From: Pseudomonadota bacterium
GTDB taxonomy: Bacteria; Desulfobacterota; Binatia; Binatales; Binataceae
NCBI GenBank assembly: GCA_021324755.1
Contig: JAJPIL010000007.1
Location: 124,001 to 188,000 of the forward strand
Length of the DNA stretch: 64,000 bases
Direction of reading: 5' to 3'
Shown here in pieces: positions 1-64,000 of the stretch. A program made the position numbers and the translations under genes. The notes beneath the pieces were generated by a model that ran no database searches, was not told the origin of the DNA, and saw nothing but the letters and a program-made list of their open reading frames with translations. Numbering within the stretch: position 1 is the stretch's first letter; each line of letters opens with the position of its first letter.

Positions 1-99
1 TTGCGCACTCGACGCATCCACTGTTGCGTAGCGCTTCGCTCAAGTATTAGTTTGGCTACCGTAGCCGTGATACGAATTTTGAAGCAAGGATAGACTGCG

Positions 100-1122
100 A
101 TGTCCCATGCACAGGAGATTGCAGGCGATACACGTGGAGTTAAAGCGCCATCTCTGCCGACTTTCAACGAGATTTTAGCCGCGCATGGTCTTCATCCGTT
201 GGCGCGAAGCGAGATCACTACTGTGCAGGTAAACGTTGGCAAGGTCTGCAACCAGGCCTGCCATCATTGCCATGTCGACGCTGGACCGAAGCGCACCGAG
301 TCGATGACCTTGGCCGTCGCGCGCCGAGTTATCGAGGTGTTGAGTAAGAGCCGCGGCGTAACCGCGGTGGACATAACAGGAGGCGCGCCCGAGCTCAACC
401 CGAATTTCGCGTTTTTGGTGGAACAAGCGCGAGCGCTCGGACGCCATGTGATGGTCAGGTGCAACTTAACCGTGCTTTTTGTTGAGGGCATGGAGTGGTT
501 GCCGGAGTTTTACCGGCGTCACAACGTCGAGCTCGTCTGCTCGTTGCCCTGCTACGGACGCGAGAACGTTGACCGACAGCGTGGCAAGGGTGTTTTTGAC
601 AAAAGTATCGCGGCGCTGCGCTTGTTGAATTCGCTGGGCTACGGCAAAGGCGACCCGCAACTTAAACTTAATCTCGTTTATAACCCGGTGGGCGCATTTT
701 TACCGCCGGCGCAAAGCACGCTCGAGGCAAGGTACAAAGAAGAACTCAAGCGTCACTTCGACATAGAGTTTGACCATCTTTTCACAATTACCAACATGCC
801 GATTAACCGCTTTGCCGCTCAGTTGCGCAGTTGGGGAAAAGAACAGGAGTACCTCCAGTTACTGGTCGATCATTTCAATCCCGCCACTGTTAGCGGCCTT
901 ATGTGTCGCTCTCTGATCAGCGTTGGTTACAACGGCCTGCTTTACGATTGTGACTTTAACCAAATGCTCGAGATGGCGCTGCGCCGACCTGACGGAAGCG
1001 AGTTGACTATCTGGGATATCGAGGACGTGGAACAAATTCGCTCCATTCCGATAGCTACTGGCCGCCATTGTTTTGGATGCACGGCGGGAGCGGGCTCAAG
1101 CTGCGGCGGTGCACTCGCCTAA
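100..1122 (+). CDS. arsS: Arsenosugar biosynthesis radical SAM protein ArsS
   Basis: Cytosolic radical SAM enzyme of the ArsS family (TIGR04167), which acts on methylated arsenic on the way to arsenosugars. The N-terminal half carries CNQACHHC (Cys50, Cys54, Cys57), the 4Fe-4S/SAM site, followed by the glycine-rich DITGGAPELNP strand. The C-terminal DUF3641-like part ends with CFGCTAGAGSSCGG (Cys324, Cys327, Cys335). Some family members have selenocysteine in this tail; here all codons are ordinary TGC/TGT. The 340-residue length is normal. The ATG follows an AAGGA ribosome-binding site. It stands alone: no arsM methyltransferase is adjacent, but a TIGR04283-type glycosyltransferase, the usual partner, lies at 46823-47509. 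Family assignment is confident; the arsenic substrate rests on family knowledge. Confidence 0.93.
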   Translation: MSHAQEIAGDTRGVKAPSLPTFNEILAAHGLHPLARSEITTVQVNVGKVCNQACHHCHVDAGPKRTESMTLAVARRVIEVLSKSRGVTAVDITGGAPELNPNFAFLVEQARALGRHVMVRCNLTVLFVEGMEWLPEFYRRHNVELVCSLPCYGRENVDRQRGKGVFDKSIAALRLLNSLGYGKGDPQLKLNLVYNPVGAFLPPAQSTLEARYKEELKRHFDIEFDHLFTITNMPINRFAAQLRSWGKEQEYLQLLVDHFNPATVSGLMCRSLISVGYNGLLYDCDFNQMLEMALRRPDGSELTIWDIEDVEQIRSIPIATGRHCFGCTAGAGSSCGGALA

Positions 1123-1395
1123 CTGCGGCGGAACGGTTGCGTAAATGAACATCTTGAAAAGCAAACACGCCCTTTTAGCGAAAGCGAATCCCATCGATCA
1201 GGCAATCTCTTTTTAGCGCCACTGATCTACGCCCTTCCCTGCTAATTCCCGAACCTTGCTCTTTCGGCGGGTGGGTACGTACCTACATCGATGGCGTCAG
1301 TGTGGTGTGCGTTGTGCCGCTTTAGACAGCTTGCCCGACTGGCCGCGGAATTTGGCTTACGATCGGTCAGGTCCGTGTTGATACACGCCCACAAA

Positions 1396-2685
1396 TTACT
1401 CGGCCCGTTGACGGTCGTCGAACCCGTACTCTGTGATTAAACGCGAGCCGCTTTGGCGCGTGAAGAAAGCCCATGCCCACTCAGTCAACACCAAAAGCCG
1501 GTTGCGAAAACCTATCAAGTAGAAGATGTGCACGAAAACCCACAACAGCCATGCAAGGAAACCACGAAATTTAAGCCGACCAAGGTCGGCGATTGCTCGT
1601 GCCCGCCCAACTACCACTAAACTGCCTTTGTCGATGTAGTGGAACGGCTTGCTCGGCCGGTTTTCGAGGGCATTTAATATATTGCGCGCTACGTGCCTTC
1701 CCTGCTGAATTGCGGCCGGAGCCAACCCCGGGATGGGGCGCTGATCGCGGTCTACCAGATAGGCGGCGTCGCCGATGACGAAAACCTCAGGGTAACCTGG
1801 AACGCTAAGATCGGCCTCGACCGGCACCCGGCCTCCTCTGGCAAGAGGGACACCCAGCGTTTTAAGCAGAGGCGAGCCCGCTACTCCTGCGGTCCACAGG
1901 ATTAAGTCAGCATCGATACGCTCGCTGTCGAGGCATACGAAATTCGGACCTATCGACGTGACCGCTTTGCCAGTTCGTACTTCCACACCGAGTCTTTTGA
2001 GCTCCGCCTCGGCCCAGGCCGCCAGCCCTGCATCCATCGAGGGTAATATTTGGTTCGCGGCCTCGATCAGGATTATTTTTGCTTGCCGTAGGTCGACGAA
2101 ACGAAACTCTTTGGCCGCTACGCCATAAGCCAGCTCGGCAACAGCGCCTGCGAGCTCGACCCCAGTGGGACCAGCCCCAATCAACACGATCGTAAGCGGC
2201 CTCGCCAGGGTGCCCGTCTGACAAGCCCGCTCTGCATTCTCAAAAGTCAAAAGGATCTCTCGACGGATTGCCACCGCGTCTTCCAGACGCTTGAGACCTC
2301 GTGCATATTGGCGCCAATCTTCGTGGCCGAAGTAAAAGTCGACCGCTCCTGGGGCGAGAATCAAAAAGTCGTAACGCATCGCTCCGCTCGCTTTTAAAAC
2401 GACCTGGCGGTTGGGCAAATCGACCGCCACTGCCTCGTCCATCAGGACGCGAGCATTGGTTTGCCGCCGAAGAATCGCCCGAATCGGGTAAGCGATCTCA
2501 CTTGGCGCAAGTCCCGCGGTTGCAACCTGGTAAAGGAGGGGCTGAAACAGATGATGGTTGCGCCGGTCAATTACGACCACCTCGACCGGTGCGCGCGCAA
2601 GACCGCGCGCCGCCTGAAGCCCGCCGAACCCTGCCCCGATGATTATCACGCGTTTTTTGGAAGGTTGAATTAAAGCTGAACGCAC
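1396..2685 (-). CDS. ndh: Type II NADH:quinone oxidoreductase (NDH-2)
   Basis: Single-subunit, non-proton-pumping NADH dehydrogenase that passes electrons from NADH to membrane quinone. Two Rossmann motifs are visible: GAGFGGLQAARGL near residue 17 for FAD, and GAGPTGVELAGAVAEL near residue 170 for NADH. The family motif HHLFQPLLYQVATAGL follows the first, and FVIGDAA lies in the FAD-contact region. The C-terminus has a hydrophobic, aromatic stretch (FLAWLLWVFVHIFYLIGF) that fits membrane anchoring. The 429-residue length is typical. It is monocistronic, convergent with arsS and divergent from comEC, and no complex I genes are in the window. I see no clear promoter. Confidence 0.93.
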   Translation of the reverse strand: MRSALIQPSKKRVIIIGAGFGGLQAARGLARAPVEVVVIDRRNHHLFQPLLYQVATAGLAPSEIAYPIRAILRRQTNARVLMDEAVAVDLPNRQVVLKASGAMRYDFLILAPGAVDFYFGHEDWRQYARGLKRLEDAVAIRREILLTFENAERACQTGTLARPLTIVLIGAGPTGVELAGAVAELAYGVAAKEFRFVDLRQAKIILIEAANQILPSMDAGLAAWAEAELKRLGVEVRTGKAVTSIGPNFVCLDSERIDADLILWTAGVAGSPLLKTLGVPLARGGRVPVEADLSVPGYPEVFVIGDAAYLVDRDQRPIPGLAPAAIQQGRHVARNILNALENRPSKPFHYIDKGSLVVVGRARAIADLGRLKFRGFLAWLLWVFVHIFYLIGFRNRLLVLTEWAWAFFTRQSGSRLITEYGFDDRQRAE

Positions 2686-2919
2686 GTTCCGAAAATTTCT
2701 TCTAATTCTTCTTAATGAGCGTTATACCATGCACAGCCGCGTTTACCACCATGAAGTTCCGTTAAAAAGCGCCTTCTCTGCTTTTACGCTTGGTGGCGGG
2801 ATTACGAAGTCTTAGCCCAAGGATTTACGCCAACTGTGCCGGCAAGATCCTAGATATTTCGGCTACATTTAGCGTAATAATGAGTCTAACTGCGCGCTTG
2901 AAAAAGCGCTTCGAATTCG

Positions 2920-5646
2920 GTGTTGTCCGTGCCCGTGGCAGCGGCGATTGGGTCTCATTCCGATCAAAGAGGTTACCTGCGCCAAAGCAGGATTTTTAAG
3001 CTGCGCTTAGTGGAGTTTCTATCGGGGGCAGTGGCAGAATCCTTTTTTTCGCTTTGTGCCGAGCTGGCGCAGGTTCGTAGCCCCTACCTTGGTTCGGTGT
3101 ATTCAGTCGCGCTAGCAATGGCATTGGGCGACGCGCTAGGGAATTTAGGCTATGCCCTATCGTCACTGTGGATTCCGTCAGCGCTCGTACCGCTAGCGGT
3201 GCTGCTGTTTTTGTGCAAGCGCAGGCAGTTGGGGCTTTTGGCGACGCTGGTTGCGCTTTTGTTAGCTTCCTCGATTTCGGCCCGTAGCGTTTTCCTTGCG
3301 ACGGCAAATTCGAGATTGCTCTGTGGATGCCCTGACGGGGCTTCTGTGACGCTCGACGGACGTCTTTTGCGAGAGCCGGAAGCTAACAGTGGCAACCTGC
3401 GTTTACTCATCGAGGTCGAGCGCGCAAATTTCGACCAGCGCAGCTGGCGTTCCTGCCGGGGTCTAGTGAGAGCTACTGTGCTGGGAAGTGGGAATTATGA
3501 GGTGGGAGAAAAATTGCGGCTGGCGGGTCGCCTACGCTTTCCGCGGAATTTTGGCAATCCTGGGGAGTTTGACTACGAAGCGTACATGGCGCGCTCAGGC
3601 ATTATGGCAACTCTCCTGGTGCGCGATCCTCAACAGATCGTCGTTATCGGTCGCGCTCCTAACTCGTTGTGGACGCGAATAGCGCGAGTGCGCCGACGAA
3701 TCAGGGCGTTTATCGACTCGAATTTGCCGGACCCGCAGCGCGAAGAAATGCGAGCGGTGACCATCGGCGAGCGGGGCGATCTAGCGCGCGACGTGCAAGA
3801 AAAGTTTGCCGTTACCGGCATGACCCACCTGCTGGTTATCTCCGGGCTTCATATGGGCTTTGTGGCTGGCTCGGTCTTCGTTGCGGCGCGTTTTGTGCTT
3901 TCGTTGTGGCCGAGGCTTCTGATCTTCGGAGCAGCGAACAAACTTGCTGCATTGGCTGCTGCTCTGGCAGCTATCGGCTATGCGCTCATCGCCGGGCATC
4001 ACGTCTCCACGCTGCGAGCTCTGATAATGGTAGTAAGCTACGCCTTGGCCGTCGTCTTCGATCGCTCGCGGTCTTCTTTGGCGGCGCTTTCGATTGCAGC
4101 GGTCATTATCCTTTTCGCGTTTCCCGGTTCGACGGGCGATATCAGTTTCCAGCTTTCCTTTGCCTCGGTCTTGGCGATCGTCCTTGGCATGCGCCGGTAC
4201 GTGGCCTGGTGGAAAGTTTACCAGGCAGAGCGGCTGCTGCGTCTGCGCCAGAGCTGGCCTGTATATCAAGCGTTAGGGTGGCTTGGCGGGTACTTGGCTC
4301 TGTCCTGGTATGTAACCTTGGGAGTCAGTGCACTCACGGCGTACCATTTCAACCAAGTTTCCTTGATCAGTCCGCTTGCGAATGCGGTCGTGGTCCCAAT
4401 CATGGGCCTTGTCGGCACCGTAGGCGGACTTTTAGCTTCGGCGCTTAGTTTTGTTGCCCCCAAAATGGCGGCGGTACTGCTGCGGTCAGCTGGCCAATTT
4501 ATGGCGCTAGGGACAGCGTTAGCGTCCCATTTTGCGGCTCTTAAATGGGCGTGGATACGATTTTTTACCCCGACCTTTCTCGAGATCGGGATATGGTTCG
4601 GTCTGTTGATGGTGTGGCTGACGCGTCCGCTCAAGGGAGGCGATTTTTCGATTGTCGGGAGCGCTTCCGGCAATTTAACTCCTTCTCGTAGCGTCAAAGG
4701 GTCGAATCGAAACCTGATGGTTTCCAAACGTCAGGATAACGGTATTTTACTCACTCGTCCGCGCTGGCGTCGCGTCGTGTGCTTTGCGCTTTGCACTTTG
4801 TTGGCCGTCGATGCGGGATGGTGGACTTATGAGAGATTTTTAAACCCCACTTTGCGAGTCGTTTTCCTTTCCGTCGGTCAAGGTGATGCTGCCGTGGTGC
4901 AGTTTCCCGGTTCCCGCGTCATGGTTATCGATGGTGGCGGCGGCCTGAGCCCAGTTTTTGACCCCGGCGAGCGTCTGGTAGCGCGATACCTGTGGTCGCG
5001 CAAAATTATGACCGTGAACTACCTGGTGTTGAGCCATCCGGATTTCGACCATTTTGGAGGGCTTGTTTTCCTTGCAAGGAATTTTGCACCTAAAGAGTAT
5101 TGGACGACCCAGGTCGATAGCTCCTCTCACCGATATCTCGTGCTTTTGACCGCGCTCGCTCGCAACGGCGCAACGCGACTACGCCTCCTTAACGATTCGT
5201 CTCCAGTCAGAGTGATTAGCGGGGTCGAAGTACGGTGTTTAAACCCCGCCGCTAATCGCGGAAGTCTTAGACACAACGACGCTTCTTTGGTGTTGCTAAT
5301 CACCTTTGGCAAAGAACGGGTTATGTTTACCGGCGATATCGAAGCCGCCGCAGAACGCGCACTTGTTCAGCACTATGCTGGAGCGCTCGAGGCATCGGTC
5401 CTGAAGGTACCGCATCACGGGAGCGAAACCTCTTCGACCGCGGCTTTTGTCGAGACGGTTCGACCAAAGTTGGCCGTCGTCTCGGTCGGTCATTTGAATC
5501 AGTTCCATTTCCCCGCCCCGACGGTGATCGAGCGCTATCGACGAAGCAAGGCACGGGTGCTTCGTACCGACGAGCTTGGCGCGGTGATGTTGCAAATCAC
5601 TCCCCGTTCGTTAAAGCTAAGAACTTGGCGCTTAGAGGGCGGCTAA
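2920..5646 (+). CDS. comEC: ComEC/Rec2 DNA-uptake channel protein
   Basis: Inner-membrane channel for uptake of single-stranded DNA in natural transformation. The order is a short hydrophobic N-terminal region, a DUF4131-type soluble domain, the multi-helix Competence domain with THLLVISGLHMGFVAG (about residues 300-315), and a C-terminal metallo-beta-lactamase-like domain. In that domain SHPDFDHFGG, NDASLVLLITFG, TGDIEAAAE and KVPHHGSETSS give the usual metal-binding histidines and aspartates. The 908-residue length is at the upper end for the family. The start given is a GTG without a clear Shine-Dalgarno sequence, so the true start may lie slightly downstream. No comEA or pilus genes are in the window; comF is present at 43741. 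Confidence 0.92.
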   Translation: MLSVPVAAAIGSHSDQRGYLRQSRIFKLRLVEFLSGAVAESFFSLCAELAQVRSPYLGSVYSVALAMALGDALGNLGYALSSLWIPSALVPLAVLLFLCKRRQLGLLATLVALLLASSISARSVFLATANSRLLCGCPDGASVTLDGRLLREPEANSGNLRLLIEVERANFDQRSWRSCRGLVRATVLGSGNYEVGEKLRLAGRLRFPRNFGNPGEFDYEAYMARSGIMATLLVRDPQQIVVIGRAPNSLWTRIARVRRRIRAFIDSNLPDPQREEMRAVTIGERGDLARDVQEKFAVTGMTHLLVISGLHMGFVAGSVFVAARFVLSLWPRLLIFGAANKLAALAAALAAIGYALIAGHHVSTLRALIMVVSYALAVVFDRSRSSLAALSIAAVIILFAFPGSTGDISFQLSFASVLAIVLGMRRYVAWWKVYQAERLLRLRQSWPVYQALGWLGGYLALSWYVTLGVSALTAYHFNQVSLISPLANAVVVPIMGLVGTVGGLLASALSFVAPKMAAVLLRSAGQFMALGTALASHFAALKWAWIRFFTPTFLEIGIWFGLLMVWLTRPLKGGDFSIVGSASGNLTPSRSVKGSNRNLMVSKRQDNGILLTRPRWRRVVCFALCTLLAVDAGWWTYERFLNPTLRVVFLSVGQGDAAVVQFPGSRVMVIDGGGGLSPVFDPGERLVARYLWSRKIMTVNYLVLSHPDFDHFGGLVFLARNFAPKEYWTTQVDSSSHRYLVLLTALARNGATRLRLLNDSSPVRVISGVEVRCLNPAANRGSLRHNDASLVLLITFGKERVMFTGDIEAAAERALVQHYAGALEASVLKVPHHGSETSSTAAFVETVRPKLAVVSVGHLNQFHFPAPTVIERYRRSKARVLRTDELGAVMLQITPRSLKLRTWRLEGG

Positions 5647-5830
5647 GCTTTAAATCGACGCCTGCTTTTGATGACTGGGGACCTTGCAAAGTCGCTGTCA
5701 AGCGTGGGATTGCTGTATGTTGTTTTGCAGCTTCGAAGAGGCCAGCTTGTCCCGCAATGGGTTAAATTTGGCAGCTTAAGGGTTAGCTTGTCGTGCTAAG
5801 TGAATAAAATTGTAGAAAGGATGTGGGCTC

Positions 5831-6274
5831 ATGAGCGAACAGGCTCAAGCGGAAAATCAAAGTCCTAGACCAATTGTGCCGTTTTTGCGGCTTGAACCCA
5901 CGCCCCATCTTGTGGGGAAAAAATGCGCTAGTTGTGGAGCTATTTTCTTGGACCAGCGGCCAGTGGCTTGCGCTCGATGTGGTGCCGACGGTCAGTTCTC
6001 TGAAGTGGTTCTTTCGAATCGAGGAAAAGTGCACGTGTTCTCAGTTGTCCATCAATCCTTTCCAGGCATAAAGACGCCGTATATAACGGCGATAGTCGAT
6101 TTGCCGGAGGGCGTAAGCGTGCGGGCCAACCTGGTTGATGTTGACCCCGACGAGGCGGAGAAAAACCCACACAAAATCTTTGATATGCCGGTTGAGATGG
6201 TGACCAGCGTCTCTGGCAAAGACCGCGAAGGTCACGATGTTATCGTGTTTTCTTACCGCCCGGTTAGGACCTAA
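5831..6274 (+). CDS. DUF35 zinc-ribbon OB-fold acyl-CoA-associated protein
   Basis: Small protein of the DUF35 family: a rubredoxin-like zinc ribbon (CASCGAIFLDQ with a second CxRC-type pair, CARCGADG) followed by an OB fold. Such proteins partner thiolase-fold enzymes and are thought to bind the CoA portion of the substrate. The four cysteines fall at about residues 37, 40, 54 and 57. It is preceded by AGAAAGGA about 9 bases before the ATG. The next gene downstream, 342 bases away in the same direction, encodes a thiolase, which supports the partnership. The family is clear; the specific substrate is unknown. Confidence 0.9.
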   Translation: MSEQAQAENQSPRPIVPFLRLEPTPHLVGKKCASCGAIFLDQRPVACARCGADGQFSEVVLSNRGKVHVFSVVHQSFPGIKTPYITAIVDLPEGVSVRANLVDVDPDEAEKNPHKIFDMPVEMVTSVSGKDREGHDVIVFSYRPVRT

Positions 6275-6616
6275 GTTGCGGTTTTCGATACGGGCTATGC
6301 CGCTGAGCGGGCAGTAGAGTTACCATCCGTGCGGAAGAGTCGGCGCGAACTCACTGGGCACGCTAAAGCAGCAGGTACACAGCACAATAGTCACGTGCAC
6401 GGTTGCGTCTGTTCTCTGCTGCGACGGCGGTTGCGCTTTTAGCTCAATGACCGTAGTCTTTTAAGTGAGGTGGGCAGCTTTGGTGGCAGGGGCTGACCGG
6501 CCCTCAAATCAAACCTACCCCCTGTGCTGGCGTGATACTGCACATGAGCGTAAGGGCCGGACTACTGCCGGGTCGCCGATTGCGTTTGATGTAAGTGATA
6601 TTGGGAGGGTTTCACA
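6275..6616 (+). other. Intergenic region between the DUF35 protein and the thiolase
   Basis: There is no convincing gene, repeat or terminator in these 342 bases. The last 15 bases hold the GGGAGG ribosome-binding site of the thiolase gene. Whether the two flanking genes are co-transcribed cannot be read from the sequence. Confidence 0.6.
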
Positions 6617-7777
6617 ATGACTAACGTTTATGTACTTGGCACGGGCATGATCAAGTTTGGTCGCTATCCCGAAAAGAACGTTCCTCAAATGGGGGCGGAG
6701 GCGGCCTTGATAGCGCTGAAGGACGCCGGCATCACGATCAAGGACGTCGAATTCTTCGCGTGTGGCAATCTGTATCAGGCCAGCATGATGGTCGGTCAGC
6801 GAATAATGCAGCATCTGGGGCAGACGGGAATTCCCGTAGTGAACGTCTCGAATGCCTGTGCTACCGGTTCGACGGCATTTCGCGAAGCGTATATGGCCGT
6901 CGCCTCGGGAATGTACGACATTGCGCTCGCCGTCGGAGTCGAGCAGATGGGTAAGCAAGGGCTTTTAGGCGGACCAGGTGGCGGAGACCCTGCTTATTCG
7001 ACCGAAGGCAAACTTGGCTCGGGATTGATGCCAGCGGTGTTCGGGCAGGCCGGGGTCGAACATATGCGCAAGTACGGGACGAAGATTGAGCACTTCGCGA
7101 AAATTTCCGTAAAGGCGCATCAACACGCAACAAAGAACCCGTTCTCACAGTATCGCAATGCCCTTACGCTCGAGGACGTACTCAACGCACGGATGATTTG
7201 CTACCCGAACACGCTCTACATGTGTTGCCCAACCGGAGACGGTGCGGCTGCGGCAGTTCTAGTGTCCGAAGCCAAATTGCGACAGCTGGCTGGAGGACGC
7301 AAAAGGCCGCGTATCGCCGCATCCGTGCTGACGTCCGACCCTTGGACTGAGCGCGATCTGGCGTTGCCAGACGTGAGCACGCTTACGAGGATGGCGGCCA
7401 AAAAGGCCTATGAGCAGGCGGGAGTCGGCCCTGAAGACCTTTCATTGACCGAGTTGCACGATTGCTTCGCTACGGCTGAGCTCGTGCACTACGAAAACCT
7501 TTTCCTGTGCAAGGAGGGTGAGGCTGCAAAGTTTATCGACGAAGGTGGAGGCGTTCACCCGGATTTAGGCGGCAAGATGCCCGTCAACGTTTCCGGCGGC
7601 TTGCTCTCCAAGGGCCATCCTCTGGGCGCAACGGGTGTCGCCAATATCTGCGAAATAGTGTGGCATTTGACCGAAGACGAACGCGCCCGGGAGCGTCAAG
7701 TGCCCAACGCTAAGGTTGGCCTTGCCCACGTGATCGGCCTTGGGTCGGCCTGCACGATCCACATTCTTACGATTTGA
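6617..7777 (+). CDS. Thiolase family protein (SCP2/lipid-transfer type)
   Basis: Condensing or cleaving enzyme of acyl-CoA metabolism, closest in motif pattern to SCP2-type thiolases. The nucleophile motif NACATGS places Cys81 at the active site. ELHDCFA (about residue 280) and SGGLLSKGHPLGATG (about residue 325) supply the two histidines, and GLGSACT sits at the C-terminus. Because the cysteine is retained, it is not one of the cysteine-less Ltp2-type aldolases that also pair with DUF35 proteins. A strong GGGAGG site precedes the ATG. The upstream DUF35 gene is the probable partner subunit. The physiological direction and substrate are not shown by the sequence. Confidence 0.9.
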   Translation: MTNVYVLGTGMIKFGRYPEKNVPQMGAEAALIALKDAGITIKDVEFFACGNLYQASMMVGQRIMQHLGQTGIPVVNVSNACATGSTAFREAYMAVASGMYDIALAVGVEQMGKQGLLGGPGGGDPAYSTEGKLGSGLMPAVFGQAGVEHMRKYGTKIEHFAKISVKAHQHATKNPFSQYRNALTLEDVLNARMICYPNTLYMCCPTGDGAAAAVLVSEAKLRQLAGGRKRPRIAASVLTSDPWTERDLALPDVSTLTRMAAKKAYEQAGVGPEDLSLTELHDCFATAELVHYENLFLCKEGEAAKFIDEGGGVHPDLGGKMPVNVSGGLLSKGHPLGATGVANICEIVWHLTEDERARERQVPNAKVGLAHVIGLGSACTIHILTI

Positions 7778-7884
7778 GGCTTAAGTTACTCCTGCTGCGA
7801 AAGCGATCTTTGGCTGGGGTGTCTAGTTCCGGGCGGAGCTTTTAGGACATCCCTCAGGAAGCCGGAAAATCTGTCGCCAGCCAG

Positions 7885-7916
7885 GCAAAAAGGGCCGCAT
7901 CTGCGGCCCTTTTTGC
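7885..7916. terminator. Bidirectional intrinsic terminator between thiolase and hisS
   Basis: A perfect 15-base inverted repeat, GCAAAAAGGGCCGCA against TGCGGCCCTTTTTGC, with a very short loop. The GC-rich core is flanked by five A and five T bases, so it can work in both directions. It isolates the thiolase transcript from hisS. Confidence 0.85.
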
Positions 7917-7922
7917 TATAAT
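7914..7922 (+). promoter_or_regulatory. Extended -10 promoter for hisS
   Basis: TGCTATAAT is a perfect extended -10 element (TGN plus TATAAT). It directly abuts the T tract of the preceding terminator. No good -35 hexamer is visible, which is acceptable for an extended -10 promoter. Transcription would start near 7929 and leave a leader of about 100 bases before hisS, in which short hairpins (for example GTGCA/TGCAC) can be drawn. Confidence 0.5.
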
Positions 7923-8030
7923 AGTGCACCCATGATGAGGGTAACTGCACCTGGAAGAAAACGGTTTTTTGAAGCTCACGAGGCTTTGCACTTGTGTTTG
8001 GCCTCGAATTAGATAAGACCCTAACGAGAG

Positions 8031-9404
8031 ATGGAAAAACTCAAACGGCTCAGAGGTTTTCAGGATTACATCGGGCCGCAAGCCGAACTTCTAAGCTTTA
8101 TCGAAAGCAAAGCGCGAGAGCTTGCACGGCGCTACAACCTCAAGGAGATCCGAATACCGCTGGTCGAGCGAATCGAACTCTACGAACGTTCTAGTGGGGA
8201 GACGTCGGACATAGTTTCAAAGCAAATGTATGCTGTCAGACGGGCTCGCGAGGAAATTTTGACACCAGAAGAAATTCGCGCGAATGCGGGAGCCACACGA
8301 GAAGCTTCCATTCGTCGGAACAATTCAGAGGAAAATGTCGCACTTCGGCGTGGCGACGAGGAAGAAAGCGAGCTGATGGTGCTGCGGCCAGAGGGAACGC
8401 CTGGTGTTGTGCGCGCGTACATCGAAGCTGGACTCGACCGCACCGACCCTGAGCAACGTTGGTTCTATTGCGGGCCGATGCTTCGCTACGAGCGGCCACA
8501 GAAGGGACGCTTTAGGGAGTTTTACCAGTTCGGCGTGGAGATCTTCGGCCGAGCGGACGCGGCTTGCGATGCTGAGCTGCTTATCATGATCGATGACCTA
8601 AGGCACGAGCTTGGTATCGAGCTTGATTGTCAGCTAAACTCGCTCGGGTGCCCTGTATGTCGGCCGGCCTACCGCGAAGCAGTTCTGGCCTTTGGCCGAA
8701 AACATCTGGAGGCCCTTTGCGAAGACTGTCATGCGCGTCTCGAACGCAACCCGCTGAGGGTTCTCGACTGTAAGAACGACTACGCGCTGACCGAACGGGC
8801 GCCTAAAAGCGTCGATTTTCTATGTCCGGAATGCAAAAGCCATCTTTCCACCGTGCTTGAGCTGCTCCAATGCGCTGGCGTTAAGGCGAACCTGAATCCC
8901 CGAATCGTGCGCGGCCTGGACTACTACGTTCGTACCACGTTCGAGCTCAGCGCGCCCGCTCTCGGCGCCCAGAATGCGGTGGCAGCGGGCGGGCGATACG
9001 ACGGGTTGGTAGCTGCCTTGGGCGGCGCAAGCGTGCCGGCGACCGGTTTCGCGATCGGCCTTGAGCGGCTTGCGATGGCACTGCAAGCGCAGACAGAGCC
9101 TGGTCACACCAGGCCGGACCTCGCGGTGATAGCCCTTGGAGCGGCTGCCTTGCGTCGCGCCACGGCCGTGGCGCGAGAACTTCGCAGCCAAGGATTTTCG
9201 GTAGAGCAGGCATCACCCGAACGAACGCTTAAGGCTCAACTGAAACGCGCCAACCGGATCGGCGCACGCTATGCCGTTATCCTCGGCGATGACGAGCTGG
9301 CGCGTAACGTCGCGCTGCTTCGAGACCTCGACAAAAGCGCTCAGGAGGAAGTCCGCTTGGATGAATTGATCGATAAGCTCAAGGCAGTTTTCGTTCCTAA
9401 TTAA
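8031..9404 (+). CDS. hisS: Histidyl-tRNA synthetase
   Basis: Class II aminoacyl-tRNA synthetase that charges tRNA-His. Visible motifs are LRPEGTPGVVRAY (motif 2 entry), GPMLRYERPQKGRFREFYQFG, the histidine-binding RGLDYYVRTTFEL and motif 3 AAGGRYDGL, followed by the anticodon-binding domain. A cysteine-containing insertion (CPVCRPAY, then CEDCHA and CPECKSH) occurs in many bacterial HisRS. Unusual is a charged stretch of about 45 residues, roughly 70-113, between KQMYAV and LMVLRPEGT, where most homologues have about ten residues. The 457-residue length reflects this. The start ATG lies a few bases after GAGAG. aspS follows 56 bases downstream. Confidence 0.95.
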   Translation: MEKLKRLRGFQDYIGPQAELLSFIESKARELARRYNLKEIRIPLVERIELYERSSGETSDIVSKQMYAVRRAREEILTPEEIRANAGATREASIRRNNSEENVALRRGDEEESELMVLRPEGTPGVVRAYIEAGLDRTDPEQRWFYCGPMLRYERPQKGRFREFYQFGVEIFGRADAACDAELLIMIDDLRHELGIELDCQLNSLGCPVCRPAYREAVLAFGRKHLEALCEDCHARLERNPLRVLDCKNDYALTERAPKSVDFLCPECKSHLSTVLELLQCAGVKANLNPRIVRGLDYYVRTTFELSAPALGAQNAVAAGGRYDGLVAALGGASVPATGFAIGLERLAMALQAQTEPGHTRPDLAVIALGAAALRRATAVARELRSQGFSVEQASPERTLKAQLKRANRIGARYAVILGDDELARNVALLRDLDKSAQEEVRLDELIDKLKAVFVPN

Positions 9405-9460
9405 AGTGTCGAAGTTACAGGCAACTGGGTCGTTTTACGCGGTTGTGGGATAAATCATCG

Positions 9461-11251
9461 ATGACTGAACAAATCGGTTTTCAGCCTCTTCCGCCGTGGC
9501 AACGCACCGACTACTGCGGGACCTTGCGACCATCCGACGCCGGTCGGCGTGTTGCGTTGTGGGGATGGGTTAACGCGCGCCGAGACCATGGCGGCCTTGT
9601 ATTCATCGACCTGCGAGATCGCGAAGGAGTGGTGCAAATTGTGTTCAATCCGGAGCGCAGCGCGAAAGCCCACGAACTGGCGCGCTCGGTCCGCACCGAG
9701 TACTTTATTGCGGTCAAGGGAGAGGTAGTCCTGCGTGCACCGAATACGGTCAATCCCGCGCTTCCAACCGGCGAAGTGGAAGTAATGGCGGAAGCGCTCG
9801 AGGTGCTGAACACCTCTTTGCCGCCGCCTTTTCCCATCGGCGAGGAGCAACAGATCACGGAAGAAGTGCGCTTGCGCTATCGCTACCTCGATCTTCGAAG
9901 ACCACGTCTTCAGCGCAACTTGCGGTTGCGCCACGCTATAGCGCGCGCGACGCGCGCGTACTTCGACGAACTCGGGTTCGTCGAGGTGGAAACGCCTATT
10001 CTATGGCGGCCTACACCCGAGGGGGCACGCGATTATCTCGTTCCCAGCAGAGTAAATCCCGGTCGTTTTTACGCGCTTCCCCAATCGCCACAGCTGCTCA
10101 AGCAGATTCTGATGGTCGCCGGATTCGACCGTTACTACCAGATCGCCAAGTGTTTCCGCGACGAGGATTTGCGAGCCAACCGGCAACCCGAATTTACCCA
10201 GATCGACGTGGAAATGACCTGTCCCACACCCGAGCAGATTATGGCGGTAATCGAGGGTTTGCTCGCTCGTATCTATCGTGACACTCTGGGCATTTCTATA
10301 AAGCAGCCATTTGAGCGATTGACTTACGACGAAGCAATGGAGCGATTCGGGACCGACAAGCCTGACATGCGATTCGGTCTTGAGCTTAGAAATATAACCT
10401 CGGCCTTTGCGGGCACCGAGTTTAACGTGATCAAGCGAATCGTGAGCGAGGGTGGCCAGGTGTACGGCCTGAGATTGCCCGCGCAGTATCAGCTCGTGCG
10501 CCGTGAACTCGACGAGCTTGTTACACAGACGCAGTCGCGCTTTGGTCTGGGCCTTAGTTGGGCCAAGCTTGCCGAGCGCGACTGGCAAGGACCTGTGGCA
10601 AAGCATCTAGGCGCATACGAGCGCGCAAAGTGCGTCGAGGCACTCGACCTTGAGGCAGGCGATACGCTCCTTTTTGTCGCTGGCCCTCAAAGCGTCGCAC
10701 GTTCTGCGCTTGGGGAAGTGCGGCTAAGTCTTGGACACAAGTTTTCGTTGTGTTCAAATGACTCGCTTTGCTTTCTATGGGTAGTTGACTTTCCTCTATT
10801 CGAGTATAGCGAGGAAGAAAAACGCTTGGTCTCGGTCAACCATCCCTTCACTGCGCCTAAACCGGAGGACCTTCCGCTCCTTGAGAGTGACCCGTTGGCC
10901 GTTCGCGCGCTAAGCTATGACGTTGTGTTGAACGGGGAAGAGCTGGGTGGGGGGTCGATTAGAATTCATAACAGCGAACTGCAACTTAAGATATTTGAGC
11001 TTCTTGGTTTGCCCCGCGAGGAGGCACTCAAAAAGTTTGGCTTTCTGATCGAGGCGCTGAGCTACGGCGCGCCGCCGCATGGTGGAATTGCTTTGGGCCT
11101 TGACCGGATTGCGATGCTAATCTGCGGGACCGAATCGTTGCGCGACGTAATCGCGTTTCCAAAAACTCAGAAGGCGGTTGATCTTATGAGTGGTGCACCG
11201 GCGGAGGTCGACCCGAGCCAGTTGAAGGAGCTGGCGTTAAAGCTCGTGTGA
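9461..11251 (+). CDS. aspS: Aspartyl-tRNA synthetase, probably non-discriminating
   Basis: Class II synthetase of bacterial type, with an N-terminal OB anticodon-binding domain (WGWVNARRDHGGLVFIDL), the catalytic core with FRDEDLRANRQPEFTQID, a GAD-type insertion, and a C-terminal GIALGLDRIAML motif. The residue after RRD (His43) is histidine; in studied enzymes histidine there goes with non-discriminating charging of tRNA-Asp and tRNA-Asn, while leucine goes with Asp-only enzymes. I chose the ATG at 9461; an in-frame TTG at 9443 would add six residues. The 596-residue length is normal. It follows hisS and overlaps the next gene by four bases. Confidence 0.93.
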   Translation: MTEQIGFQPLPPWQRTDYCGTLRPSDAGRRVALWGWVNARRDHGGLVFIDLRDREGVVQIVFNPERSAKAHELARSVRTEYFIAVKGEVVLRAPNTVNPALPTGEVEVMAEALEVLNTSLPPPFPIGEEQQITEEVRLRYRYLDLRRPRLQRNLRLRHAIARATRAYFDELGFVEVETPILWRPTPEGARDYLVPSRVNPGRFYALPQSPQLLKQILMVAGFDRYYQIAKCFRDEDLRANRQPEFTQIDVEMTCPTPEQIMAVIEGLLARIYRDTLGISIKQPFERLTYDEAMERFGTDKPDMRFGLELRNITSAFAGTEFNVIKRIVSEGGQVYGLRLPAQYQLVRRELDELVTQTQSRFGLGLSWAKLAERDWQGPVAKHLGAYERAKCVEALDLEAGDTLLFVAGPQSVARSALGEVRLSLGHKFSLCSNDSLCFLWVVDFPLFEYSEEEKRLVSVNHPFTAPKPEDLPLLESDPLAVRALSYDVVLNGEELGGGSIRIHNSELQLKIFELLGLPREEALKKFGFLIEALSYGAPPHGGIALGLDRIAMLICGTESLRDVIAFPKTQKAVDLMSGAPAEVDPSQLKELALKLV

Positions 11252-12021
11252 TGAATTTTCGAGGGCTCGCTTCCCTTGCCGCACTGGTTTGTCTGCTAGC
11301 GACCGGAATTTGGGGATGTTCCGGGTCGCGCCTTCCCTTCATCGGGCAGCCCTCGGATCTTCAAGTCCAGGCAGCGAAGTCACTGAAGAGCTTGCGCGTG
11401 GAGCAAGTTGCTGTGATGCCGTTTCTTGAGCCCCCATCCACGAGTCTTTCGCAAATCGCGCCCAACGCGAGTGCCACCATGACCGCTGAATTGTCCGGTC
11501 AACTTGCCTTGTCCGCTGAATGGCGCGTTGTGCCAGACAGTCAAGTTCAGGAGGCTCTTAAGCGCTTCGGCCCGGTAACGCCGCAGAACCAAAGAGAAAT
11601 TGCGTTCGAGCTTGGCAAAGCGGTGCGGGCAGATGGCGTGTTTTTCGGGATTATTGATTTGTATCGTGAGCGCGTAGGCTTTGATTATGCAGCTTCGAGG
11701 CCAGCTGCTGTGGCGTTTACTCTTAACTTTTTATACGTACCTTTGAACCAGGTAGTTTGGACTGGCCATTTCGCCAAAGAGCAACGCGCGCTGAGCGAAA
11801 ACCTGTTCGATATCCGCAGCTTTGTACGTTATTACGCGCGCTGGGTGATGGCACATGAGATCGCGGAGCAAGGGATCGAGGAGGCCGTGACAGACTTGCG
11901 AAGCCGCCTCGCCGCGCCGCAACGTGTCAAGGTATTTGGCAAAAAGAGCTCATACGAACAAACCGTAAGCCAGCGCCAAAAGGTCCAGAACCTCAAGGCT
12001 TCAGCAACAGCGCCCTATTGA
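11248..12021 (+). CDS. Predicted lipoprotein with CsgG/TolB-N-like domain
   Basis: A 257-residue secreted protein whose N-terminus has a hydrophobic stretch ending in GIWGC, a plausible though imperfect lipobox with Cys24 as the acylated residue. The strand VEQVAVMPFLEPP and the alternating pattern after it resemble the CsgG/TolB-N fold of periplasmic lipoproteins. A C-terminal helical part contains RSFVRYYARWVMAHEI. I do not recognise a named family. The ATGA overlap with aspS indicates translational coupling. The cellular role is unknown. Confidence 0.75.
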   Translation: MMNFRGLASLAALVCLLATGIWGCSGSRLPFIGQPSDLQVQAAKSLKSLRVEQVAVMPFLEPPSTSLSQIAPNASATMTAELSGQLALSAEWRVVPDSQVQEALKRFGPVTPQNQREIAFELGKAVRADGVFFGIIDLYRERVGFDYAASRPAAVAFTLNFLYVPLNQVVWTGHFAKEQRALSENLFDIRSFVRYYARWVMAHEIAEQGIEEAVTDLRSRLAAPQRVKVFGKKSSYEQTVSQRQKVQNLKASATAPY

Positions 12022-12039
12022 TGCGTTGACGCGCTTGCG

Positions 12040-13158
12040 TCAGACGTCCCTCGCTTCCCATGGCGAGTAGGGATGCATGCCTAGAGCCTCAGCGACTGCC
12101 GGATGGGTTACGCGCCCTTCAAACGTGTTGAGACCGCGACGAATGGCGCTGTTGCGGGCTCCTGCTTCTAGCACCCCATGGTCTGCGATTTCAACCACGT
12201 ATGGTAGCGTGGCGTTGGTCAAGGCGTAGGTGGCCGTGTGGGGAACCGCGGCCGGAACGTTGGCCACGCAATAGTGAACGATGCCAGCGTGAACATAGGT
12301 TGGCCGAGTGTGAGTGGTCGGACGCGAGCTTTCCGCGATTCCGCCTTGGTCGATCGAGAGATCTACCAGCGCGGCACCCCGAGGCATCAGACGCAAGCTT
12401 CGCTCGGTTATTAGGCGCGGCGCCCGAGCTCCTGGAATTAGCACTGCGCCTATGACCAGGTGGGTGTGGCGCAATTCCTCCTCGATCGCGGCACGACTCG
12501 ACATCAAAGTTATGACGTGGCCTCCCATGAGGTCATGAATGTGACGCAGACGCGAGGGATCGCGGTCGACTACCGTGACGTCGGCACCCATGCCCACAGC
12601 GACCTGACAGGCTGCGGTTCCAGCGATGCCGGCTCCGAGAATCAGCACCTTTGCAGGTTTGACCCCCGCCGCGCCACTGAGCAAGACGCCGCATCCTCCT
12701 GCTCTCGTCTGCAGACACCATCCGCCAGCCAAAACCGCCATCCGTCCAGCCACTTCGCTCATCGGTGCCAAAAGCGGCAACGAACAATCGTCCAGCTGGA
12801 TCGTCTCGTAGCCGATGGCGCAAACCTTCTTGCGCAACAGCTCCCGGGCGAGGGTCTTTTCGGCCGCCAGATGCAAAAACGTAAAAAGAATCAGCCCGGG
12901 ACGCAAAAATTTGTACTCGGCAGGCCTCGGCTCTTTAACCTTAAGGATTAAGTCCGCCCGGCGCCACACTTCGGCAGCTGACCTCAGCACTAATGCTCCG
13001 CTTTTGCGGTAGGCATCATCCTCAATCCCGCTTCCCTCCCCTGCGCCTGACTCGATCAGTACCGTATGGCCGTGGTCGCACAAAATCGAAACACCCGAAG
13101 GCGTAATCGCCACGCGATTTTCGTCTGACTTTATTTCCTTGGGAATACCGATGATCAT
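12040..13158 (-). CDS. ald: Alanine dehydrogenase
   Basis: NAD-dependent reversible deamination of L-alanine to pyruvate and ammonia. The N-terminal MIIGIPKEIKSDENRVAI and the ESGAGEGSGIEDD segment are family hallmarks. LKVKEP and FTFLHLAAE carry the substrate-binding lysine and histidine. VLILGAGIAGTAACQVAVGMGADVTVVD is the NAD-binding Rossmann fold. The 372-residue length is normal. It is convergent with the upstream lipoprotein gene (18 bases apart) and divergent from gcvH. It may supply nitrogen or pyruvate alongside glycine metabolism, but the neighbourhood does not prove this. Confidence 0.95.
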   Translation of the reverse strand: MIIGIPKEIKSDENRVAITPSGVSILCDHGHTVLIESGAGEGSGIEDDAYRKSGALVLRSAAEVWRRADLILKVKEPRPAEYKFLRPGLILFTFLHLAAEKTLARELLRKKVCAIGYETIQLDDCSLPLLAPMSEVAGRMAVLAGGWCLQTRAGGCGVLLSGAAGVKPAKVLILGAGIAGTAACQVAVGMGADVTVVDRDPSRLRHIHDLMGGHVITLMSSRAAIEEELRHTHLVIGAVLIPGARAPRLITERSLRLMPRGAALVDLSIDQGGIAESSRPTTHTRPTYVHAGIVHYCVANVPAAVPHTATYALTNATLPYVVEIADHGVLEAGARNSAIRRGLNTFEGRVTHPAVAEALGMHPYSPWEARDV

Positions 13159-13415
13159 CCTTTTTCAATAGCCGCCAGTAAGAGCATTGCGTTGAGCATC
13201 AGAACCCTTTAACAAAGTACTTAAGCTTAAAGCATGGCCCTTGTACACGCGACGCAGGCATGGTTAGTCAGCTTATTGCAAGCCTCGAAACGAACGTGGA
13301 GGGTATTGACAAAACGCTCGGCGATGGGCTTGATCGGCTGAAGCCGACTGGCTAGAACCGGGCGTTTCGTCGACTCTCAGCGCGTGGAGGTTCGACGCCT
13401 CGCATACCTCGCTTT

Positions 13416-13425
13416 GCGGAGGAGG
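13416..13425 (+). promoter_or_regulatory. Strong, partly self-complementary ribosome-binding site of gcvH
   Basis: GCGGAGGAGG precedes the ATG by two bases. Two CCTC tetramers just upstream (13398-13401 and 13407-13410) can pair with it; for example CCTCGC at 13407-13412 can pair with GCGGAGG across a three-base loop with one bulge. The site could therefore be hidden in a hairpin. Confidence 0.4.
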
Positions 13426-13427
13426 TT

Positions 13428-13817
13428 ATGGAGATTCCTGAAGGACTTAAGTACTCGAAGCAGCATCACTGGGTTGCACCTGAAGATTCAACGGTGGTAA
13501 TCGGAATTACCGATCACGGCCAGCAGCAGCTCGGCGAAATCGTGTATGTCGAGCTGCCCAATGTCGGCGATAAGATAAGTAAGGACGACCCCTTCGGTGT
13601 AATCGAGTCGGTTACGGCCGAAACTGAGCTTTATGCTCCTGTGAGCGGTACCGTCATCGAGGTCAACGAGGAACTTCCCCAGAGTCCGGAGATTATCAAC
13701 GAAGATCCGTACGGCGACGGTTGGCTGGTTAAGGTAGAGCTTGGGGACCCTTCGGAAATAGATGAGCTCTTGGATGCCAAAGAATATGAGGAGCTGATCG
13801 AATCCGAAAACGAGTAA
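13428..13817 (+). CDS. gcvH: GcvH-like protein lacking the lipoyl-lysine
   Basis: H-protein of the glycine cleavage system by overall sequence: YSKQHHWV, GITDHGQQQLGEIVYVELPNVGD, LYAPVSGTVIEVNEEL, SPEIINEDPYGDGWLVKV, 129 residues. In active H-proteins a lysine in ESVK carries lipoic acid and shuttles the aminomethyl group between P-, T- and L-proteins. Here the segment reads IESVTAETELYAP, so residue 63 is threonine (codon ACG, 13614-13616) and the usual attachment site is missing. A single base change from AAG explains it. It has a very strong GGAGGAGG site two bases before the ATG, and no gcvT, gcvP, lipoyl synthase or ligase gene nearby. It may be a repurposed H-like protein; a sequencing error is possible. 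Confidence 0.88.
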   Translation: MEIPEGLKYSKQHHWVAPEDSTVVIGITDHGQQQLGEIVYVELPNVGDKISKDDPFGVIESVTAETELYAPVSGTVIEVNEELPQSPEIINEDPYGDGWLVKVELGDPSEIDELLDAKEYEELIESENE

Positions 13818-13820
13818 GGC

Positions 13821-15206
13821 TTATCGAGTCTCCGCCTCCGAAGCCTCGTTTGCTTCGCGGGCGGGCTCGACTTTGCCGACTTCAACCTGAAACGCCCGTG
13901 CCAGAGCTAAAGGGGGTTCAATAAAGGCTACGACGAATGGCACAGACTGACCAGGAGGAAGAAGGAAGCTGGAAGGAGCCGGAAGCCTCTGAAAAAACGC
14001 AATCTCGCGCGATGTCATCTGGGCTACGGTGTCCGACTGGATAGTATTGCCGCAGTAAGCGGTTTGCTTGAGAATCCGCTGGTGCTCTTCGCCCAGTAGG
14101 GTCGCGACGATCTCGACGGTATGCAAAGGTGTGGGCGATCGGTTTAGCACCTGCCCGGTTATGACCAGCGCGCGCGTATTGTCTTTCAAGCGTTCAAACT
14201 TTGCGCTCACTTCTCGAAGCTCGACGCGCCTTGCGCTTGACGTCCCTTCCGTTTCGCTGTCGAAAAACGGCAGCCAAGTGAGCAGTTGGCGTCCCAGCGC
14301 AGGATCGCTGGAAATAAGGATGCTCAAGCCGCCAAACAGTACAACGAAAGCGAAAAACACTGCCAAGAAAAAACCGCTCGAATGAGGTGGGCTGGTCGAG
14401 GTCGGCACCCTTGTATGGAAACTGCTTGGGCGACCTAGGCCAGTGACGCGCTCGCTGGCAGCCTGCGCAAAACCGCTTCCAGCAACTCTTATGCCTAGGT
14501 TTCCCCGTTCCTCCTGCCGCAAGCCGCCACGATAGCCGGGTTTTGTGAGTTCGAGGCCGCGCTGGCCTTTCTCAGGTGTGCCTCTCAGCCCGCCAAATCC
14601 CGGCTGGGAATATCCTGCCGCCCCCAACGAACTCTTTGGTCCTGCACCAACGGGGGAATCTCCCGAAAGCTCGTCAATTTGCTTGATGGGCCATTGGGAA
14701 TAAAACCCAAGGCGGCTCTTGCTCTGAAAATTAGGCTTGAAATTCGCAAACTCCGTCGGGTTTAGCTCAGAACCTGCCTCGTCCGCTTCGAATTGATCTC
14801 CCACAACCCATTCGTCTTCGTCGTCCACGTCTTGGCCCAACGTGTCTTGTGTGCTCAGACGATGAGGAGGAACCTCACTGGCGGGAACGGTCGACTGATC
14901 CGTTTGAACAGCAGACGCCATGGGTGGTGGAGAGATGTCGGATGCTGGCGGCGACTTGTCCCTGCTTTCTTGAGACTCGGCTGATACTGCGTCAGCGACC
15001 GTAGCTTTTCCTTCGACGGCTGAGGGAGCGTCACTCTTCGTTGATTTGGCCGACAGCGCCCCGCTCGACGTCCTGGAAGTCTCGAACGCACCCGAAAACA
15101 CGTGACCACATCGGGAACATTTAAAGACAGGGCGGTCTTTGGGAACGATCGACTCGTCGATCCGGTAGCGCGTATTGCAACTCGGGCACTGAATTTCAAG
15201 CATCAT
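13821..15206 (-). CDS. Zinc-ribbon (MJ0042-type) single-pass membrane protein with DUF3426-like domain
   Basis: The N-terminus is an MJ0042-type zinc ribbon: IQCPSCNTRYRIDESIV then FKCSRCGHVFSG. A long Ser/Pro/Glu-rich, probably disordered region follows to about residue 270. One transmembrane helix (FFLAVFFAFVVLFGGLSILI) and a C-terminal beta-rich domain complete it. This arrangement matches DUF3426 proteins, whose function is not established. The start chosen is the ATG at 15206 just before the zinc ribbon; an upstream in-frame ATG at 15239 adds 11 residues and neither has a clear ribosome-binding site. It ends four bases from gcvH in convergent orientation. Confidence 0.8.
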   Translation of the reverse strand: MMLEIQCPSCNTRYRIDESIVPKDRPVFKCSRCGHVFSGAFETSRTSSGALSAKSTKSDAPSAVEGKATVADAVSAESQESRDKSPPASDISPPPMASAVQTDQSTVPASEVPPHRLSTQDTLGQDVDDEDEWVVGDQFEADEAGSELNPTEFANFKPNFQSKSRLGFYSQWPIKQIDELSGDSPVGAGPKSSLGAAGYSQPGFGGLRGTPEKGQRGLELTKPGYRGGLRQEERGNLGIRVAGSGFAQAASERVTGLGRPSSFHTRVPTSTSPPHSSGFFLAVFFAFVVLFGGLSILISSDPALGRQLLTWLPFFDSETEGTSSARRVELREVSAKFERLKDNTRALVITGQVLNRSPTPLHTVEIVATLLGEEHQRILKQTAYCGNTIQSDTVAQMTSREIAFFQRLPAPSSFLLPPGQSVPFVVAFIEPPLALARAFQVEVGKVEPAREANEASEAETR

Positions 15207-15305
15207 ATGCTTTGTGGCCGACTGGATGTAGCCTAGCATAGAGCGGCTGGAGAAGACATCAATGATCTCACAAACGCTTACGCAATTGAGATCGCGACCA
15301 TAGGT

Positions 15306-16472
15306 ATGCGAATTGCAATTCTTACTCGACGCTTCAATCCCGACGGCGGCGGAACCGAACGCGACCTAATCGTAACGTGCCGCTACCTTAAAGAGGCGGG
15401 CCACGAAGTAGAAGTGTATGTCGCTAGAGTACGTGGTTCTTCTGAATGGCTCACCGTGCGTCGTGTGCCTGTCTTGCCCTTGGGACGTACGGTAGAGCTT
15501 TTCTTTTTTGCCCACCTGGCTCCAGTTGTGGCGCGTCGGTCTGGGGCGGAATTGATAATTAGCTTTGGGCGCACGGTTGACGGGGATGTCCAGCGGTGCG
15601 GCGGAGGAGTATGCCGAAGCTACTTAGAGGCTGCTTTGCGTTGGCGGGGACGGCTTGGCGCCAACTTGATGAAGCTGAGCCCTTACAGACGACTACAGGT
15701 TTATATAGAACGCCGGGGATTTTGCTCACCTCGTCTGCTTCTTACCCTGGCCGTATCTGACGGCGTAAACGAAGACCTACGGCGAATCTTTGATCTGCCA
15801 TCGGACCGAGTTTTGACCGTTTACAATGGTGTCGATTTGCAGCGCTTCCGTCCGGTGGCGAACGACCATGAGAAACGCGAGGCGCGCAGAACGCTTGGGC
15901 TTGACGTAGCGGCCAAAACGATCGCCTTTGTGGGCAATGGATTTGCCCGCAAGGGCCTTGCGTATCTGATGCGCGCGTTGGGACGAACGCGGACCAAAAT
16001 CAACCTGGTCATAGCCGGGCGTGATCGCACGCACAAAGCCTTCGAGCGTCTTGCAAAAGCGCTGGCGATCGAGGACCGCGTTACGTTCCTAGGCTCAGAT
16101 GTCGACGTCGCTCTGGTTTACAGGGCAAGCGACGCCTTAGCGCTGCCGTCACTTTTCGAACCTTTCGGTAACGTAGTACTCGAGGCGATGGCGAGCGGGG
16201 TTCCTCCGCTAGTCAGCGCCTGGACAGGCGCGGCAGAAATTTTACCGTCTACCGCCCGCTGGCTCGTGGTGGAAAATCCACTAGACATTGACGATTTGGC
16301 ACGCCGTATCGACACTCTCGTCGAAGCGCCCCGAGAGTTTTGCGAGCTTATGCGCGCCACGGCCGAACGCTTTACGTGGCAGCGTTATGGTGAGCAAGTA
16401 ATCAAAGCGTTGGAACATTGCCTCAGCGCCAAACGGGACGTTTCTGCTAGGATCGCGTCAGTCGCGCAATAG
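15306..16472 (+). CDS. Family 4 glycosyltransferase (WaaG-like)
   Basis: GT-B fold glycosyltransferase of family GT4. The N-terminal MRIAILTRRFNPDGGGTERDLIV acceptor-side motif, the middle VLTVYNGVDLQRF segment and the C-terminal PSLFEPFGNVVLEAMASGVP nucleotide-sugar motif (EX7E type) are all present. Spacing and the RCGGGVCRSYLEA segment recall WaaG (RfaG), which adds glucose to the lipopolysaccharide inner core. The 388-residue length fits. It is probably cytosolic, peripheral to the inner membrane. A GT2 gene faces it convergently, so the two may serve the same envelope polysaccharide, but no LPS cluster surrounds them. Confidence 0.88.
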   Translation: MRIAILTRRFNPDGGGTERDLIVTCRYLKEAGHEVEVYVARVRGSSEWLTVRRVPVLPLGRTVELFFFAHLAPVVARRSGAELIISFGRTVDGDVQRCGGGVCRSYLEAALRWRGRLGANLMKLSPYRRLQVYIERRGFCSPRLLLTLAVSDGVNEDLRRIFDLPSDRVLTVYNGVDLQRFRPVANDHEKREARRTLGLDVAAKTIAFVGNGFARKGLAYLMRALGRTRTKINLVIAGRDRTHKAFERLAKALAIEDRVTFLGSDVDVALVYRASDALALPSLFEPFGNVVLEAMASGVPPLVSAWTGAAEILPSTARWLVVENPLDIDDLARRIDTLVEAPREFCELMRATAERFTWQRYGEQVIKALEHCLSAKRDVSARIASVAQ

Positions 16473-16540
16473 CTAAATTAAGGATCTGACCTGATACGCG
16501 CGCCCGCGGCAGAACTGGAGAGTTCGTTTATCAGCTTCGT

Positions 16541-17437
16541 TTAAGCCGATTTAGTAGAGCTTTTTAACGTTCCGAAGTTTCGCGACCGGCGCTGGGCAAT
16601 CAAACCGTCGAGCATCCCGCGGGCCGTTGCCACGCGGCGCTCTTCGCGAGCCACTCGTCTAAGCGGCGCGCAAAACGCTTTAGCAATGGCAAGCCGCAGC
16701 ATGGCGACTGAATAAAGCGTTATGACCTTAGCTAGCCTGTGGCTTTCGTGTAGGGTGCGTGAATAGCCTCGCCGCCACGCAAGATTAAGATAAGTCTCTC
16801 GGTTTGCGCGGGCCGGATCGACCTCGTGGTAAACCAGAGCTCGAGGAGCGTAGCCTATCTGAAACCCTGCGCTCCTGAGCCGCTTAGATAATTCTGTCTC
16901 CTCTTCATCCCCGGCAGCCCCCGGGCCCAGCCGCTCGTCAAAGCCGCCTAGCATTGCCAGCACTTGCGCCCTGAATGCCATATTGGCGCCTACAACACCT
17001 CGCACCGGTAGGACTCTTTCGCCATGGTCGACGATGGGAAGCTCTAAGTAAAAAGCTAGTTCTCCAAGCTTACGCGCGGGGTCCTCTTCGGGGAGAACCC
17101 TTCCTTTCATTGCAGCGTACTCAGGATAATTGATAAAGAACTCCTCGACGGCCTCAAGATAGTGTCGGCTGGCGACGACGTCGTCGTCCAAGAAGACCAA
17201 AATATCCGCATTCGCTCGAGCGATCGCCCGGTTCTGAATCCGACTCTTGCCCGGGCGCGCATCATGAAGATGGATAAGCCCAGGGATTGGCAAATTAATC
17301 GGCATGGGTGAAGGTGTGCCGTTTTCAGCGACGATCACTTGATGTTTGCTAGGGTTGAGCTGGGGCAGCAAACTATTAAGGAGTCGGCTCAACGAGGTCG
17401 GCCGATTAAATGTGCTGATGATTATTGCCAAACGCAT
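16541..17437 (-). CDS. Family 2 glycosyltransferase
   Basis: GT-A fold inverting glycosyltransferase: MRLAIIISTFNRPTSLSRLL at the N-terminus, VIVAENGTPSP, GKSRIQNRAIARANADILVFLDDDV with the DDD metal/nucleotide site near residue 91, then RGVVGANMAFRAQVLAMLGGFDERLGPG and a GDEEETELSKRL acceptor motif. The 298 residues lack clear membrane helices. It probably adds a sugar to a surface glycan; donor and acceptor are unknown. It is convergent with the upstream GT4 gene and lies next to the tRNA gene. Confidence 0.88.
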   Translation of the reverse strand: MRLAIIISTFNRPTSLSRLLNSLLPQLNPSKHQVIVAENGTPSPMPINLPIPGLIHLHDARPGKSRIQNRAIARANADILVFLDDDVVASRHYLEAVEEFFINYPEYAAMKGRVLPEEDPARKLGELAFYLELPIVDHGERVLPVRGVVGANMAFRAQVLAMLGGFDERLGPGAAGDEEETELSKRLRSAGFQIGYAPRALVYHEVDPARANRETYLNLAWRRGYSRTLHESHRLAKVITLYSVAMLRLAIAKAFCAPLRRVAREERRVATARGMLDGLIAQRRSRNFGTLKSSTKSA

Positions 17438-17701
17438 GAATTATAAGGATAGCGCTTTGGCGACCCGTCGCAATGGACAGCCAGGCTTTGACCGGGAACC
17501 GAGAGGCGTTTTTGTTCGGTAGGCTTGCTCGACTTAGTTCTATTGGAAGGGTAGTCGGTTGCTTTTTTTTGCAAAAACTACGACTCTTTAAAAACAGGCG
17601 GTCGCGATAATTCTTAACGGGCCTGTCAAGCGCCGAGCGGTAAAAAAGGATAACCTGGTCACCCTTCATCGGCTCTTTCAATGGAAAGACCGCCAAGCTT
17701 C

Positions 17702-17729
17702 TTGAAATGAGCGAGTTGGCGGGATAAAC
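17702..17729 (+). promoter_or_regulatory. Candidate promoter of tRNA-Leu
   Basis: TTGAAA at 17702-17707 and a weak -10 (GATAAA/ATAAAC at 17723-17729), 15-16 bases apart, would start transcription about ten bases before the mature tRNA 5' end. The rest of 17438-17701 contains no supported gene. Confidence 0.35.
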
Positions 17730-17744
17730 GGTTTGAGTGCAGAT

Positions 17745-17830
17745 GCGAGAGTGGCGGAATGGCAGACGCGCAAGGCTCAGGACCTTGTGAGGGCAACCTC
17801 GTGGGGGTTCAAGTCCCCCCTCTCGCACCA
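17745..17830 (+). tRNA. tRNA-Leu (anticodon CAG)
   Basis: The acceptor stem GCGAGAG pairs with CTCTCGC and is followed by A and an encoded CCA. The anticodon stem CAAGG/CCTTG encloses CTCAGGA, giving anticodon CAG at 17778-17780, which reads CUG. A long variable arm (GAGGGCAACCTC) marks a class II tRNA, and the T arm GGGGGTTCAAGTCCCCC is canonical. Length is 86 bases including CCA. It is isolated, with no other tRNA gene adjacent. Confidence 0.96.
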
Positions 17831-18548
17831 ATGACAGCTCGCCGCGCAGCGCTTATCTTTGCGTAAGAATACTTGTTCTCCACAAATCGGTGTCGGATAC
17901 CCTCGCTGTTTAACGATTTAAAAATCGACGGCACGGCCAGGAAAACAGTGCCGAGAGGAAACAAAGGCCCATTTACTGGAACGATAGCGCCGGCCGCGGA
18001 ACGGAGGCAGCGTCGGCAAAGCCGATCTCGCTTGAAGAACGGACCTGACCGGCGTGTTGAAAGCATTTGACTGACTACCGCTGCCGTGCCTCGCGGAGCC
18101 TCGTCTTTAAAAGCTGCGCTTGAACCAAGGCTTAATGACCGTGGTATAGGCAACTGTTCGGTACCGCCCTTGGTCCAAAGGGCACCAAGGAGCGTTGGCA
18201 TTTTTCGAGGCTCAAAAAGTTTTTTGCAGCCAGAAGCCGATGAATAAAAGCGGCGCTGGGTCCGTCCCAAACACAAGCTCGACCATGCATTTGGTGGTGG
18301 TTGTGACTCAGTCAGCTCGCTCTTCCGGCTTGAGGTCTCTGGATTCGTTTTGTAAACGATTGGATAACCTTTGCTACTGGTATGTTACCGGGCAACCGTC
18401 GGCGGGGTTGGGTCGGCAAGCTCCTAGTTGCGAGTAGCTTGACCGCCCCCCTAAATACTTGAGCCGTTGCGTGAAGTTCCTTAGTTGCCGCTCGATCAAC
18501 TGGTAGCTTTGAATCTGTTCGACTTTAAAAGCGCAAAGTATCTGTCGT
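17831..18548. other. 718-base region without a recognisable gene
   Basis: Open frames here (up to 155 codons on the minus strand) have low-complexity, unlikely protein sequences and no ribosome-binding sites. A seven-base inverted repeat, CCTTGGT at 18168-18174 with ACCAAGG at 18184-18190, could form a small hairpin but lacks a T tract. Its position just 3' of a tRNA gene is a usual site for integration remnants, yet I see no integrase fragment or repeat of the tRNA 3' end. Confidence 0.55.
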
Positions 18549-21500
18549 ATGGTCGACGATAAACCCAAGACTTCTGACCACATTGATGGTCAGTCCGCTG
18601 GCGAAGCATTAGATAAGCCAGATCGCTTAGACGAACAGACTCGCGCACGCGAGCCTTCTTTAGAAGCCGCCACGACCTCCAGCCAGTCTGGGCCGCATAA
18701 GGCCGATGAACCTCGTAGCTCGTTACAAACATCCGACGGCGAACCTGGTTCGGCAGGCAACGGTGACGACCACGTCGATCTTTCTGGCAGCACTGTCCCA
18801 GCTTTTTCGCTGCGCAACCCACATCTGACGATCGTCATCGCCATAATCATCGCGATCCTAGGAACTGTGGCGTTCATGCAGATGCCGATCGACGTTTTCC
18901 CTCGTTTGCATATAAAAGCTGCCGTCGTGGGCACGTTTTATCCGGGGTTTGCGCCCTTGGCTATCGAAGCCAATATCACGAGCCGTTACGAGCGATTTTT
19001 TACGCTCGGCGCTGGTATCGAGCATATCGAGTCGCGCTCGGTTTACGGATGCAGCATCATCTTTGTTTATTTTCACGAGGACGTGAACATTTATGCGGGT
19101 GCGGCAAGCTTGGCTACGTTGGCGATGGGGGATCTTGGGCTAATGCCGCCCGGTACGTTGCCGCCGATTGTTTTACCCTACAACACTGCGTCTTCTCTTC
19201 CAGTAATCCTGGTAACGATCACGGGTCCCTACAGTCAGATCAGGCTACAAAACAACGCCCGCTATAACGTGCGCAATTTCTTGGCAACCGTGCACGGCGC
19301 GTCCGTTCCCTACCCCTTTGGCGGAAAAATCCGCCAAATCATGGCCTACGTGGAGCGCCAGAAACTTCAGGCGCGTGGCCTTACGGTGATGGACGTAGTC
19401 AACGCGATAAACGAAACCAACCAGATCGTTCCAGCCGGCGACGCGAAGATCGGCAACTTCGACTGGTACGTGTACGCCAATGCTGAAATTCCGCATCCAG
19501 AGGACCTGGACCGCGTTCCAATCTTCACCGGTCGTGACGAGGCACCCATATATTTCGGCGACGTCGGCAAAGGAATGGACGACGCCCAGTTACAGTATAA
19601 CCTGGTGCTTATAGACGGCCGACCGTCGGTCTACATCCCGGTCTTTAAGCAAACCGGCGCCAACACTCTCGAGGTGATCGAGGGCGTCAAACGAGCTCTC
19701 CCCAACGTTACGGGTCTTCGGCCAGGGATGAAGCTTGGCACCTTGTTCAGTCAGGAGAGCACCATTATGGACGCCGTCGAGGCTCTGGAGCACGAGGCTA
19801 TCAGCGGAGCGATTCTAGCCTCGATGATGATTCTCCTGTTCCTTGGCGACCTTCGGTCGACTTTTGCGATTTTTCTCTCGATACCTCTGTCCATTCTTAC
19901 CGGCGTGCTTTGCCTCTGGCTGATGCACAACACGATTAACGTCATGACGCTGGGCGGGTTCACCCTTGCTATTGGCCGTCTGGTGGACGATTCAACGGTC
20001 GTGCTGGAAAATATCAATCGTCATCTAAGGATGGGCAAATCGCCGCTGCGCGCCGCGCTGGAGGGCGCGGACGAGGTCACGTTCGCCATTCTCGCTTCAA
20101 CGACAACAACGGTTGTGGTCTTTCTACCTGTCATTTTCCTTTGGGGCGTCTCCAAGTACTTGTTTAGCGCGCTGGCGCTTGCAGTGGCTTTTTCGATGTT
20201 CGCCTCTTATCGTGAATCGATGATGATCGTTCCGCTCTACTGCGCCTACTTTCTTTCGGTGGAGTCCGCGCGTAAGGCTGCAGCCCGGGAAGAAGGCACG
20301 TCCGACGAAAAAGGCATCATAGTGGCGTTCAACCGGTTGTACGGCCGTTTCAATGAACGGTTTGCGCAATGGCTTGATTTCGCGCTCGATCACAAGCCAG
20401 CCCTCATTACGATCATCACGGTGACGTTCGTGGCGTCGATGACCCTGTTTACCAAACTTGGAAGCCGGATGTTTCCTCGCGTTGACGCCGGCAAGTTCGT
20501 CATCACCTTTCGCACGCCTCCAGGTACGCGGCTCGAAATTACTACTGCAATCGGTAAGAAGATCGACCGAATCATTCGCCGTATCATTCCGCCGAGCGAT
20601 TTGAACACGGTGGTGGAAAATCTGGGCGTAGTGCCATTGATCTCGGCTATTTACACCACCAACGCGGGCGAGGACGACGGCCAGATATTCGTCGACCTCA
20701 AAGAGGGGCACAAAGGTTCTACGTTCGACTATGAGGAGCGCGTCAGGAGAGCTCTGGAAGAGGAGTTGCCGGAAATACAGACCTTTTTTTCCTCCGGCAG
20801 TATTATCGACGCTGTGCTCAACTTCGGCAGCCAGGCGGCGATCGACGTCCAGCTTAGCGCGCCGATGATCGAGCCCTACTCCCACATGTTCGCCTTTGCG
20901 CGCCGTCTAAAAGCGAGGCTCGACCAGCTCCCAGAAGTCCGCCAGACATTTATCAAGCAGCGCGACGACTATCCTTCGCTGAAAGTCGACGTCGACCGTG
21001 AAAAGGCCGCACGATTGGGTGTGACCGAACGCGACGTAGTTACGGCCTTGATTACCGCACTTGATAACAACGAAATGATAAAACCTTCGATTTGGATCGA
21101 CCCCGAGTCAGGTGACGACTACTATCTGAGCGCACAGTACTTCGAACACAAGATAAATTCCTTTGAGACAATTTTGAACTTGCCTGTGGGGTCGCGCTTC
21201 AATGGCATGACAACTTACATGGGCCATCCGGAGAAGCGTTACAGTGGAGCCTCTGGACACATGCAGCCCGTGCTGTTGCGCGAGGTGGCCACTCTCAAAC
21301 GCGAAAGGTCAGTTGCCGAAGCCGACCATTACAACATCCAGCGTGTGGTCGACATCCTTATCGCTCCGCGGACGAAGGATTGGGGTGGAACCCTGGACGC
21401 CGTGCAAAAGGCGGTCAGCGAGATCCCGCCTCCTGACCCGATTCGCGTCTACTACCGCGGCTCTGTTGTGTTTATGAAGAAATCGTTCCAGAGCTTTTAC

Positions 21501-22022
21501 GGCGGCTTCGTCTTGACCGTGATTATCGTTTACCTAATCGGCGTGGCGCAGGGACGGTCATGGCTTGACCCGTTCATCTTCCTGTTCTCGATTCCGATGG
21601 GCTTGATTGGAGTGGCATGGATGCTTTATCTGACCAACACCACGCTGAACATCGAGTCGATGATGGGCATAATCGTGATGATCGGGATCGTTCACTCCAA
21701 CGTCATACTGCTCATCGAGTTTGCCAACGAGCGACGCAAAGAGGGTATGCCGTTGCGCGAAGCGATAGTGCAAGCGGCGCGAATCCGGATGCGTCCCATC
21801 CTGATGACCACGCTGGCCACGCTCGCCGCGCTCACGCCGGTGGCGCTCAAGCTCGAATCCGGCTCCGAAGCTTCGGTCCCATTAGCACGCACTGTTATCG
21901 GCGGCCTTACGGTTTCGACCTTCATGACGCTGTTTCTCGCTCCAGCTTTGTGGGAAACCTTCTACACCTGGAAACAACGCTTAGCTGAAAGACGCCAAGT
22001 CCGACGACCAAAGGTCGCTTAA
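18549..22022 (+). CDS. RND-family efflux permease with N-terminal acidic extension
   Basis: Inner-membrane proton-driven pump of the AcrB/HME superfamily, 1157 residues. After a hydrophilic tail of about 85 residues (residues 1-85, rich in Ser, Asp, Glu) comes FSLRNPHLTIVIAIIIAILG, the first membrane helix with PIDVFPRL, a periplasmic porter domain, then helices with LAIGRLVDDSTVVLENINRH carrying the paired proton-relay aspartates near residues 479-480. The second half repeats the layout and has RMRPILMTTLATLAAL. The usual lysine of the C-terminal half (AcrB Lys940) is replaced in IGIVHSNVILLIEFAN. No adaptor or outer-membrane-channel gene is adjacent. The substrate is unknown. The start ATG has no clear ribosome-binding site. 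Confidence 0.93.
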   Translation: MVDDKPKTSDHIDGQSAGEALDKPDRLDEQTRAREPSLEAATTSSQSGPHKADEPRSSLQTSDGEPGSAGNGDDHVDLSGSTVPAFSLRNPHLTIVIAIIIAILGTVAFMQMPIDVFPRLHIKAAVVGTFYPGFAPLAIEANITSRYERFFTLGAGIEHIESRSVYGCSIIFVYFHEDVNIYAGAASLATLAMGDLGLMPPGTLPPIVLPYNTASSLPVILVTITGPYSQIRLQNNARYNVRNFLATVHGASVPYPFGGKIRQIMAYVERQKLQARGLTVMDVVNAINETNQIVPAGDAKIGNFDWYVYANAEIPHPEDLDRVPIFTGRDEAPIYFGDVGKGMDDAQLQYNLVLIDGRPSVYIPVFKQTGANTLEVIEGVKRALPNVTGLRPGMKLGTLFSQESTIMDAVEALEHEAISGAILASMMILLFLGDLRSTFAIFLSIPLSILTGVLCLWLMHNTINVMTLGGFTLAIGRLVDDSTVVLENINRHLRMGKSPLRAALEGADEVTFAILASTTTTVVVFLPVIFLWGVSKYLFSALALAVAFSMFASYRESMMIVPLYCAYFLSVESARKAAAREEGTSDEKGIIVAFNRLYGRFNERFAQWLDFALDHKPALITIITVTFVASMTLFTKLGSRMFPRVDAGKFVITFRTPPGTRLEITTAIGKKIDRIIRRIIPPSDLNTVVENLGVVPLISAIYTTNAGEDDGQIFVDLKEGHKGSTFDYEERVRRALEEELPEIQTFFSSGSIIDAVLNFGSQAAIDVQLSAPMIEPYSHMFAFARRLKARLDQLPEVRQTFIKQRDDYPSLKVDVDREKAARLGVTERDVVTALITALDNNEMIKPSIWIDPESGDDYYLSAQYFEHKINSFETILNLPVGSRFNGMTTYMGHPEKRYSGASGHMQPVLLREVATLKRERSVAEADHYNIQRVVDILIAPRTKDWGGTLDAVQKAVSEIPPPDPIRVYYRGSVVFMKKSFQSFYGGFVLTVIIVYLIGVAQGRSWLDPFIFLFSIPMGLIGVAWMLYLTNTTLNIESMMGIIVMIGIVHSNVILLIEFANERRKEGMPLREAIVQAARIRMRPILMTTLATLAALTPVALKLESGSEASVPLARTVIGGLTVSTFMTLFLAPALWETFYTWKQRLAERRQVRRPKVA

Positions 22023-22038
22023 TTTCGACCGGCTAGCC

Positions 22039-22053
22039 CTCGACCGTGTCGAG
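22039..22053. terminator. Weak hairpin between convergent RND and lipoprotein genes
   Basis: CTCGAC and GTCGAG form a six-base stem with a CGT loop, followed on the plus strand by TTT. It lies in the 39-base gap between two convergent genes. The T tract is short, so the assignment is tentative. Confidence 0.3.
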
Positions 22054-22061
22054 TTTGCGCC

Positions 22062-22643
22062 CTAGAAGTTAAGCTCGAGCCACCGTATAAAGGCCCACTT
22101 CGACTCAACCTTAGGGGGCGTCAACCATCCAGGCTCTTTGCTTAGGGCCGCGGCAGCGGGTAATTCCTCGAACTTGAACGGTCCGGGCTGGTAGCCTGCT
22201 CGCACCATAACGTTGCGAATTGCCGAGGGTTCGACCGCAACTCCGGGCTTGAAGTCGAGCGTCATAAGAGCATCGGGCATATCGAACTTGTAGCGCGCAA
22301 GTCCGTCAAGCTTGTATAGGCGAACCACCAGATTGAACACGCCGCGGGGGGAAAATACACCCAGGATTGTCACTTTAACTCGTATGAAGTGCCCGGGCGC
22401 GGGCTTAACGATGGTCGGGGAATTAGGGGATGTCTGGTTTTGATGGTTGGCTAGGTGCGTTTCGGATTCGCTAGGGTGCGCCGTTGGAGCACATCCCACC
22501 AGCAAAAGCTCGAGAATCACGACGATACAGACAAGCAACTGCCGCTTGAGTAATTTTCGCTGCGCAGGGATCGGCAAAAAAGAGGCGCGTGGATCGAATG
22601 ACTCTGGCCCCACATCGGCTCGGCGGAACCCGTTCGTGATCAT
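22062..22643 (-). CDS. Lipoprotein with a cysteine-less HMA-like domain
   Basis: A 193-residue exported protein. The hydrophobic stretch ends in LELLLVGCAPT, a good lipobox with the cysteine as lipidation site. The n-region before it is unusually long (about 35 residues). After a short linker the region HFIRVKVTILGVFSPRGVF to VMVRAGYQPGPF follows the beta-alpha-beta pattern of heavy-metal-associated domains: a strand, the metal loop position, a helix, LDGL, a strand, PGV, a helix and AGY. The CxxC pair expected in the loop is absent (GVFSPRG). The ATG at 22643 overlaps the stop of the upstream gene as ATGA, so the two are translationally coupled. The function is unknown; the HMA reading is inference. 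Confidence 0.7.
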   Translation of the reverse strand: MITNGFRRADVGPESFDPRASFLPIPAQRKLLKRQLLVCIVVILELLLVGCAPTAHPSESETHLANHQNQTSPNSPTIVKPAPGHFIRVKVTILGVFSPRGVFNLVVRLYKLDGLARYKFDMPDALMTLDFKPGVAVEPSAIRNVMVRAGYQPGPFKFEELPAAAALSKEPGWLTPPKVESKWAFIRWLELNF

Positions 22644-23581
22644 CTCGAGATCCACGACGGCATCGCAAGGTAATACTCAAAGAAAACCAGAAAAGCTACC
22701 GTGTTGCTCAGTCGATCGGGTCCGTTAAGCTTTTGCAACAATGGGACACCAACCAACGCCCCAGCCTCCCAGTATATATATTGCAATTGGATTCCACCCC
22801 AGAAGAGCCACGTAAAACCACCCGTGCTATTGTCAGTCACACCGTTAATCCTACTGCGCGCATCCCAGATCAGGTTGGTCTCAAAATCGAGCCATACGAA
22901 ATAAGGCACGTGGTCGGTGGGCAGTGGATAGGGCCAAAGCCTTATTTGAAACTGGCCGTCGGTTCGCACCTCGTCGCCAAGCCGGTAACCAGGAGAAGCG
23001 GGTGGGTTGGCGCGCCAGGTCGCGTCCCAACTGATCTCGTGCACCGGATTGTCCCAGGCTGCTGTGACGCCCAGATAAGGGTCGACCGAACCCGAACCGG
23101 ACTGCATCTGTTCGGGCAACAAACCAAGGTGATCGGACTTGTCGTAGTAGCCAGTGGGAAGAAACGCGCCAGCAAGCGGCGCGACCCGGATCGTGTTGAG
23201 CGGCCAGTCGATATCTACCAAAGTATAACGGGCGAAAAACAAAGTGTCTCCGAAGCCGCTAGCGCTACGCGTCACTCGACCCCGCGCCGTATCCTGCCCC
23301 ATCAAGGCGAATTGCTGTTCTGGCTCGAGCGCCAAGGCAAGCGTAGATGTGGCACCGTAAAAAAATGTGGTAGGAAACTGCACTAAACTCAGATCGCGGT
23401 CAAGAGGGCTCGAGTCGTGAAAGTCAAAAAACGGTTGCGAAGTGAACCGGACTAAAAGCTGGTCCTGCGATATCGGCAACGCGGTGATAAATGTCGCGGG
23501 GGAGGCAAGGGCCGGCAAGGCGTGGCCCGCCATTAATGCAAACGCCAAAAGCAAGATGAGAGCTTGTCGGTTCAGCCGCAT
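22640..23581 (-). CDS. Secreted, probable outer-membrane beta-barrel protein (Phenol_MetA_deg-like)
   Basis: The N-terminal signal peptide MRLNRQALILLLAFALMAG followed by ALPALAS gives a clear cleavage site. The mature part is rich in alternating aromatic and polar residues (YTLVDIDWPLNTIRVAPLAGAF, the later FTWLFWGGIQLQYIYWEAGA segment) and ends in a hydrophobic strand, the style of outer-membrane beta-barrels annotated as MetA-pathway phenol-degradation or transporter proteins. The start at 23581 places the signal peptide first; an ATG at 23686 with a GAGG site six bases upstream is an alternative that would give a long n-region. It is coupled by ATGA overlap to the downstream HMA-like lipoprotein. 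The substrate is unknown. Confidence 0.7.
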   Translation of the reverse strand: MRLNRQALILLLAFALMAGHALPALASPATFITALPISQDQLLVRFTSQPFFDFHDSSPLDRDLSLVQFPTTFFYGATSTLALALEPEQQFALMGQDTARGRVTRSASGFGDTLFFARYTLVDIDWPLNTIRVAPLAGAFLPTGYYDKSDHLGLLPEQMQSGSGSVDPYLGVTAAWDNPVHEISWDATWRANPPASPGYRLGDEVRTDGQFQIRLWPYPLPTDHVPYFVWLDFETNLIWDARSRINGVTDNSTGGFTWLFWGGIQLQYIYWEAGALVGVPLLQKLNGPDRLSNTVAFLVFFEYYLAMPSWISR

Positions 23582-23928
23582 CACCGTGCGGTCGGCTGAG
23601 TTTTTGCAACGACACCAAAGCTTCCGTAGCACGTCTGCTTTTCGGCGCCTCGCCCATGGTATCCCAGCGGCTTTCGTGCGTGCCATCTTAAACCTCGGTT
23701 CAACTAACACAACTATACCATCGTCTTCTCCTGTCGGCGGCGACAGCGCTGTTACATGCGGCAAGAAAGTTTCCTGGCAAACGAGTGGTCTAGCAAGCGA
23801 GTCGAAGTTCGCCACGCTCCGACACGGCGCGATTTGCCTAGATGGTCAGCCTGTGAAGTTCTGTTCGTCTGCTCAAAGCTACTTTTGATGCCCCACCCGC
23901 CGATGGTTCGCGCTCTCCGCAAAGAAAC

Positions 23929-23957
23929 TTGACAACTGAGCAGGGCAGCTATAAGAT
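23929..23957 (+). promoter_or_regulatory. Sigma-70-type promoter for the secreted protein/TonB receptor genes
   Basis: TTGACA at 23929-23934 matches the consensus perfectly. TAAGAT at 23952-23957 lies 17 bases downstream; an overlapping TATAAG at 23950 is a second choice with a 15-base spacer. Transcription would begin near 23964, giving a leader of about 260 bases. Confidence 0.5.
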
Positions 23958-24054
23958 TGCCCGCCGAGCAGAAATTTAGGGGGCGACGCTGTTTCCGCCC
24001 AGGGTGACCTTGCTAGCATTAGCTTTGCCAATACCTGCCGAACAAGTATGCTTC

Positions 24055-24123
24055 TTTGCCGACCCCAGCAGTTGGCGGTCTTCATCGGTGGATCGGGAGT
24101 CGCACCCTTTGATGCTCGGCAAA
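24055..24123 (+). promoter_or_regulatory. Candidate structured leader RNA
   Basis: TTTGCCGA (24055-24062) and TCGGCAAA (24116-24123) are perfect complements that would close a structure of about 70 bases, with smaller inner pairings such as GGG/CCC around 24095-24107. It lies inside the long leader ahead of a secreted protein and a TonB-dependent receptor gene. I do not recognise a known riboswitch; no cobalamin-box sequence is visible. Confidence 0.3.
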
Positions 24124-24224
24124 ACCGCTTTTTCGCCTAGATCGGCGCCGACGCGCATCGATACTTGTTGCGCTTTGGGCCACCACGGTAGGAGAATCAG
24201 GGTGCTTAGTCTACGGAGGGGGCG

Positions 24225-24554
24225 TTGGCGGTCATAAAAAGCCTTAGTGCCACGAGCCTGGGCCGCAAGCGGTTGTTAGTCTTTCTGTTTGCGGTCGCGT
24301 TGCTATTTTGCTCGCTGCCCTGTTTCTCCGGTGTCGTTGTCGTTTTTGACGCCCAACCCAGCTTTACGCTCGACATATGCGGCGGAGCATCCGCGTTCGA
24401 CCGGTCACCCAGTCCGAACCTGCTCGCACCGCCAGTGAAGAGCGAAGTTGTAACTCCCCTAATTCAACTAGGGTTTGTTTGGAACAGTGCAGGGCCGCAG
24501 CGTTTACGCGCACCTGACGCTCCCGATACCCCTCCACCTCGGCCTTCCATCTGA
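24225..24554 (+). CDS. Small secreted protein of unknown function
   Basis: A 109-residue protein with a positively charged start, the hydrophobic core LLVFLFAVALLFCSLPCFSG and a short mature part with LDICGGASAFDRSPSPN, ending in a proline-rich tail. A strong GGAGGGG ribosome-binding site precedes a non-ATG (GTG/TTG-type) start. It is followed by a hairpin and then, in the same direction, a TonB-dependent receptor gene, so it may belong to the same uptake or sensing function. I do not recognise the family. Short, cysteine-containing secreted proteins of this kind occur beside TonB receptors, but no function can be assigned. Confidence 0.6.
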   Translation: MAVIKSLSATSLGRKRLLVFLFAVALLFCSLPCFSGVVVVFDAQPSFTLDICGGASAFDRSPSPNLLAPPVKSEVVTPLIQLGFVWNSAGPQRLRAPDAPDTPPPRPSI

Positions 24555-24933
24555 AGGCGTCACCGCTGGTTCGATTTTAGCTTCGTTAGCCTAACCGGCG
24601 GTCGCCTTTCTCCAATTCAATAGCAATCTTGTCGGTGGCAGTGCGCTCGCGGGCGCGGGTAGTCCGCGCATTTGCGCCCGCTTTTCATAGGACTGACAAG
24701 TCCCACCAGGCGACTGCCGGCGCTTTCGACCAGCAGTGAGCTGTCCGCCGACAAGTTTGCATCAGTAAAGCCGTCCGCGTCGATACCGCTCGGCGGTTCG
24801 CCCATATGTTGTGTCGTCGAGGTTCAGCCCGACCACAAGGCAAACGGGCGGTGTCGATTCGCAGAGTTGTCGCAAAACACGTGAAATTGTCGCTGTCCAT
24901 TACTTAACCCAGCTGCCATGGGGAGGATTGGAA
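24555..24933 (+). other. Intergenic region between the small secreted protein and the TonB receptor
   Basis: It holds a hairpin with a short T run at 24649-24685 and the GGGAGGA ribosome-binding site of the receptor gene at about 24920. No gene is supported in it. Confidence 0.5.
24649..24685 (+). terminator. Hairpin terminator or attenuator before the TonB receptor gene
   Basis: GCGGGCGC (24649-24656) pairs with GCGCCCGC (24674-24681) across a 17-base loop and is followed by TTTT. It could end the transcript of the small secreted protein or reduce read-through into the receptor gene. Confidence 0.45.
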
Positions 24934-27438
24934 ATGGCAATCGCGGAGCTTTGGCCTGGGGAACCGCAGGTAGAAGATTTGCGTGAAGCTCAAGACAGAT
25001 TGAGTTCGGGCAGCAACTTTATTAGGGGCTGGCTTGGTTTTTTAGTCTTGCTTTGTGCGTTGATTTCGATTCCTGTTGCGCCCCACACTTCAGCGGCGGC
25101 GCAAAAGGGGGCAAAGCTTTCGGGCGAGGTGAAAGATGCTTTAGGACACGGGATTCCAAGGGTCGAGATAAAGTTGATCGATCAGTCAGGAAAAGTAGTC
25201 GCACGAGTTCTTACGGGGGACGACGGAAAGTTCTCGATTCCGCATGTAGAGCCGGGAACATACGTAATCAGCGCTGAAAAGATTCAATTCCGGACAGCTC
25301 AAGCCGTAGTAACCGTAGGTTCACTTGGTTCCCCTGGAACTATTTCTCTGGTGCTGGAGTCGATGGGGCCGCTAACGATGGCGGTTCGAGTCAAGCAGTT
25401 CAGCCATGCTCAGAACAGCATATCGTCGGCCGGCACGAGTCAGTTCACCTACAGCGCCAAGGATATCAATGACATGCCGCTTGGCGAGCAAGAAGATGTG
25501 AACGACGTAATGGAGCTGATGCCGGGAGTGGTGCGCGACGCCAACGGTCAGTTCCACATACGGGGAGAGATGCAAAACTTTCAGTGGCGAATAAATGGAG
25601 TAATGCTGCCGGTGGATACCACTAACGGATTCGTCCAGTTCTTGCAACCTCGCTTTGTCGACCATATAAGCCTGCTGGATGGAATTTTGCCCGCTGAGTA
25701 CGGCTACCGGAATGCGGGAGTGATCGATATTCATACCAGGGACGGTTGCAATCTTCAGGGAGGCGACGCCACGCTCTTTGGTGGCCAGCGCCAAACCGTA
25801 AATCCGGCCTTCGAGTACGGGGGATGCGGGACGAATTATTCCTACTACGTCACAGGGTACTATAAGCAGAGCGACTTGGGACTGAGTCAAGCCACTCCTG
25901 GACCCACGCCGATCCACGACTTTGTGCACGAAGGACAGGGCTTTGGTTATTTTTCTTATCAGCTGTCGCCCTTTGTGAAGTTGAGCCTTTTCGGGGGGCT
26001 CGAAGTCAATAACAACCAATTCCCGAATTGGCCTGGTGTCGTGCCGCAATACACGCTTGCCGGCGTGAATCCGGCAAACTACCCTTCCACCGCACTGAAT
26101 GAGAACCTGAACACGCGAACGTATTTCGGCGTAGCAGCGTTACAAGGAACGTCCGGCAAACTCGATTACCAGCTTGCTTATGCCACCCATTACGTGACCA
26201 TCAACTTCCTCCCAGATCCGATCGGCGATCTGATTTATCTAGGCGTTGCATCCAACGTTTTTCACAGTGACTACGCCAACCAGCTGACGGGCGATTTCGT
26301 ATACCATCTTAGCGAGGCGCATACGGTTAACTTCGGCTTTTATGCCGGCGAGTATGGTGTCGAGCTAGACGACACCTCCTTGGTCTTTCCTGCGGCCATC
26401 GTCAACGGCCAGCTGGTGCAGACGAGCGACATCCCAATCACAGTTGTGGACAACCTTAACAAAATAAACTGGCTACTCGGGATTTATGCGGGCGATACAT
26501 GGCATATCACGAAAAAATTCAGCCTGATCTACGGGGCACGGTTCGATCAGATGCTCGGCTTCGTAAACGACAATGCCTTCACACCGCGCGTCAACGCGCT
26601 TTATCAGGCCAGCGAGACCCTTACGCTTCATGCCGGTGTGGCGCGCTACTTCCAGACGCCTGAGTTCGAAGCTATCACCACCAGGAGCGCCTCGGCCTTC
26701 GCCAATACCACTCAGATGATATTCGGGTATCCGGTCGCTATTAGATATCTGCCTTTGCCCGAGACCGACACTTATTTCGACGTCGGGGCGGCCAAACGCA
26801 TTTCGCCCCATCTTGTTTATTCCACTGACGGTTACTTCTTTTTTGCCCACAACGAAATCGATACCGGCCAACTCGGCGAAACTCCGATATACGCTCCTTT
26901 CAACTGGAAGCACGGCCGTAACTGGGGGGTCGAAAACAGTCTCACTTATAACGCCGGCAACTGGACAGCGGTGCTCAATTACACCTATTCGATGTCTGAA
27001 GGCGAGATCTTGTCGACCGGTCAATTCAATTTTTCTCCAGAAGAGGTCATTTTCTTACTCAATCACTTCGAGCCGATGGACCACGCCGAGGAACACGTGG
27101 TCGAGACCTTTGTTACTTACCGCCTGGGCCGTTGGATGTTCACCGCCGATAGCTTGTTCGGCAGCGGCCTTTGCGGAGGGTTTGCCAATACCGAAAAGAT
27201 GCCCGTCTACTGGCAGGTTGACGCGGGCGTGGGGCGCTCGTTTTACATTCCAGCTCTAGCGCGCGATATTGTCAGTCGACTAAGCATAGTGAACATCTTC
27301 AACCGCACGAACCTTGCACGCAACGGCACGGGTATTGGCGTATTCGCGCCGTCGTACTACCCTCGCCTAGCGGTTTACGGCTGGATCGAAGTGCCGTTCG
27401 GGTCCTCTCGTGCGAGCCTGCCCGGTTTCACTCCGTAG
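24934..27438 (+). CDS. TonB-dependent receptor with N-terminal carboxypeptidase-regulatory-like domain
   Basis: Outer-membrane receptor of about 834 residues. A signal-type hydrophobic segment (GWLGFLVLLCALISIPVAP) is followed by a CarboxypepD_reg-like beta domain (GEVKDALGHGIPRVEIKLID, GKFSIPHVEPGTYVISAE), a plug with VMELMPGVVRDANGQFHIRG, and a long beta-barrel of alternating aromatic strands ending in RLAVYGWIEVPFG. The ATG at 24934 was chosen because GGGAGGA lies eight bases upstream; the longer frame to 24811 has no such site. Such receptors import scarce ligands such as metal chelates, carbohydrates or cobalamin using TonB energy; this ligand is unknown. The 3' end overlaps the convergent uvrC by 11 bases. 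Confidence 0.88.
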   Translation: MAIAELWPGEPQVEDLREAQDRLSSGSNFIRGWLGFLVLLCALISIPVAPHTSAAAQKGAKLSGEVKDALGHGIPRVEIKLIDQSGKVVARVLTGDDGKFSIPHVEPGTYVISAEKIQFRTAQAVVTVGSLGSPGTISLVLESMGPLTMAVRVKQFSHAQNSISSAGTSQFTYSAKDINDMPLGEQEDVNDVMELMPGVVRDANGQFHIRGEMQNFQWRINGVMLPVDTTNGFVQFLQPRFVDHISLLDGILPAEYGYRNAGVIDIHTRDGCNLQGGDATLFGGQRQTVNPAFEYGGCGTNYSYYVTGYYKQSDLGLSQATPGPTPIHDFVHEGQGFGYFSYQLSPFVKLSLFGGLEVNNNQFPNWPGVVPQYTLAGVNPANYPSTALNENLNTRTYFGVAALQGTSGKLDYQLAYATHYVTINFLPDPIGDLIYLGVASNVFHSDYANQLTGDFVYHLSEAHTVNFGFYAGEYGVELDDTSLVFPAAIVNGQLVQTSDIPITVVDNLNKINWLLGIYAGDTWHITKKFSLIYGARFDQMLGFVNDNAFTPRVNALYQASETLTLHAGVARYFQTPEFEAITTRSASAFANTTQMIFGYPVAIRYLPLPETDTYFDVGAAKRISPHLVYSTDGYFFFAHNEIDTGQLGETPIYAPFNWKHGRNWGVENSLTYNAGNWTAVLNYTYSMSEGEILSTGQFNFSPEEVIFLLNHFEPMDHAEEHVVETFVTYRLGRWMFTADSLFGSGLCGGFANTEKMPVYWQVDAGVGRSFYIPALARDIVSRLSIVNIFNRTNLARNGTGIGVFAPSYYPRLAVYGWIEVPFGSSRASLPGFTP

Positions 27439-29623
27439 AAGAGGCTTCGCCGGCGCTCGAGCCCGCACAGACAGGTGGCAAGCTTTTATCAGGTTCGGCC
27501 GCTGAAGGTGCCACGTGTGGCGCTTGTCCGGGGTGTTCGTCGGCGTCGAGCAACGCCGACAGGGCGTCCAGTTCGGCGCGGATTCGTTTCGCAAGCTCTA
27601 AATTGATACCTTTGACCTGGGCGATCTCTTCCACTTTAGCTTCGCGAATTCGTTTGAGGCTGCCGAAATGCGACAAAAGGGCTTTTCGCCTGCCCGGGCC
27701 GACTCCTTCGATTTCGTCCAGGACCGAGCGCAGCCGAGCACGTCGGCGAAGTTCGCGGTTGTAAGTGATGGCGAAGCGGTGGGCCTCGTCGCGAATTCGC
27801 ACGAGCAAAAACAGAGCGTTGGAATTGCGCTTAAGTACGATTGGGTCTTTGCGCTGCGGAATAAAGACTCGTTCCTCAGACTTCACCACCGAGACGTCGC
27901 GAGGGTCATTAAGCACATGTTGTTTGGCAAGCGCGATTACATCGATCTGGTCGGCCAAGTTAAGTTCGCGTAAAACAGCAAGCGCCACGTTGAGCTGTCC
28001 CTTGCCGCCGTCGATCACCACCAGATCGGGGAACTCCTTTTCCGCCAAAGCGCGCTCGAACCGCCGCCGTAGCACTTCGTACATGCTGGCAAAGTCGTCT
28101 TGCCCCTCGACCGTGCGGATACGGTAACGGCGATAAAGGTCTTTGCGTGGCTCTCCGTCGTCGAAAACGACTTGGGAGGCGACAACCAGCGTGCCTTGCA
28201 AATTGGAGATGTCGTAGCATTCCACGCGCTTGGGCGTATTGCGCAGATGGAGCTTCGCGCGCAGTTCTTCGAGCATCTTTTCGCGTCGCTTCTCGTCGTC
28301 GCGCCGAGCAGCGAAACTCTGGCGCGCGTTTTCCTGGGCCATCTCAAGTAACCTAAGCCGCTCCCCACGCTGAGGGACGATAAATTCAACTTTCTTGCCT
28401 CCTCGGTCGTACATCAATTCGGCGCGCGCTTGGGCGTCCTCCGGTAGCACGGGGACGATTATTTCGTCTGGGAGCTCGCGCTCGCCGCTATAGAACTGCG
28501 ACAACAACTGCTCGATCACCTCGTCGTCGCTAAATTCGAGATCCTGAAAGCTCCACGACTGACTTGCCGTGAGCTTGCCCCCGCGAATCATCAAAACAAT
28601 AGCCTCGATAAAGCCGCCCTCGCGGTATAGCCCGAACACGTCCTGGTTCCCACCCATATGGTGGACGACGGTTTGACGCTCGACGGTCTTTTCTATCGCC
28701 CTAATTTGATCCCTGATTCGCGCAGCCTCTTCAAATTCAAGCCGTTCGGCCGCGTCGTACATTCGCTCGCGCAGTTCCTTGACTAACTCGAGGTTTTTAC
28801 CCTCGAGCAGCATCGCAGCAGCGCGCAGATGGCGTTCGTATTCGGCGCGATCGACCGGCAGACAGCACGGCCCCAGACAGCGCTTGATTTGGTATTCGAG
28901 ACAGGGGCGGGTGCGATTTTTGAAAACCGTATCCGAACAGGTCCGAAGCGGAAAAACCTTCCGGATAACGTCGATCGTGGCCCTAAGGCCGTCGGCCGAG
29001 CCGAAAGGACCAAAGTATTTGCCGCCGTCGCGCACGATCTTACGCGTCACCATGATGCGCGGCCACGGATGGTTTGTAATCTTGGCGCTGAGATAGGACT
29101 TGTCGTCCTTGAGCCTGATGTTGTAGCGGGGCTTGTACTGTTTAATCAGGTTGTTTTCGAGGATGAGCGCCTCTTTTTCATTGGCGGTAACAAGCACCTC
29201 GAAGTCGCGCACTCGAGAGATCAAAAAGCGCACGTGGGGGCGGCTATCACCACGTTCGCGGAAATAAGCCCGGACTCTTGAGCGCAACGATTTTGCCTTG
29301 CCCACATAAATCACTTTTCCGTGGCGATCTTTGAGCAGATATACGCCTGGTTCGTTGGGAATGCGTTCAAGGCGCGCAAGCAAGGCTTCGTCGACTGGCG
29401 GCGTCTTGTCTGACGCGGGTTCTTGCTCGACGTCCTGCGCCCGAATGGCAGAGAAAGTTAAAGCGTCCTGCCTCTCTCCCGTCACATTATCCGGCATAGC
29501 TACGTCTGCGCGCGGCGACAACTCGCACGTTTCGGCACGGTCTTGCGCCTGAAAAGCGTCGCGGTACGGCTCAGGCGCAGCTAAGTCGGTCGCGCTTCGG
29601 TCTGTTTTTGAAAGCTCGCCCAT
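27428..29623 (-). CDS. uvrC: Excinuclease ABC subunit C
   Basis: Dual-incision nuclease of nucleotide excision repair. The GIY-YIG domain (EPGVYLLKDRHGKVIYVGKA, about residues 90-110) makes the 3' cut, the UVR motif (LEFEEAARIRDQIRAIE) contacts UvrB, an RNase H-like domain (CYDISNLQGT, VVIDGGKGQL) makes the 5' cut, and helix-hairpin-helix IEGVGPGRRKALLSHFG binds DNA. At 731 residues it is longer than the usual 600 or so because of a hydrophilic N-terminal extension of about 75 residues and a C-terminal tail. An internal ATG at 29497 would shorten the extension. It lies 130 bases downstream of uvrB. Confidence 0.95.
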   Translation of the reverse strand: MGELSKTDRSATDLAAPEPYRDAFQAQDRAETCELSPRADVAMPDNVTGERQDALTFSAIRAQDVEQEPASDKTPPVDEALLARLERIPNEPGVYLLKDRHGKVIYVGKAKSLRSRVRAYFRERGDSRPHVRFLISRVRDFEVLVTANEKEALILENNLIKQYKPRYNIRLKDDKSYLSAKITNHPWPRIMVTRKIVRDGGKYFGPFGSADGLRATIDVIRKVFPLRTCSDTVFKNRTRPCLEYQIKRCLGPCCLPVDRAEYERHLRAAAMLLEGKNLELVKELRERMYDAAERLEFEEAARIRDQIRAIEKTVERQTVVHHMGGNQDVFGLYREGGFIEAIVLMIRGGKLTASQSWSFQDLEFSDDEVIEQLLSQFYSGERELPDEIIVPVLPEDAQARAELMYDRGGKKVEFIVPQRGERLRLLEMAQENARQSFAARRDDEKRREKMLEELRAKLHLRNTPKRVECYDISNLQGTLVVASQVVFDDGEPRKDLYRRYRIRTVEGQDDFASMYEVLRRRFERALAEKEFPDLVVIDGGKGQLNVALAVLRELNLADQIDVIALAKQHVLNDPRDVSVVKSEERVFIPQRKDPIVLKRNSNALFLLVRIRDEAHRFAITYNRELRRRARLRSVLDEIEGVGPGRRKALLSHFGSLKRIREAKVEEIAQVKGINLELAKRIRAELDALSALLDADEHPGQAPHVAPSAAEPDKSLPPVCAGSSAGEASSTE

Positions 29624-29753
29624 CGCTATGCTTTTATTCTAGCACTGGATTCGTCGCCAAGGTCTGGGCCTGCCGATTCGGGTCGTGTCCGAATGAAAAG
29701 TTAGGAGCTCGTGCGGTCGAGCAGCAACGCCAAGGAGGACAAGACAAAATATT

Positions 29754-31934
29754 TCAGCGTGGGTTATCGGGGACTAGTTTAAGACGTCCACTCTTGGCTT
29801 TGGGCGTGCTCGTTGTGGCGATCGATTTGCTTTTACGGGCGCGCTCTGTTTTCGAGCTTTTGCTCCGGTCAGGTGGGCTCATCAACTTGCCGGAAGCGGC
29901 TGAGCTGACTGAACCGAAGTCGAGCATTCTGCGTTCAAGGGCTTTAATCCGGTCGCGCAATTCAGCCGCTCGCTCGTATTCGAGAGCGTCGGCAGCTTCC
30001 ATCATTTCGCGCCGAAGTTCGGCGATAAGCTCTGGCAACTGTTCGGGTGGTACTTGGTCGTCGAGGTCTTTCGGGCTCTCCTTTTCTGGCACGATTGCCC
30101 ATTCAGGAGAGTACATCTCGACGAGCGAGGCGTCGATAGCCTTTACGACGGAGCGAGGCGTGATGCCGTGTTCGGCGTTGTAAGCCAGCTGTTTTGCACG
30201 CCTGCGATTTGTTTCGTCGATCGCGCGCCGCATCGACTCGGTCACGGTGTCGGCGTACATGATAACCTTGCCGTTTACGTTGCGCGCGGCCCTTCCGATC
30301 GTCTGAATAAGCGAGCGCTCGGAGCGCAGGTACCCTTCCTTATCTGCATCCAAAATCGCCACCAACGAGACCTCGGGCAAATCCAAGCCTTCGCGCAGCA
30401 GGTTGATTCCAACGAGTACGTCGAAATCGCCCTTGCGCAAAGCGCGAATTATTTCGACTCGTTCGATCGTGTCGATATCCGAATGGAGGTAGCGTACGCG
30501 TACGCCGAGCTCTTGATAGTAATCGGTCAGATCTTCGGCCATCTTTTTGGTCAAACAAGTCACCAGCACCCGCTCGTTAGCCGCCACTCGTTTCCTAATC
30601 TCCTCGAGCAGGTCGTCGACCTGGATGCTCGCCGGCCGCACTTCCACCTCGGGGTCGACCAAGCCTGTCGGGCGGATGAGCTGTTCAACCACAAGACCTT
30701 GAGACTTTTGCAATTCGTATTCCCCAGGCGTTGCCGACACGTAGATCACCTGGTTGATAAACGATTCGAACTCCTCGAAGTTCAACGGTCGGTTGTCGAG
30801 CGCCGAAGGCAGTCGGAAGCCATACTCGACCAAAGTTTCCTTGCGCGAGCGGTCGCCCCGATACATGCCCGCGATCTGGGGTATCGCGATATGGCTTTCG
30901 TCGATAAACATCAGAAAGTCGCGCGGAAAGTAGTCGAGCAAGGTCGGTGGCGGCTGGCCTGGAGCGCGGCCCGTAAGATGGCGCGAGTAGTTCTCGATCC
31001 CTGGGCAAAATCCCATCTCTTCGAGCAGTTCGAGGTCGTAGAGCGTGCGCTGCTCGAGCCGCTGTGCCTCGAGCAGTTTGTTCTGCCGCCGAAGCTCTGC
31101 TAGGCGCTCGCGCAGTTCCTCACGGATGCTTGCGATCGCGGCCTCCATCCGCCCGGCGGTAGTGGCGTAATGCGAGGCAGGATAGATCGCCACGCTTTTG
31201 AGAGGTCTTATCTTTTTTCCGCGCAACGGATCGATCTCCCATATCGCGTCGACTTGATCGCCGAAAAACTCGATCCGCACTGCGCGATTTTCCTCGTACG
31301 CTGGGAAAACTTCCACCGTATCGCCGCGCACCCTGAAACATCCCCGATGGAAGTCGTAGTCGTTGCGTTCGTACTGGATATCTACGAGCTTGCGCAGCAC
31401 TTGGTCGCGCTCGACCTCCTGACCCTGCTCTAGAAACACCATCAGCTCGAAGTAAACTTCGGGTTCGCCCAAGCCGTAGATGCACGACACGGAGGCGACG
31501 ATAAGAACGTCGTTGCGTTCGAGCAGCGCTTTGGTCGCAGAATGGCGCAGCTTGTCTATTTCGTCGTTGATGCTTGCGTCTTTCTCGATATAAGTGTCCG
31601 TGGCTGGAACGTAAGCTTCGGGCTGGTAATAGTCGTAGTAAGAGACGAAGTAACGGACAGCGTTGTCCGGAAAAAGGCTTTTGAACTCGTTGTACAGCTG
31701 GGCGGCGAGCGTTTTGTTGGGAGCTATCACCAGCGTGGGACGGTTTACGCGCGCGATCACGTTAGCCATCGTGAAGGTTTTGCCTGAGCCGGTCACGCCG
31801 AGCAAAACCTGATGGCGGACGCCCTGCTCGAGGTTATTGACCAGCGCTTCGATTGCGGCCGGCTGGTCCCCCTGAGGTTTATAGTTGGCGGCAAGTCTGA
31901 AAGTCCCTTCGTTGCGTCGGGATCGCGAAAGCAT
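29754..31934 (-). CDS. uvrB: Excinuclease ABC subunit B
   Basis: Damage-verification helicase of nucleotide excision repair. [15 protein letters not shown] is the Walker A motif, the beta-hairpin region [12 protein letters not shown] follows, then [20 protein letters not shown] and the [15 protein letters not shown] helicase motif. The C-terminal UVR domain [20 protein letters not shown] binds UvrC. The frame is open to 32099, but homologues begin near [14 protein letters not shown], so the ATG at 31934 is preferred (726 residues); no clear ribosome-binding site is seen. The longer start would overlap the upstream acyl-CoA dehydrogenase gene. uvrC is downstream and uvrA lies at 35745 on the other strand. 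Confidence 0.95.
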
Positions 31935-32055
31935 TGCTATAAAGAAGCTTAAAGGCCGATTGCGAGCAAGCTCACGGGACGCCTCGATAACTTCTTCGAG
32001 GTGCGCGATTACGTAAAAGCGCCTCGCTTGTGTTCGAGATTCACGTTTTTCAGGT

Positions 32056-33270
32056 TCAACGCAGTTCTTTGCTCGAGTAGCCGAGGATTCGGCGTGCAAT
32101 TATCAAAAGATTGATTTGCTGAGTCCCCTCATAGATATCGTTAATCTTCGCGTCGCGCATCCATTTTTCCAACAGATACTTCCGCGAATAACCCAACGGC
32201 CCCATTAATTCTACCGCCTTTTGGGTGACGCGCGTAACGGCAAGACCAGCCTTCGCCTTCGCCATCGAGGCCTCCAGACTGTTGCGCATCCCGCGGTCGA
32301 GCATCCAGCATGCGCGCCACGTTAGCAGGCGAGCAGCCTGAAGCTCGGTTTCCATTTCGATAAAGTCGCGTTCTAAAGCGGTCATTCGACTCGGGCGTAT
32401 ACCGTAGCGAATCTCGATTTTCTGCTCTTTGAGGAAGTCGCGCACGAAGTCGAGAGCAGCGCGCCCAACGCCGATTGCCATCGCCGCTACGATCGGTCGC
32501 GTGGCGTCGAACGTTGCCATCACGTCTTTGAATCCGCGCTCGGGCTTAACTTCGGGGCTGCCTAACAGATGGTCCAGAGGGACGCGGCAGTTGTCCAGAA
32601 GTATAGCGGCAGTGTCCGAGGCGCGAATACCAAGCTTGTTTTCCACTCTGATTACCGAGACTCCTGGCGTGCCATGCTCGACGACGAACGGTTTGATTCC
32701 CGCCCGTCCGGCATTTTTATCCACCGTTGCCCAAACCACGACAAAACCGTCGGACTTTTCAAGCGCCCTTTGGCCCGAAGTGCAAAAAATCTTAGTGCCG
32801 TTGAGCACCCAGTAGTCGCCTTCTCGGCGCGCGGTGGTGGTGATAGCCGCCGAATCGGAGCCACAACCGGGTTCAGTGATCGCCATCGCGCCCCATTTCG
32901 GTTCCCCGCTTTTGAACCGCGCCAGAAAACGTTCCTTTTGCTCGGGCGTTCCGGCGGCGGCTATCGCTGCTCCGCCAAGACCTGGGCCAGGAATCGACAA
33001 AAAAAGCCCTGCGTCGCCCCAGCAAAGCTCCTCGACAAATACCGCGGTCGCCAACGTACGCGCCGTTTGCGAGCGTTGCCCGCCCTCACCCTGCTGTCCT
33101 GACGCTCTTTCGGCAAGCGCTCCGCGCCACATCGCCTGGAGGAACTCCTGCGGCTCTTCGTGCTCGTGTTCATCGTAGTAGCGGGAGATCGGCCGCATCA
33201 TCGTCTCCGCTATCGTATGGTAAAACTTGGCGCGTTCTATAATTTGGGGCTCCAGTTCAAAGTCAACCAT
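32056..33270 (-). CDS. Acyl-CoA dehydrogenase
   Basis: FAD-dependent alpha,beta-dehydrogenation of an acyl-CoA, the first step of beta-oxidation or a related pathway. [20 protein letters not shown] and [14 protein letters not shown] are the FAD/substrate motifs, [22 protein letters not shown] follows, and [18 protein letters not shown] holds the catalytic glutamate of the MCAD-type class. The 404-residue length is typical. The gene follows a second acyl-CoA dehydrogenase by 62 bases on the same strand, so they are probably co-transcribed and may form a two-subunit enzyme. The substrate is unknown. Confidence 0.93.
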
Positions 33271-33332
33271 TGCTTACAACCTTCTTTCTTCCACAAAATC
33301 GGTGCCGAAAAATCAGTGCCGAACGGGCAGCG

Positions 33333-34442
33333 TTAAACGATCGCCACACCCTCCAAAATCGCAAAGCCTCGAGCGTTGCGTAGCCACATTTCTACCGGAT
33401 GTTCTCGGATATAACCGTGGCCACCGAGAATCTGCACCGCGTTGTCCGCAACTTTGAGAGCCACCGACGAAGCATAATTTTTAGCGCACGATGCCTCTTT
33501 GATCGCGTCCCCACCCTTGTCAAGAGCGACCGCTGCCTGCCACGCAAGAAGCCGTGAAGCTTCTATCTCGAGCGCCATCTCGGCCAGCATAAATGCGATC
33601 GCCTGTTTCGTGGCGATCGGAGCGCCGAAGGCGTGGCGCTCTTTGGCGTAGTCACGGGAGTACTCGAAAGCCGCTTTGGCTACTCCGACCGCCATGGCAG
33701 ACAGCGCCACTCGCGACTCACTGAGAAGGCGCGCGCCATAGGAGGAGTCTTCGCCACCCACAATCGACTCTGGCCCCAGCTCTAAGTCGAGCGCAAGCTC
33801 GTAGGAGGCCAAAGCCTTCAATCCCATGTTCTTCTCTCGCTCACCTAGCGACAAGCCTTTCGCGCCGCGCTCGACTATAAAGGCTTTGACCGAGTCGAAC
33901 CCGTGGGCGCCGTTTTCAAGCTGGGCATAAACTAGGAAAGCCCTGGCCTCGCCTGCCAGTGGCACGAAACACTTGGCACCATGCAGCGTAAAACCCGAGG
34001 CAATCTTACGTGCTCGCGTGGTCAGCGCCGTCGGATCAAAGTCGAACCGCGGCTCCATCAGCGCCGCGGTTACAAAGGGAAATTCGTCACCCGTCGCAAG
34101 TGGGAGATAAGTCCGGCGTTGTTCGTCGGTGCCGACCTCAAGAATGGGGAACGCAAAAAGGGCTGGCGTCATGATATGGAGTGCGATCGCAAGGTCGCCA
34201 TACGCCAGCTCCTCGACCGCCACGGCTCCGGTTAGAACAGAGCGCTTCCCTCCAAACCCTCCCAGTTCTTCCGGAATAGGTTCGCGTCCCAGGCCTAGCT
34301 GCCATGCCTGCTGGATTAGCTCTTGAGGGATACTTTCGCTTTCGTCGGCCTGGCGAGCCGCTGGTCTTATCCGTTCGCGCGCGAATGCACCCACCGTCTC
34401 GCGCACCATCTTTTGTTCATCGCTGAGCTCAAAGTCAATCAT
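33333..34442 (-). CDS. Acyl-CoA dehydrogenase
   Basis: A second acyl-CoA dehydrogenase-fold protein, 369 residues: MIDFELSDEQKMVRETVGAFAR at the start, ALMEPRFDFDPTALTTRA in place of the usual TEPGxGSD, MGLKALASYELALD, and NAVQILGGHGYIREHPVEMWLRNARGF near the end. The C-terminus stops just after ILEGVAIV, so the ending is shorter than in many family members although a glutamate is present at the expected place. The altered FAD motif suggests either divergent chemistry or a partner role with the adjacent dehydrogenase. The two genes lie 62 bases apart on the same strand. Confidence 0.9.
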   Translation of the reverse strand: MIDFELSDEQKMVRETVGAFARERIRPAARQADESESIPQELIQQAWQLGLGREPIPEELGGFGGKRSVLTGAVAVEELAYGDLAIALHIMTPALFAFPILEVGTDEQRRTYLPLATGDEFPFVTAALMEPRFDFDPTALTTRARKIASGFTLHGAKCFVPLAGEARAFLVYAQLENGAHGFDSVKAFIVERGAKGLSLGEREKNMGLKALASYELALDLELGPESIVGGEDSSYGARLLSESRVALSAMAVGVAKAAFEYSRDYAKERHAFGAPIATKQAIAFMLAEMALEIEASRLLAWQAAVALDKGGDAIKEASCAKNYASSVALKVADNAVQILGGHGYIREHPVEMWLRNARGFAILEGVAIV

Positions 34443-34606
34443 GGTACAAAGCTAATGCTCCCTTGTTATCCGGCGTTGGCAAAATTGCCCTCAGATTGCT
34501 CCTGACAGCCATTTTTAGGACTGCACTGTACACTTTGGCGGCAAAGCCTAAAGCGATCGGTTGCACGCTTTGTGCTTTGGTGGCGTATGTTCGCTAAGTC
34601 GGCGGA

Positions 34607-35425
34607 TCATAACAATGCTATAAAGCTTAGCTGAAGCCCCGTGGGTCCCCCGCCGGCGGCCCGCCTCGAAAAGAAACGGTCGCTGTTACAGCGGGTGCAC
34701 GGACCAACCTCCGTTATTTGTTTAGCTGGGATGCCCAGCGCCAAAAGCTGACTGCGCATCAGACCACGAAGGTCCAAATATGCCTTGCCGACGCGGCCTG
34801 GGTAGAGATGGTCTGACGCGCTTGGTAAGGTGCGCGCAAATTTTTCGGCTAACTGCTCGTCGATCTCGAAGCAACAACGCCCAATCGCCGGACCCATAGC
34901 TACCCTTATTCGTTCGGGTTCAGCGCCGAGCCTGAGCATCGCGCCGACGCCATGCTCGACAATGTTGGCCAGAATACCTCGCCAACCGGCGTGAAGCGCA
35001 CCGATCACGTTTCTGTAAGCATCATAAAGCAAAGCTGGTACACAGTCGGCAGTTAGAATGGTCAGCGCTAAGCGGCGTTTTACAGTCACCATGCCGTCGC
35101 CGCAAAGCTCATCGGTATCGGTCCCTCGTTCGACGACTAACACCCGCGTGCTATGGACTTGTTTGAGCCGAACGACTTCCCGACACGGCTTGAGCACTGT
35201 CTCGCGCAACAATTGCCAATTTGCCGCCACAGCGCGCGGATCGTCGCCACTGTTTTTCGCAAAATTAAGGCCCCGATACCGCCCCTGACTGAAGCCACCC
35301 GTACGGCCCAAAAAACCAGCTAAAACCGGGCCGTCTTCCCACGGCTTAAGAATTTCAAGACCAGAGACTGCTCGAACAGACATATCGGACGAGTCCACCT
35401 TAGCGGACCACATCGCCGGCTCCAA
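34607..35425 (-). CDS. pgeF: Peptidoglycan editing factor / laccase-domain protein (YfiH)
   Basis: Copper/zinc laccase-domain protein of the PgeF (YfiH) family. Members are annotated as polyphenol oxidase, purine nucleoside phosphorylase or peptidoglycan editing factor. VRLKQVHSTRV, LTILTADCVPALLYD, GALHAGWRG, MGPAIGRCCFEI and the C-terminal CTRCNSDRFFSRR with its cysteines and histidine environment are all present. The 272-residue length is normal. The predicted start may be four residues late (second Met). It is divergent from the small-protein/uvrA genes and follows the acyl-CoA dehydrogenase genes on the same strand. Confidence 0.92.
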   Translation of the reverse strand: MEPAMWSAKVDSSDMSVRAVSGLEILKPWEDGPVLAGFLGRTGGFSQGRYRGLNFAKNSGDDPRAVAANWQLLRETVLKPCREVVRLKQVHSTRVLVVERGTDTDELCGDGMVTVKRRLALTILTADCVPALLYDAYRNVIGALHAGWRGILANIVEHGVGAMLRLGAEPERIRVAMGPAIGRCCFEIDEQLAEKFARTLPSASDHLYPGRVGKAYLDLRGLMRSQLLALGIPAKQITEVGPCTRCNSDRFFSRRAAGGGPTGLQLSFIALL

Positions 35426-35495
35426 TCTGTTATCATAGTATCACATCCAGGATTATTCAGAATTGCCTACCCTCTTGTTAGGAGAAGAGTTGCCT

Positions 35496-35741
35496 ATGAG
35501 TCAGGATAAAACACCGAAAATGAACGGTTATCAGTACCTGGTTGAGCGAAACCGCCTTCTTATCCGCTTAGAAGACGAGTTCAAGAAAATCGAAACTCTT
35601 GAGCCTTCTGAGCGCGAACGGCGCAAGGCGCAGCTCGAAGCGGAGTTCGACTTGCAGATAGCCAAGCTTTATGCTCAAGTCGCCGACGAATACCCAGGCG
35701 AGCGGCGCAAAAAAGGTCGACCGCTTGAAGATCCTCACTAA
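35496..35741 (+). CDS. Small charged helical protein of unknown function
   Basis: An 81-residue protein, highly charged: [40 protein letters not shown], ending in a basic ERRKKGRP segment. The heptad-like spacing suggests a helical, possibly coiled-coil protein. The ATG at 35496 is preferred because GGAGAAGAG lies six bases upstream; an in-frame TTG at 35463 is possible. It ends three bases before the uvrA start, so it is probably co-transcribed with uvrA. I do not recognise the family. Confidence 0.6.
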
Positions 35742-35744
35742 AAA

Positions 35745-38636
35745 GTGGCGAGCTTAGCCGGCACGATAAGCATCCGTGGCGCCCGCACCCACAACCTTAA
35801 GAATATTTCGCTCGAGATACCCCGTGGAAAGCTGACCGTTGTAACGGGTGTATCGGGTTCGGGCAAGTCGAGCCTCGTATTCGATACATTGTACGCGGAG
35901 GGCCAAAGGCGCTATCTGCAGAGCTTGTCGACCTATGCCCGGCAGTTTTTGGAGCAGGTCGGGCGACCGGACGTGGACGCGATCGACAATCTACCTCCCG
36001 CGCTTGCCCTGCGACAAAAGAACACTATAAAAAACGCCCGTTCGACGGTCGGCACCGTTACCGACATTAGCGATTATTTGCGACTTCTTTTTGCGACGCT
36101 CGGGGAGACCTTTTGCAACCAGTGCGGGCAAAAGGTAAGACGTGACACAGTAGACAGCGCTGCGCAGGAAATTCTGGCCAACCCAGGACGTTGGCTACTG
36201 ATTGCCTCTTTTGATGGCACCGGTCGGAGGGCAGAAGACCTCACCTATTTGGCGCAAAACGGTTATCACCGGTTGTGGCTAGACGGCGCGATAGTTGACA
36301 TCGAAGAACTTTTGCAGCGCGACCACTCCGTAGCCGAGCCCCTGGAAGTTGTCGTCGATCGATTGCTGGTCAAGGGCCCCAGTGGAGCGGCACGTTTGCG
36401 AGAAGCTCTGGAGCGCGCATTTTACCTGGGTTCGGGACGAGCGAAGGCGGTTAAGCTTGTCGAGCACGGAGCACAAAATCACGCCCCTGCGACTGTACTC
36501 TCGTTTAGCCAAACGTATGGGTGCGCGCGGTGCGACAAGCTTTTTCCCGAACCCAATCCAGCGATGTTCTCGTTCAACAGTCCGATTGGAGCCTGCTCGG
36601 AGTGTCAGGGGTTCGGGCGGACGGTTGGGATCGACCCAGAAAGAGTCATCCCCGACCCTGAACTAACGCTACGCCAGGGTGCGGTCGCGCCTTGGCGAAC
36701 ACCTGCCTATTACGAAGTCGGCGAATGGATGGTCGAATGTGCACGTAAAGCCGGGGTGCGGTTGGATGTGCCTTACCGTGAGCTTACGCCGCACGAGAAA
36801 GCATGGCTCTGGGATGGAGAGACAAAAGCGCGTCGGCACGGCGTCGAACCCTGGTTCGGCATCCGCGGCTTTTTCCGCTGGCTTGAACGCAAACGCTACA
36901 AACCTCACGTTCGTATCCTACTTGCTAAGTACAGACGGTTCGACCTGTGCAACAGTTGCAGGGGCAGCCGACTCAAACCCGAGGCGCTAAATGTTTTGGT
37001 CCACGGCCAAACGATCGCTGACGTAAGTCGTCTGTCGATAGACAAGTTGGCCGAGTGGCTCGACACCATCGAAACACAAGGCAGCTCGGCGCTAAGAGCG
37101 AGCACCCTGTTGCGCCAGCTCAAAACACGCGTGGGTTTTCTGCGCGGTTTGGGTCTTGGCTACTTGAGCCTCGATCGCCAAGCGCGCACGCTCTCTGGCG
37201 GCGAAACTCAGCGCATCCACCTGGCAAGCGCGCTTGGAAGCGGCCTTACTGGTGTGCTTTACACGTTGGACGAGCCGACCGTGGGACTCCATCCCCGAGA
37301 CGTCAGACGGCTTTTGGCTTCACTGCATGCGCTTCGCGATTTAGGCAACACAATCGTGGTCGTCGAGCACGACCAGACGGTTATCTCCGGCGCAGATTAT
37401 AAAGTCAAACTTGGTCCCGGAGCGGGTCGCTTCGGCGGCCATCTGGTTGCCTGTTCGACGAACCGCAAAAGCAGACAGACAGACCGTTCCAAGACGATTC
37501 GGGTCGCAAGGGCTTTTCTTCTACGAGCGATCGCCCACCAGAAAGAAGTCGCAAAGAATACGGGCAGCCTGCGCATCGTTGGCGCCCGCGCCCACAACCT
37601 CAAAAACTTGACCGTCACGATCCCTTTGCGCCGCTTGGTTTGTGTGACCGGAGTATCTGGCTCGGGCAAGTCAAGCCTGGTTTATGACGTGCTCTATCAG
37701 AATTATTTACGCTCGCGCGGTGTGCCGGTTGACGAAGTCGGCGAATGCGAGCGAATCGAAGGTTTTGAGCAGCTGACTGACGTTCACCATCTTGGTCAAG
37801 AGATTGGTCTTAGGTCGAGTCGCTCGAATCCAGCGACGTATCTAAAAATTTACGATGAGATACGGCGCCTGTTTGCTCAAACCGATCAAGCGCGCCAATT
37901 CGGTCTTTCTAGCCGGGATTTTTCCTTCAACCTACCCGGTGGCCGATGTGAGCGGTGCCAGGGCGCGGGTACGGTCACGGTGGAGATGTACTTTATGGGC
38001 GAGGTCGAAATTCCGTGCGAAGTTTGCGCAGGCAAACGCTTTCAGGAACGGGTTCTAAAAGTGAAGTACAAGGGGCTCAACATCCACGAGGTCCTAAAGC
38101 TGACTGCAGAAGAAGCATGTGAGTTTTTCGCGGGGCATCGCTCTATTGTTCAGAAGTTGAACGCGCTGACCGCGGTGGGGCTGGGATATCTCGAACTCGG
38201 ACAGCCCACGGCCACGCTGTCGGAAGGCGAGGCGCAGAGACTGAGGATCGCTGCGATACTATCAGAAGGGCTCAAAACGCGCCCCAAAAAACCACCAGAC
38301 GATTGTCACACACAACTTTTCATCATGGACGAGCCGACCAATGGGCTTAGTTCCGCGGACGTGAAGGTCGTGATGCGAACGCTGCGCCGATTGGTAGCCG
38401 AAGGCAGTTCACTGCTCGTAATCGAGCACAATTTGAAGTTCATCGCTCAGGCGGATTACATCATTGACCTCGGCCCGGGCCCTGGCGAAAGTGGCGGCAA
38501 GCTAGTTGCAGCGGGCTCGCCGTTGGAAATTTGCGAGTGCCCTGAGTCTTACACCGGAGCCGAGCTCCGCAATTTCTTTGGTCTTGGTCGGCCGAGCTGG
38601 GCTACTGAGGGCGTGCTGGGCGGGGCCCAATCTTGA
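35745..38636 (+). CDS. uvrA: Excinuclease ABC subunit A, divergent form
   Basis: Damage-recognition ATPase of nucleotide excision repair, 963 residues, with two ABC modules. The first has Walker [10 protein letters not shown] (residues 35-43), [18 protein letters not shown] near 483 and [12 protein letters not shown]. Zinc fingers are [13 protein letters not shown] with CSECQGFG, and [15 protein letters not shown] with CEVCAGKRF. The second has a Walker A near 635-643. Two features are unusual: the second ABC signature reads [12 protein letters not shown] instead of LSGGE, and the conserved QSPIGRTPRSNPATY segment is [18 protein letters not shown]. Its Walker B region is [12 protein letters not shown]. 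The start is GTG. It is on the opposite strand from uvrB and uvrC, which lie within 6 kb. Confidence 0.93.
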
Positions 38637-38690
38637 TGGCCCCCACCGGGCGCCTGGGTTCTAATGTTAGTAGGAGTGTTGCGCTGAGCC

Positions 38691-38719
38691 TTAGCACCAT
38701 TGCCTCTTTATGGTATAAA
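38691..38719 (+). promoter_or_regulatory. Candidate promoter for the 189-residue protein and RluA-family gene
   Basis: TTAGCA (38691-38696) and TATAAA (38714-38719) are separated by 17 bases, and TGG before the -10 adds an extended element. Transcription would start near 38726, 47 bases before the ATG at 38773. Confidence 0.4.
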
Positions 38720-38772
38720 GAAATTTAAACCGCGCCGCACAGCTTTGGTTAACGGAAGGGACAGAACGAGTT

Positions 38773-39342
38773 ATGCCGATCGAGAAGCTGCCGCCAGAGC
38801 GACTTAAGGATTTCTTTTTGAACCTGACCGGACGAAGCTTTAGCCAACTTGGCTTAAGGGACAGACAAGTTATCGAGTACGTTGCCTCAGTGTTGACCGA
38901 TTTCGCCCATTCCGACCGGTGGCTTATTATGCGCGACCTGGAGGGACGCCGGCTTGGCAGTGTGGTTGAGATGTTGGTGTCGGCGATGAGCTTTAACGAG
39001 CAGGCTCGTGTTACAAGCGAGCGTTCGTTGCGCAAGTATGTGGGCGATTACACGCTTTTTATGTCTGGTCTGTTCCGAGCCTACGTCGAACGAGGCGGTT
39101 ATTTATCGTACTACTTCGAAGAGGGTAAACGGTCCTACCATCTAGTTTCGCAGCTTGACCTGTCGCTGCATCGGCCTGGATTTCTCCTTTTCGAGGAACT
39201 TGGGCGGCACTTTGAGTTTTACTCGGGCGCGCTGGATTTTATGCGCAAATGTTTTTTTTCGAGCGCGCCGGAGCGGCCTTCCTTCGCGGGTTTCCTTGCT
39301 CAAATCGAGGGGCTGCTGAAGGCTGGAAGACCAGAGAACTGA
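38773..39342 (+). CDS. Conserved-looking protein of unknown function (189 residues)
   Basis: A soluble, largely helical protein with no signal peptide or membrane segment. Distinctive stretches are YVASVLTDFAHSDRWLIM, SLRKYVGDYTLFMSGLFRAY, GYLSYYFEEGKRSYHLVSQL and the C-terminal FEFYSGALDFMRKC. I do not recognise a named domain. It is followed nine bases later by an RluA-family pseudouridine synthase in the same direction and has its own candidate promoter, so the two are probably one transcription unit. The aromatic GDYTLFMSGLFRAY core looks like a conserved surface, but this is impression only. Confidence 0.65.
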   Translation: MPIEKLPPERLKDFFLNLTGRSFSQLGLRDRQVIEYVASVLTDFAHSDRWLIMRDLEGRRLGSVVEMLVSAMSFNEQARVTSERSLRKYVGDYTLFMSGLFRAYVERGGYLSYYFEEGKRSYHLVSQLDLSLHRPGFLLFEELGRHFEFYSGALDFMRKCFFSSAPERPSFAGFLAQIEGLLKAGRPEN

Positions 39343-39351
39343 CGGCCGGCG

Positions 39352-40293
39352 ATGGAATTACAGTTGCCGGAAGGTCAAGCGGCTGTTCGTCTGGACCGCT
39401 TGCTGGTCGAGCTTGGCCTTGCTGGATCGCGTCGGCAAGCGCAAAAGCTGATCGAACGCGGAGCGATCCGCGCCGGTGGTAGACGCTTAAAAAAGGGTGA
39501 CGTTGTCGGGCCCGAAGATCGGCTTGAAGTTGACCAGGCAGAGCTTGGCCCGCAAGTTCTTAAAGCTAACCCTGCCATTGCGCTATCGGTGCTTTACGCT
39601 GACAGCGCGCTCGTTGTCGTCGCCAAGCCAGGCGGCATCCCATGCCATCCGTTAAACTTCGCTGAAGACTCAACGCTGATGAACGGCGTTGTGGCTCTTT
39701 ATCCTGAAACCGCAAGCGTCGGTTTCAAACCCCTCGAAGGTGGTTTGGTTCATCGCCTGGACAACGGTAGCTCGGGAGCCGTGATGGTGGCCCGCAACTT
39801 AGAAGCTCTCACCGAGTTGCGTCGCAAGCTACGCAGCGGTGAAATCACGCGAATATACGAGGCACTAGTGTGTGGTCGACTGGTTGAGCCACTTGAGATA
39901 CGCACTCCGATTGCGCACCACCCCACCGATCCGCGTCGGATGGTTCTGTTATCAGAGGGCGCCAAACGATGGCGGGGTAGACCACAGAAAGCCTTGAGTT
40001 ACGTTGAGCCTGTTTGGTCTGGTGAGAAGTACACGCTGGTGCGAATTAAGCCACTTACGGGAGTTCGTCATCAGATTCGGCTTCATCTGGCAGGAGTCGG
40101 TCTGCCGCTTGTGGGCGACACGCTCTACGGCTCCGCGCCCCTGCCGTTGCTTGCTCCAGGACGCATTTTCCTTCATCTGCGGTCGTTAGCGCTTATCTCG
40201 CCTACTGGGGCCGCAGTGGACGTCGAAGCGCCGCTTCCCACTGACCTCCAAACGGTTCTGAAGCAACTTAAATTGATGTCAGGCGACCCCTGA
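39352..40293 (+). CDS. RluA-family rRNA/tRNA pseudouridine synthase
   Basis: Isomerises uridine to pseudouridine in RNA, probably 23S rRNA like RluD. An N-terminal S4 RNA-binding domain (VRLDRLLVELGLAGSRRQAQ) precedes the catalytic domain. VHRLDNGSSGAVMVARN carries the catalytic aspartate of the HRLD motif; the usual DxxTSG is NGSSG here. IYEALVCGRL, LVRIKPLTGVRHQIRLHLA and PLVGDTLYG complete the family pattern. The 313 residues are normal. It lies nine bases after the 189-residue gene. Which RNA site it modifies cannot be told from sequence alone. Confidence 0.92.
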   Translation: MELQLPEGQAAVRLDRLLVELGLAGSRRQAQKLIERGAIRAGGRRLKKGDVVGPEDRLEVDQAELGPQVLKANPAIALSVLYADSALVVVAKPGGIPCHPLNFAEDSTLMNGVVALYPETASVGFKPLEGGLVHRLDNGSSGAVMVARNLEALTELRRKLRSGEITRIYEALVCGRLVEPLEIRTPIAHHPTDPRRMVLLSEGAKRWRGRPQKALSYVEPVWSGEKYTLVRIKPLTGVRHQIRLHLAGVGLPLVGDTLYGSAPLPLLAPGRIFLHLRSLALISPTGAAVDVEAPLPTDLQTVLKQLKLMSGDP

Positions 40294-40623
40294 TTAGGAA
40301 GCGCGCCGAGCTAGCTCTTTTTCACGTAAGCTTCGATGGCCGCCCTTCTTTGCAAGCTCGCGTTTATCGAAGCGTAGAGTCGGCAACGTTAGCTTGCGTC
40401 GGACAGGGCAGCTACCTAAGACGCAATTGAACCGAATAGCTACCTATTTTCCGTCTCGCGGTTTACCCTAAAGATTTTTGTTCGGCGGGCGGGCTGATAT
40501 GCTTGTAATTAGCACGTCTAGGAACTAGGTTAGTGAGTAGAACCTAGCTCTTCACGCATCCTGTGCGTGGTCTCCGGTGGCAACCCGCCGGTACATTTCA
40601 CCTCGATAGAAGGAAAGAGTTCT
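40294..40623 (+). other. Intergenic region upstream of the rhodanese gene
   Basis: The first ~230 bases show no gene or clear promoter. The last 100 bases form the structured leader described at 40525-40623. Confidence 0.5.
40525..40623 (+). promoter_or_regulatory. Structured 5' leader, candidate riboswitch controlling rhodanese translation
   Basis: Three consecutive hairpins precede the start codon: CTAGGTT/AACCTAG (40525-40531 with 40541-40547), CACGCA/TGCGTG (40553-40558 with 40564-40569) and CCGGTGG/CCGCCGG with one G-U pair (40574-40591). CTCTT at 40548-40552 can pair with AAGAG at 40615-40619 to enclose hairpins 2 and 3; this closing helix lies directly against the AAGGA ribosome-binding site (40610-40614). 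A competing pairing of AGAA (40539-40542) with TTCT (40620-40623) would break hairpin 1. This is the layout of a translation-controlling switch. I cannot match it to a known class. Confidence 0.45.
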
Positions 40624-41463
40624 ATGGCTGAGTACGCACATCCGGAAGTATTGGTTTCTACCCAGTGGGTAGATGAGCATAAAAATGACCCTGGAATTCG
40701 GATCGTAGAGGTCGATGTCGATACTTCGGCTTACGAGCATGGTCATATTCCTGGAGCGATCGCGTGGAATTGGCAGACCCAGCTTTGTGATACGGTGCGA
40801 CGCGACATCATCAGTAAAGAGGACTTTGAAAAGCTGATGTCCGAGTCGGGAATCGAGCCCGACACCACCGTCATCCTGTACGGAGACAACAACAACTGGT
40901 TTGCAGCCTGGGCGTTCTGGCAGCTCAAAATCTATGGCCACAAGTCGGTCAAACTAATGAATGGTGGCCGCAAAAAGTGGTTATCCGAGGGCCGGGAACT
41001 GACTAAAGAGGTTCCTAAAGTACCGCGTACGAATTATAAGGCGCAGGACCCCGACCTAAGTATCCGGGCTATGATGCAGGATGTGTACAAAGCGATGGAG
41101 AACAAGTCAGCTGTCCTAGTTGACGTGCGGAGCCCGGCCGAGTTTACAGGGGAAATACTCGCGCCTCCCGGCCTTCCAGAGACGTGCCAGCGTGGCGGCC
41201 ATATTCCGGGTGCCAAGAACATACCGTGGGGCTTGGTATGCAACGAGGACGGCACGTTTAAGTCAGCAGACGAACTGAAGAAGATTTACGCAGAAAAGGG
41301 CGTCACCGAAGACAAACCTGTCATCGCATACTGCCGAATCGGAGAGCGATCGAGCCATACGTGGTTCGTCCTGAAGTATCTGCTCGGGTATAAGGACGTG
41401 CGCAATTACGACGGTAGCTGGACGGAATGGGGCAACATGGTTGGCGTGCCTGTCGAACGGTAA
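40624..41463 (+). CDS. Two-domain sulfurtransferase (rhodanese)
   Basis: Thiosulfate or 3-mercaptopyruvate sulfurtransferase, 279 residues, two tandem rhodanese domains. The inactive N-terminal domain contains [17 protein letters not shown] and [19 protein letters not shown]. The active C-terminal domain has [25 protein letters not shown] and the active-site loop CRIGERSSH with Cys237 as persulfide carrier. The ATG at 40624 is preferred because GAAGGAAAG lies just upstream; the frame is open to 40567 but that stretch is the structured leader. It probably works in sulfur detoxification or sulfur transfer. A 73-residue gene follows 50 bases later. Confidence 0.93.
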
Positions 41464-41513
41464 ATTTTCCACGTCCTCTCAGAACATCTTCGGCGAAGTT
41501 GTAAAGGTTAGGT

Positions 41514-41735
41514 ATGAGAGCTGAAGGGTACAGAGAACGTAAGGAAACCGTAGGAAGGTGGGAGATACGGGTGGTCAGCTACAAGGTGGGCGATGAATGG
41601 ATTGCCACAGTTGACAACGTGTCGCCCGGAGCTAATATAGCTGGGGCTTCCGGAAAAACCCGAGAAGAAGCCGAAAATAAGGCTCTGGAACGGGCCAAGG
41701 AACGTCTTGCGGCGACCCGAACGTTGACAGTGTAA
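41514..41735 (+). CDS. Small protein of unknown function (73 residues)
   Basis: A short protein with an alternating strand pattern (RWEIRVVSYKVGDEWIATVDNVSPGA) followed by one helix (REEAENKALERAKERLAAT). The layout resembles HicB-type partial RNase H or double-stranded RNA-binding-like folds, but I see no HicA partner. It has an AAAGG site and lies 50 bases after the rhodanese gene in the same direction, before a terminator, so the two genes form one unit. Function unknown. Confidence 0.65.
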   Translation: MRAEGYRERKETVGRWEIRVVSYKVGDEWIATVDNVSPGANIAGASGKTREEAENKALERAKERLAATRTLTV

Positions 41736-41738
41736 GCC

Positions 41739-41779
41739 AAGGCGAATCCAGCCCCTAGGCTAGGCGCTGGATTCGCCTT
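41739..41779. terminator. Long hairpin ending the rhodanese/small-protein transcript
   Basis: AAGGCGAATCCAGC (41739-41752) is perfectly complementary to GCTGGATTCGCCTT (41766-41779), a 14-base stem with a 13-base loop. It starts three bases after the stop of the 73-residue gene. No long T tract follows, so it may act as a terminator or as a 3'-end stabilising hairpin. Confidence 0.6.
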
Positions 41780-41865
41780 GATCGTGTCTGAATTCTAACG
41801 GGTGGTTGTATTCGGACTTGCCGAACTTAAGCCCAGACAAACCACCTTTTGAGCTGCGCCGAATA

Positions 41866-42252
41866 TCAAACGTCCAATACTACTTTGCGGCTTTCAAAAA
41901 GCCATCTACCGTCAACCTTCCTTAGCTGGTCCTCGTAAGTTCCTACACCTATCATTTCGGTCTTGCCGTTTTTAGTTAGATAAAGGTTCAGATAACATCT
42001 TCCACGGGCTCGCTCGCCGGCAACGTCCACAAGAACGTTACTGATTACGTGACGGATTTGGCCGCCTTCAAGTAAGCGTTCATATTTTTCGACGAATTTA
42101 CGCAGCTCATCGCGTCCCGCAAACCGGCCCATCCGCGAACTGTCGAAGACGCCGTCTTCTGTAAAACAGCTTATCCACTCGTCATACTGGCGGCCGTCGA
42201 TCGCAAACGCGTACCTCACGTAGAGTTCCTCAATCTTCTGCCTATCGTCCAT
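41866..42252 (-). CDS. SnoaL-like (NTF2-fold) protein
   Basis: A 128-residue single-domain protein of the SnoaL/NTF2-like superfamily, close to the SnoaL_4 type: MDDRQKIEELYVRYAFAIDGRQYDEWISCF, FAGRDELRKFVEKY and WLFESRKVVLDV. Such proteins are small polyketide-cyclase, dehydratase or hydroxylase-beta-like enzymes or binding domains; the exact activity cannot be read from the sequence. It lies downstream of, and on the same strand as, the CaiB/BaiF CoA-transferase gene with a 172-base gap. Confidence 0.85.
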   Translation of the reverse strand: MDDRQKIEELYVRYAFAIDGRQYDEWISCFTEDGVFDSSRMGRFAGRDELRKFVEKYERLLEGGQIRHVISNVLVDVAGERARGRCYLNLYLTKNGKTEMIGVGTYEDQLRKVDGRWLFESRKVVLDV

Positions 42253-42424
42253 CTATTCCTACCTCCGCAGTGCAACTTACCCTTCCACATTAAATTGCGA
42301 ATGACCGCGTTTGCCCTGATGATTTTGAGCTGCGACAGGTTTGAATCGACCTTGTCTCGGGTTTGCCACGCCCTCACTAGTACATTTCGGCATCTCGTTG
42401 GGGCTACAACCGGCTGCTGCAAAA

Positions 42425-43639
42425 TCAAATAATGCCCTTTGCGCGCAGCTGTTCGACCTCGTCCCAGCTATAGCCGAGAAGCTCTGTCATAATCTGTTCG
42501 GTGTGTTCACCGAGTTCTGGCGCGCGTCCGAATGGGTCGCCGGGCGTCTGGCTGAACTTGATCGGCAAACCGACGATTTTGGTAGGACCGATCGTTGGGT
42601 GGACGTAGTCTACGATATACTCGTTTGCGATAACCTGAGGATCGTCCGGCAAGTCGTCAATCGAGTTGACGACTGTGAATACAAAGTCACCGCCTTGGCG
42701 AAGTCTACGAACCCATTCGTCGCGGGGTTTGGTGGCAAATATGCGGTCCAAGATTTCGATTAACTGTTGGGCATTTTTGCCGCGTGCAACGACGTCGCAA
42801 AAGCGCTCGTCGTCGGCCAGGTCCTCGATTCCCATCACCCGGCAAAAGTCTTTCCAGTAGCGGTCTGCTTGTAGCATCCCCAGGCAAATCCATTTACCGT
42901 CGGCGCATTTGTAATGGTTCCATAAGGGATTGAAAGCCTGCGTCCGAGGCTTGGGCACCATTTGCGTCCCCATCATAGCGCGGCATGAGACGTTCAGGCC
43001 CTGCAACGCAATCATCGAACCGAGATGCGACGTATGGACTTCCTGAGCAATGCCGAAACGTTCGCGTACCAGGAGTGCCACCACGATGCCGTAGGCGAGC
43101 ATAATCGCCCCCATCTGGTCGGCGATGCCGCCATAAATGTAACACGGCTCTCCGTCGGCATTGCCTATCGCCATCATTATTCCCGAGCGCGCTTCACCCA
43201 AGTAGTCGAAAGACGGTTCACCGCTTTCTGCTCCCTGCGGCCCGTAGCCGGTTGCGTTGGCGTAGATCAACCGCGGATTGTACGCACGAAGTTGTTGGTA
43301 GCTGAGTCCCAAACGCTCAGCTACGCCTTTGCGAAAGTTTTGGACAAATACATCGCTTTTGGCCACAAGACGGTATATTATCTGCCGCCCCTCGGGCTCT
43401 TTCAGGTTGACAGTAAGGCTTTTTTTGTGGCGATTATTGGCCTCGATATAAAAGTTCGGTAATCCGTTATTAACCGGTATGCCAGCAACTGCTAAGACAC
43501 CACGCCCAGGGTCACCCCGTTCGCGTTCTTCAATCTTGATCACCTCGGCACCGAGGTCGGCTAGCATCGCCGTTGCAACCGGTCCTTGCTGCCAAATCGT
43601 CCAGTCGATTACTCTTATTCCCGACAGCGGCTTTTCCAT
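42425..43639 (-). CDS. CaiB/BaiF-family CoA-transferase
   Basis: Class III CoA-transferase, 404 residues, which moves CoA between carboxylic acids. The N-terminal MEKPLSGIRVIDWTIWQQGPVAT and LADLGAEVIKIEERERGDPGR, NNRHKKSLTVNLKEPEGR, and the GYGPQGAES segment are typical. Asp145 in SFDYLGEA lies where the family's catalytic aspartate is expected. YGIVVALLVRERFGIAQEV marks the small-domain linker. The donor and acceptor acids are unknown. Together with the acyl-CoA dehydrogenases and thiolase elsewhere in the window it suggests acyl-CoA-based catabolism. Confidence 0.92.
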   Translation of the reverse strand: MEKPLSGIRVIDWTIWQQGPVATAMLADLGAEVIKIEERERGDPGRGVLAVAGIPVNNGLPNFYIEANNRHKKSLTVNLKEPEGRQIIYRLVAKSDVFVQNFRKGVAERLGLSYQQLRAYNPRLIYANATGYGPQGAESGEPSFDYLGEARSGIMMAIGNADGEPCYIYGGIADQMGAIMLAYGIVVALLVRERFGIAQEVHTSHLGSMIALQGLNVSCRAMMGTQMVPKPRTQAFNPLWNHYKCADGKWICLGMLQADRYWKDFCRVMGIEDLADDERFCDVVARGKNAQQLIEILDRIFATKPRDEWVRRLRQGGDFVFTVVNSIDDLPDDPQVIANEYIVDYVHPTIGPTKIVGLPIKFSQTPGDPFGRAPELGEHTEQIMTELLGYSWDEVEQLRAKGII

Positions 43640-43740
43640 AGCATGGCTGATTTTACTGCTTGGGCGCAGTCGAAAAAAGTTCTCAAGTGGCCTCGACGTC
43701 TTGGAACGTTAGGCCTGTGACCAGAGAGAGCTCTGCCAGG

Positions 43741-44481
43741 ATGCACATATCAGCGCTAAGCTTGTTTTTGGATTTTTTCTTTCCTCCGCGGTGTGCTGCG
43801 TGCGACATGGCGCTCGAGGCGGCAGAGGGACGAATCTTTTGTAAAAACTGTTTTGCTAGTCTTGAGCGTGTGCGGGAACCTTGGTGCGAGCGTTGCGGAA
43901 TACCGATCTCGGGGACAGTTACGAGCCCGACGGTGTGTGGACGATGTCGTGTTTCACCTGCGCACTTTGAGAAGGCCCGCGCCCTGTTTCGATACTCTGC
44001 TTCCTCTGACGGTGATAGTAGCCCTTTGAGCGTCGTGTTGCGGCGCCATAAATACGGATTGGACCAAGCTTTGGTAAGGGCGCTTCGCCAGTGCTTGGAG
44101 GGACCGCTTCCTCTAGGTCAAGAAGGATACGACCTAGTGCTCCCTGTCCCTTTACATTCAAAGCGGTTGCGATGGCGAGGGTTTAATCAAGCGGCTTTGA
44201 TCGCTCGTGAAGTGGCGCGCAAACTGGGGCTTCCGCTCGACGTTGCAAGCCTTGTACGCGCAAAGCCGACGCTTCCCCAGACTGCGCAATCGCGCGACGA
44301 GCGGCTACAAAACGTAAGGGGAGTCTTTAAAGTAACCAGGCCTTGGCGCATCCGTGGGCGCAGAATTTTGCTGGTTGACGACGTGATGACTACCGGAGCG
44401 ACAGCCGACGAATGTGCCAGAGCGCTGCTAGAGTCGGGCGCCGCATTCGTTCATGTCCTCACTTTGGCAAGGGCTCTCTAA
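43741..44481 (+). CDS. comF: ComF family protein (amidophosphoribosyltransferase-like)
   Basis: A ComF-type protein: zinc-binding N-terminus with PPRCAACD, FCKNCFASL, WCERCGIPI and CGRCRVSPA, followed by a phosphoribosyltransferase fold with RLRWRGFNQAALIAREVAR and the PRPP loop RILLVDDVMTTGATADECA. In competent bacteria ComF is needed for DNA uptake; in others its role is unclear. The ATG at 43741 was chosen since the protein family begins near SLFLDFFFPPRCAAC; the open frame extends to 43660. It is the first gene of a run ending at grxC. Its stop overlaps the next start as TAATG. Confidence 0.93.
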   Translation: MHISALSLFLDFFFPPRCAACDMALEAAEGRIFCKNCFASLERVREPWCERCGIPISGTVTSPTVCGRCRVSPAHFEKARALFRYSASSDGDSSPLSVVLRRHKYGLDQALVRALRQCLEGPLPLGQEGYDLVLPVPLHSKRLRWRGFNQAALIAREVARKLGLPLDVASLVRAKPTLPQTAQSRDERLQNVRGVFKVTRPWRIRGRRILLVDDVMTTGATADECARALLESGAAFVHVLTLARAL

Positions 44482-45056
44482 TGATCTGCGAATCCGACCA
44501 CGCGAGGGTCAAAGAGGAGTGTGAGCTCGCCGAGCCCGAGCCGTTCGTTTTGGAAGTGTTACCGCGCCTACCGAAAGGTTTGGTGCTTGACGTGGCATGC
44601 GGAACAGGGCGCCATAGCGTTTTGCTGGCCTCAGTCGGTAATCGCGTCGTTGCCGTAGACAACTCGCTTGCGGTGCTAGCCGTTTTGCACGACGTCGCAA
44701 AAAAGCTGCAGCTGCCGATCTACCCGGTGGCGGCTGACCTTGGGCGATTCCCGCTACCAGTCGACACGTTCGACGTAATCGTCAACGTTAACTTCCTCTG
44801 CCGCCCGCTCGTTGCTGAGCTTAAACGAGCACTTAAGCCGGGCGGAATGCTTGTGTTCGATACCTTTTTAATCGATCAGGCTGAAATCGGCCGTCCCCGA
44901 AATCCGGCTTTTTTGCTTAGACATTGGGAGCTAAGGGAGATGCTTGCGGACTTAGAGCTGCTCGAATATCGCGAAGGTTTGGCTTCTCGTCACGATGGCC
45001 GACGATCGTGGCGGGCCAGTGCGTTGGCGATAAAGCCTAAGCCACGACATGACTAA
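44481..45056 (+). CDS. SAM-dependent methyltransferase
   Basis: Class I methyltransferase of 191 residues. GLVLDVACGTGRHSVLLASVG is motif I for SAM binding, VVAVDNSLAVLAVLH is motif II, FPLPVDTFDVIVNVNFL and ALKPGGMLVFDTF are motifs III-IV. The protein is short, so the substrate-binding cap is minimal. The ATG overlaps the comF stop by one base (TAATG), and the gene overlaps purM by eight bases, so all are translationally coupled. The methyl acceptor is unknown; TehB-like or thiopurine-type activities are alternatives. Confidence 0.9.
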   Translation: MICESDHARVKEECELAEPEPFVLEVLPRLPKGLVLDVACGTGRHSVLLASVGNRVVAVDNSLAVLAVLHDVAKKLQLPIYPVAADLGRFPLPVDTFDVIVNVNFLCRPLVAELKRALKPGGMLVFDTFLIDQAEIGRPRNPAFLLRHWELREMLADLELLEYREGLASRHDGRRSWRASALAIKPKPRHD

Positions 45057-46089
45057 ACGCGGGTTTACGTACAAGGACGCTGGGGTTGATGTCGACGCGG
45101 CAAACGCGCTTGTTCCGGTTCTGCGGCGCCTTGCCCGCAAGACTTTAAGCCCCGATGTGATTGAAGGTATCGGCGGCTTTGGCTGCGCAGTAAGGATTCG
45201 CTCGAGTAATGCTCGGCGCGCGCCAGTAATCGTGGCTGGGACCGACGGTGTCGGAACGAAGCTCAAAATTGCTTTTGCATTGGGGCGTCACGACACCGTG
45301 GGAATCGACTGCGTCGCGATGTGCGTCAACGACATCATCTGCTGTGGGGCGCGCCCGCTGTTTTTCCTCGACTACATCGGTATGGGCAAGCTCGATCCAC
45401 GCGTGGTGAGCGAAGTGGTGAAAGGTGTGGCGCGGGGATGCGCGATGGCGGGGATTAGCTTGGTAGGAGGCGAAACCGCTGAACTGCCCGGGATTTACGG
45501 CGACGGCGAGTATGATCTCGTGGGATTCGCGGTCGGGATCGCCAGCCTGGATGAGCTTCCTTCGCCCAGTAGCCTCAGGGAGGGAGACGCGCTAGTCGGT
45601 CTTGCTTCGAGTGGACTTCATTCCAACGGCTTTTCGCTGGCGCGCAAAGTGTTGCTCGAGCACGCCAAACTTCGCCTTGAGTCCGTGGTGCCTGAGTTAG
45701 GATGCACCCTGGGAGAGGAGTTACTGCGCCCGACTCGGATATACGCTGGGCTCATTACCGAGATCCGGCGTCGGTTTCCGATAAAGGCCGTTGCTCATAT
45801 AACCGGAGGCGGGATTGTCGATAATTTGCCCCGGGTCTTACCCCAGAACCTGGCCGCTAGGATCAAAACCGGCTCGTGGCCCGTACCCCCGATCTTCAAA
45901 TTAATCGCTACTTTGGGCAACGTTAGCCAGGACGAAATGAATCGCACGTTCAACAACGGACTTGGAATGATCGTCGTCACCGCTGCGGAGTTTGCCGACC
46001 GGGTTATCGCATTTTTGAAGCGCCGAAAGCTGCCTGCTTACCGAATCGGTATGCTCGAGCGAGGCAAGCGGCGAGTTATTTTCGACTAA
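45049..46089 (+). CDS. purM: Phosphoribosylformylglycinamidine cyclo-ligase
   Basis: AIR synthetase of purine biosynthesis: ATP-dependent ring closure of FGAM to aminoimidazole ribonucleotide. MTKRGFTYKDAGVDVDAAN, PVIVAGTDGVGTKLKIAFAL, VGIDCVAMCVNDIICCGARPLFFLDY, LVGGETAELPGIY, DALVGLASSGLHSNGFSLAR and AHITGGGIVDNLPR are the expected motifs. The 346 residues match the family. It is followed 32 bases later by purN, the usual purM-purN pair. Confidence 0.96.
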   Translation: MTKRGFTYKDAGVDVDAANALVPVLRRLARKTLSPDVIEGIGGFGCAVRIRSSNARRAPVIVAGTDGVGTKLKIAFALGRHDTVGIDCVAMCVNDIICCGARPLFFLDYIGMGKLDPRVVSEVVKGVARGCAMAGISLVGGETAELPGIYGDGEYDLVGFAVGIASLDELPSPSSLREGDALVGLASSGLHSNGFSLARKVLLEHAKLRLESVVPELGCTLGEELLRPTRIYAGLITEIRRRFPIKAVAHITGGGIVDNLPRVLPQNLAARIKTGSWPVPPIFKLIATLGNVSQDEMNRTFNNGLGMIVVTAAEFADRVIAFLKRRKLPAYRIGMLERGKRRVIFD

Positions 46090-46121
46090 CGGCTTCGCAG
46101 CGCGGCAAAAAGGACGCTTCG

Positions 46122-46793
46122 ATGGCGACAAACGAGCGGATTCGATTAGGAGTTTTGATTTCAGGCGCAGGAACCAACCTGCAGGCGATCATCGATGCGA
46201 TCGAACGCGGCGAGCTTAAAGCAGAGATAGCGATCGTGATTTCGAATAAAGCGAATGCCCCTGGACTCGAGCGGGCATCTCGGCACGGCTTACCAACGGC
46301 AGTGATCGACCATCGGCGCTTTGCGCGCCGCGAAGACTTCGACGCCGAACTTGTCAGAGTGCTCAAAGAGCACGACGTGGAATTAGTCGTATGCGCCGGC
46401 TTCATGAGAATTCTCACCCACGTGTTGTTGTCAGCCTTTCCCAACCGCGTGATGAATATCCATCCATCGCTTCTACCCGCTTTTACAGGAATCGACGCGC
46501 AGCGCGCTGCGGTAGAGTACGGCGTAAGGTTGGCCGGATGTACGGTCCATTTCGTGACCGAAAAGGTCGACGAAGGGCCGATCATCATCCAGGCTGCAGT
46601 GCCAGTTTATCCCGACGATACGGAACAGACGCTGCGCGAGCGTATCTTGGAGCAAGAGCACCGAATTTATCCCCAGGCGATCGCACTGTTTCAGCAAGGG
46701 CGTCTCGAGATCGTGGGCAGGAAAGTCCGTATCAAAGACTTTCCAATTAGCCAAAAAACGGTTTGCCTCGTGAATCCGCCGATCGACGAATGA
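46122..46793 (+). CDS. purN: Phosphoribosylglycinamide formyltransferase
   Basis: GAR transformylase: moves a formyl group from 10-formyl-tetrahydrofolate to GAR in purine biosynthesis. LGVLISGAGTNLQAIIDAI is the phosphate loop, VVCAGFMRILTHV and NIHPSLLPAF carry the catalytic Asn and His, and VDEGPIIIQAAVPV contains the catalytic aspartate. The 223 residues are slightly longer than usual owing to a C-terminal tail (residues 208-223). It lies between purM and a TIGR04283-type glycosyltransferase, all in one direction. Confidence 0.95.
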   Translation: MATNERIRLGVLISGAGTNLQAIIDAIERGELKAEIAIVISNKANAPGLERASRHGLPTAVIDHRRFARREDFDAELVRVLKEHDVELVVCAGFMRILTHVLLSAFPNRVMNIHPSLLPAFTGIDAQRAAVEYGVRLAGCTVHFVTEKVDEGPIIIQAAVPVYPDDTEQTLRERILEQEHRIYPQAIALFQQGRLEIVGRKVRIKDFPISQKTVCLVNPPIDE

Positions 46794-46822
46794 CCGCAAC
46801 CTGGGGCGGTTAAGCTTCCATC

Positions 46823-47509
46823 ATGGGCGAACGCTTATCGGTGATCGTGCCGATGCTGAACGAGCGTCTGGCGATTGCGAAAAGCTTGAGTGCGTTGCGC
46901 GCCGGCGCCCCTGGGGCTGAGCTAATCGTTGTGGATGGTGGCAGCACTGACGGAAGCCTTGAGTTGGTAGCCGGACGATGTGACAAACTTCTGAAGGCGC
47001 CTGCTGGGCGGGCGCTCCAGATGAATTACGGAGCGCGCGAGGCCAAGGGCGACATCTTGGCGTTCGTTCATGCCGACACCTTGGTACCTGCTGATTTTCA
47101 GGAGCAAATCGAGCTTGCCCTGAATGACTCGGCGGTTGTCGGCGGCCGCTTTGACGTCGAACTTGACGATCCGCGGATGGTTTATCGATTGATAGCAACG
47201 CTAATTAATCTGCGGTCCCGTCTGACAAAGGTCGGCACCGGGGATCAATCCTTTTTCGTGCGCAGATCGGTATTCGAAGCGCTCGGAGGATATAAAGCGA
47301 TTGAGATCTGTGAAGACCTTGACTTCGCCCGTCGACTGAAACGGATGGGAAAAATCGCCTGCCTGCGTTCGCGCGTGATAACGTCTGCCAGACGGTGGCA
47401 AAAACATGGGGTCTTGCGCACGACCCTCCTCATGTGGTTCATAAAAATGATGTTCCTACTAGGTGTTCCGCCAGCGTTTCTCAAGCGATTTTACACCGCC
47501 GTGCGATAG
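46823..47509 (+). CDS. TIGR04283-type glycosyltransferase (ArsS-associated)
   Basis: GT-A family 2 enzyme of 228 residues matching the rSAM/selenodomain-associated transferase 2 group, which accompanies ArsS in arsenosugar biosynthesis. LSVIVPMLNERLAIAKSL, AELIVVDGGSTDGSLEL, GRALQMNYGAREAKGDILA, FVHADT and GGRFDVELDD are seen, and the later GTGDQSFFVRRSVFEALGGY is highly characteristic. The C-terminus has a hydrophobic stretch (LLMWFIKMMFLLGVPP) that may contact the membrane. arsS is at 100-1122. The family call is confident; the arsenic role is inferred from co-occurrence. Confidence 0.88.
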   Translation: MGERLSVIVPMLNERLAIAKSLSALRAGAPGAELIVVDGGSTDGSLELVAGRCDKLLKAPAGRALQMNYGAREAKGDILAFVHADTLVPADFQEQIELALNDSAVVGGRFDVELDDPRMVYRLIATLINLRSRLTKVGTGDQSFFVRRSVFEALGGYKAIEICEDLDFARRLKRMGKIACLRSRVITSARRWQKHGVLRTTLLMWFIKMMFLLGVPPAFLKRFYTAVR

Positions 47510-47578
47510 CTCACGGTATCCGCAGGTCGCGGGTTTCGCTAAGCCAAACTGAAAACTTTTGGAAGGATTACTCGAACA

Positions 47579-47848
47579 GTGGCTAGAGTCGAAATTTACA
47601 CCACAACCTATTGCCCTTACTGCGACAGAGCTAAGGCTCTGTTGCGGAGAAAGGGCGTCGAGTTTGAGGAAATAGACGTTACCGATGATCCCGACTTACG
47701 GGCGGAGATGATCCGAAGAGCTAACGGCAGGCGGACAGTTCCAGAAATCTTTATCGACGGACAGCTCATCGGGGGCTACGAGGAACTTCGTGCCCTTGAA
47801 CAAGCCAAGAAGTTGGACGAATTACTCGAAAGGCGGAACAGCAGATAG
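47579..47848 (+). CDS. grxC: Glutaredoxin 3
   Basis: Thiol-disulfide oxidoreductase that uses glutathione. The active site TYCPYCDRAK (Cys13, Cys16) lies after the first strand, and RRTVPEIFIDGQLIGGYEEL contains the cis-proline loop and the glutathione-binding GG-Y-E segment. The 89 residues are standard. The start is GTG at 47579 with GGAAGGA about 12 bases upstream. It is the last gene of the comF-purMN run. gshA, the glutathione-synthesis enzyme, is 1.7 kb downstream on the same strand. Confidence 0.95.
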   Translation: MARVEIYTTTYCPYCDRAKALLRRKGVEFEEIDVTDDPDLRAEMIRRANGRRTVPEIFIDGQLIGGYEELRALEQAKKLDELLERRNSR

Positions 47849-48013
47849 TTCGAGCGGTTCAGGATTAGCTAACCGAAAAAGAAACAAAACCCGAAAAGGT
47901 TTGTGAGTTAGGCTCCTAGTAACAAAACATGTGCACTTGAAGAAGTGCCCGCGTACATTATTTAAGCGAAGGCCAAAAGGTTGCTATGCCTGGCGTGTTC
48001 AAACGTTGATGGC

Positions 48014-48757
48014 TCAATGACCCGCACCAGTTAGAATCAAAAACTGCACCGTAGGCATCACCGATTTCGCCCACCCGCTCCCGCTATCCGCGCTTCGCTC
48101 GGAGTCAAGCAACTTGGGCTCTGTGATTAACTCTTGCGGTATTCCAAGACTCTCGAGAGTGTCGCGTAGAGCCCTGGCACGCTCCAGCGCAAGTTCCACC
48201 GCTTGCTCGCGGTCGACACCGGAAGCTGTCTCTATCACGACGTTAATCAAACGATGTTGCCGAAATCGTTTCAGGATCAGCTGGCATCGCCCCTTCCCCA
48301 CCTCAGAGAGCTCTTTTGAACCACCGACGAAGCTTAGGTTAGCAAAAACGACTTTTTCTACTGCCGAGAACGTATTCGAATCGGCCTGGGCAAAGCGTGT
48401 GACCGGAGGCAAGGACGTCTGGGGATTGAGCGGATAGTCGGCAAGTAGCGTTTGCATCCTTCCATGGGAGGAGAAAGCGTCAGTCGGTGTCGTATCGGCC
48501 TGAAGCAGCGATTCAGATTCGGAAACTGCACGCGGGTAGCGAAGCTTGAACGCAGTGCCCATCCAATCCTGGTCTTGAAGCAAATACAACCGTCTTGCAG
48601 CCCACCCGGTTTCGAGCGTAGAGGCGACTAGCGCTATGGATAACCCAGCTAAAAGGCAACCAAATCTGCTAGATGTTTTTCTAAGCAGTCCGCTACCCCC
48701 GTTTATCAGCAACTGCAAGGAGACCACTGCGTACAGCGCTGGTCGAGTAGGTGGCAT
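48014..48757 (-). CDS. Membrane-anchored protein with OmpA-like C-terminal domain
   Basis: About 247 residues: a hydrophobic stretch (FGCLLAGLSIALVAS) near residue 30-45 that could be a signal anchor, a linker, and a C-terminal domain from VEKVVFANLSFVGGSKELSEVG to RARALRDTLESLGIP, which follows the OmpA C-terminal pattern of beta-alpha-beta repeats ending in an RAxxVRxxL helix. That domain binds peptidoglycan in other proteins. I chose the ATG at 48757; earlier starts (48805, 48931) would overlap the divergent gene. It may link an inner-membrane anchor to the cell wall; the match to OmpA is moderate. Confidence 0.65.
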   Translation of the reverse strand: MPPTRPALYAVVSLQLLINGGSGLLRKTSSRFGCLLAGLSIALVASTLETGWAARRLYLLQDQDWMGTAFKLRYPRAVSESESLLQADTTPTDAFSSHGRMQTLLADYPLNPQTSLPPVTRFAQADSNTFSAVEKVVFANLSFVGGSKELSEVGKGRCQLILKRFRQHRLINVVIETASGVDREQAVELALERARALRDTLESLGIPQELITEPKLLDSERSADSGSGWAKSVMPTVQFLILTGAGH

Positions 48758-48794
48758 TAAGCTACCATCTAGATAAAGCCGTTGACAAGAACCT

Positions 48795-49175
48795 ATGACA
48801 ATCATGCCTGAGAATTCTCCAAGGGACGAAATCGATCGGTTGAATTCAACCAACCTCGTGGTTTCGTCGCCCGATTCCTCGACCACCGCAATTTCAACAG
48901 CGCTTTCTACCGGGTCGTATCCCGACAGCATCGGACCGAACTTTTACGTGGGGACCATAATCAAGCTAGATCGAAACAGAGGCTGGGGTGTGATTCGCTC
49001 CGCAAGCGGTCGTGAACTGGTTTTTCAATTTCCTTTCGTCACAGTACTAGGGGCAAGGTCAGGCGGCAAAAATGCAGGACTCGAGCTTTTAAATGAGGGC
49101 GATATCGTCGGCTTCGACGTAACTAGAACTTCTAAAGGTACGCGTGTGTGCACGATCAAGCCTGCACGGAAGTAA
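48795..49175 (+). CDS. Cold-shock-domain-like OB-fold protein with Ser/Thr-rich N-terminus
   Basis: A 126-residue protein. The first 45 residues are rich in Ser, Thr and Asp and probably disordered. The rest (GTIIKLDRNRGWGVIRSASG, LVFQFPFVTVLG, LNEGDIVGFDVTRTSKGTRV) follows the cold-shock domain pattern of a five-stranded OB fold, with GWGVI in place of GFGFI and only part of the usual aromatic RNA-binding surface (FQF). It probably binds nucleic acid, but may have diverged. It is divergent from the OmpA-like gene, 37 bases apart. Confidence 0.6.
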   Translation: MTIMPENSPRDEIDRLNSTNLVVSSPDSSTTAISTALSTGSYPDSIGPNFYVGTIIKLDRNRGWGVIRSASGRELVFQFPFVTVLGARSGGKNAGLELLNEGDIVGFDVTRTSKGTRVCTIKPARK

Positions 49176-49500
49176 CGCCGTGACGATCGCCACTTAAGCC
49201 TCAAGGCTTTGTAGCGAATGGCCTCGCAAGATAAGCTAGCCGGTTGCCTCCTTGGGTGCTACTAGGAATCGTTCGGTAAGCTAGTTAGTTTGCTATCATT
49301 TCGCGAAACAGCCTTGCTCGGCCGCATTGCGGGTCGTGCGGTCGGTCTGACCTAATCCGTTTGAAAACCGTCGACCGCAAGCTCTTCCGCGAGTTTCGAC
49401 CACGAGTACGAAGCGGTCTTGAGCTGAGGAACCCAGTTGCACTGCCGTACTTCGGCGTAGCATTCTCTTGGCATAAACTATTGGCCTTAAAATTAGTCAT
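49176..49500 (+). other. Intergenic region before gshA
   Basis: A small hairpin (AAGCC/GGCTT, 49196-49209) with a short T run lies just after the cold-shock-like gene and may be a weak terminator. The rest shows no supported gene or strong promoter. Confidence 0.45.
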
Positions 49501-50898
49501 ATGACCACTGGTTTGGCGGACGGCGAAAAGCTAATGGATTATGAAATTACGAGCAAAGAGGAGCTCGTTCGCTACTTCCAAGACGGCGCAAAACCCAAAA
49601 AAGACTGGAAAGTTGGCACCGAGTACGAGACCATCGCCGTCTCAAGCCTCAGTGGTAAGGCGGTGCCTTATTCAGGAAGCCGTGGCGTCGAGCAGATGTT
49701 GCGGGCAATCGCCGAACGCTTCGGCTATACCGTAGAAGAAGAAGACGGACGTGCCCTAGCTCTGCGAGGACCCAAATCCGCTATTACGCTCGAGCCGGGC
49801 GCCCAGATCGAGCTTTCCGGGGAGCAGTGCGATACTATTCATAGTGCCTATCGAGAGTTCTCGCGCCATGTCGAACAACTCGTTGCCGTTGCCCGGCAGT
49901 TCGACGTTACGTTGCTGGGACTCGGGATGCAACCGCTCAGCACATTGGACGAGATCGAGCTTATTCCCAAGGCTCGGTACCGCATTATGTTTCCCTACAT
50001 GGCGCGTAAGGGGCGGCTCGGTCAACGGATGATGAAGCAGACCGCTGGCGTCCAGACCAACGTCGACTATAGCGACGAAGCCGACGCGATGCGTAAGCTT
50101 CGAGTAAGTGCCGGCTTGACTCCGTTAATATACGCGCTTTTCGCCAACTCTCCCTTGAGCGACGGAAGCCTTAACGGGTATCAAAGCTTTCGCGGCCATA
50201 TTTGGACGCAGACTGACCCTGACCGATGCGGCACGCCTGAGTTTTTGTTTCGCCACGACGCAGGCTTCGAGGACTATGTTGACTACGCTTTGGACGTCCC
50301 CATGTACTTTTTGGTGCGCGACGGGCGCTACCTCGACCTTACTGCGCCACCTGGCCTGACTTTTCGACAGTTCATGGAGCATGGATGGAGGGGCGAGCGC
50401 CCGACGCTTCGGGATTGGGCTATCCATCTTACGACCATTTTTACGGAGGTTCGACTCAAGCGGTATATCGAAGTGCGATGCGCGGACAGTCAGCCGCCAA
50501 ACTTGATGCTTGCGCTGCCGGCGTTAATCAAGGGTGTGCTCTACGAACGGGACGCGTTGGATGGAGCGTGGGATCTGGTTAGGCACTGGAGCTTCGATGA
50601 GCGCCTTAGAATTACCGACATGGCGCATAAGCTAGGGCTCGAAGCCAAGGTTGGGAAACTTCGGCTAAAGGATCTTGCCGTCGAGCTTTTGGCAATCGCC
50701 ATCTCTGGTCTTGAACGAACTCGGGCGCTTAACGAGCGCGGCGAGGACGAAAGCATCTATCTTTATCCGATGCTCGATCTTGCGCGTAGCGGCCGCAATC
50801 AGGCGGTGTTGACGATCGAGCGTTGGAAGGGTCGATGGAATTATGAGCCGCGTCGAATGATCGAGGAATGCTCGTACGAGGCGCAAACAATTTTGTAG
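49501..50898 (+). CDS. gshA: Glutamate-cysteine ligase (plant/alpha-proteobacterial type)
   Basis: First enzyme of glutathione synthesis, joining glutamate and cysteine with ATP. The GCS2-type fold is indicated by KKDWKVGTEYETIAV, ITLEPGAQIELSGEQ, YRIMFPYMARKGRLGQRMMK, TAGVQTNVDYSDEADAMRKLR and RYIEVRCADSQPP. The 465 residues match plant-type GshA. An in-frame ATG at 49534 is an alternative start and neither has a clear ribosome-binding site. gspC starts directly after the stop codon and a GNAT gene follows, so the three are probably one unit. With grxC nearby it suggests a glutathione-based redox system; no gshB is in the window. Confidence 0.93.
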   Translation: MTTGLADGEKLMDYEITSKEELVRYFQDGAKPKKDWKVGTEYETIAVSSLSGKAVPYSGSRGVEQMLRAIAERFGYTVEEEDGRALALRGPKSAITLEPGAQIELSGEQCDTIHSAYREFSRHVEQLVAVARQFDVTLLGLGMQPLSTLDEIELIPKARYRIMFPYMARKGRLGQRMMKQTAGVQTNVDYSDEADAMRKLRVSAGLTPLIYALFANSPLSDGSLNGYQSFRGHIWTQTDPDRCGTPEFLFRHDAGFEDYVDYALDVPMYFLVRDGRYLDLTAPPGLTFRQFMEHGWRGERPTLRDWAIHLTTIFTEVRLKRYIEVRCADSQPPNLMLALPALIKGVLYERDALDGAWDLVRHWSFDERLRITDMAHKLGLEAKVGKLRLKDLAVELLAIAISGLERTRALNERGEDESIYLYPMLDLARSGRNQAVLTIERWKGRWNYEPRRMIEECSYEAQTIL

Positions 50899-51759
50899 AT
50901 GTTTTTAAGGCTAACTGAAAACCACGTCGTAGCCCTCAACTTCGCGCTAATCGCCGGCATCGCTTTCGCGGCCGCTCAGGTCGTGAACGACATAGTCGAG
51001 TGGCGGCTTATAAGTATGCAAGCACCTCCGATTTATTCCGCTCGGCCACCCAGACGCGCAGGGCGACCTTATTCGCGCAGCGAATTTCAACTAATCGTCG
51101 AACGCGACATCTTCAATAAGGTTAAACAGGTTCACGCGCGCACGGTAGTAAAGGCCGTCGATCTTCATCTGCGCCTGCTCGGTACTTCACAGCTGAGCCG
51201 GTCGCGACCCTACGCAGTGGTAGAAGACGAAATTACACGCAAGCAATCGCTTTATCGCCTGCAAGATGAAATCCCTGGCGTGGGGCGAATAGTGGGAATC
51301 GAAAAGAACCGCATCCTAATCGATCGCGGGGGCCAATTAGCTAGTGTCGAGATGCCGCCTGCGGCCGAGCAGGCAGCAACGCCCTCGTCACTTGGGGGCC
51401 GCGCACTCACGCCGTATCCCGGCGTGCGGCAAGTTGGCACAAACCACTGGCAGATAAACCGCTCCACTGTCGACCGAAGCCTGCAAAATATGGGGCAGTT
51501 ATTGATGCAGGCCCGAGCGACCCCTAATTTGCGTAACGGCAAGATCGAAGGTTTTAGGCTATCGGAGATTCAACCAGGTTCGATCTTCAGCCAACTCGGA
51601 CTGCAAAATGGAGACATAATAACAGAGGTAGAGGGTCAAGAGGTTAACGATCCAGCTCGCGCGCTTGAGATGCTCAGCCTCTTGCGCGACCGCCCGTCAA
51701 TTTCGCTTACCGTCATGCGAAACGGTCAGCCCGTGCAGCTGAATTTCGACATCCGCTGA
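50899..51759 (+). CDS. gspC: Type II secretion system protein GspC-like, with PDZ domain
   Basis: Inner-membrane protein of 286 residues: an N-terminal membrane helix (VALNFALIAGIAFAAAQVV), a homology region (FQLIVERDIFNKVKQVHA, LHLRLLGTSQLSRSRPYAVV) and a C-terminal PDZ domain (IEGFRLSEIQPGSIFSQLGL, LQNGDIITEVEGQEVNDPAR). This is the GspC/PulC layout, linking the outer-membrane secretin to the inner-membrane platform. No gspD, gspE-F or pseudopilin genes are near, so it is isolated. Its ATG immediately follows the gshA stop. Confidence 0.88.
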   Translation: MFLRLTENHVVALNFALIAGIAFAAAQVVNDIVEWRLISMQAPPIYSARPPRRAGRPYSRSEFQLIVERDIFNKVKQVHARTVVKAVDLHLRLLGTSQLSRSRPYAVVEDEITRKQSLYRLQDEIPGVGRIVGIEKNRILIDRGGQLASVEMPPAAEQAATPSSLGGRALTPYPGVRQVGTNHWQINRSTVDRSLQNMGQLLMQARATPNLRNGKIEGFRLSEIQPGSIFSQLGLQNGDIITEVEGQEVNDPARALEMLSLLRDRPSISLTVMRNGQPVQLNFDIR

Positions 51760-51762
51760 ACG

Positions 51763-52812
51763 ATGGAGCTACGAAGCGCACGTTTTGACGAGCGGGACGA
51801 AGTGTTGGACTTGTTGGCTCTTTGGTACGGAGACAGAAACTTTTTTGCGCGCTACAACCATAACGATCCCTCGTTTCGCGACGCTCTGTGCCTTGTAGCC
51901 CGGATCGATGGTCGCTTGGTCGGCACCGCCCAGATTTTCGATCGCCGGATTAGGCTATGCGGTCGTAGCTTTTCCGCTGCCGGGTTGGGTTCCGTGTTCG
52001 TTCATCCCGACTACCGTGGTCGCGGAATCGGGTCTTCGCTCCTATCGCTAGCCGTAGCCACAATGGAGCGGGAGGGCTTCGAAGTTTCGCTTCTGTTCAG
52101 CGATAGGATCGATTTTTACCAACGGTTTGGATGGCGCAGCGTGCCGCGGACCATTACGATCCTGTCTCCGCCCAAAGACGGCTCGTTCCCGGATTCCCCA
52201 GTGGCAAACGTGGTATTTCGCAGGTTTGACGCGGAGGCGGACCTCGCTCGGGTTAGCGCGATCTACGACCGTTACAGTGGGCAATTTAATACCAGCATTG
52301 TGCGCGACTTGCCTTATTGGCGTGGAAATTTAGTCTATGCTGGGAACCCTGAGGAGTTGTTTGTAGTCGCCCGGTCGGCCGAGCTCAACTCGCCCCTGGC
52401 AGCCTACGCGCGAATAATTCGCTACTTTGAGTTGCCGCTGGTGATGGAGTATGGATACGAGCCAGACGCCCGTCACATAATGGTATCTCTGTTCGAGCAT
52501 CTGCTCGCTTTGGCCTGCGGACGCGCTCGGGAAAGCTTTTTGGCTTGTGACCCTCTAGCGTCGCTTCTACTGCCGACAAATGAAGGCAGCGCAGCCGCCG
52601 GGTTGCTCACGCAAACCGCTCACGATCCGCCTCTCGAGGCTGACCTTCGTCAGCGGGGATTCTCTTTAACCTATTACGCCGACAACAACTACATGTGGCG
52701 CTTAGTCGACAGCGCGCGCGTCTTGAAGTCCTTGGGATTCGCGTCAGAGCGGGATTTTTTCGCCGCTGTGTCGTCCAGAAACGCTCTCTTCTGGACCGCC
52801 GACCGATTTTAA
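51763..52812 (+). CDS. GNAT-family N-acetyltransferase
   Basis: A 349-residue acetyl-CoA-dependent acetyltransferase. The N-terminal GNAT fold has FSAAGLGSVFVHPDYRGRGIGSSLLSLAV with the acetyl-CoA pyrophosphate loop (GRGIGS), and FYQRFGWRSVPR closes the domain. The C-terminal half, about residues 140-349, looks like a second degenerate GNAT or SCP2-like region, the layout of Eis-like proteins. The acceptor is unknown. It starts three bases after gspC. Confidence 0.88.
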   Translation: MELRSARFDERDEVLDLLALWYGDRNFFARYNHNDPSFRDALCLVARIDGRLVGTAQIFDRRIRLCGRSFSAAGLGSVFVHPDYRGRGIGSSLLSLAVATMEREGFEVSLLFSDRIDFYQRFGWRSVPRTITILSPPKDGSFPDSPVANVVFRRFDAEADLARVSAIYDRYSGQFNTSIVRDLPYWRGNLVYAGNPEELFVVARSAELNSPLAAYARIIRYFELPLVMEYGYEPDARHIMVSLFEHLLALACGRARESFLACDPLASLLLPTNEGSAAAGLLTQTAHDPPLEADLRQRGFSLTYYADNNYMWRLVDSARVLKSLGFASERDFFAAVSSRNALFWTADRF

Positions 52813-53009
52813 GCCGGTAAAAAGAAAGCGGACGGCACGCTTCTCTTCGCTACTGTGTGGAGGGAGCACGCGGCAACTGTGTTTGTCGATCTAGAGCTGC
52901 TCCGATGGGAATTCTGGGTGCGCCGTTGGTCGATTTTCGCGGCGCTCGCCCGTTCAAAGGAAAGCTGTAAGCTTTTGCTAAGCCGGAGCAAAGCGCCAGA
53001 GGCAGGTCG

Positions 53010-53921
53010 ATGTTAAGACGATACGCAATTTATTTGGCTTTGATCCTTCTCGGATGGGGAGCGATTATTCTTGCCCTCCATTTCGGTCAGAAATATCACG
53101 ATCGCCTACCATACGACGTGGACAAAGCTTTTCCGCCTGATAAGCCGTTCGTTCCAGGCGAAATCTACGCAACGACACTAGCTGAAATCATGGACCACGA
53201 GCTACACACCGGCTTCGGTTGGCGACCGAATGACCTTGTCATATGGGGACCATATTTGATGGCGGACAACAATTCTGATCGCCAGCTGGGAATAATTATG
53301 GCTGTACGAGAAACCTGTCGCGTTTTCAAGGACCATCTGACGAAAATTTCCTCCAACCAGTACGATCCGAACTTAGTCATAGCCGACACGGATTTCCGCA
53401 ACGACCCTTTTAAGTGGATTTTTCCGTCGGCAGAGTCCAAGTACGAGGATGGAATAAGGCATCTGCGGGCCTACGTAGCGGGCCTGCACACTCGACCTCC
53501 GACCTCGCGACCGTTAAATCAGCGCAACATCGAGTTAATCCGTCTGTTTCAGGCATGGACCGACTTGTTAGGTGACGCGCATGCCAACTTATACCGCACG
53601 CGCAAGGACAACGGTGACCCTGTATACCCATGGGACGTCGACGACTACTTCTACCACGCTCAAGGCTACGCGCACGTGATGTTTCACATGATGAAGGCCG
53701 TGCGGCGGGAATACAGCAATTCGCTGCGGGTTAAGCCGGTTTTAGCTACTCTTTTCGACGAGACGATCGCCCCGTTGGGCAAGGCCGCGGTGATGAAGCC
53801 CTTGATAGTCCTTGACGGTTCGCCGACTGGGCTCTTTGCCAATCATCGAAGAAATCTCGACGCCTATATCACCGAGGCACGCCAAAAAATGTACTCAATT
53901 CGCGAGGAACTTGAACGTTGA
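53010..53921 (+). CDS. DUF2333 family membrane-anchored protein
   Basis: A 303-residue protein with an N-terminal membrane helix (IYLALILLGWGAIILALHF) and a soluble periplasmic region containing ATTLAEIMDHELHTGFGWRPND, DNNSDRQLGIIMAVRETCRVFKD and DPVYPWDVDDYFYHAQGYAHVMFHM. These match DUF2333, a family of unknown function in proteobacteria-like groups. The ATG at 53010 lies after GCAGG. It is convergent with sppA, 44 bases away. Confidence 0.9.
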   Translation: MLRRYAIYLALILLGWGAIILALHFGQKYHDRLPYDVDKAFPPDKPFVPGEIYATTLAEIMDHELHTGFGWRPNDLVIWGPYLMADNNSDRQLGIIMAVRETCRVFKDHLTKISSNQYDPNLVIADTDFRNDPFKWIFPSAESKYEDGIRHLRAYVAGLHTRPPTSRPLNQRNIELIRLFQAWTDLLGDAHANLYRTRKDNGDPVYPWDVDDYFYHAQGYAHVMFHMMKAVRREYSNSLRVKPVLATLFDETIAPLGKAAVMKPLIVLDGSPTGLFANHRRNLDAYITEARQKMYSIREELER

Positions 53922-53965
53922 CCAAAGCACAGGCGGCAGCAAAGCATCGCATCGCAAGGCGCAAA

Positions 53966-55738
53966 TCAGAATAACAGTCCTAAAAGCAAAGGGGTGTTGT
54001 GCGAAAGTAGCTTTGTTAAGGCCGGTATCCAGCTTGTGTACGGCCCAAGAATAGGAGTTAAAGAGTTTTCCAATGGTAGGCTTAACGGCCTGAGCGGAAC
54101 GCCCAAACTTAACCTCAAGCGCCAAGGCGAAGGATAATAAAGGACGTGTCGATAAGGTTTTTCGGGGGAAAGACCGGCCTTTTCGCGTGCGAGCTCGATC
54201 GCTCGAGTAAGCCCTCCTATTTCGTCGACGAGACCACACGCCTTTGCCGCTAGGCCGCTCCAGACGCGACCCCGCGCGACTTCCTCTGCTTGGGCGTAGC
54301 TCAAGCCCCTTGCCTGAGCCACGCGCTGCGTGAAATTGTTGTAGAGCTCGCCCATCACGCTGTCTAATTGCGACAGTTCTTGTGTGCTTAAGGCTCGGAC
54401 GATAGAAAGTGCGTCGGAAATTTCCGCTGTTTTGACCAGATCGAAGTCAATGCCGAGGCGCGCAAGAAACTTACCTAGGCTAAATTTTGCATACACGACC
54501 CCAATTGAACCCGAGATTGTAGCTGGATCAGCGACGACAGCGTCAGCTGCACAAGCGATATAGTACCCTCCAGATGCGGCCACGTTTCCCATCGACACTA
54601 TCACTGGCTTGTTGCGTTCTCGCGCGGCCTTGATCGCTCTCCAAACCGTGTCGGCAGCAACTGCCGACCCGCCGGGGCTATCGATCCGCAGCACGATTGC
54701 CGCGATCGACGAGTCTTTAGAGGCATGCTCCAGCGCGGAGGCCATCTCTTCTCCGTCGATAAAGTCGCCGGCCGAAACCTCTCCTGTCACTATAGGTCCC
54801 ACGCCATAGATAAGGGCGAGCCGTGCCCCACGTCTGAGGGAAGAGAAATAACGGGCACGCCTGAAATACGTGTCAACAACGACGAATTTTTTGTCGTCGT
54901 CGGTGAGCTCCCTTTGCAAATCCTCGAAGTGGCCGATTCGGTCGATCAGTCCTAGCGACCTTGCGGATGAGGCACTGAGAAACCCTTTTTCTAAGAGACC
55001 GCGCGCCTGGTCGTTGTTTATGCCCCGCCACTTCGAAACGCACTCTACCAACACTTCCTTCCAGTCCTGGACCAAGCGCTCAAGGCTATCGCGAAGCGCC
55101 GGCGACATGCGGTCGCTAGTAAACGTCTCGCCAACACCTTTGTATTCTTTCCATTGAAGCACCTGCGCCTGTACCTCGAGCCTGTCGAGCGCTCGCTTCA
55201 GGAAAAAAGAACCGCTCGCCACGCCGAGCATCGCAAGCGTCAGGTTTGGGTTGGCGACGATCTCACTTGCCCCGGCGGCTATCAAATACTCTTGTACTCC
55301 GATCGAATCGCCACTAAGCAGCGCCACCGTGCGTTTGCCATGCTCGCTTAGCCTGCGCAGCGCAGATCCTAGTTCATGAGCGGCAGCTAAGCCGACATTG
55401 AGATCAGCAAGTTCAACCAAGACGGCCTTTACCCGCGAGTCGTTCGCGCAAAAATCGAAAACTGTTGAAAGCTCGTAAAGGCTAGGCGTGACTCTGCCGG
55501 CGAGCCGTTGAAAAATCGGCGGGACACCCAGCTCGCGGATTGCGCCAGTGAGACGAATCACAAGGACGCTGCCCTTGCGAATTCGGGTCGGCCAAACGAC
55601 TAGTGCTATGTAGAGCGTTGTTAAGCTGAACGCGACAGTTAGGATTGTCAGCCCTAAAACGCGCCATCCATCTGCAAAGCACAAGAGGCCGAACACAAGG
55701 GCTAATAAGCCAACGATGAGGCGTGTGTCTCTGAACAT
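53966..55738 (-). CDS. sppA: Signal peptide peptidase SppA (long form)
   Basis: Membrane-bound serine protease that degrades cleaved signal peptides. Two tandem peptidase S49 domains are present in 590 residues, as in the E. coli-type long form. The N-terminal membrane region has two hydrophobic stretches (LIVGLLALVFGLLCF and LGLTILTVAFSLTTLYIALV). The general base lysine is in QWKEYKGVGETFT (Lys200) and the nucleophile in VSMGNVAASGGYYIA (Ser389); VLRIDSPGGSA is the oxyanion region. The C-terminus is hydrophobic and unusual. It is divergent from the beta-propeller lipoprotein gene. Confidence 0.93.
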   Translation of the reverse strand: MFRDTRLIVGLLALVFGLLCFADGWRVLGLTILTVAFSLTTLYIALVVWPTRIRKGSVLVIRLTGAIRELGVPPIFQRLAGRVTPSLYELSTVFDFCANDSRVKAVLVELADLNVGLAAAHELGSALRRLSEHGKRTVALLSGDSIGVQEYLIAAGASEIVANPNLTLAMLGVASGSFFLKRALDRLEVQAQVLQWKEYKGVGETFTSDRMSPALRDSLERLVQDWKEVLVECVSKWRGINNDQARGLLEKGFLSASSARSLGLIDRIGHFEDLQRELTDDDKKFVVVDTYFRRARYFSSLRRGARLALIYGVGPIVTGEVSAGDFIDGEEMASALEHASKDSSIAAIVLRIDSPGGSAVAADTVWRAIKAARERNKPVIVSMGNVAASGGYYIACAADAVVADPATISGSIGVVYAKFSLGKFLARLGIDFDLVKTAEISDALSIVRALSTQELSQLDSVMGELYNNFTQRVAQARGLSYAQAEEVARGRVWSGLAAKACGLVDEIGGLTRAIELAREKAGLSPEKPYRHVLYYPSPWRLRLSLGVPLRPLSLPLENSLTPILGPYTSWIPALTKLLSHNTPLLLGLLF

Positions 55739-55835
55739 TTACCCGTCTGCCATACGCTTGATTAAGAGTAAGTTTTGTCTGCGCGCTATGGAGCATCAGC
55801 GCCTTATACTTTTTACTAACACTATCAAGTATGCC

Positions 55836-57227
55836 ATGAACTTCCGTCTAGCTCGCAGACAGTTTGCGCTTGTGCTTGCAATCGTTTTGCTAGCCAGCTG
55901 TGCTGCACGCAAACATGTACGGCCAGAACATCCGTCTACTAGCACTGCTGTTGCCGGTCGGGTCAAAGTGGGGCCTTTCGCGCTACTGCCCGGGGTAAAG
56001 GTAGTCGCGTTCGTTCCTCTGCCCTCTGAGTTCGAGACGCAACTGCCGCCGCTATGGTCCCAAAACGATTCTTCCCTTTACCTGTTTAGCCCAAGTGCGA
56101 GCCGGCTCTTGGCTTTACGCTTCGACCTCCACAAACAGACAAAACGTAACTCCGTTAGCTCACTCACTTTGTATCATTACGATAAGCCTACGAAGCTTGA
56201 CCTTGGCGGCCTTCTGGACTTTGCCGTCAGCCCCGACCATGGGGCGGTTGCGATAGTAGCTGCCGACCCCGACGCCGACACGACCGAAATTTTCGTTCGT
56301 AAGCTTAAAGCTTCGGCCGAAAACCGTAAAATTGCGCGTTTTCCAGGGGTTGCCGAGGCGGCTACCGTCTTTTGGAAGGATTCGAAGAACCTGATAGTAG
56401 GCTTGGGACCGAGCCTAGATCTGAAATCGAAAGTGCAAAATTTTAACTTTGCTGGGCTTTATCGTCTGAATGTCGAAGCACCGGGCGATAATTCACAAAT
56501 CTATCCAATTTGCGCGTCGGCCTTTGATTTTTCGCGTTTTGTGGTGAGCCCTAGCGGAAAGCGAATCCTTGTCAGCTCAGCAAACAATGGCCGGGCGGTT
56601 GTATTTGATACTGACAGTTTTTTATGCGCAGAGACCAAACTAAATAGTCTCTCGCAACTTGTCTTTTTGGGCTGGTCACAAGCTGAAGATCGAATTCTTT
56701 ATGCCACTGAATTGTCCTACCGCGATTTGAGATTTCCCGGTGTGTTCGAGTATGACTTTCAAAAGCGGAGTACTCGCGTCGTTGGCGCTCCGACGGCGAG
56801 TGCGACGTATACAGCAAGCGATTCAATAGCAATCATAGGGAGTCGCAGCCTCAGCGCGGAAACACTCAGACGGGCCGCAAAACGACTGCTCCCTGCGCAA
56901 ATAGGTTTGATGTCGCCTTCGCGCGATGAGATTACGATTTTTCCAACCGGTGCCTGGACGACTCCGTACCTTCTTTTAGACGCCTCTCTTACTTATGCGA
57001 AGAATTGGGACGCCTTAGTGCTTCAGGTCCCGGTACCGTCCACCAAAGGGTTCATGCCGACACTGATAAGCTTTCCTATCTCCAGCAAGCTTGTCGAACT
57101 GATTGGCAGCGGACGAGAAAACGCTCGTCTTCTTTTCAGTTGGGCGCGCAGCGCTCCGTGGCTAGCAGTGTGTGATTGTGAGCGTAAAAGCCCGACTCTG
57201 TTAGTTGTAGCTCTCCCGCTGAAATAG
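55836..57227 (+). CDS. Lipoprotein with beta-propeller-like repeats
   Basis: A 463-residue exported protein. MNFRLARRQFALVLAIVLLASCAARK is a lipoprotein signal with lipobox LLASC. The mature protein has repeated short strands with S-D/N and W turns (LLDFAVSPDHGAVAIVAAD, FDFSRFVVSPSGKRILVSSA, LVFLGWSQAEDRILYATEL), which resembles TolB- or WD40-like propeller blades. I do not recognise a named family. The ATG at 55836 was chosen since it places the signal peptide at the start; the frame is open to 55716. It is divergent from sppA and followed by a GT87 gene. Confidence 0.75.
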   Translation: MNFRLARRQFALVLAIVLLASCAARKHVRPEHPSTSTAVAGRVKVGPFALLPGVKVVAFVPLPSEFETQLPPLWSQNDSSLYLFSPSASRLLALRFDLHKQTKRNSVSSLTLYHYDKPTKLDLGGLLDFAVSPDHGAVAIVAADPDADTTEIFVRKLKASAENRKIARFPGVAEAATVFWKDSKNLIVGLGPSLDLKSKVQNFNFAGLYRLNVEAPGDNSQIYPICASAFDFSRFVVSPSGKRILVSSANNGRAVVFDTDSFLCAETKLNSLSQLVFLGWSQAEDRILYATELSYRDLRFPGVFEYDFQKRSTRVVGAPTASATYTASDSIAIIGSRSLSAETLRRAAKRLLPAQIGLMSPSRDEITIFPTGAWTTPYLLLDASLTYAKNWDALVLQVPVPSTKGFMPTLISFPISSKLVELIGSGRENARLLFSWARSAPWLAVCDCERKSPTLLVVALPLK

Positions 57228-57603
57228 CTTCAGATTAAGTTTCCCCAATCTGTCGAAGTCCGGAACCGGCACTTCGTTTGAGTAGGCTCCAATAGTAAAA
57301 TCTCGCCAAATCACTCGTGCTCAAAGGGTTAAGCAAAATTAGCTCCGGCAGTCGAGAAAGCCGAACTCGGCAAACGGAACATCTAACGAAGACCTCTTTT
57401 TTGGAAAATCGGATTAAAACATTTCAAAAGGCGAGGCAGGACGGTGGTTTCGGTTCTCGACCGGTATGCCGGTGTAGTGCGATCAGCCCGGATGAACTTT
57501 ACCTAACTTGCTGGCCGCACAGACTTGCGGAAGTGACCGTGATTCAACCTCTTGCCCGCACAGAGCATGTACCGCTCGCTCGGTTGGGGCCTCTCAGACT
57601 TTT
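57228..57603 (+). other. Intergenic region before the GT87 gene
   Basis: No gene is supported here. An inverted repeat GCCGA/TCGGC (57360-57371) is present but too short to interpret. The first 96 bases of the open frame at 57508 are taken as non-coding. Confidence 0.45.
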
Positions 57604-58965
57604 ATGAACTTCCAGGAACATGGGCCTGAAGGTAGAGGTGAGTTTGCCGTGCAGAAAGCAATAAAAGACGCTGCAAACGAGAAAACGCGGCGTTGGTCGC
57701 GTCGCGAGGTCTATTTGGCGTCGTTTCTTGCTTTGTTAGCCGTAAGCGCCGTAGGCGTGAGCCTTTACGGGAACCGCGGACGATACGAACACGTGGACTT
57801 TCGTCTATTCTACGGCTGGTGGACGGAAGTTCAAGAACATATCGACCCGTATCGTGCATTCCAGAAGGGAGACTTAGTTAGGGGCTCACAGCAGCTGCCA
57901 TTGGTTTGCAATAATACCCCAGCGTTAGTTTTTATTTTTTCGCCGCTCGCGCAACTGCCACAGCCGGTTGCTTTCTGGATATGGCAATTAGGGCAGTTGA
58001 GTTGCCTTGTTCTGGCGGTGATTCTGCTGATGCGCGCGTTAGAACCTCGAATAAGCGGCGCAACCATATTGTTGGCGGTCGCTCTGGTGTTGTTGTTTCC
58101 CCCACTGCACGGTTCGCTGCATTATGCGCGGCCGACACCGATGCTTTTGGCCCTTGTATGCGCGTCGTGGTTCTTCGATCAACGTTCGAAGCCAGCGGCT
58201 TCGGGCCTAACGCTTGCTATGGCGGCGCTTCTGAAACTCTATCCGGCTGCAGCCAGTGGGTACTTTTTGTTTCGGCGACGCTTAAGTGTCCTGATGTGGG
58301 CAACGTTTTTTGCTGCGCTTGGCGTGCTTGTCACGGGCGTGAAATACTGGCGCGAGTTCTTCGTTTACGGAGTCCCGATTATAACCAATTCCACCTATGT
58401 ACCAAGCGACGGGCGCGCTGTCTCGTTGCTACTCAATTTTAACTACCTGTTCGGTCAGCTATTCGGCGTGCCTGGCGAGCCTGGACGGTGGATTACGGCT
58501 AGCGTGTTAACGGTAGTTGTAGGCCTGATGTTGATCGCCCTGGCTGGTACGCTCGCAGCCAATTTGTATCCAAGTGCCGAGGTTATGGGGCTTTACTTCG
58601 GCGTTTGGATAATTTTATCCCTTCTACTTTCGCCGATAAGTTGGAACAACGATCTCGTGTTTTTAATGCCAGCCTACGTTTTTTCGATTATTTGCTTCGC
58701 GCGGGGTCTTTTACCCTCTCGCACCCATATCGTCTGGATAGGGCTTTGCGCGCTATTGCAAGCAACAGACTTCTTTTTTGCCGGCTTGCGCCCTTTGCAT
58801 ATTTTCCCCGTTTCAATCCTGATATTGTTCGCCGCTATGTGCGCAGCGGTGCGCTCGGCAAGGCCCGACGTAAGTTCTAGCCAGCGAATCTTCCGAGTGT
58901 GCGAAGCGGATACCCAGATTACACAACGCGGACATCCTACGTCGTCGCGCAGTACTTCGATGTAG
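57604..58965 (+). CDS. DUF2029/GT87 family membrane glycosyltransferase
   Basis: A 453-residue polytopic membrane protein. After a short cytosolic start (RRWSRREVYLASFLALLAVS) it has many hydrophobic helices, the luminal-type aspartate segment HVDFRLFYGWWTEVQEHIDPY just after helix 1, LPLVCNNTPALVFIFSPLAQL, and LKLYPAAASGYFLFRRR. This is the GT87 (PimE/mannosyltransferase) layout, which uses a lipid-linked sugar on the outer face. The acceptor is unknown. The ATG at 57604 was chosen because the upstream part of the frame has no family similarity. A hairpin follows the stop. Confidence 0.82.
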   Translation: MNFQEHGPEGRGEFAVQKAIKDAANEKTRRWSRREVYLASFLALLAVSAVGVSLYGNRGRYEHVDFRLFYGWWTEVQEHIDPYRAFQKGDLVRGSQQLPLVCNNTPALVFIFSPLAQLPQPVAFWIWQLGQLSCLVLAVILLMRALEPRISGATILLAVALVLLFPPLHGSLHYARPTPMLLALVCASWFFDQRSKPAASGLTLAMAALLKLYPAAASGYFLFRRRLSVLMWATFFAALGVLVTGVKYWREFFVYGVPIITNSTYVPSDGRAVSLLLNFNYLFGQLFGVPGEPGRWITASVLTVVVGLMLIALAGTLAANLYPSAEVMGLYFGVWIILSLLLSPISWNNDLVFLMPAYVFSIICFARGLLPSRTHIVWIGLCALLQATDFFFAGLRPLHIFPVSILILFAAMCAAVRSARPDVSSSQRIFRVCEADTQITQRGHPTSSRSTSM

Positions 58966-58980
58966 CGGAGCAAGCTCCGC
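58965..58980 (+). terminator. Hairpin at the end of the GT87 gene
   Basis: GCGGAG (58965-58970) and CTCCGC (58975-58980) form a six-base stem with a CAAG loop, starting at the last base of the stop codon. No T tract follows, so it is only a possible terminator. Confidence 0.35.
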
Positions 58981-59311
58981 CGCTTCTAGCCGCAAGCCAA
59001 CAATTCGCGCCTGGCGCGAGCGGTTGACAAGACGTGCTACATTGGTGGCTCACACAAGAGTGTGACTTATCACAAAGCTGCACGAAAACTTTGAGCTGGG
59101 TTCGCGTAGCATGGGATTAATTCCCTTGAGCGCAAGGCGTTACTGCTTGCGTCTTTGCGATTTAGACGGGGCTAAAAGTCTTCATCAACGAAAAGCATTC
59201 GCGGCTTCGGGGCGCGCTCTCGAGTGAAAAAAAGACACCCCAGACTTGTGTGTCGCCTGGGAAAAGTAAGGATGTCTCTTCGCCACGGGAGCGAAACACG
59301 AGAAAACCCGT
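58966..59311. other. Convergent gap between the GT87 gene and hisA
   Basis: It contains the hairpin at 58965-58980, a perfect 16-base dyad TCACACAAGAGTGTGA at 59050-59065, an isolated TTGACA at 59024 without a spaced -10, and the minus-strand terminator of the his operon at 59227-59254. No gene is supported. Confidence 0.5.
59227..59254 (-). terminator. Intrinsic terminator of the murA-hisDBA operon
   Basis: Read on the minus strand, GACAC pairs with GTGTC across an 11-base loop and is followed directly by seven T bases. It lies about 58 bases downstream of the hisA stop. A competing CCCAG/CTGGG pairing overlaps it. Confidence 0.55.
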
Positions 59312-60076
59312 CTAAGCTGATTGTTGGCCTGAAGTCTGAGCGATCGCGAGCGCCTCGCTCAAAGTGAATCGCTGTTCATAAAGAGCGCGGCCGATGATGA
59401 CGCCTACGACTCCTCGACTAAAAAGCTCGCGGGCGCGCCTGACATCCGAGAGCGAGGCGACGCCACCGGAAACAATCACCGGTATCTGCGCTAGAGAGGC
59501 GAAACCCTCGAGTTTTGCGATATCGAGACCCTTTTCAAGACCGTCGCGCAAAATATCGGTGTAAATAATCGCGGCCGCACCAGCGTCGCGCAACCGTTTT
59601 ACCACCTCAAAGACGCTAAGCGAACCCTCCTCCTTCCATCCTTTGATAGCGACCTTGCCGTCACGGCAGTCGACCGATCCGAAGACACGCCCAGGGTATT
59701 CGCGCGCGGCCTTTTCCAAAAGCTCAGGGGCAAGAACCGACGCCGAACCTAGCGATACGAAGTCGGCGCCGGCCGCAAACACCTTCTCGAGCGATTTCAT
59801 CGAGCGAAGTCCGCCGCTAACCTCAAGCACGCAGCTAACGGCAGCACGAATTCTCCTAAGCGCGTCGAGATTTTGGGGTTCGCCGACGCGGGCACCGTCA
59901 AGGTCAACAACGTGAAGTAGGCGCGCTCCCTGCCGGTCGAATTGGGAAGCTACAAAAGCCGGGTCTGAATGGTACATAGTCTCGCGGGAAAAGTCGCCCT
60001 GAGCCAGCCGTACCACTTGGCCCTTGCGCAGGTCGATCGCTGGTACGACCGTGAAAGACTTAAAAATGTCCATCAC
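59312..60076 (-). CDS. hisA: Phosphoribosylformimino-5-aminoimidazole carboxamide ribotide isomerase
   Basis: Amadori isomerase of histidine biosynthesis, a TIM barrel. VVPAIDLRKGQVVRLAQGDF (catalytic Asp15), LHVVDLDGARVGEPQN, EVSGGLRS, FVSLGSA, IIYTDILRDG (second catalytic Asp) and PVIVSGGVAS are all present. The 254 residues are normal. It lies ten bases after hisB and is the last gene of the operon. hisH, usually between hisB and hisA, is missing here, and hisF does not follow. Confidence 0.95.
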   Translation of the reverse strand: MMDIFKSFTVVPAIDLRKGQVVRLAQGDFSRETMYHSDPAFVASQFDRQGARLLHVVDLDGARVGEPQNLDALRRIRAAVSCVLEVSGGLRSMKSLEKVFAAGADFVSLGSASVLAPELLEKAAREYPGRVFGSVDCRDGKVAIKGWKEEGSLSVFEVVKRLRDAGAAAIIYTDILRDGLEKGLDIAKLEGFASLAQIPVIVSGGVASLSDVRRARELFSRGVVGVIIGRALYEQRFTLSEALAIAQTSGQQSA

Positions 60077-60085
60077 CGACCCGAG

Positions 60086-60778
60086 CTAGCTCAGCGTGCC
60101 TTTGGTCGAAAGTACCCCACTTATCCGAGGATCGAGCGAAGTGGCGGTATCCATCGCTCTCGCTAATGCCTTGAAAGCTGCTTCGACTATGTGATGGGGA
60201 TTGCGGCCGCTGTGAAGGATTAAATGGAGATTCATCCCAACTTCGTCGCTGAACGCTTTCATGAAGTCGTGAACAAGCTCAGTCTGAAACGTCCCGATCA
60301 TTTCCTGCTTTATCGGCATCTTGTACACAAGGCATGGTCGACCGCTGATGTCAACCACGGCTGTGCACAGCGCTTCATCAAGCGGCACGGTAGCCTGTCC
60401 AAACCGTCTGATTCCACGCTTGTCGTCCAGCGCCTGCCGGAACGCCCGTCCGAGCACCAGGCCGACGTCTTCGACGGTATGATGGTCGTCCACGTCAAGA
60501 TCTCCGCTTGCCTTTACCGTGAGGTCGAAAAAGCCGTGCTTGGCGAAACTTTCTAACATATGGTTAAGAAACGGCACGCCAGTGGAAATCTCGCTCTTTC
60601 CGCTGCCGTCGAGCGTCAGGTGCACGTAAACTCTGGTTTCCCTGGTAACGCGTTGAACAGTGGCGCTTCTGGCCGGCAGGTCCGACGAAGGCTTCTTGAA
60701 ACCGTCACCAGTAGTCGCCAGACGCGCTTTAGCTGAGCGCTTTGTTTTAACAGCTGTAGACTTGCTTCGCGTCGCCAC
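60086..60778 (-). CDS. hisB: Imidazoleglycerol-phosphate dehydratase
   Basis: Manganese-dependent dehydratase of histidine biosynthesis. GVPFLNHMLESFAKHGFFDL, DVDDHHTVEDVGLVLGRAF, VPLDEALCTAVVDISGRP, VHDFMKAFSDEVGMNLHL and GRNPHHIVEAAFKALARAM hold the metal-binding histidines. An extra basic N-terminal segment of about 40 residues (rich in Lys, Arg, Ser, Thr) makes it 230 residues instead of about 195. It lacks the phosphatase domain of the fused enteric enzyme. It sits 32 bases after hisD and ten bases before hisA. Confidence 0.95.
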   Translation of the reverse strand: MATRSKSTAVKTKRSAKARLATTGDGFKKPSSDLPARSATVQRVTRETRVYVHLTLDGSGKSEISTGVPFLNHMLESFAKHGFFDLTVKASGDLDVDDHHTVEDVGLVLGRAFRQALDDKRGIRRFGQATVPLDEALCTAVVDISGRPCLVYKMPIKQEMIGTFQTELVHDFMKAFSDEVGMNLHLILHSGRNPHHIVEAAFKALARAMDTATSLDPRISGVLSTKGTLS

Positions 60779-60810
60779 TGCTATTCTCCCTTGGAAGACT
60801 GCCCACTGAA

Positions 60811-62109
60811 CTAATGACTCAGCCGCAGCTCAATCGCGCGAGCGTGCCCTTCCAGCCCCTCGAGCCTAGCTAGCCGTGCCGCTACGGGCCCCAGTTTTTT
60901 CAGGGCAGTGAGCGACGCCTCGATTATACTGCTGCGCTTTATGAAGTCGTACACGCCCAGGGGCGAGGCAAACCTTGCGGCGCCGCCGGTCGGCAGTACG
61001 TGATTAGGCCCAGCGACGTAATCGCCTAAAGGAGCGGGGCTGTGGTCGCCGATGAAAATCGCACCAGCCGTTTTGACGCTGGAAAGCCACTTTGACGGGT
61101 TTCGAACTTCGAGCTCTAGATGCTCCGGGGCGATCGTATTGGCGAGCTCGATTGCCTCGTCGATACTACTCACCACAACAAGCGCCCCGTTGCGCCTAAG
61201 TGCGGTACGGACTTGAGAGGCTCGGGGAAGGGTTTTTAAGGCTGATTCGAGCTCGGCGCGCACTGCCTCGGCAAGCCCGAGCGAGGGCGTCAACAACACC
61301 GCGCATTCGTCTCCCGAACCGTGCTCGGCCTGCGCGATTAGGTCTGCGGCTACCCATCGTGGATTAGCCTTTTCGTCCGCAACGACCAGTACCTCGCTCG
61401 GCCCTGCAACGGTATCGACATCCACTTTCCCGAACACCAAGCGCTTGGCGGCCTGCACATACGCGTTTCCTGGGCCCACAATCTTATCCACAGGAGCGAT
61501 AGTTTCGGTGCCAAAGGCCAAAGCAGCGATCGCTTGGGCCCCGCCCACTCGGTACACCTCGGTCACACCAGCCAGATTAGCTGCCGCAAGCACCGCGCAC
61601 TGATCTTGTGGGGACTTAATCGGGCACACCATTACGATTTCCGCCACCCCGGCTACTTTCGCCGGAATCGCCGTCATCAAAACCGAGGAAGGATACGAGG
61701 CCTGGCCGCCAGGCACGTATATCCCGACACGACGCAAAGGCCGTACGATCTGGCCGAGCCGAACGCCTTGAGCGTCGCGGTAACTGAACGATTTCTCTAA
61801 AACTCGGCGATGGAAAGCCCGGATTCGCCGCGCGGCAAGATCCAGCGCCTTGTACTGTTCCTTTGGCAGCATTTTCGAAGCCGAGGCAAGCTCGCTTTCG
61901 CTTATCCGCAGCGAGCCTGGCTCAAGCGAGATGCCGTCGAAGCGCCGAGTGGCGGCTATTAGTGCTTTATCGCCCTGGCGTCGCACCGCATCGATTATTC
62001 GCGCAGCGGCCACCGTGACTTGGCCGTTTACAACTTCTCGCCGCTTGATTAGTGAGTCAAGCCAATGCCGAAACTCTGCGCCGTCGGATTTAAGTAACCG
62101 AACTGCCAT
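60811..62109 (-). CDS. hisD: Histidinol dehydrogenase
   Basis: Zinc-dependent four-electron oxidation of L-histidinol to histidine with NAD. RRVGIYVPGGQASYPSSVLM, VGGAQAIAALAFGTETI, DKIVGPGNAYVQAAKR, GPSEVLVVADE, IAQAEHGSGDECAVLL (zinc-binding His), TIAPEHLEL and NHVLPTGGAARFASPLGVYDF are present. The 432 residues are normal. The gene follows murA by nine bases and precedes hisB by 32 bases, so it is in the same operon. Confidence 0.96.
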   Translation of the reverse strand: MAVRLLKSDGAEFRHWLDSLIKRREVVNGQVTVAAARIIDAVRRQGDKALIAATRRFDGISLEPGSLRISESELASASKMLPKEQYKALDLAARRIRAFHRRVLEKSFSYRDAQGVRLGQIVRPLRRVGIYVPGGQASYPSSVLMTAIPAKVAGVAEIVMVCPIKSPQDQCAVLAAANLAGVTEVYRVGGAQAIAALAFGTETIAPVDKIVGPGNAYVQAAKRLVFGKVDVDTVAGPSEVLVVADEKANPRWVAADLIAQAEHGSGDECAVLLTPSLGLAEAVRAELESALKTLPRASQVRTALRRNGALVVVSSIDEAIELANTIAPEHLELEVRNPSKWLSSVKTAGAIFIGDHSPAPLGDYVAGPNHVLPTGGAARFASPLGVYDFIKRSSIIEASLTALKKLGPVAARLARLEGLEGHARAIELRLSH

Positions 62110-62118
62110 CGATGTTCC

Positions 62119-63375
62119 TCACTCTTTGACCCGCTCGATATCTGCACCGAGAGCCGCGAGTTTACGCTCCAGAGCCTCGTACCCTCGGTCAAGATGATAC
62201 ACCCGGCTTACTTCAGTCTGATTGTCGGCGGCAAGCCCGGCTAGCACGAGCCCCATGCTGGCGCGCAAGTCGGTCGCCATAACCGGCGCTCCACTCAGAC
62301 GAGGCACGCCTCTTACGATTGCCGTCGAGCCTTTTACCACGATATCGGCGCCCATCCTGCATAACTCGAGCGCGTGCATAAAACGGTTCTCGAACACGGT
62401 TTCGTTGATTACGGAGGTACCCTCGGCTTTGGTTAAAAGCGCCATCATCTGGGCTTGCAAGTCCGTCGGGAAACCAGGATAGGGAAGCGTGCGAAGCTCG
62501 ATCGGGCGGATCGGACCGCTTCGTCTGACCCGAAGTCGCCCGTTCTCTTCGAAAACTTCGGTACCAGTCTCCTGAAGCTTGGCGATCACCGCATCGAGAT
62601 GCGAACGCGGGGCGTTTTCAAGCACGACGTCTCCCCCAGTAATCGCCGCCGCGATCATCATCGAGCCCGCTTCGATCCTATCTACGATTACCGTATGGTC
62701 TGCTCCGCTCAACCGCTCTACGCCTTCTACTTCGATCACGTGCGTGCCGGCGCCGTAAATCTTGGCTCCCATTCGGCTTAGCATGTTAGCCAGGTCGACA
62801 ACCTCGGGCTCTCGGGCAGCGTTTTCGATAATCGTGCGTCCTTCTGCCAGCGTCGCAGCCATCATGATGTTCTCGGTGGCGCCGACCGATGGCGTATCGA
62901 GCCAAATTCGCGCGCCCCGTAGACGGTCCGCCCGAGCCTCGTAGTAACCGTGTCTGAGCTGAATGCGTGCGCCGAGCTGGCGAAATCCAGCGATATGAAG
63001 ATTGACGGGCCGAGCGCCGATAGCACATCCACCAGGCGTGGCAACTCTAGCACGCCCCAAGCGCGCAAGCAGCGGACCCATTACCACGAAGGACGCCCGC
63101 ATCGTCTTTACCAGGTCGTAGGGCGCTTCGTGCGATACAAGCTGACGGGCGCACAAGCGAAGTTCGTGCTCGCCAATCCATTCGTGCTCGACCCCGAGGC
63201 TTTTCAGTAGCGCAAGCGCAGTCTGAACGTCGCGAAGGCGAGGCACGTTGCGCAAAGTAATTGGCTCCTCAGTTAAAATCGAGGCCATTAGAATCGGCAA
63301 CGTGGCATTTTTGCTGCCGCTCAGCCTGACGACGCCCCTCAGTGGATTGCCACCGCGAATTACCAGCTTGTCCAC
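62119..63375 (-). CDS. murA: UDP-N-acetylglucosamine 1-carboxyvinyltransferase
   Basis: First committed enzyme of peptidoglycan synthesis: transfers enolpyruvate from PEP to UDP-GlcNAc. [39 protein letters not shown], the loop with the fosfomycin-sensitive cysteine [16 protein letters not shown] (Cys117) and [13 protein letters not shown] are all present. The 418 residues are normal. It heads the run murA-hisD-hisB-hisA on the minus strand, an arrangement known from Firmicutes and deltaproteobacterial-type genomes, usually following prmC. Confidence 0.96.
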
Positions 63376-63767
63376 GCGCTTTTTCCAGTTCGGACTAATG
63401 CTTTTATACTATTTAATAAAACTGCTTTCCTAAGTACCAAAACTTGTCATCGCGTTCGAAGCATCGCCGGAGTTCGAGGTCAGACAGACAAAGTCAAGAA
63501 GCGAAGTCGGACGCCTAAGGTCGCCCAGAATCCACTGTAACAAAGTGGGTTTGCGCGAACGCATACAGTATCGATCTGACCCGTACCGCGTATCGAGCCT
63601 TCCAAAATCCTTGAGGATTCCCAACCGGGCGCCTCGTCGCTCCTTAGGCACTATATCAGTATGCGTTTTAAAGCGCGAATTTATTACGTTTTAGAACTTG
63701 CCGCTCCCAATCGGCCGTCTGGCCTGGGGCTGCAACAGAGGAGAGCTAGGTCCTAACGGCGGTGGAT
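63376..63767 (-). other. Gap between prmC and murA
   Basis: I see no gene, repeat or clear promoter in these 392 bases. A 73-codon minus-strand open frame at 63430-63651 has no recognisable features. Confidence 0.45.
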
Positions 63768-64000
63768 TCAAAACTGCGCAGAGACAACGCGCTCAATACC
63801 AGCCAAGTCCTTTAGCCGCTCTACCTTGCGTGCGCCAGCATCAAGGCATATTTGAGCAACTCGTTCGGCCTGACCTTGGCCTACCTCGAGAAGCAAAAGC
63901 CCACCGGGCACAAGACGCTGCTTGGCGCCGTATGCGATCCTGCGGTGATAAAAAAGGCCGTCCGGGCCGCCCAGTAGCGCGATTTTTGGCTCGTAATTTT
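63768..64000 (-). CDS. prmC: Peptide chain release factor methyltransferase PrmC (C-terminal part)
   Basis: The last 77 codons of a gene that runs off the right edge of the window. Read on the minus strand it gives YEPKIALLGGPDGLFYHRRI, then a helix, GGLLLLEVGQGQAERVAQIC and a short C-terminal strand (RLKDLAGIERVVSAQF) before the stop at 63768-63770. This is the C-terminus of PrmC/HemK, which methylates the GGQ glutamine of release factors. The catalytic NPPY motif would lie outside the window. Its position upstream of murA agrees with the prfA-prmC-murA order seen in many bacteria. Confidence 0.88.
   Translation of the reverse strand, partial: NYEPKIALLGGPDGLFYHRRIAYGAKQRLVPGGLLLLEVGQGQAERVAQICLDAGARKVERLKDLAGIERVVSAQF

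Follow-up and report, generated by a model that had tools for sequence, protein, structure and literature searches.

H-proteins are the textbook carriers of lipoate, and annotation pipelines give the name GcvH to anything that scores above the profile threshold. According to PMC7733448, Glu-12 and Glu-14 of E. coli H lie beside the aminomethyl nitrogen, and release of the arm is controlled by Ser-67. Relatives of GcvH acting outside glycine cleavage are also on record: LbpA of the sHdr system, whose 95 aligned examples all retain the lysine and, apart from certain archaeal members, two conserved cysteines (PMC6067878), and GcvH-L of the SirTM/LplA2 operon, an H-like protein that is lipoylated by LplA2 (PMC5049849; structure 5a35). 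A lysine-less GcvH is announced in none of the titles and abstract openings of the literature searched, a report elsewhere being possible. A further family model, TIGR03077 (not_gcvH), describes what we take to be a GcvH homologue separated from glycine cleavage.

The protein considered here is encoded at 13428..13817 (+ strand) of the window, i.e., the whole stretch of 64,000 nucleotides that was analysed, which belongs to a genome of 3.07 Mb in 29 contigs, 95% complete. Its open reading frame of 129 codons matches Pfam GCV_H along its full length with 154.6 bits and passes the TIGR00527 gcvH equivalog model (163.2 bits; cut-off, 115.85). The phmmer comparison with the PDB places residues 12, 14, 63, 66, 67 and 69 opposite residues 12, 14, 64, 67, 68 and 70 of E. 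coli H, as counted along the alignment to 3a7a; the E. coli lysine facing residue 63 is the known lipoate-bearing one, and its place is taken in the window protein by Thr63 (ACG, 13614..13616, + strand), the adjoining Glu60-Ser61-Val62 being retained. AlphaFold (20 sequences) returned a pLDDT of 86.3, lowest at residues 81–100, and a pTM of 0.79; the best structural matches of the predicted fold in the PDB are H-proteins (1htp, TM 0.95, rmsd 1.1; 1onl, TM 0.92, rmsd 1.3), and the fold of the threonine form is predicted to be intact. The original prediction, made from the DNA letters, of an otherwise full H-protein with threonine at the attachment site is thus borne out by the open reading frame, both profiles and the PDB alignment.

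The window protein shares with GcvH (PF01597, TIGR00527) the sequence profile, the predicted fold, the length, an alignment over its whole length and synteny with the lysine-bearing orthologues of its family, but it lacks both the lipoyl lysine and the Glu12/Glu14 pair (Gln12 and His14 instead), and neither a P protein nor a true T protein was detected in its genome, which is ~95% complete. What likens it to LbpA and GcvH-L is that these, too, are H-like proteins placed outside glycine cleavage; unlike LbpA, as characterized in PMC6067878, it has neither Lys63 nor a cysteine anywhere in its sequence, and unlike GcvH-L, lipoylated according to PMC5049849, it has Thr63. Neither an hdr-like gene nor the genes of the SirTM/LplA2 operon occur among the annotated neighbours (thiolase, hisS, aspS, ald, zinc ribbon, glycosyltransferase), and the score against not_gcvH is 74.6 bits, below the cut-off of 144.05.

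Orthology of the threonine form

The gene is present in 40 of the 41 genomes of the family, the exception (G005) being 53% complete. We take the family to be Binataceae, since records named as Candidatus Binataceae and Binatus soli encode these H proteins, six such records matching six of the genomes letter for letter in H. Residue 63 could be read in all 40 H genes and is lysine in 37 and threonine in three; the comparison of close relatives at this position, proposed with the original prediction, did not therefore return lysine throughout. Two of the three threonine genomes (G015 and G027) form one genus and the source genome (G000) belongs to another genus of the same family; locus L034 (FK3.bin127) was taken to be the same as that of G015 and counted once. 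The suspicion that a one-base sequencing or assembly error at 13615 had turned AAG into ACG, which indeed differ by a single base, can be set aside as extremely improbable, since the threonine of both other genomes is encoded by ACC and is accompanied by the linked replacements E12Q, E14H and A31G.

The gene is flanked by a divergent alanine dehydrogenase gene (ald, 12040..13158, − strand), found beside H in both other threonine loci, and by a convergent gene for a zinc-ribbon protein (13821..15239, − strand) whose DUF3426 match lies slightly under the cut-off and which also recurs in both. The order hisS, aspS, predicted lipoprotein (recognized by eye, with no Pfam match), ald, H, zinc ribbon, glycosyltransferase is the same in all three threonine genomes. 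In the 11 lysine-type loci examined (10 genomes), ald adjoins H in 10, the exception being G008, the zinc-ribbon gene is found in 11, the glycosyltransferase gene in 10 and, within the stretch compared, aspS in seven. The threonine rows form a single clade both on the ald tree (support 100/100), which includes the 24 of 30 loci with an ald of sufficient length, six being left out, and on the H tree computed without the cavity columns (95/94). As judged from gene order and phylogeny, the threonine form is a vertical, syntenic orthologue of ordinary gcvH, and Thr63 appears to have arisen once in the three genomes, so that all that is said below of this form concerns three genomes of a single origin.

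The sequence GGAGGAGG stands as a ribosome-binding site directly 5' of the ATG (13418..13425, + strand) and is identical in all three threonine genomes. It had been singled out as very strong; the site is there but is not special, because five of the 28 lysine-type loci compared (L013, L014, L017, L026 and L028) carry the same one. A search for riboswitches with Rfam matched only tRNAs in the window and in the loci of four relatives.

The lipoyl cavity in the threonine form and in other H-like proteins

The three threonine rows were compared with 43 lysine rows, i.e., 34 from the family (28 distinct proteins), that of G008, also of the family, and eight from outside it. Glu14, Ala31 and Lys63 are invariant in all 43 and are replaced by His, Gly and Thr, respectively, in all three threonine rows, where position 12, Glu in 42 of the 43 lysine rows and Gln in that of G008, is always Gln. 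In the window the first two of these changes, E12Q and E14H, fall in the Gln-His-His codons 12–14 (13461..13469, + strand), and glycine replaces alanine at codon 31 (13518..13520, + strand). The cavity serine, Ser-67 of E. coli H, is invariant at position 66 of the lysine rows and becomes Thr, Ala and Ala in the threonine rows, the window having Thr (13623..13625, + strand). Further changes common to the threonine rows are L68, Q85 and E113. With Glu12, Glu14 and Ser66 replaced alongside Lys63, residues that hold the arm were lost together with its attachment point.

Four of the six cavity sites named in the literature (12, 14, 63, 66, 67 and 69) are identical in the three threonine rows, three of them being replacements and the fourth, Tyr69, ancestral. 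These data bear on the possibility that the emptied cavity, with Gln12, His14, Gly31 and Thr63, was remade into a non-covalent ligand site, the protein being a sensor or binding protein. The identity of the four residues in the three genomes speaks for this, such agreement being a rare outcome of neutral drift: a neutral codon simulation gives each site a chance of 0.02–0.07 of being identical in all three, with kappa 3 and conservative branch lengths assumed and with the sites known beforehand to be shared, which favours the result. On the other hand, residues 65–67 differ within the threonine clade, so that two of the six cavity positions (66 and 67) drift, and lysine-less lineages at large have no new motif in common, position 63 being T, R, A, S, N, G or H and position 14 being H, L, V, T or M.

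The wider comparison comes from a tree of 88 chosen rows (14 lysine-less) and 119 columns, which has many unresolved forks and is not a census; the LbpA-like rows L126, L129 and L150 and the AMK protein L002, described below, were left out of the count. On this tree the lysine trait needs five changes, four of them forced by supported branches. Position 31 is not Ala in 13 of the 14 lysine-less rows vs one of the 74 lysine rows, position 14 is not Glu in 14 of 14 vs 15 of 74, and positions 66 and 69 are each changed in 11 of 14 vs eight of 74, these counts being inflated by relatedness and the independent-pairs test yielding four supported pairs, too few for significance. The first two contrasts, too, would suit a ligand site, and the occurrence of Gly31 together with a lysine in L002 and in L126 and L129, whose rows read EANK, tells against a strict rule linking 31 and 63. 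All in all, we regard the ligand site as an unlikely reading.

A second H-like clade (support 97/89) is represented in 13 of 22 other genomes of the class and constitutes the only H of G047. Lysine is present in four of its 13 members and replaced by R, A, S, N or G in the other nine; these nine (L168, L169, L170, L173, L175, L178, L181, L183 and L184) belong to other families of the class, and eight of their nine genomes also have a lysine-bearing H. When the G047 protein served as query against the phylum, 272 of 395 genomes gave matches at E 1e-25, and among the 30 loci read two lysine-less proteins (L216 and L218) from two further families were seen, with His in G301 and Arg in G321; both have Gly31 and Leu14 as well. 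TIGR00527 accepts, besides the threonine form of the window, seven of the eight second-clade proteins tested, six of which are lysine-less (out of seven lysine-less ones tested) and the other, that of G038, has lysine. Enolase-like genes lie in the neighbourhood of several second-clade genes, and no partner gene emerged from this neighbourhood, ORF picking in such high-GC DNA being noisy.

The source genome has a second H-like gene as well (C29:106832-107326, also delimited as C29:106919-107263; L127:8833-9327, + strand), ~17 kb before the window. Its site reads AMK and not the ESVK sought in a second gcvH; the genes that accompany it are those of an aldehyde dehydrogenase, an NAD-epimerase-type protein and a kinase-type protein with sugar-binding and nucleotide-binding domains (SBD_N/NBD_C), and its product could be lipoylated or biotinylated. 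Replacement of the threonine form by this gene offers no general answer, for a second H-like match is lacking in G027 and the only two in G015 are LbpA-like. The LbpA-like genes L126 (contig C17 of G015) and L129 (contig C24 of G008) share their contigs with LplA-like ligase genes, which suggests a set for sulfur oxidation of the sHdr type in some members of the family.

Glycine cleavage and lipoate in the threonine genomes

The original prediction noted that no glycine-cleavage partners are encoded near the gene; for P and a true T protein this proved true of the whole genome. A genome-wide profile search did not find GDC-P in the source genome, and the protein is missing in six of 57 genomes: the three of the threonine form, two with Lys63 (G016 and G021) and G047. 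The best GcvT match has 290–341 bits in the other 51 genomes and 64–125 bits in the same six; the only GCV_T match of the source genome, with 76 bits over profile positions 51–253, is unlike a true GcvT.

In the lysine genomes of the family gcvT-P1-P2 is located away from the H gene, and in four of six lysine relatives (G003, G017, G011 and G013) gcvT adjoins folD, an adjacency also absent from the other two (G001 and G002). In the three threonine genomes folD is intact, in mid-contig, between recD2-like and HD-domain genes (flanks assigned by a Pfam run on the copies of the source genome), and gcvT, gcvP1 and gcvP2 gave no match at E 1e-4 in the 14–20 kb around it, at a site that is one-sided, the folD/recD2 flank being all that lysine relatives and threonine genomes have in common. 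That incomplete assemblies hide these genes is unlikely, since they are missing in three genomes 95–96% complete and both the genome searches and the mid-contig folD site are without them. In the 20 kb around folD of G021 they were not found either; the site by itself is no proof of loss, G001 and G002 being alike in this.

Both G016 and G021 are without gcvTP and yet keep Lys63, so that loss of these genes alone is not enough to make the lysine disappear. All six genomes devoid of gcvP have an H-like gene, that of G047 being lysine-less (Arg). Threonine and absence of gcvP are associated with a Fisher p of 0.0017 over 34 genomes, a descriptive figure only, the three threonine genomes representing one event.

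Lipoate metabolism has been retained. In the source genome lipA (C1:43112-43972) adjoins a gene of the LplA/LipB octanoyltransferase/ligase family (C1:42438-43001), taken here as the putative lipB, and an E2 gene lies nearby at C1:40201; the family search took in the source genome and G015, and in each of the three threonine genomes there is a LipA above the cut-off along with at least two E2s. The organism keeps lipoate, through LipA and the putative LipB, for the E2 components of 2-oxoacid dehydrogenases. The presence of these genes, together with the retained Glu60-Ser61-Val62, might suggest that the threonine form is still a carrier of lipoate or acyl groups, by way of another residue or of unrelated partners. 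This is very improbable, given that the Glu12/Glu14 pair is gone, that no P or true T protein was found and that threonine cannot form a lipoyl amide; with Thr at the position of the lysine, carriage in the usual way is impossible, as had been foreseen.

Selection and a proposed second role

The strength of selection after the loss can be read from a single unsaturated pair, G027 and G015, pairs with the source genome being saturated in dS. For this pair NG86 gives dN 0.061, dS 0.833 and dN/dS 0.073, and YN00 gives 0.067, 0.667 and 0.100. Same-genus lysine pairs range from 0.017 to 0.103 (NG86, median 0.053, 21 pairs) and from 0.018 to 0.175 (YN00, median 0.067, 19 pairs). The neighbouring genes of the same two genomes all exceed H by NG86 (ald 0.079, aspS 0.094, lipoprotein 0.113, hisS 0.136, glycosyltransferase 0.154) and are all below it by YN00 (ald 0.055, aspS 0.053, lipoprotein 0.048, glycosyltransferase 0.060). 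The three threonine proteins have the same length and no stops, and 91 of their 129 residues are identical, 62 of these 91 showing synonymous codon differences. On the ald topology the H/ald branch-length ratio is 0.96–1.00 inside the threonine clade vs 0.55–0.57 in lysine forms, single lysine pairs reaching 0.86–1.04; relative to ald, the threonine form thus evolves ~1.7–1.8 times faster. These figures point to strong purifying selection on the threonine form after loss of the lysine, as far as one pair can indicate it, and to a constraint that is relaxed in part, yet far from absent.

Slow decay, i.e., a leftover of the lost pathway that is intact through inertia, would account for the faster amino-acid change and for a YN00 ratio exceeding those of four neighbours. 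It agrees poorly with a post-loss dN/dS of 0.07–0.10, within the range of lysine pairs, with the unchanged length, absence of stops and retained ribosome-binding site and with the synonymous differences at so many conserved residues, and we consider it improbable.

The reading that we favour, and judge probable, is that of an H-protein that has become independent of both glycine cleavage and lipoate and is kept for a second, lipoate-independent role. A small lineage of the family has lost gcvT-gcvP1-gcvP2 while the gcvH orthologue stayed. The H-protein would have had the second role already before this loss, most likely that of binding another protein through conserved surfaces; this role would have kept the gene once glycine cleavage was gone, and the site of the arm would then have been free for remodelling. 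That each of the six genomes without P still has an H gene, with Lys63 in two of them, fits an older second role. Against this reading count the faster evolution of H after the loss, the variation of residues 65–67 within the threonine clade, the retention of Lys63 in G016 and G021 and the occurrence of Gln12 in a lysine form (G008). Alanine dehydrogenase is a mere candidate for the partner, named only because ald is the conserved divergent neighbour. Of the repurposed "carrier or scaffold" envisaged in the original prediction, the scaffold fits the purifying selection and the carrier finds no other attachment residue.

More tentatively, and with less confidence than we place in the second role itself, it may be suggested that lipoate was given up several times by H-proteins of Binatota and their relatives, with linked remodelling of positions 14, 31 and 63, giving a lipoate-independent "apo-H" class whose members would share a cellular function older than glycine cleavage and able to persist after its loss. 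If so, the threonine form, still in a syntenic gcvH locus, would be the most recent example.

For genome annotation, "gcvH present" does not imply "glycine cleavage present", and NCBIfam would still name the threonine form GcvH. For the biology of the family, a gcvH orthologue that has lost its acceptor lysine and its partners, yet remains in the usual place and under selection, suggests that H-proteins can have a job beyond the carriage of lipoate, and the lysine and threonine orthologues constitute a natural experiment by which this second job may be found.
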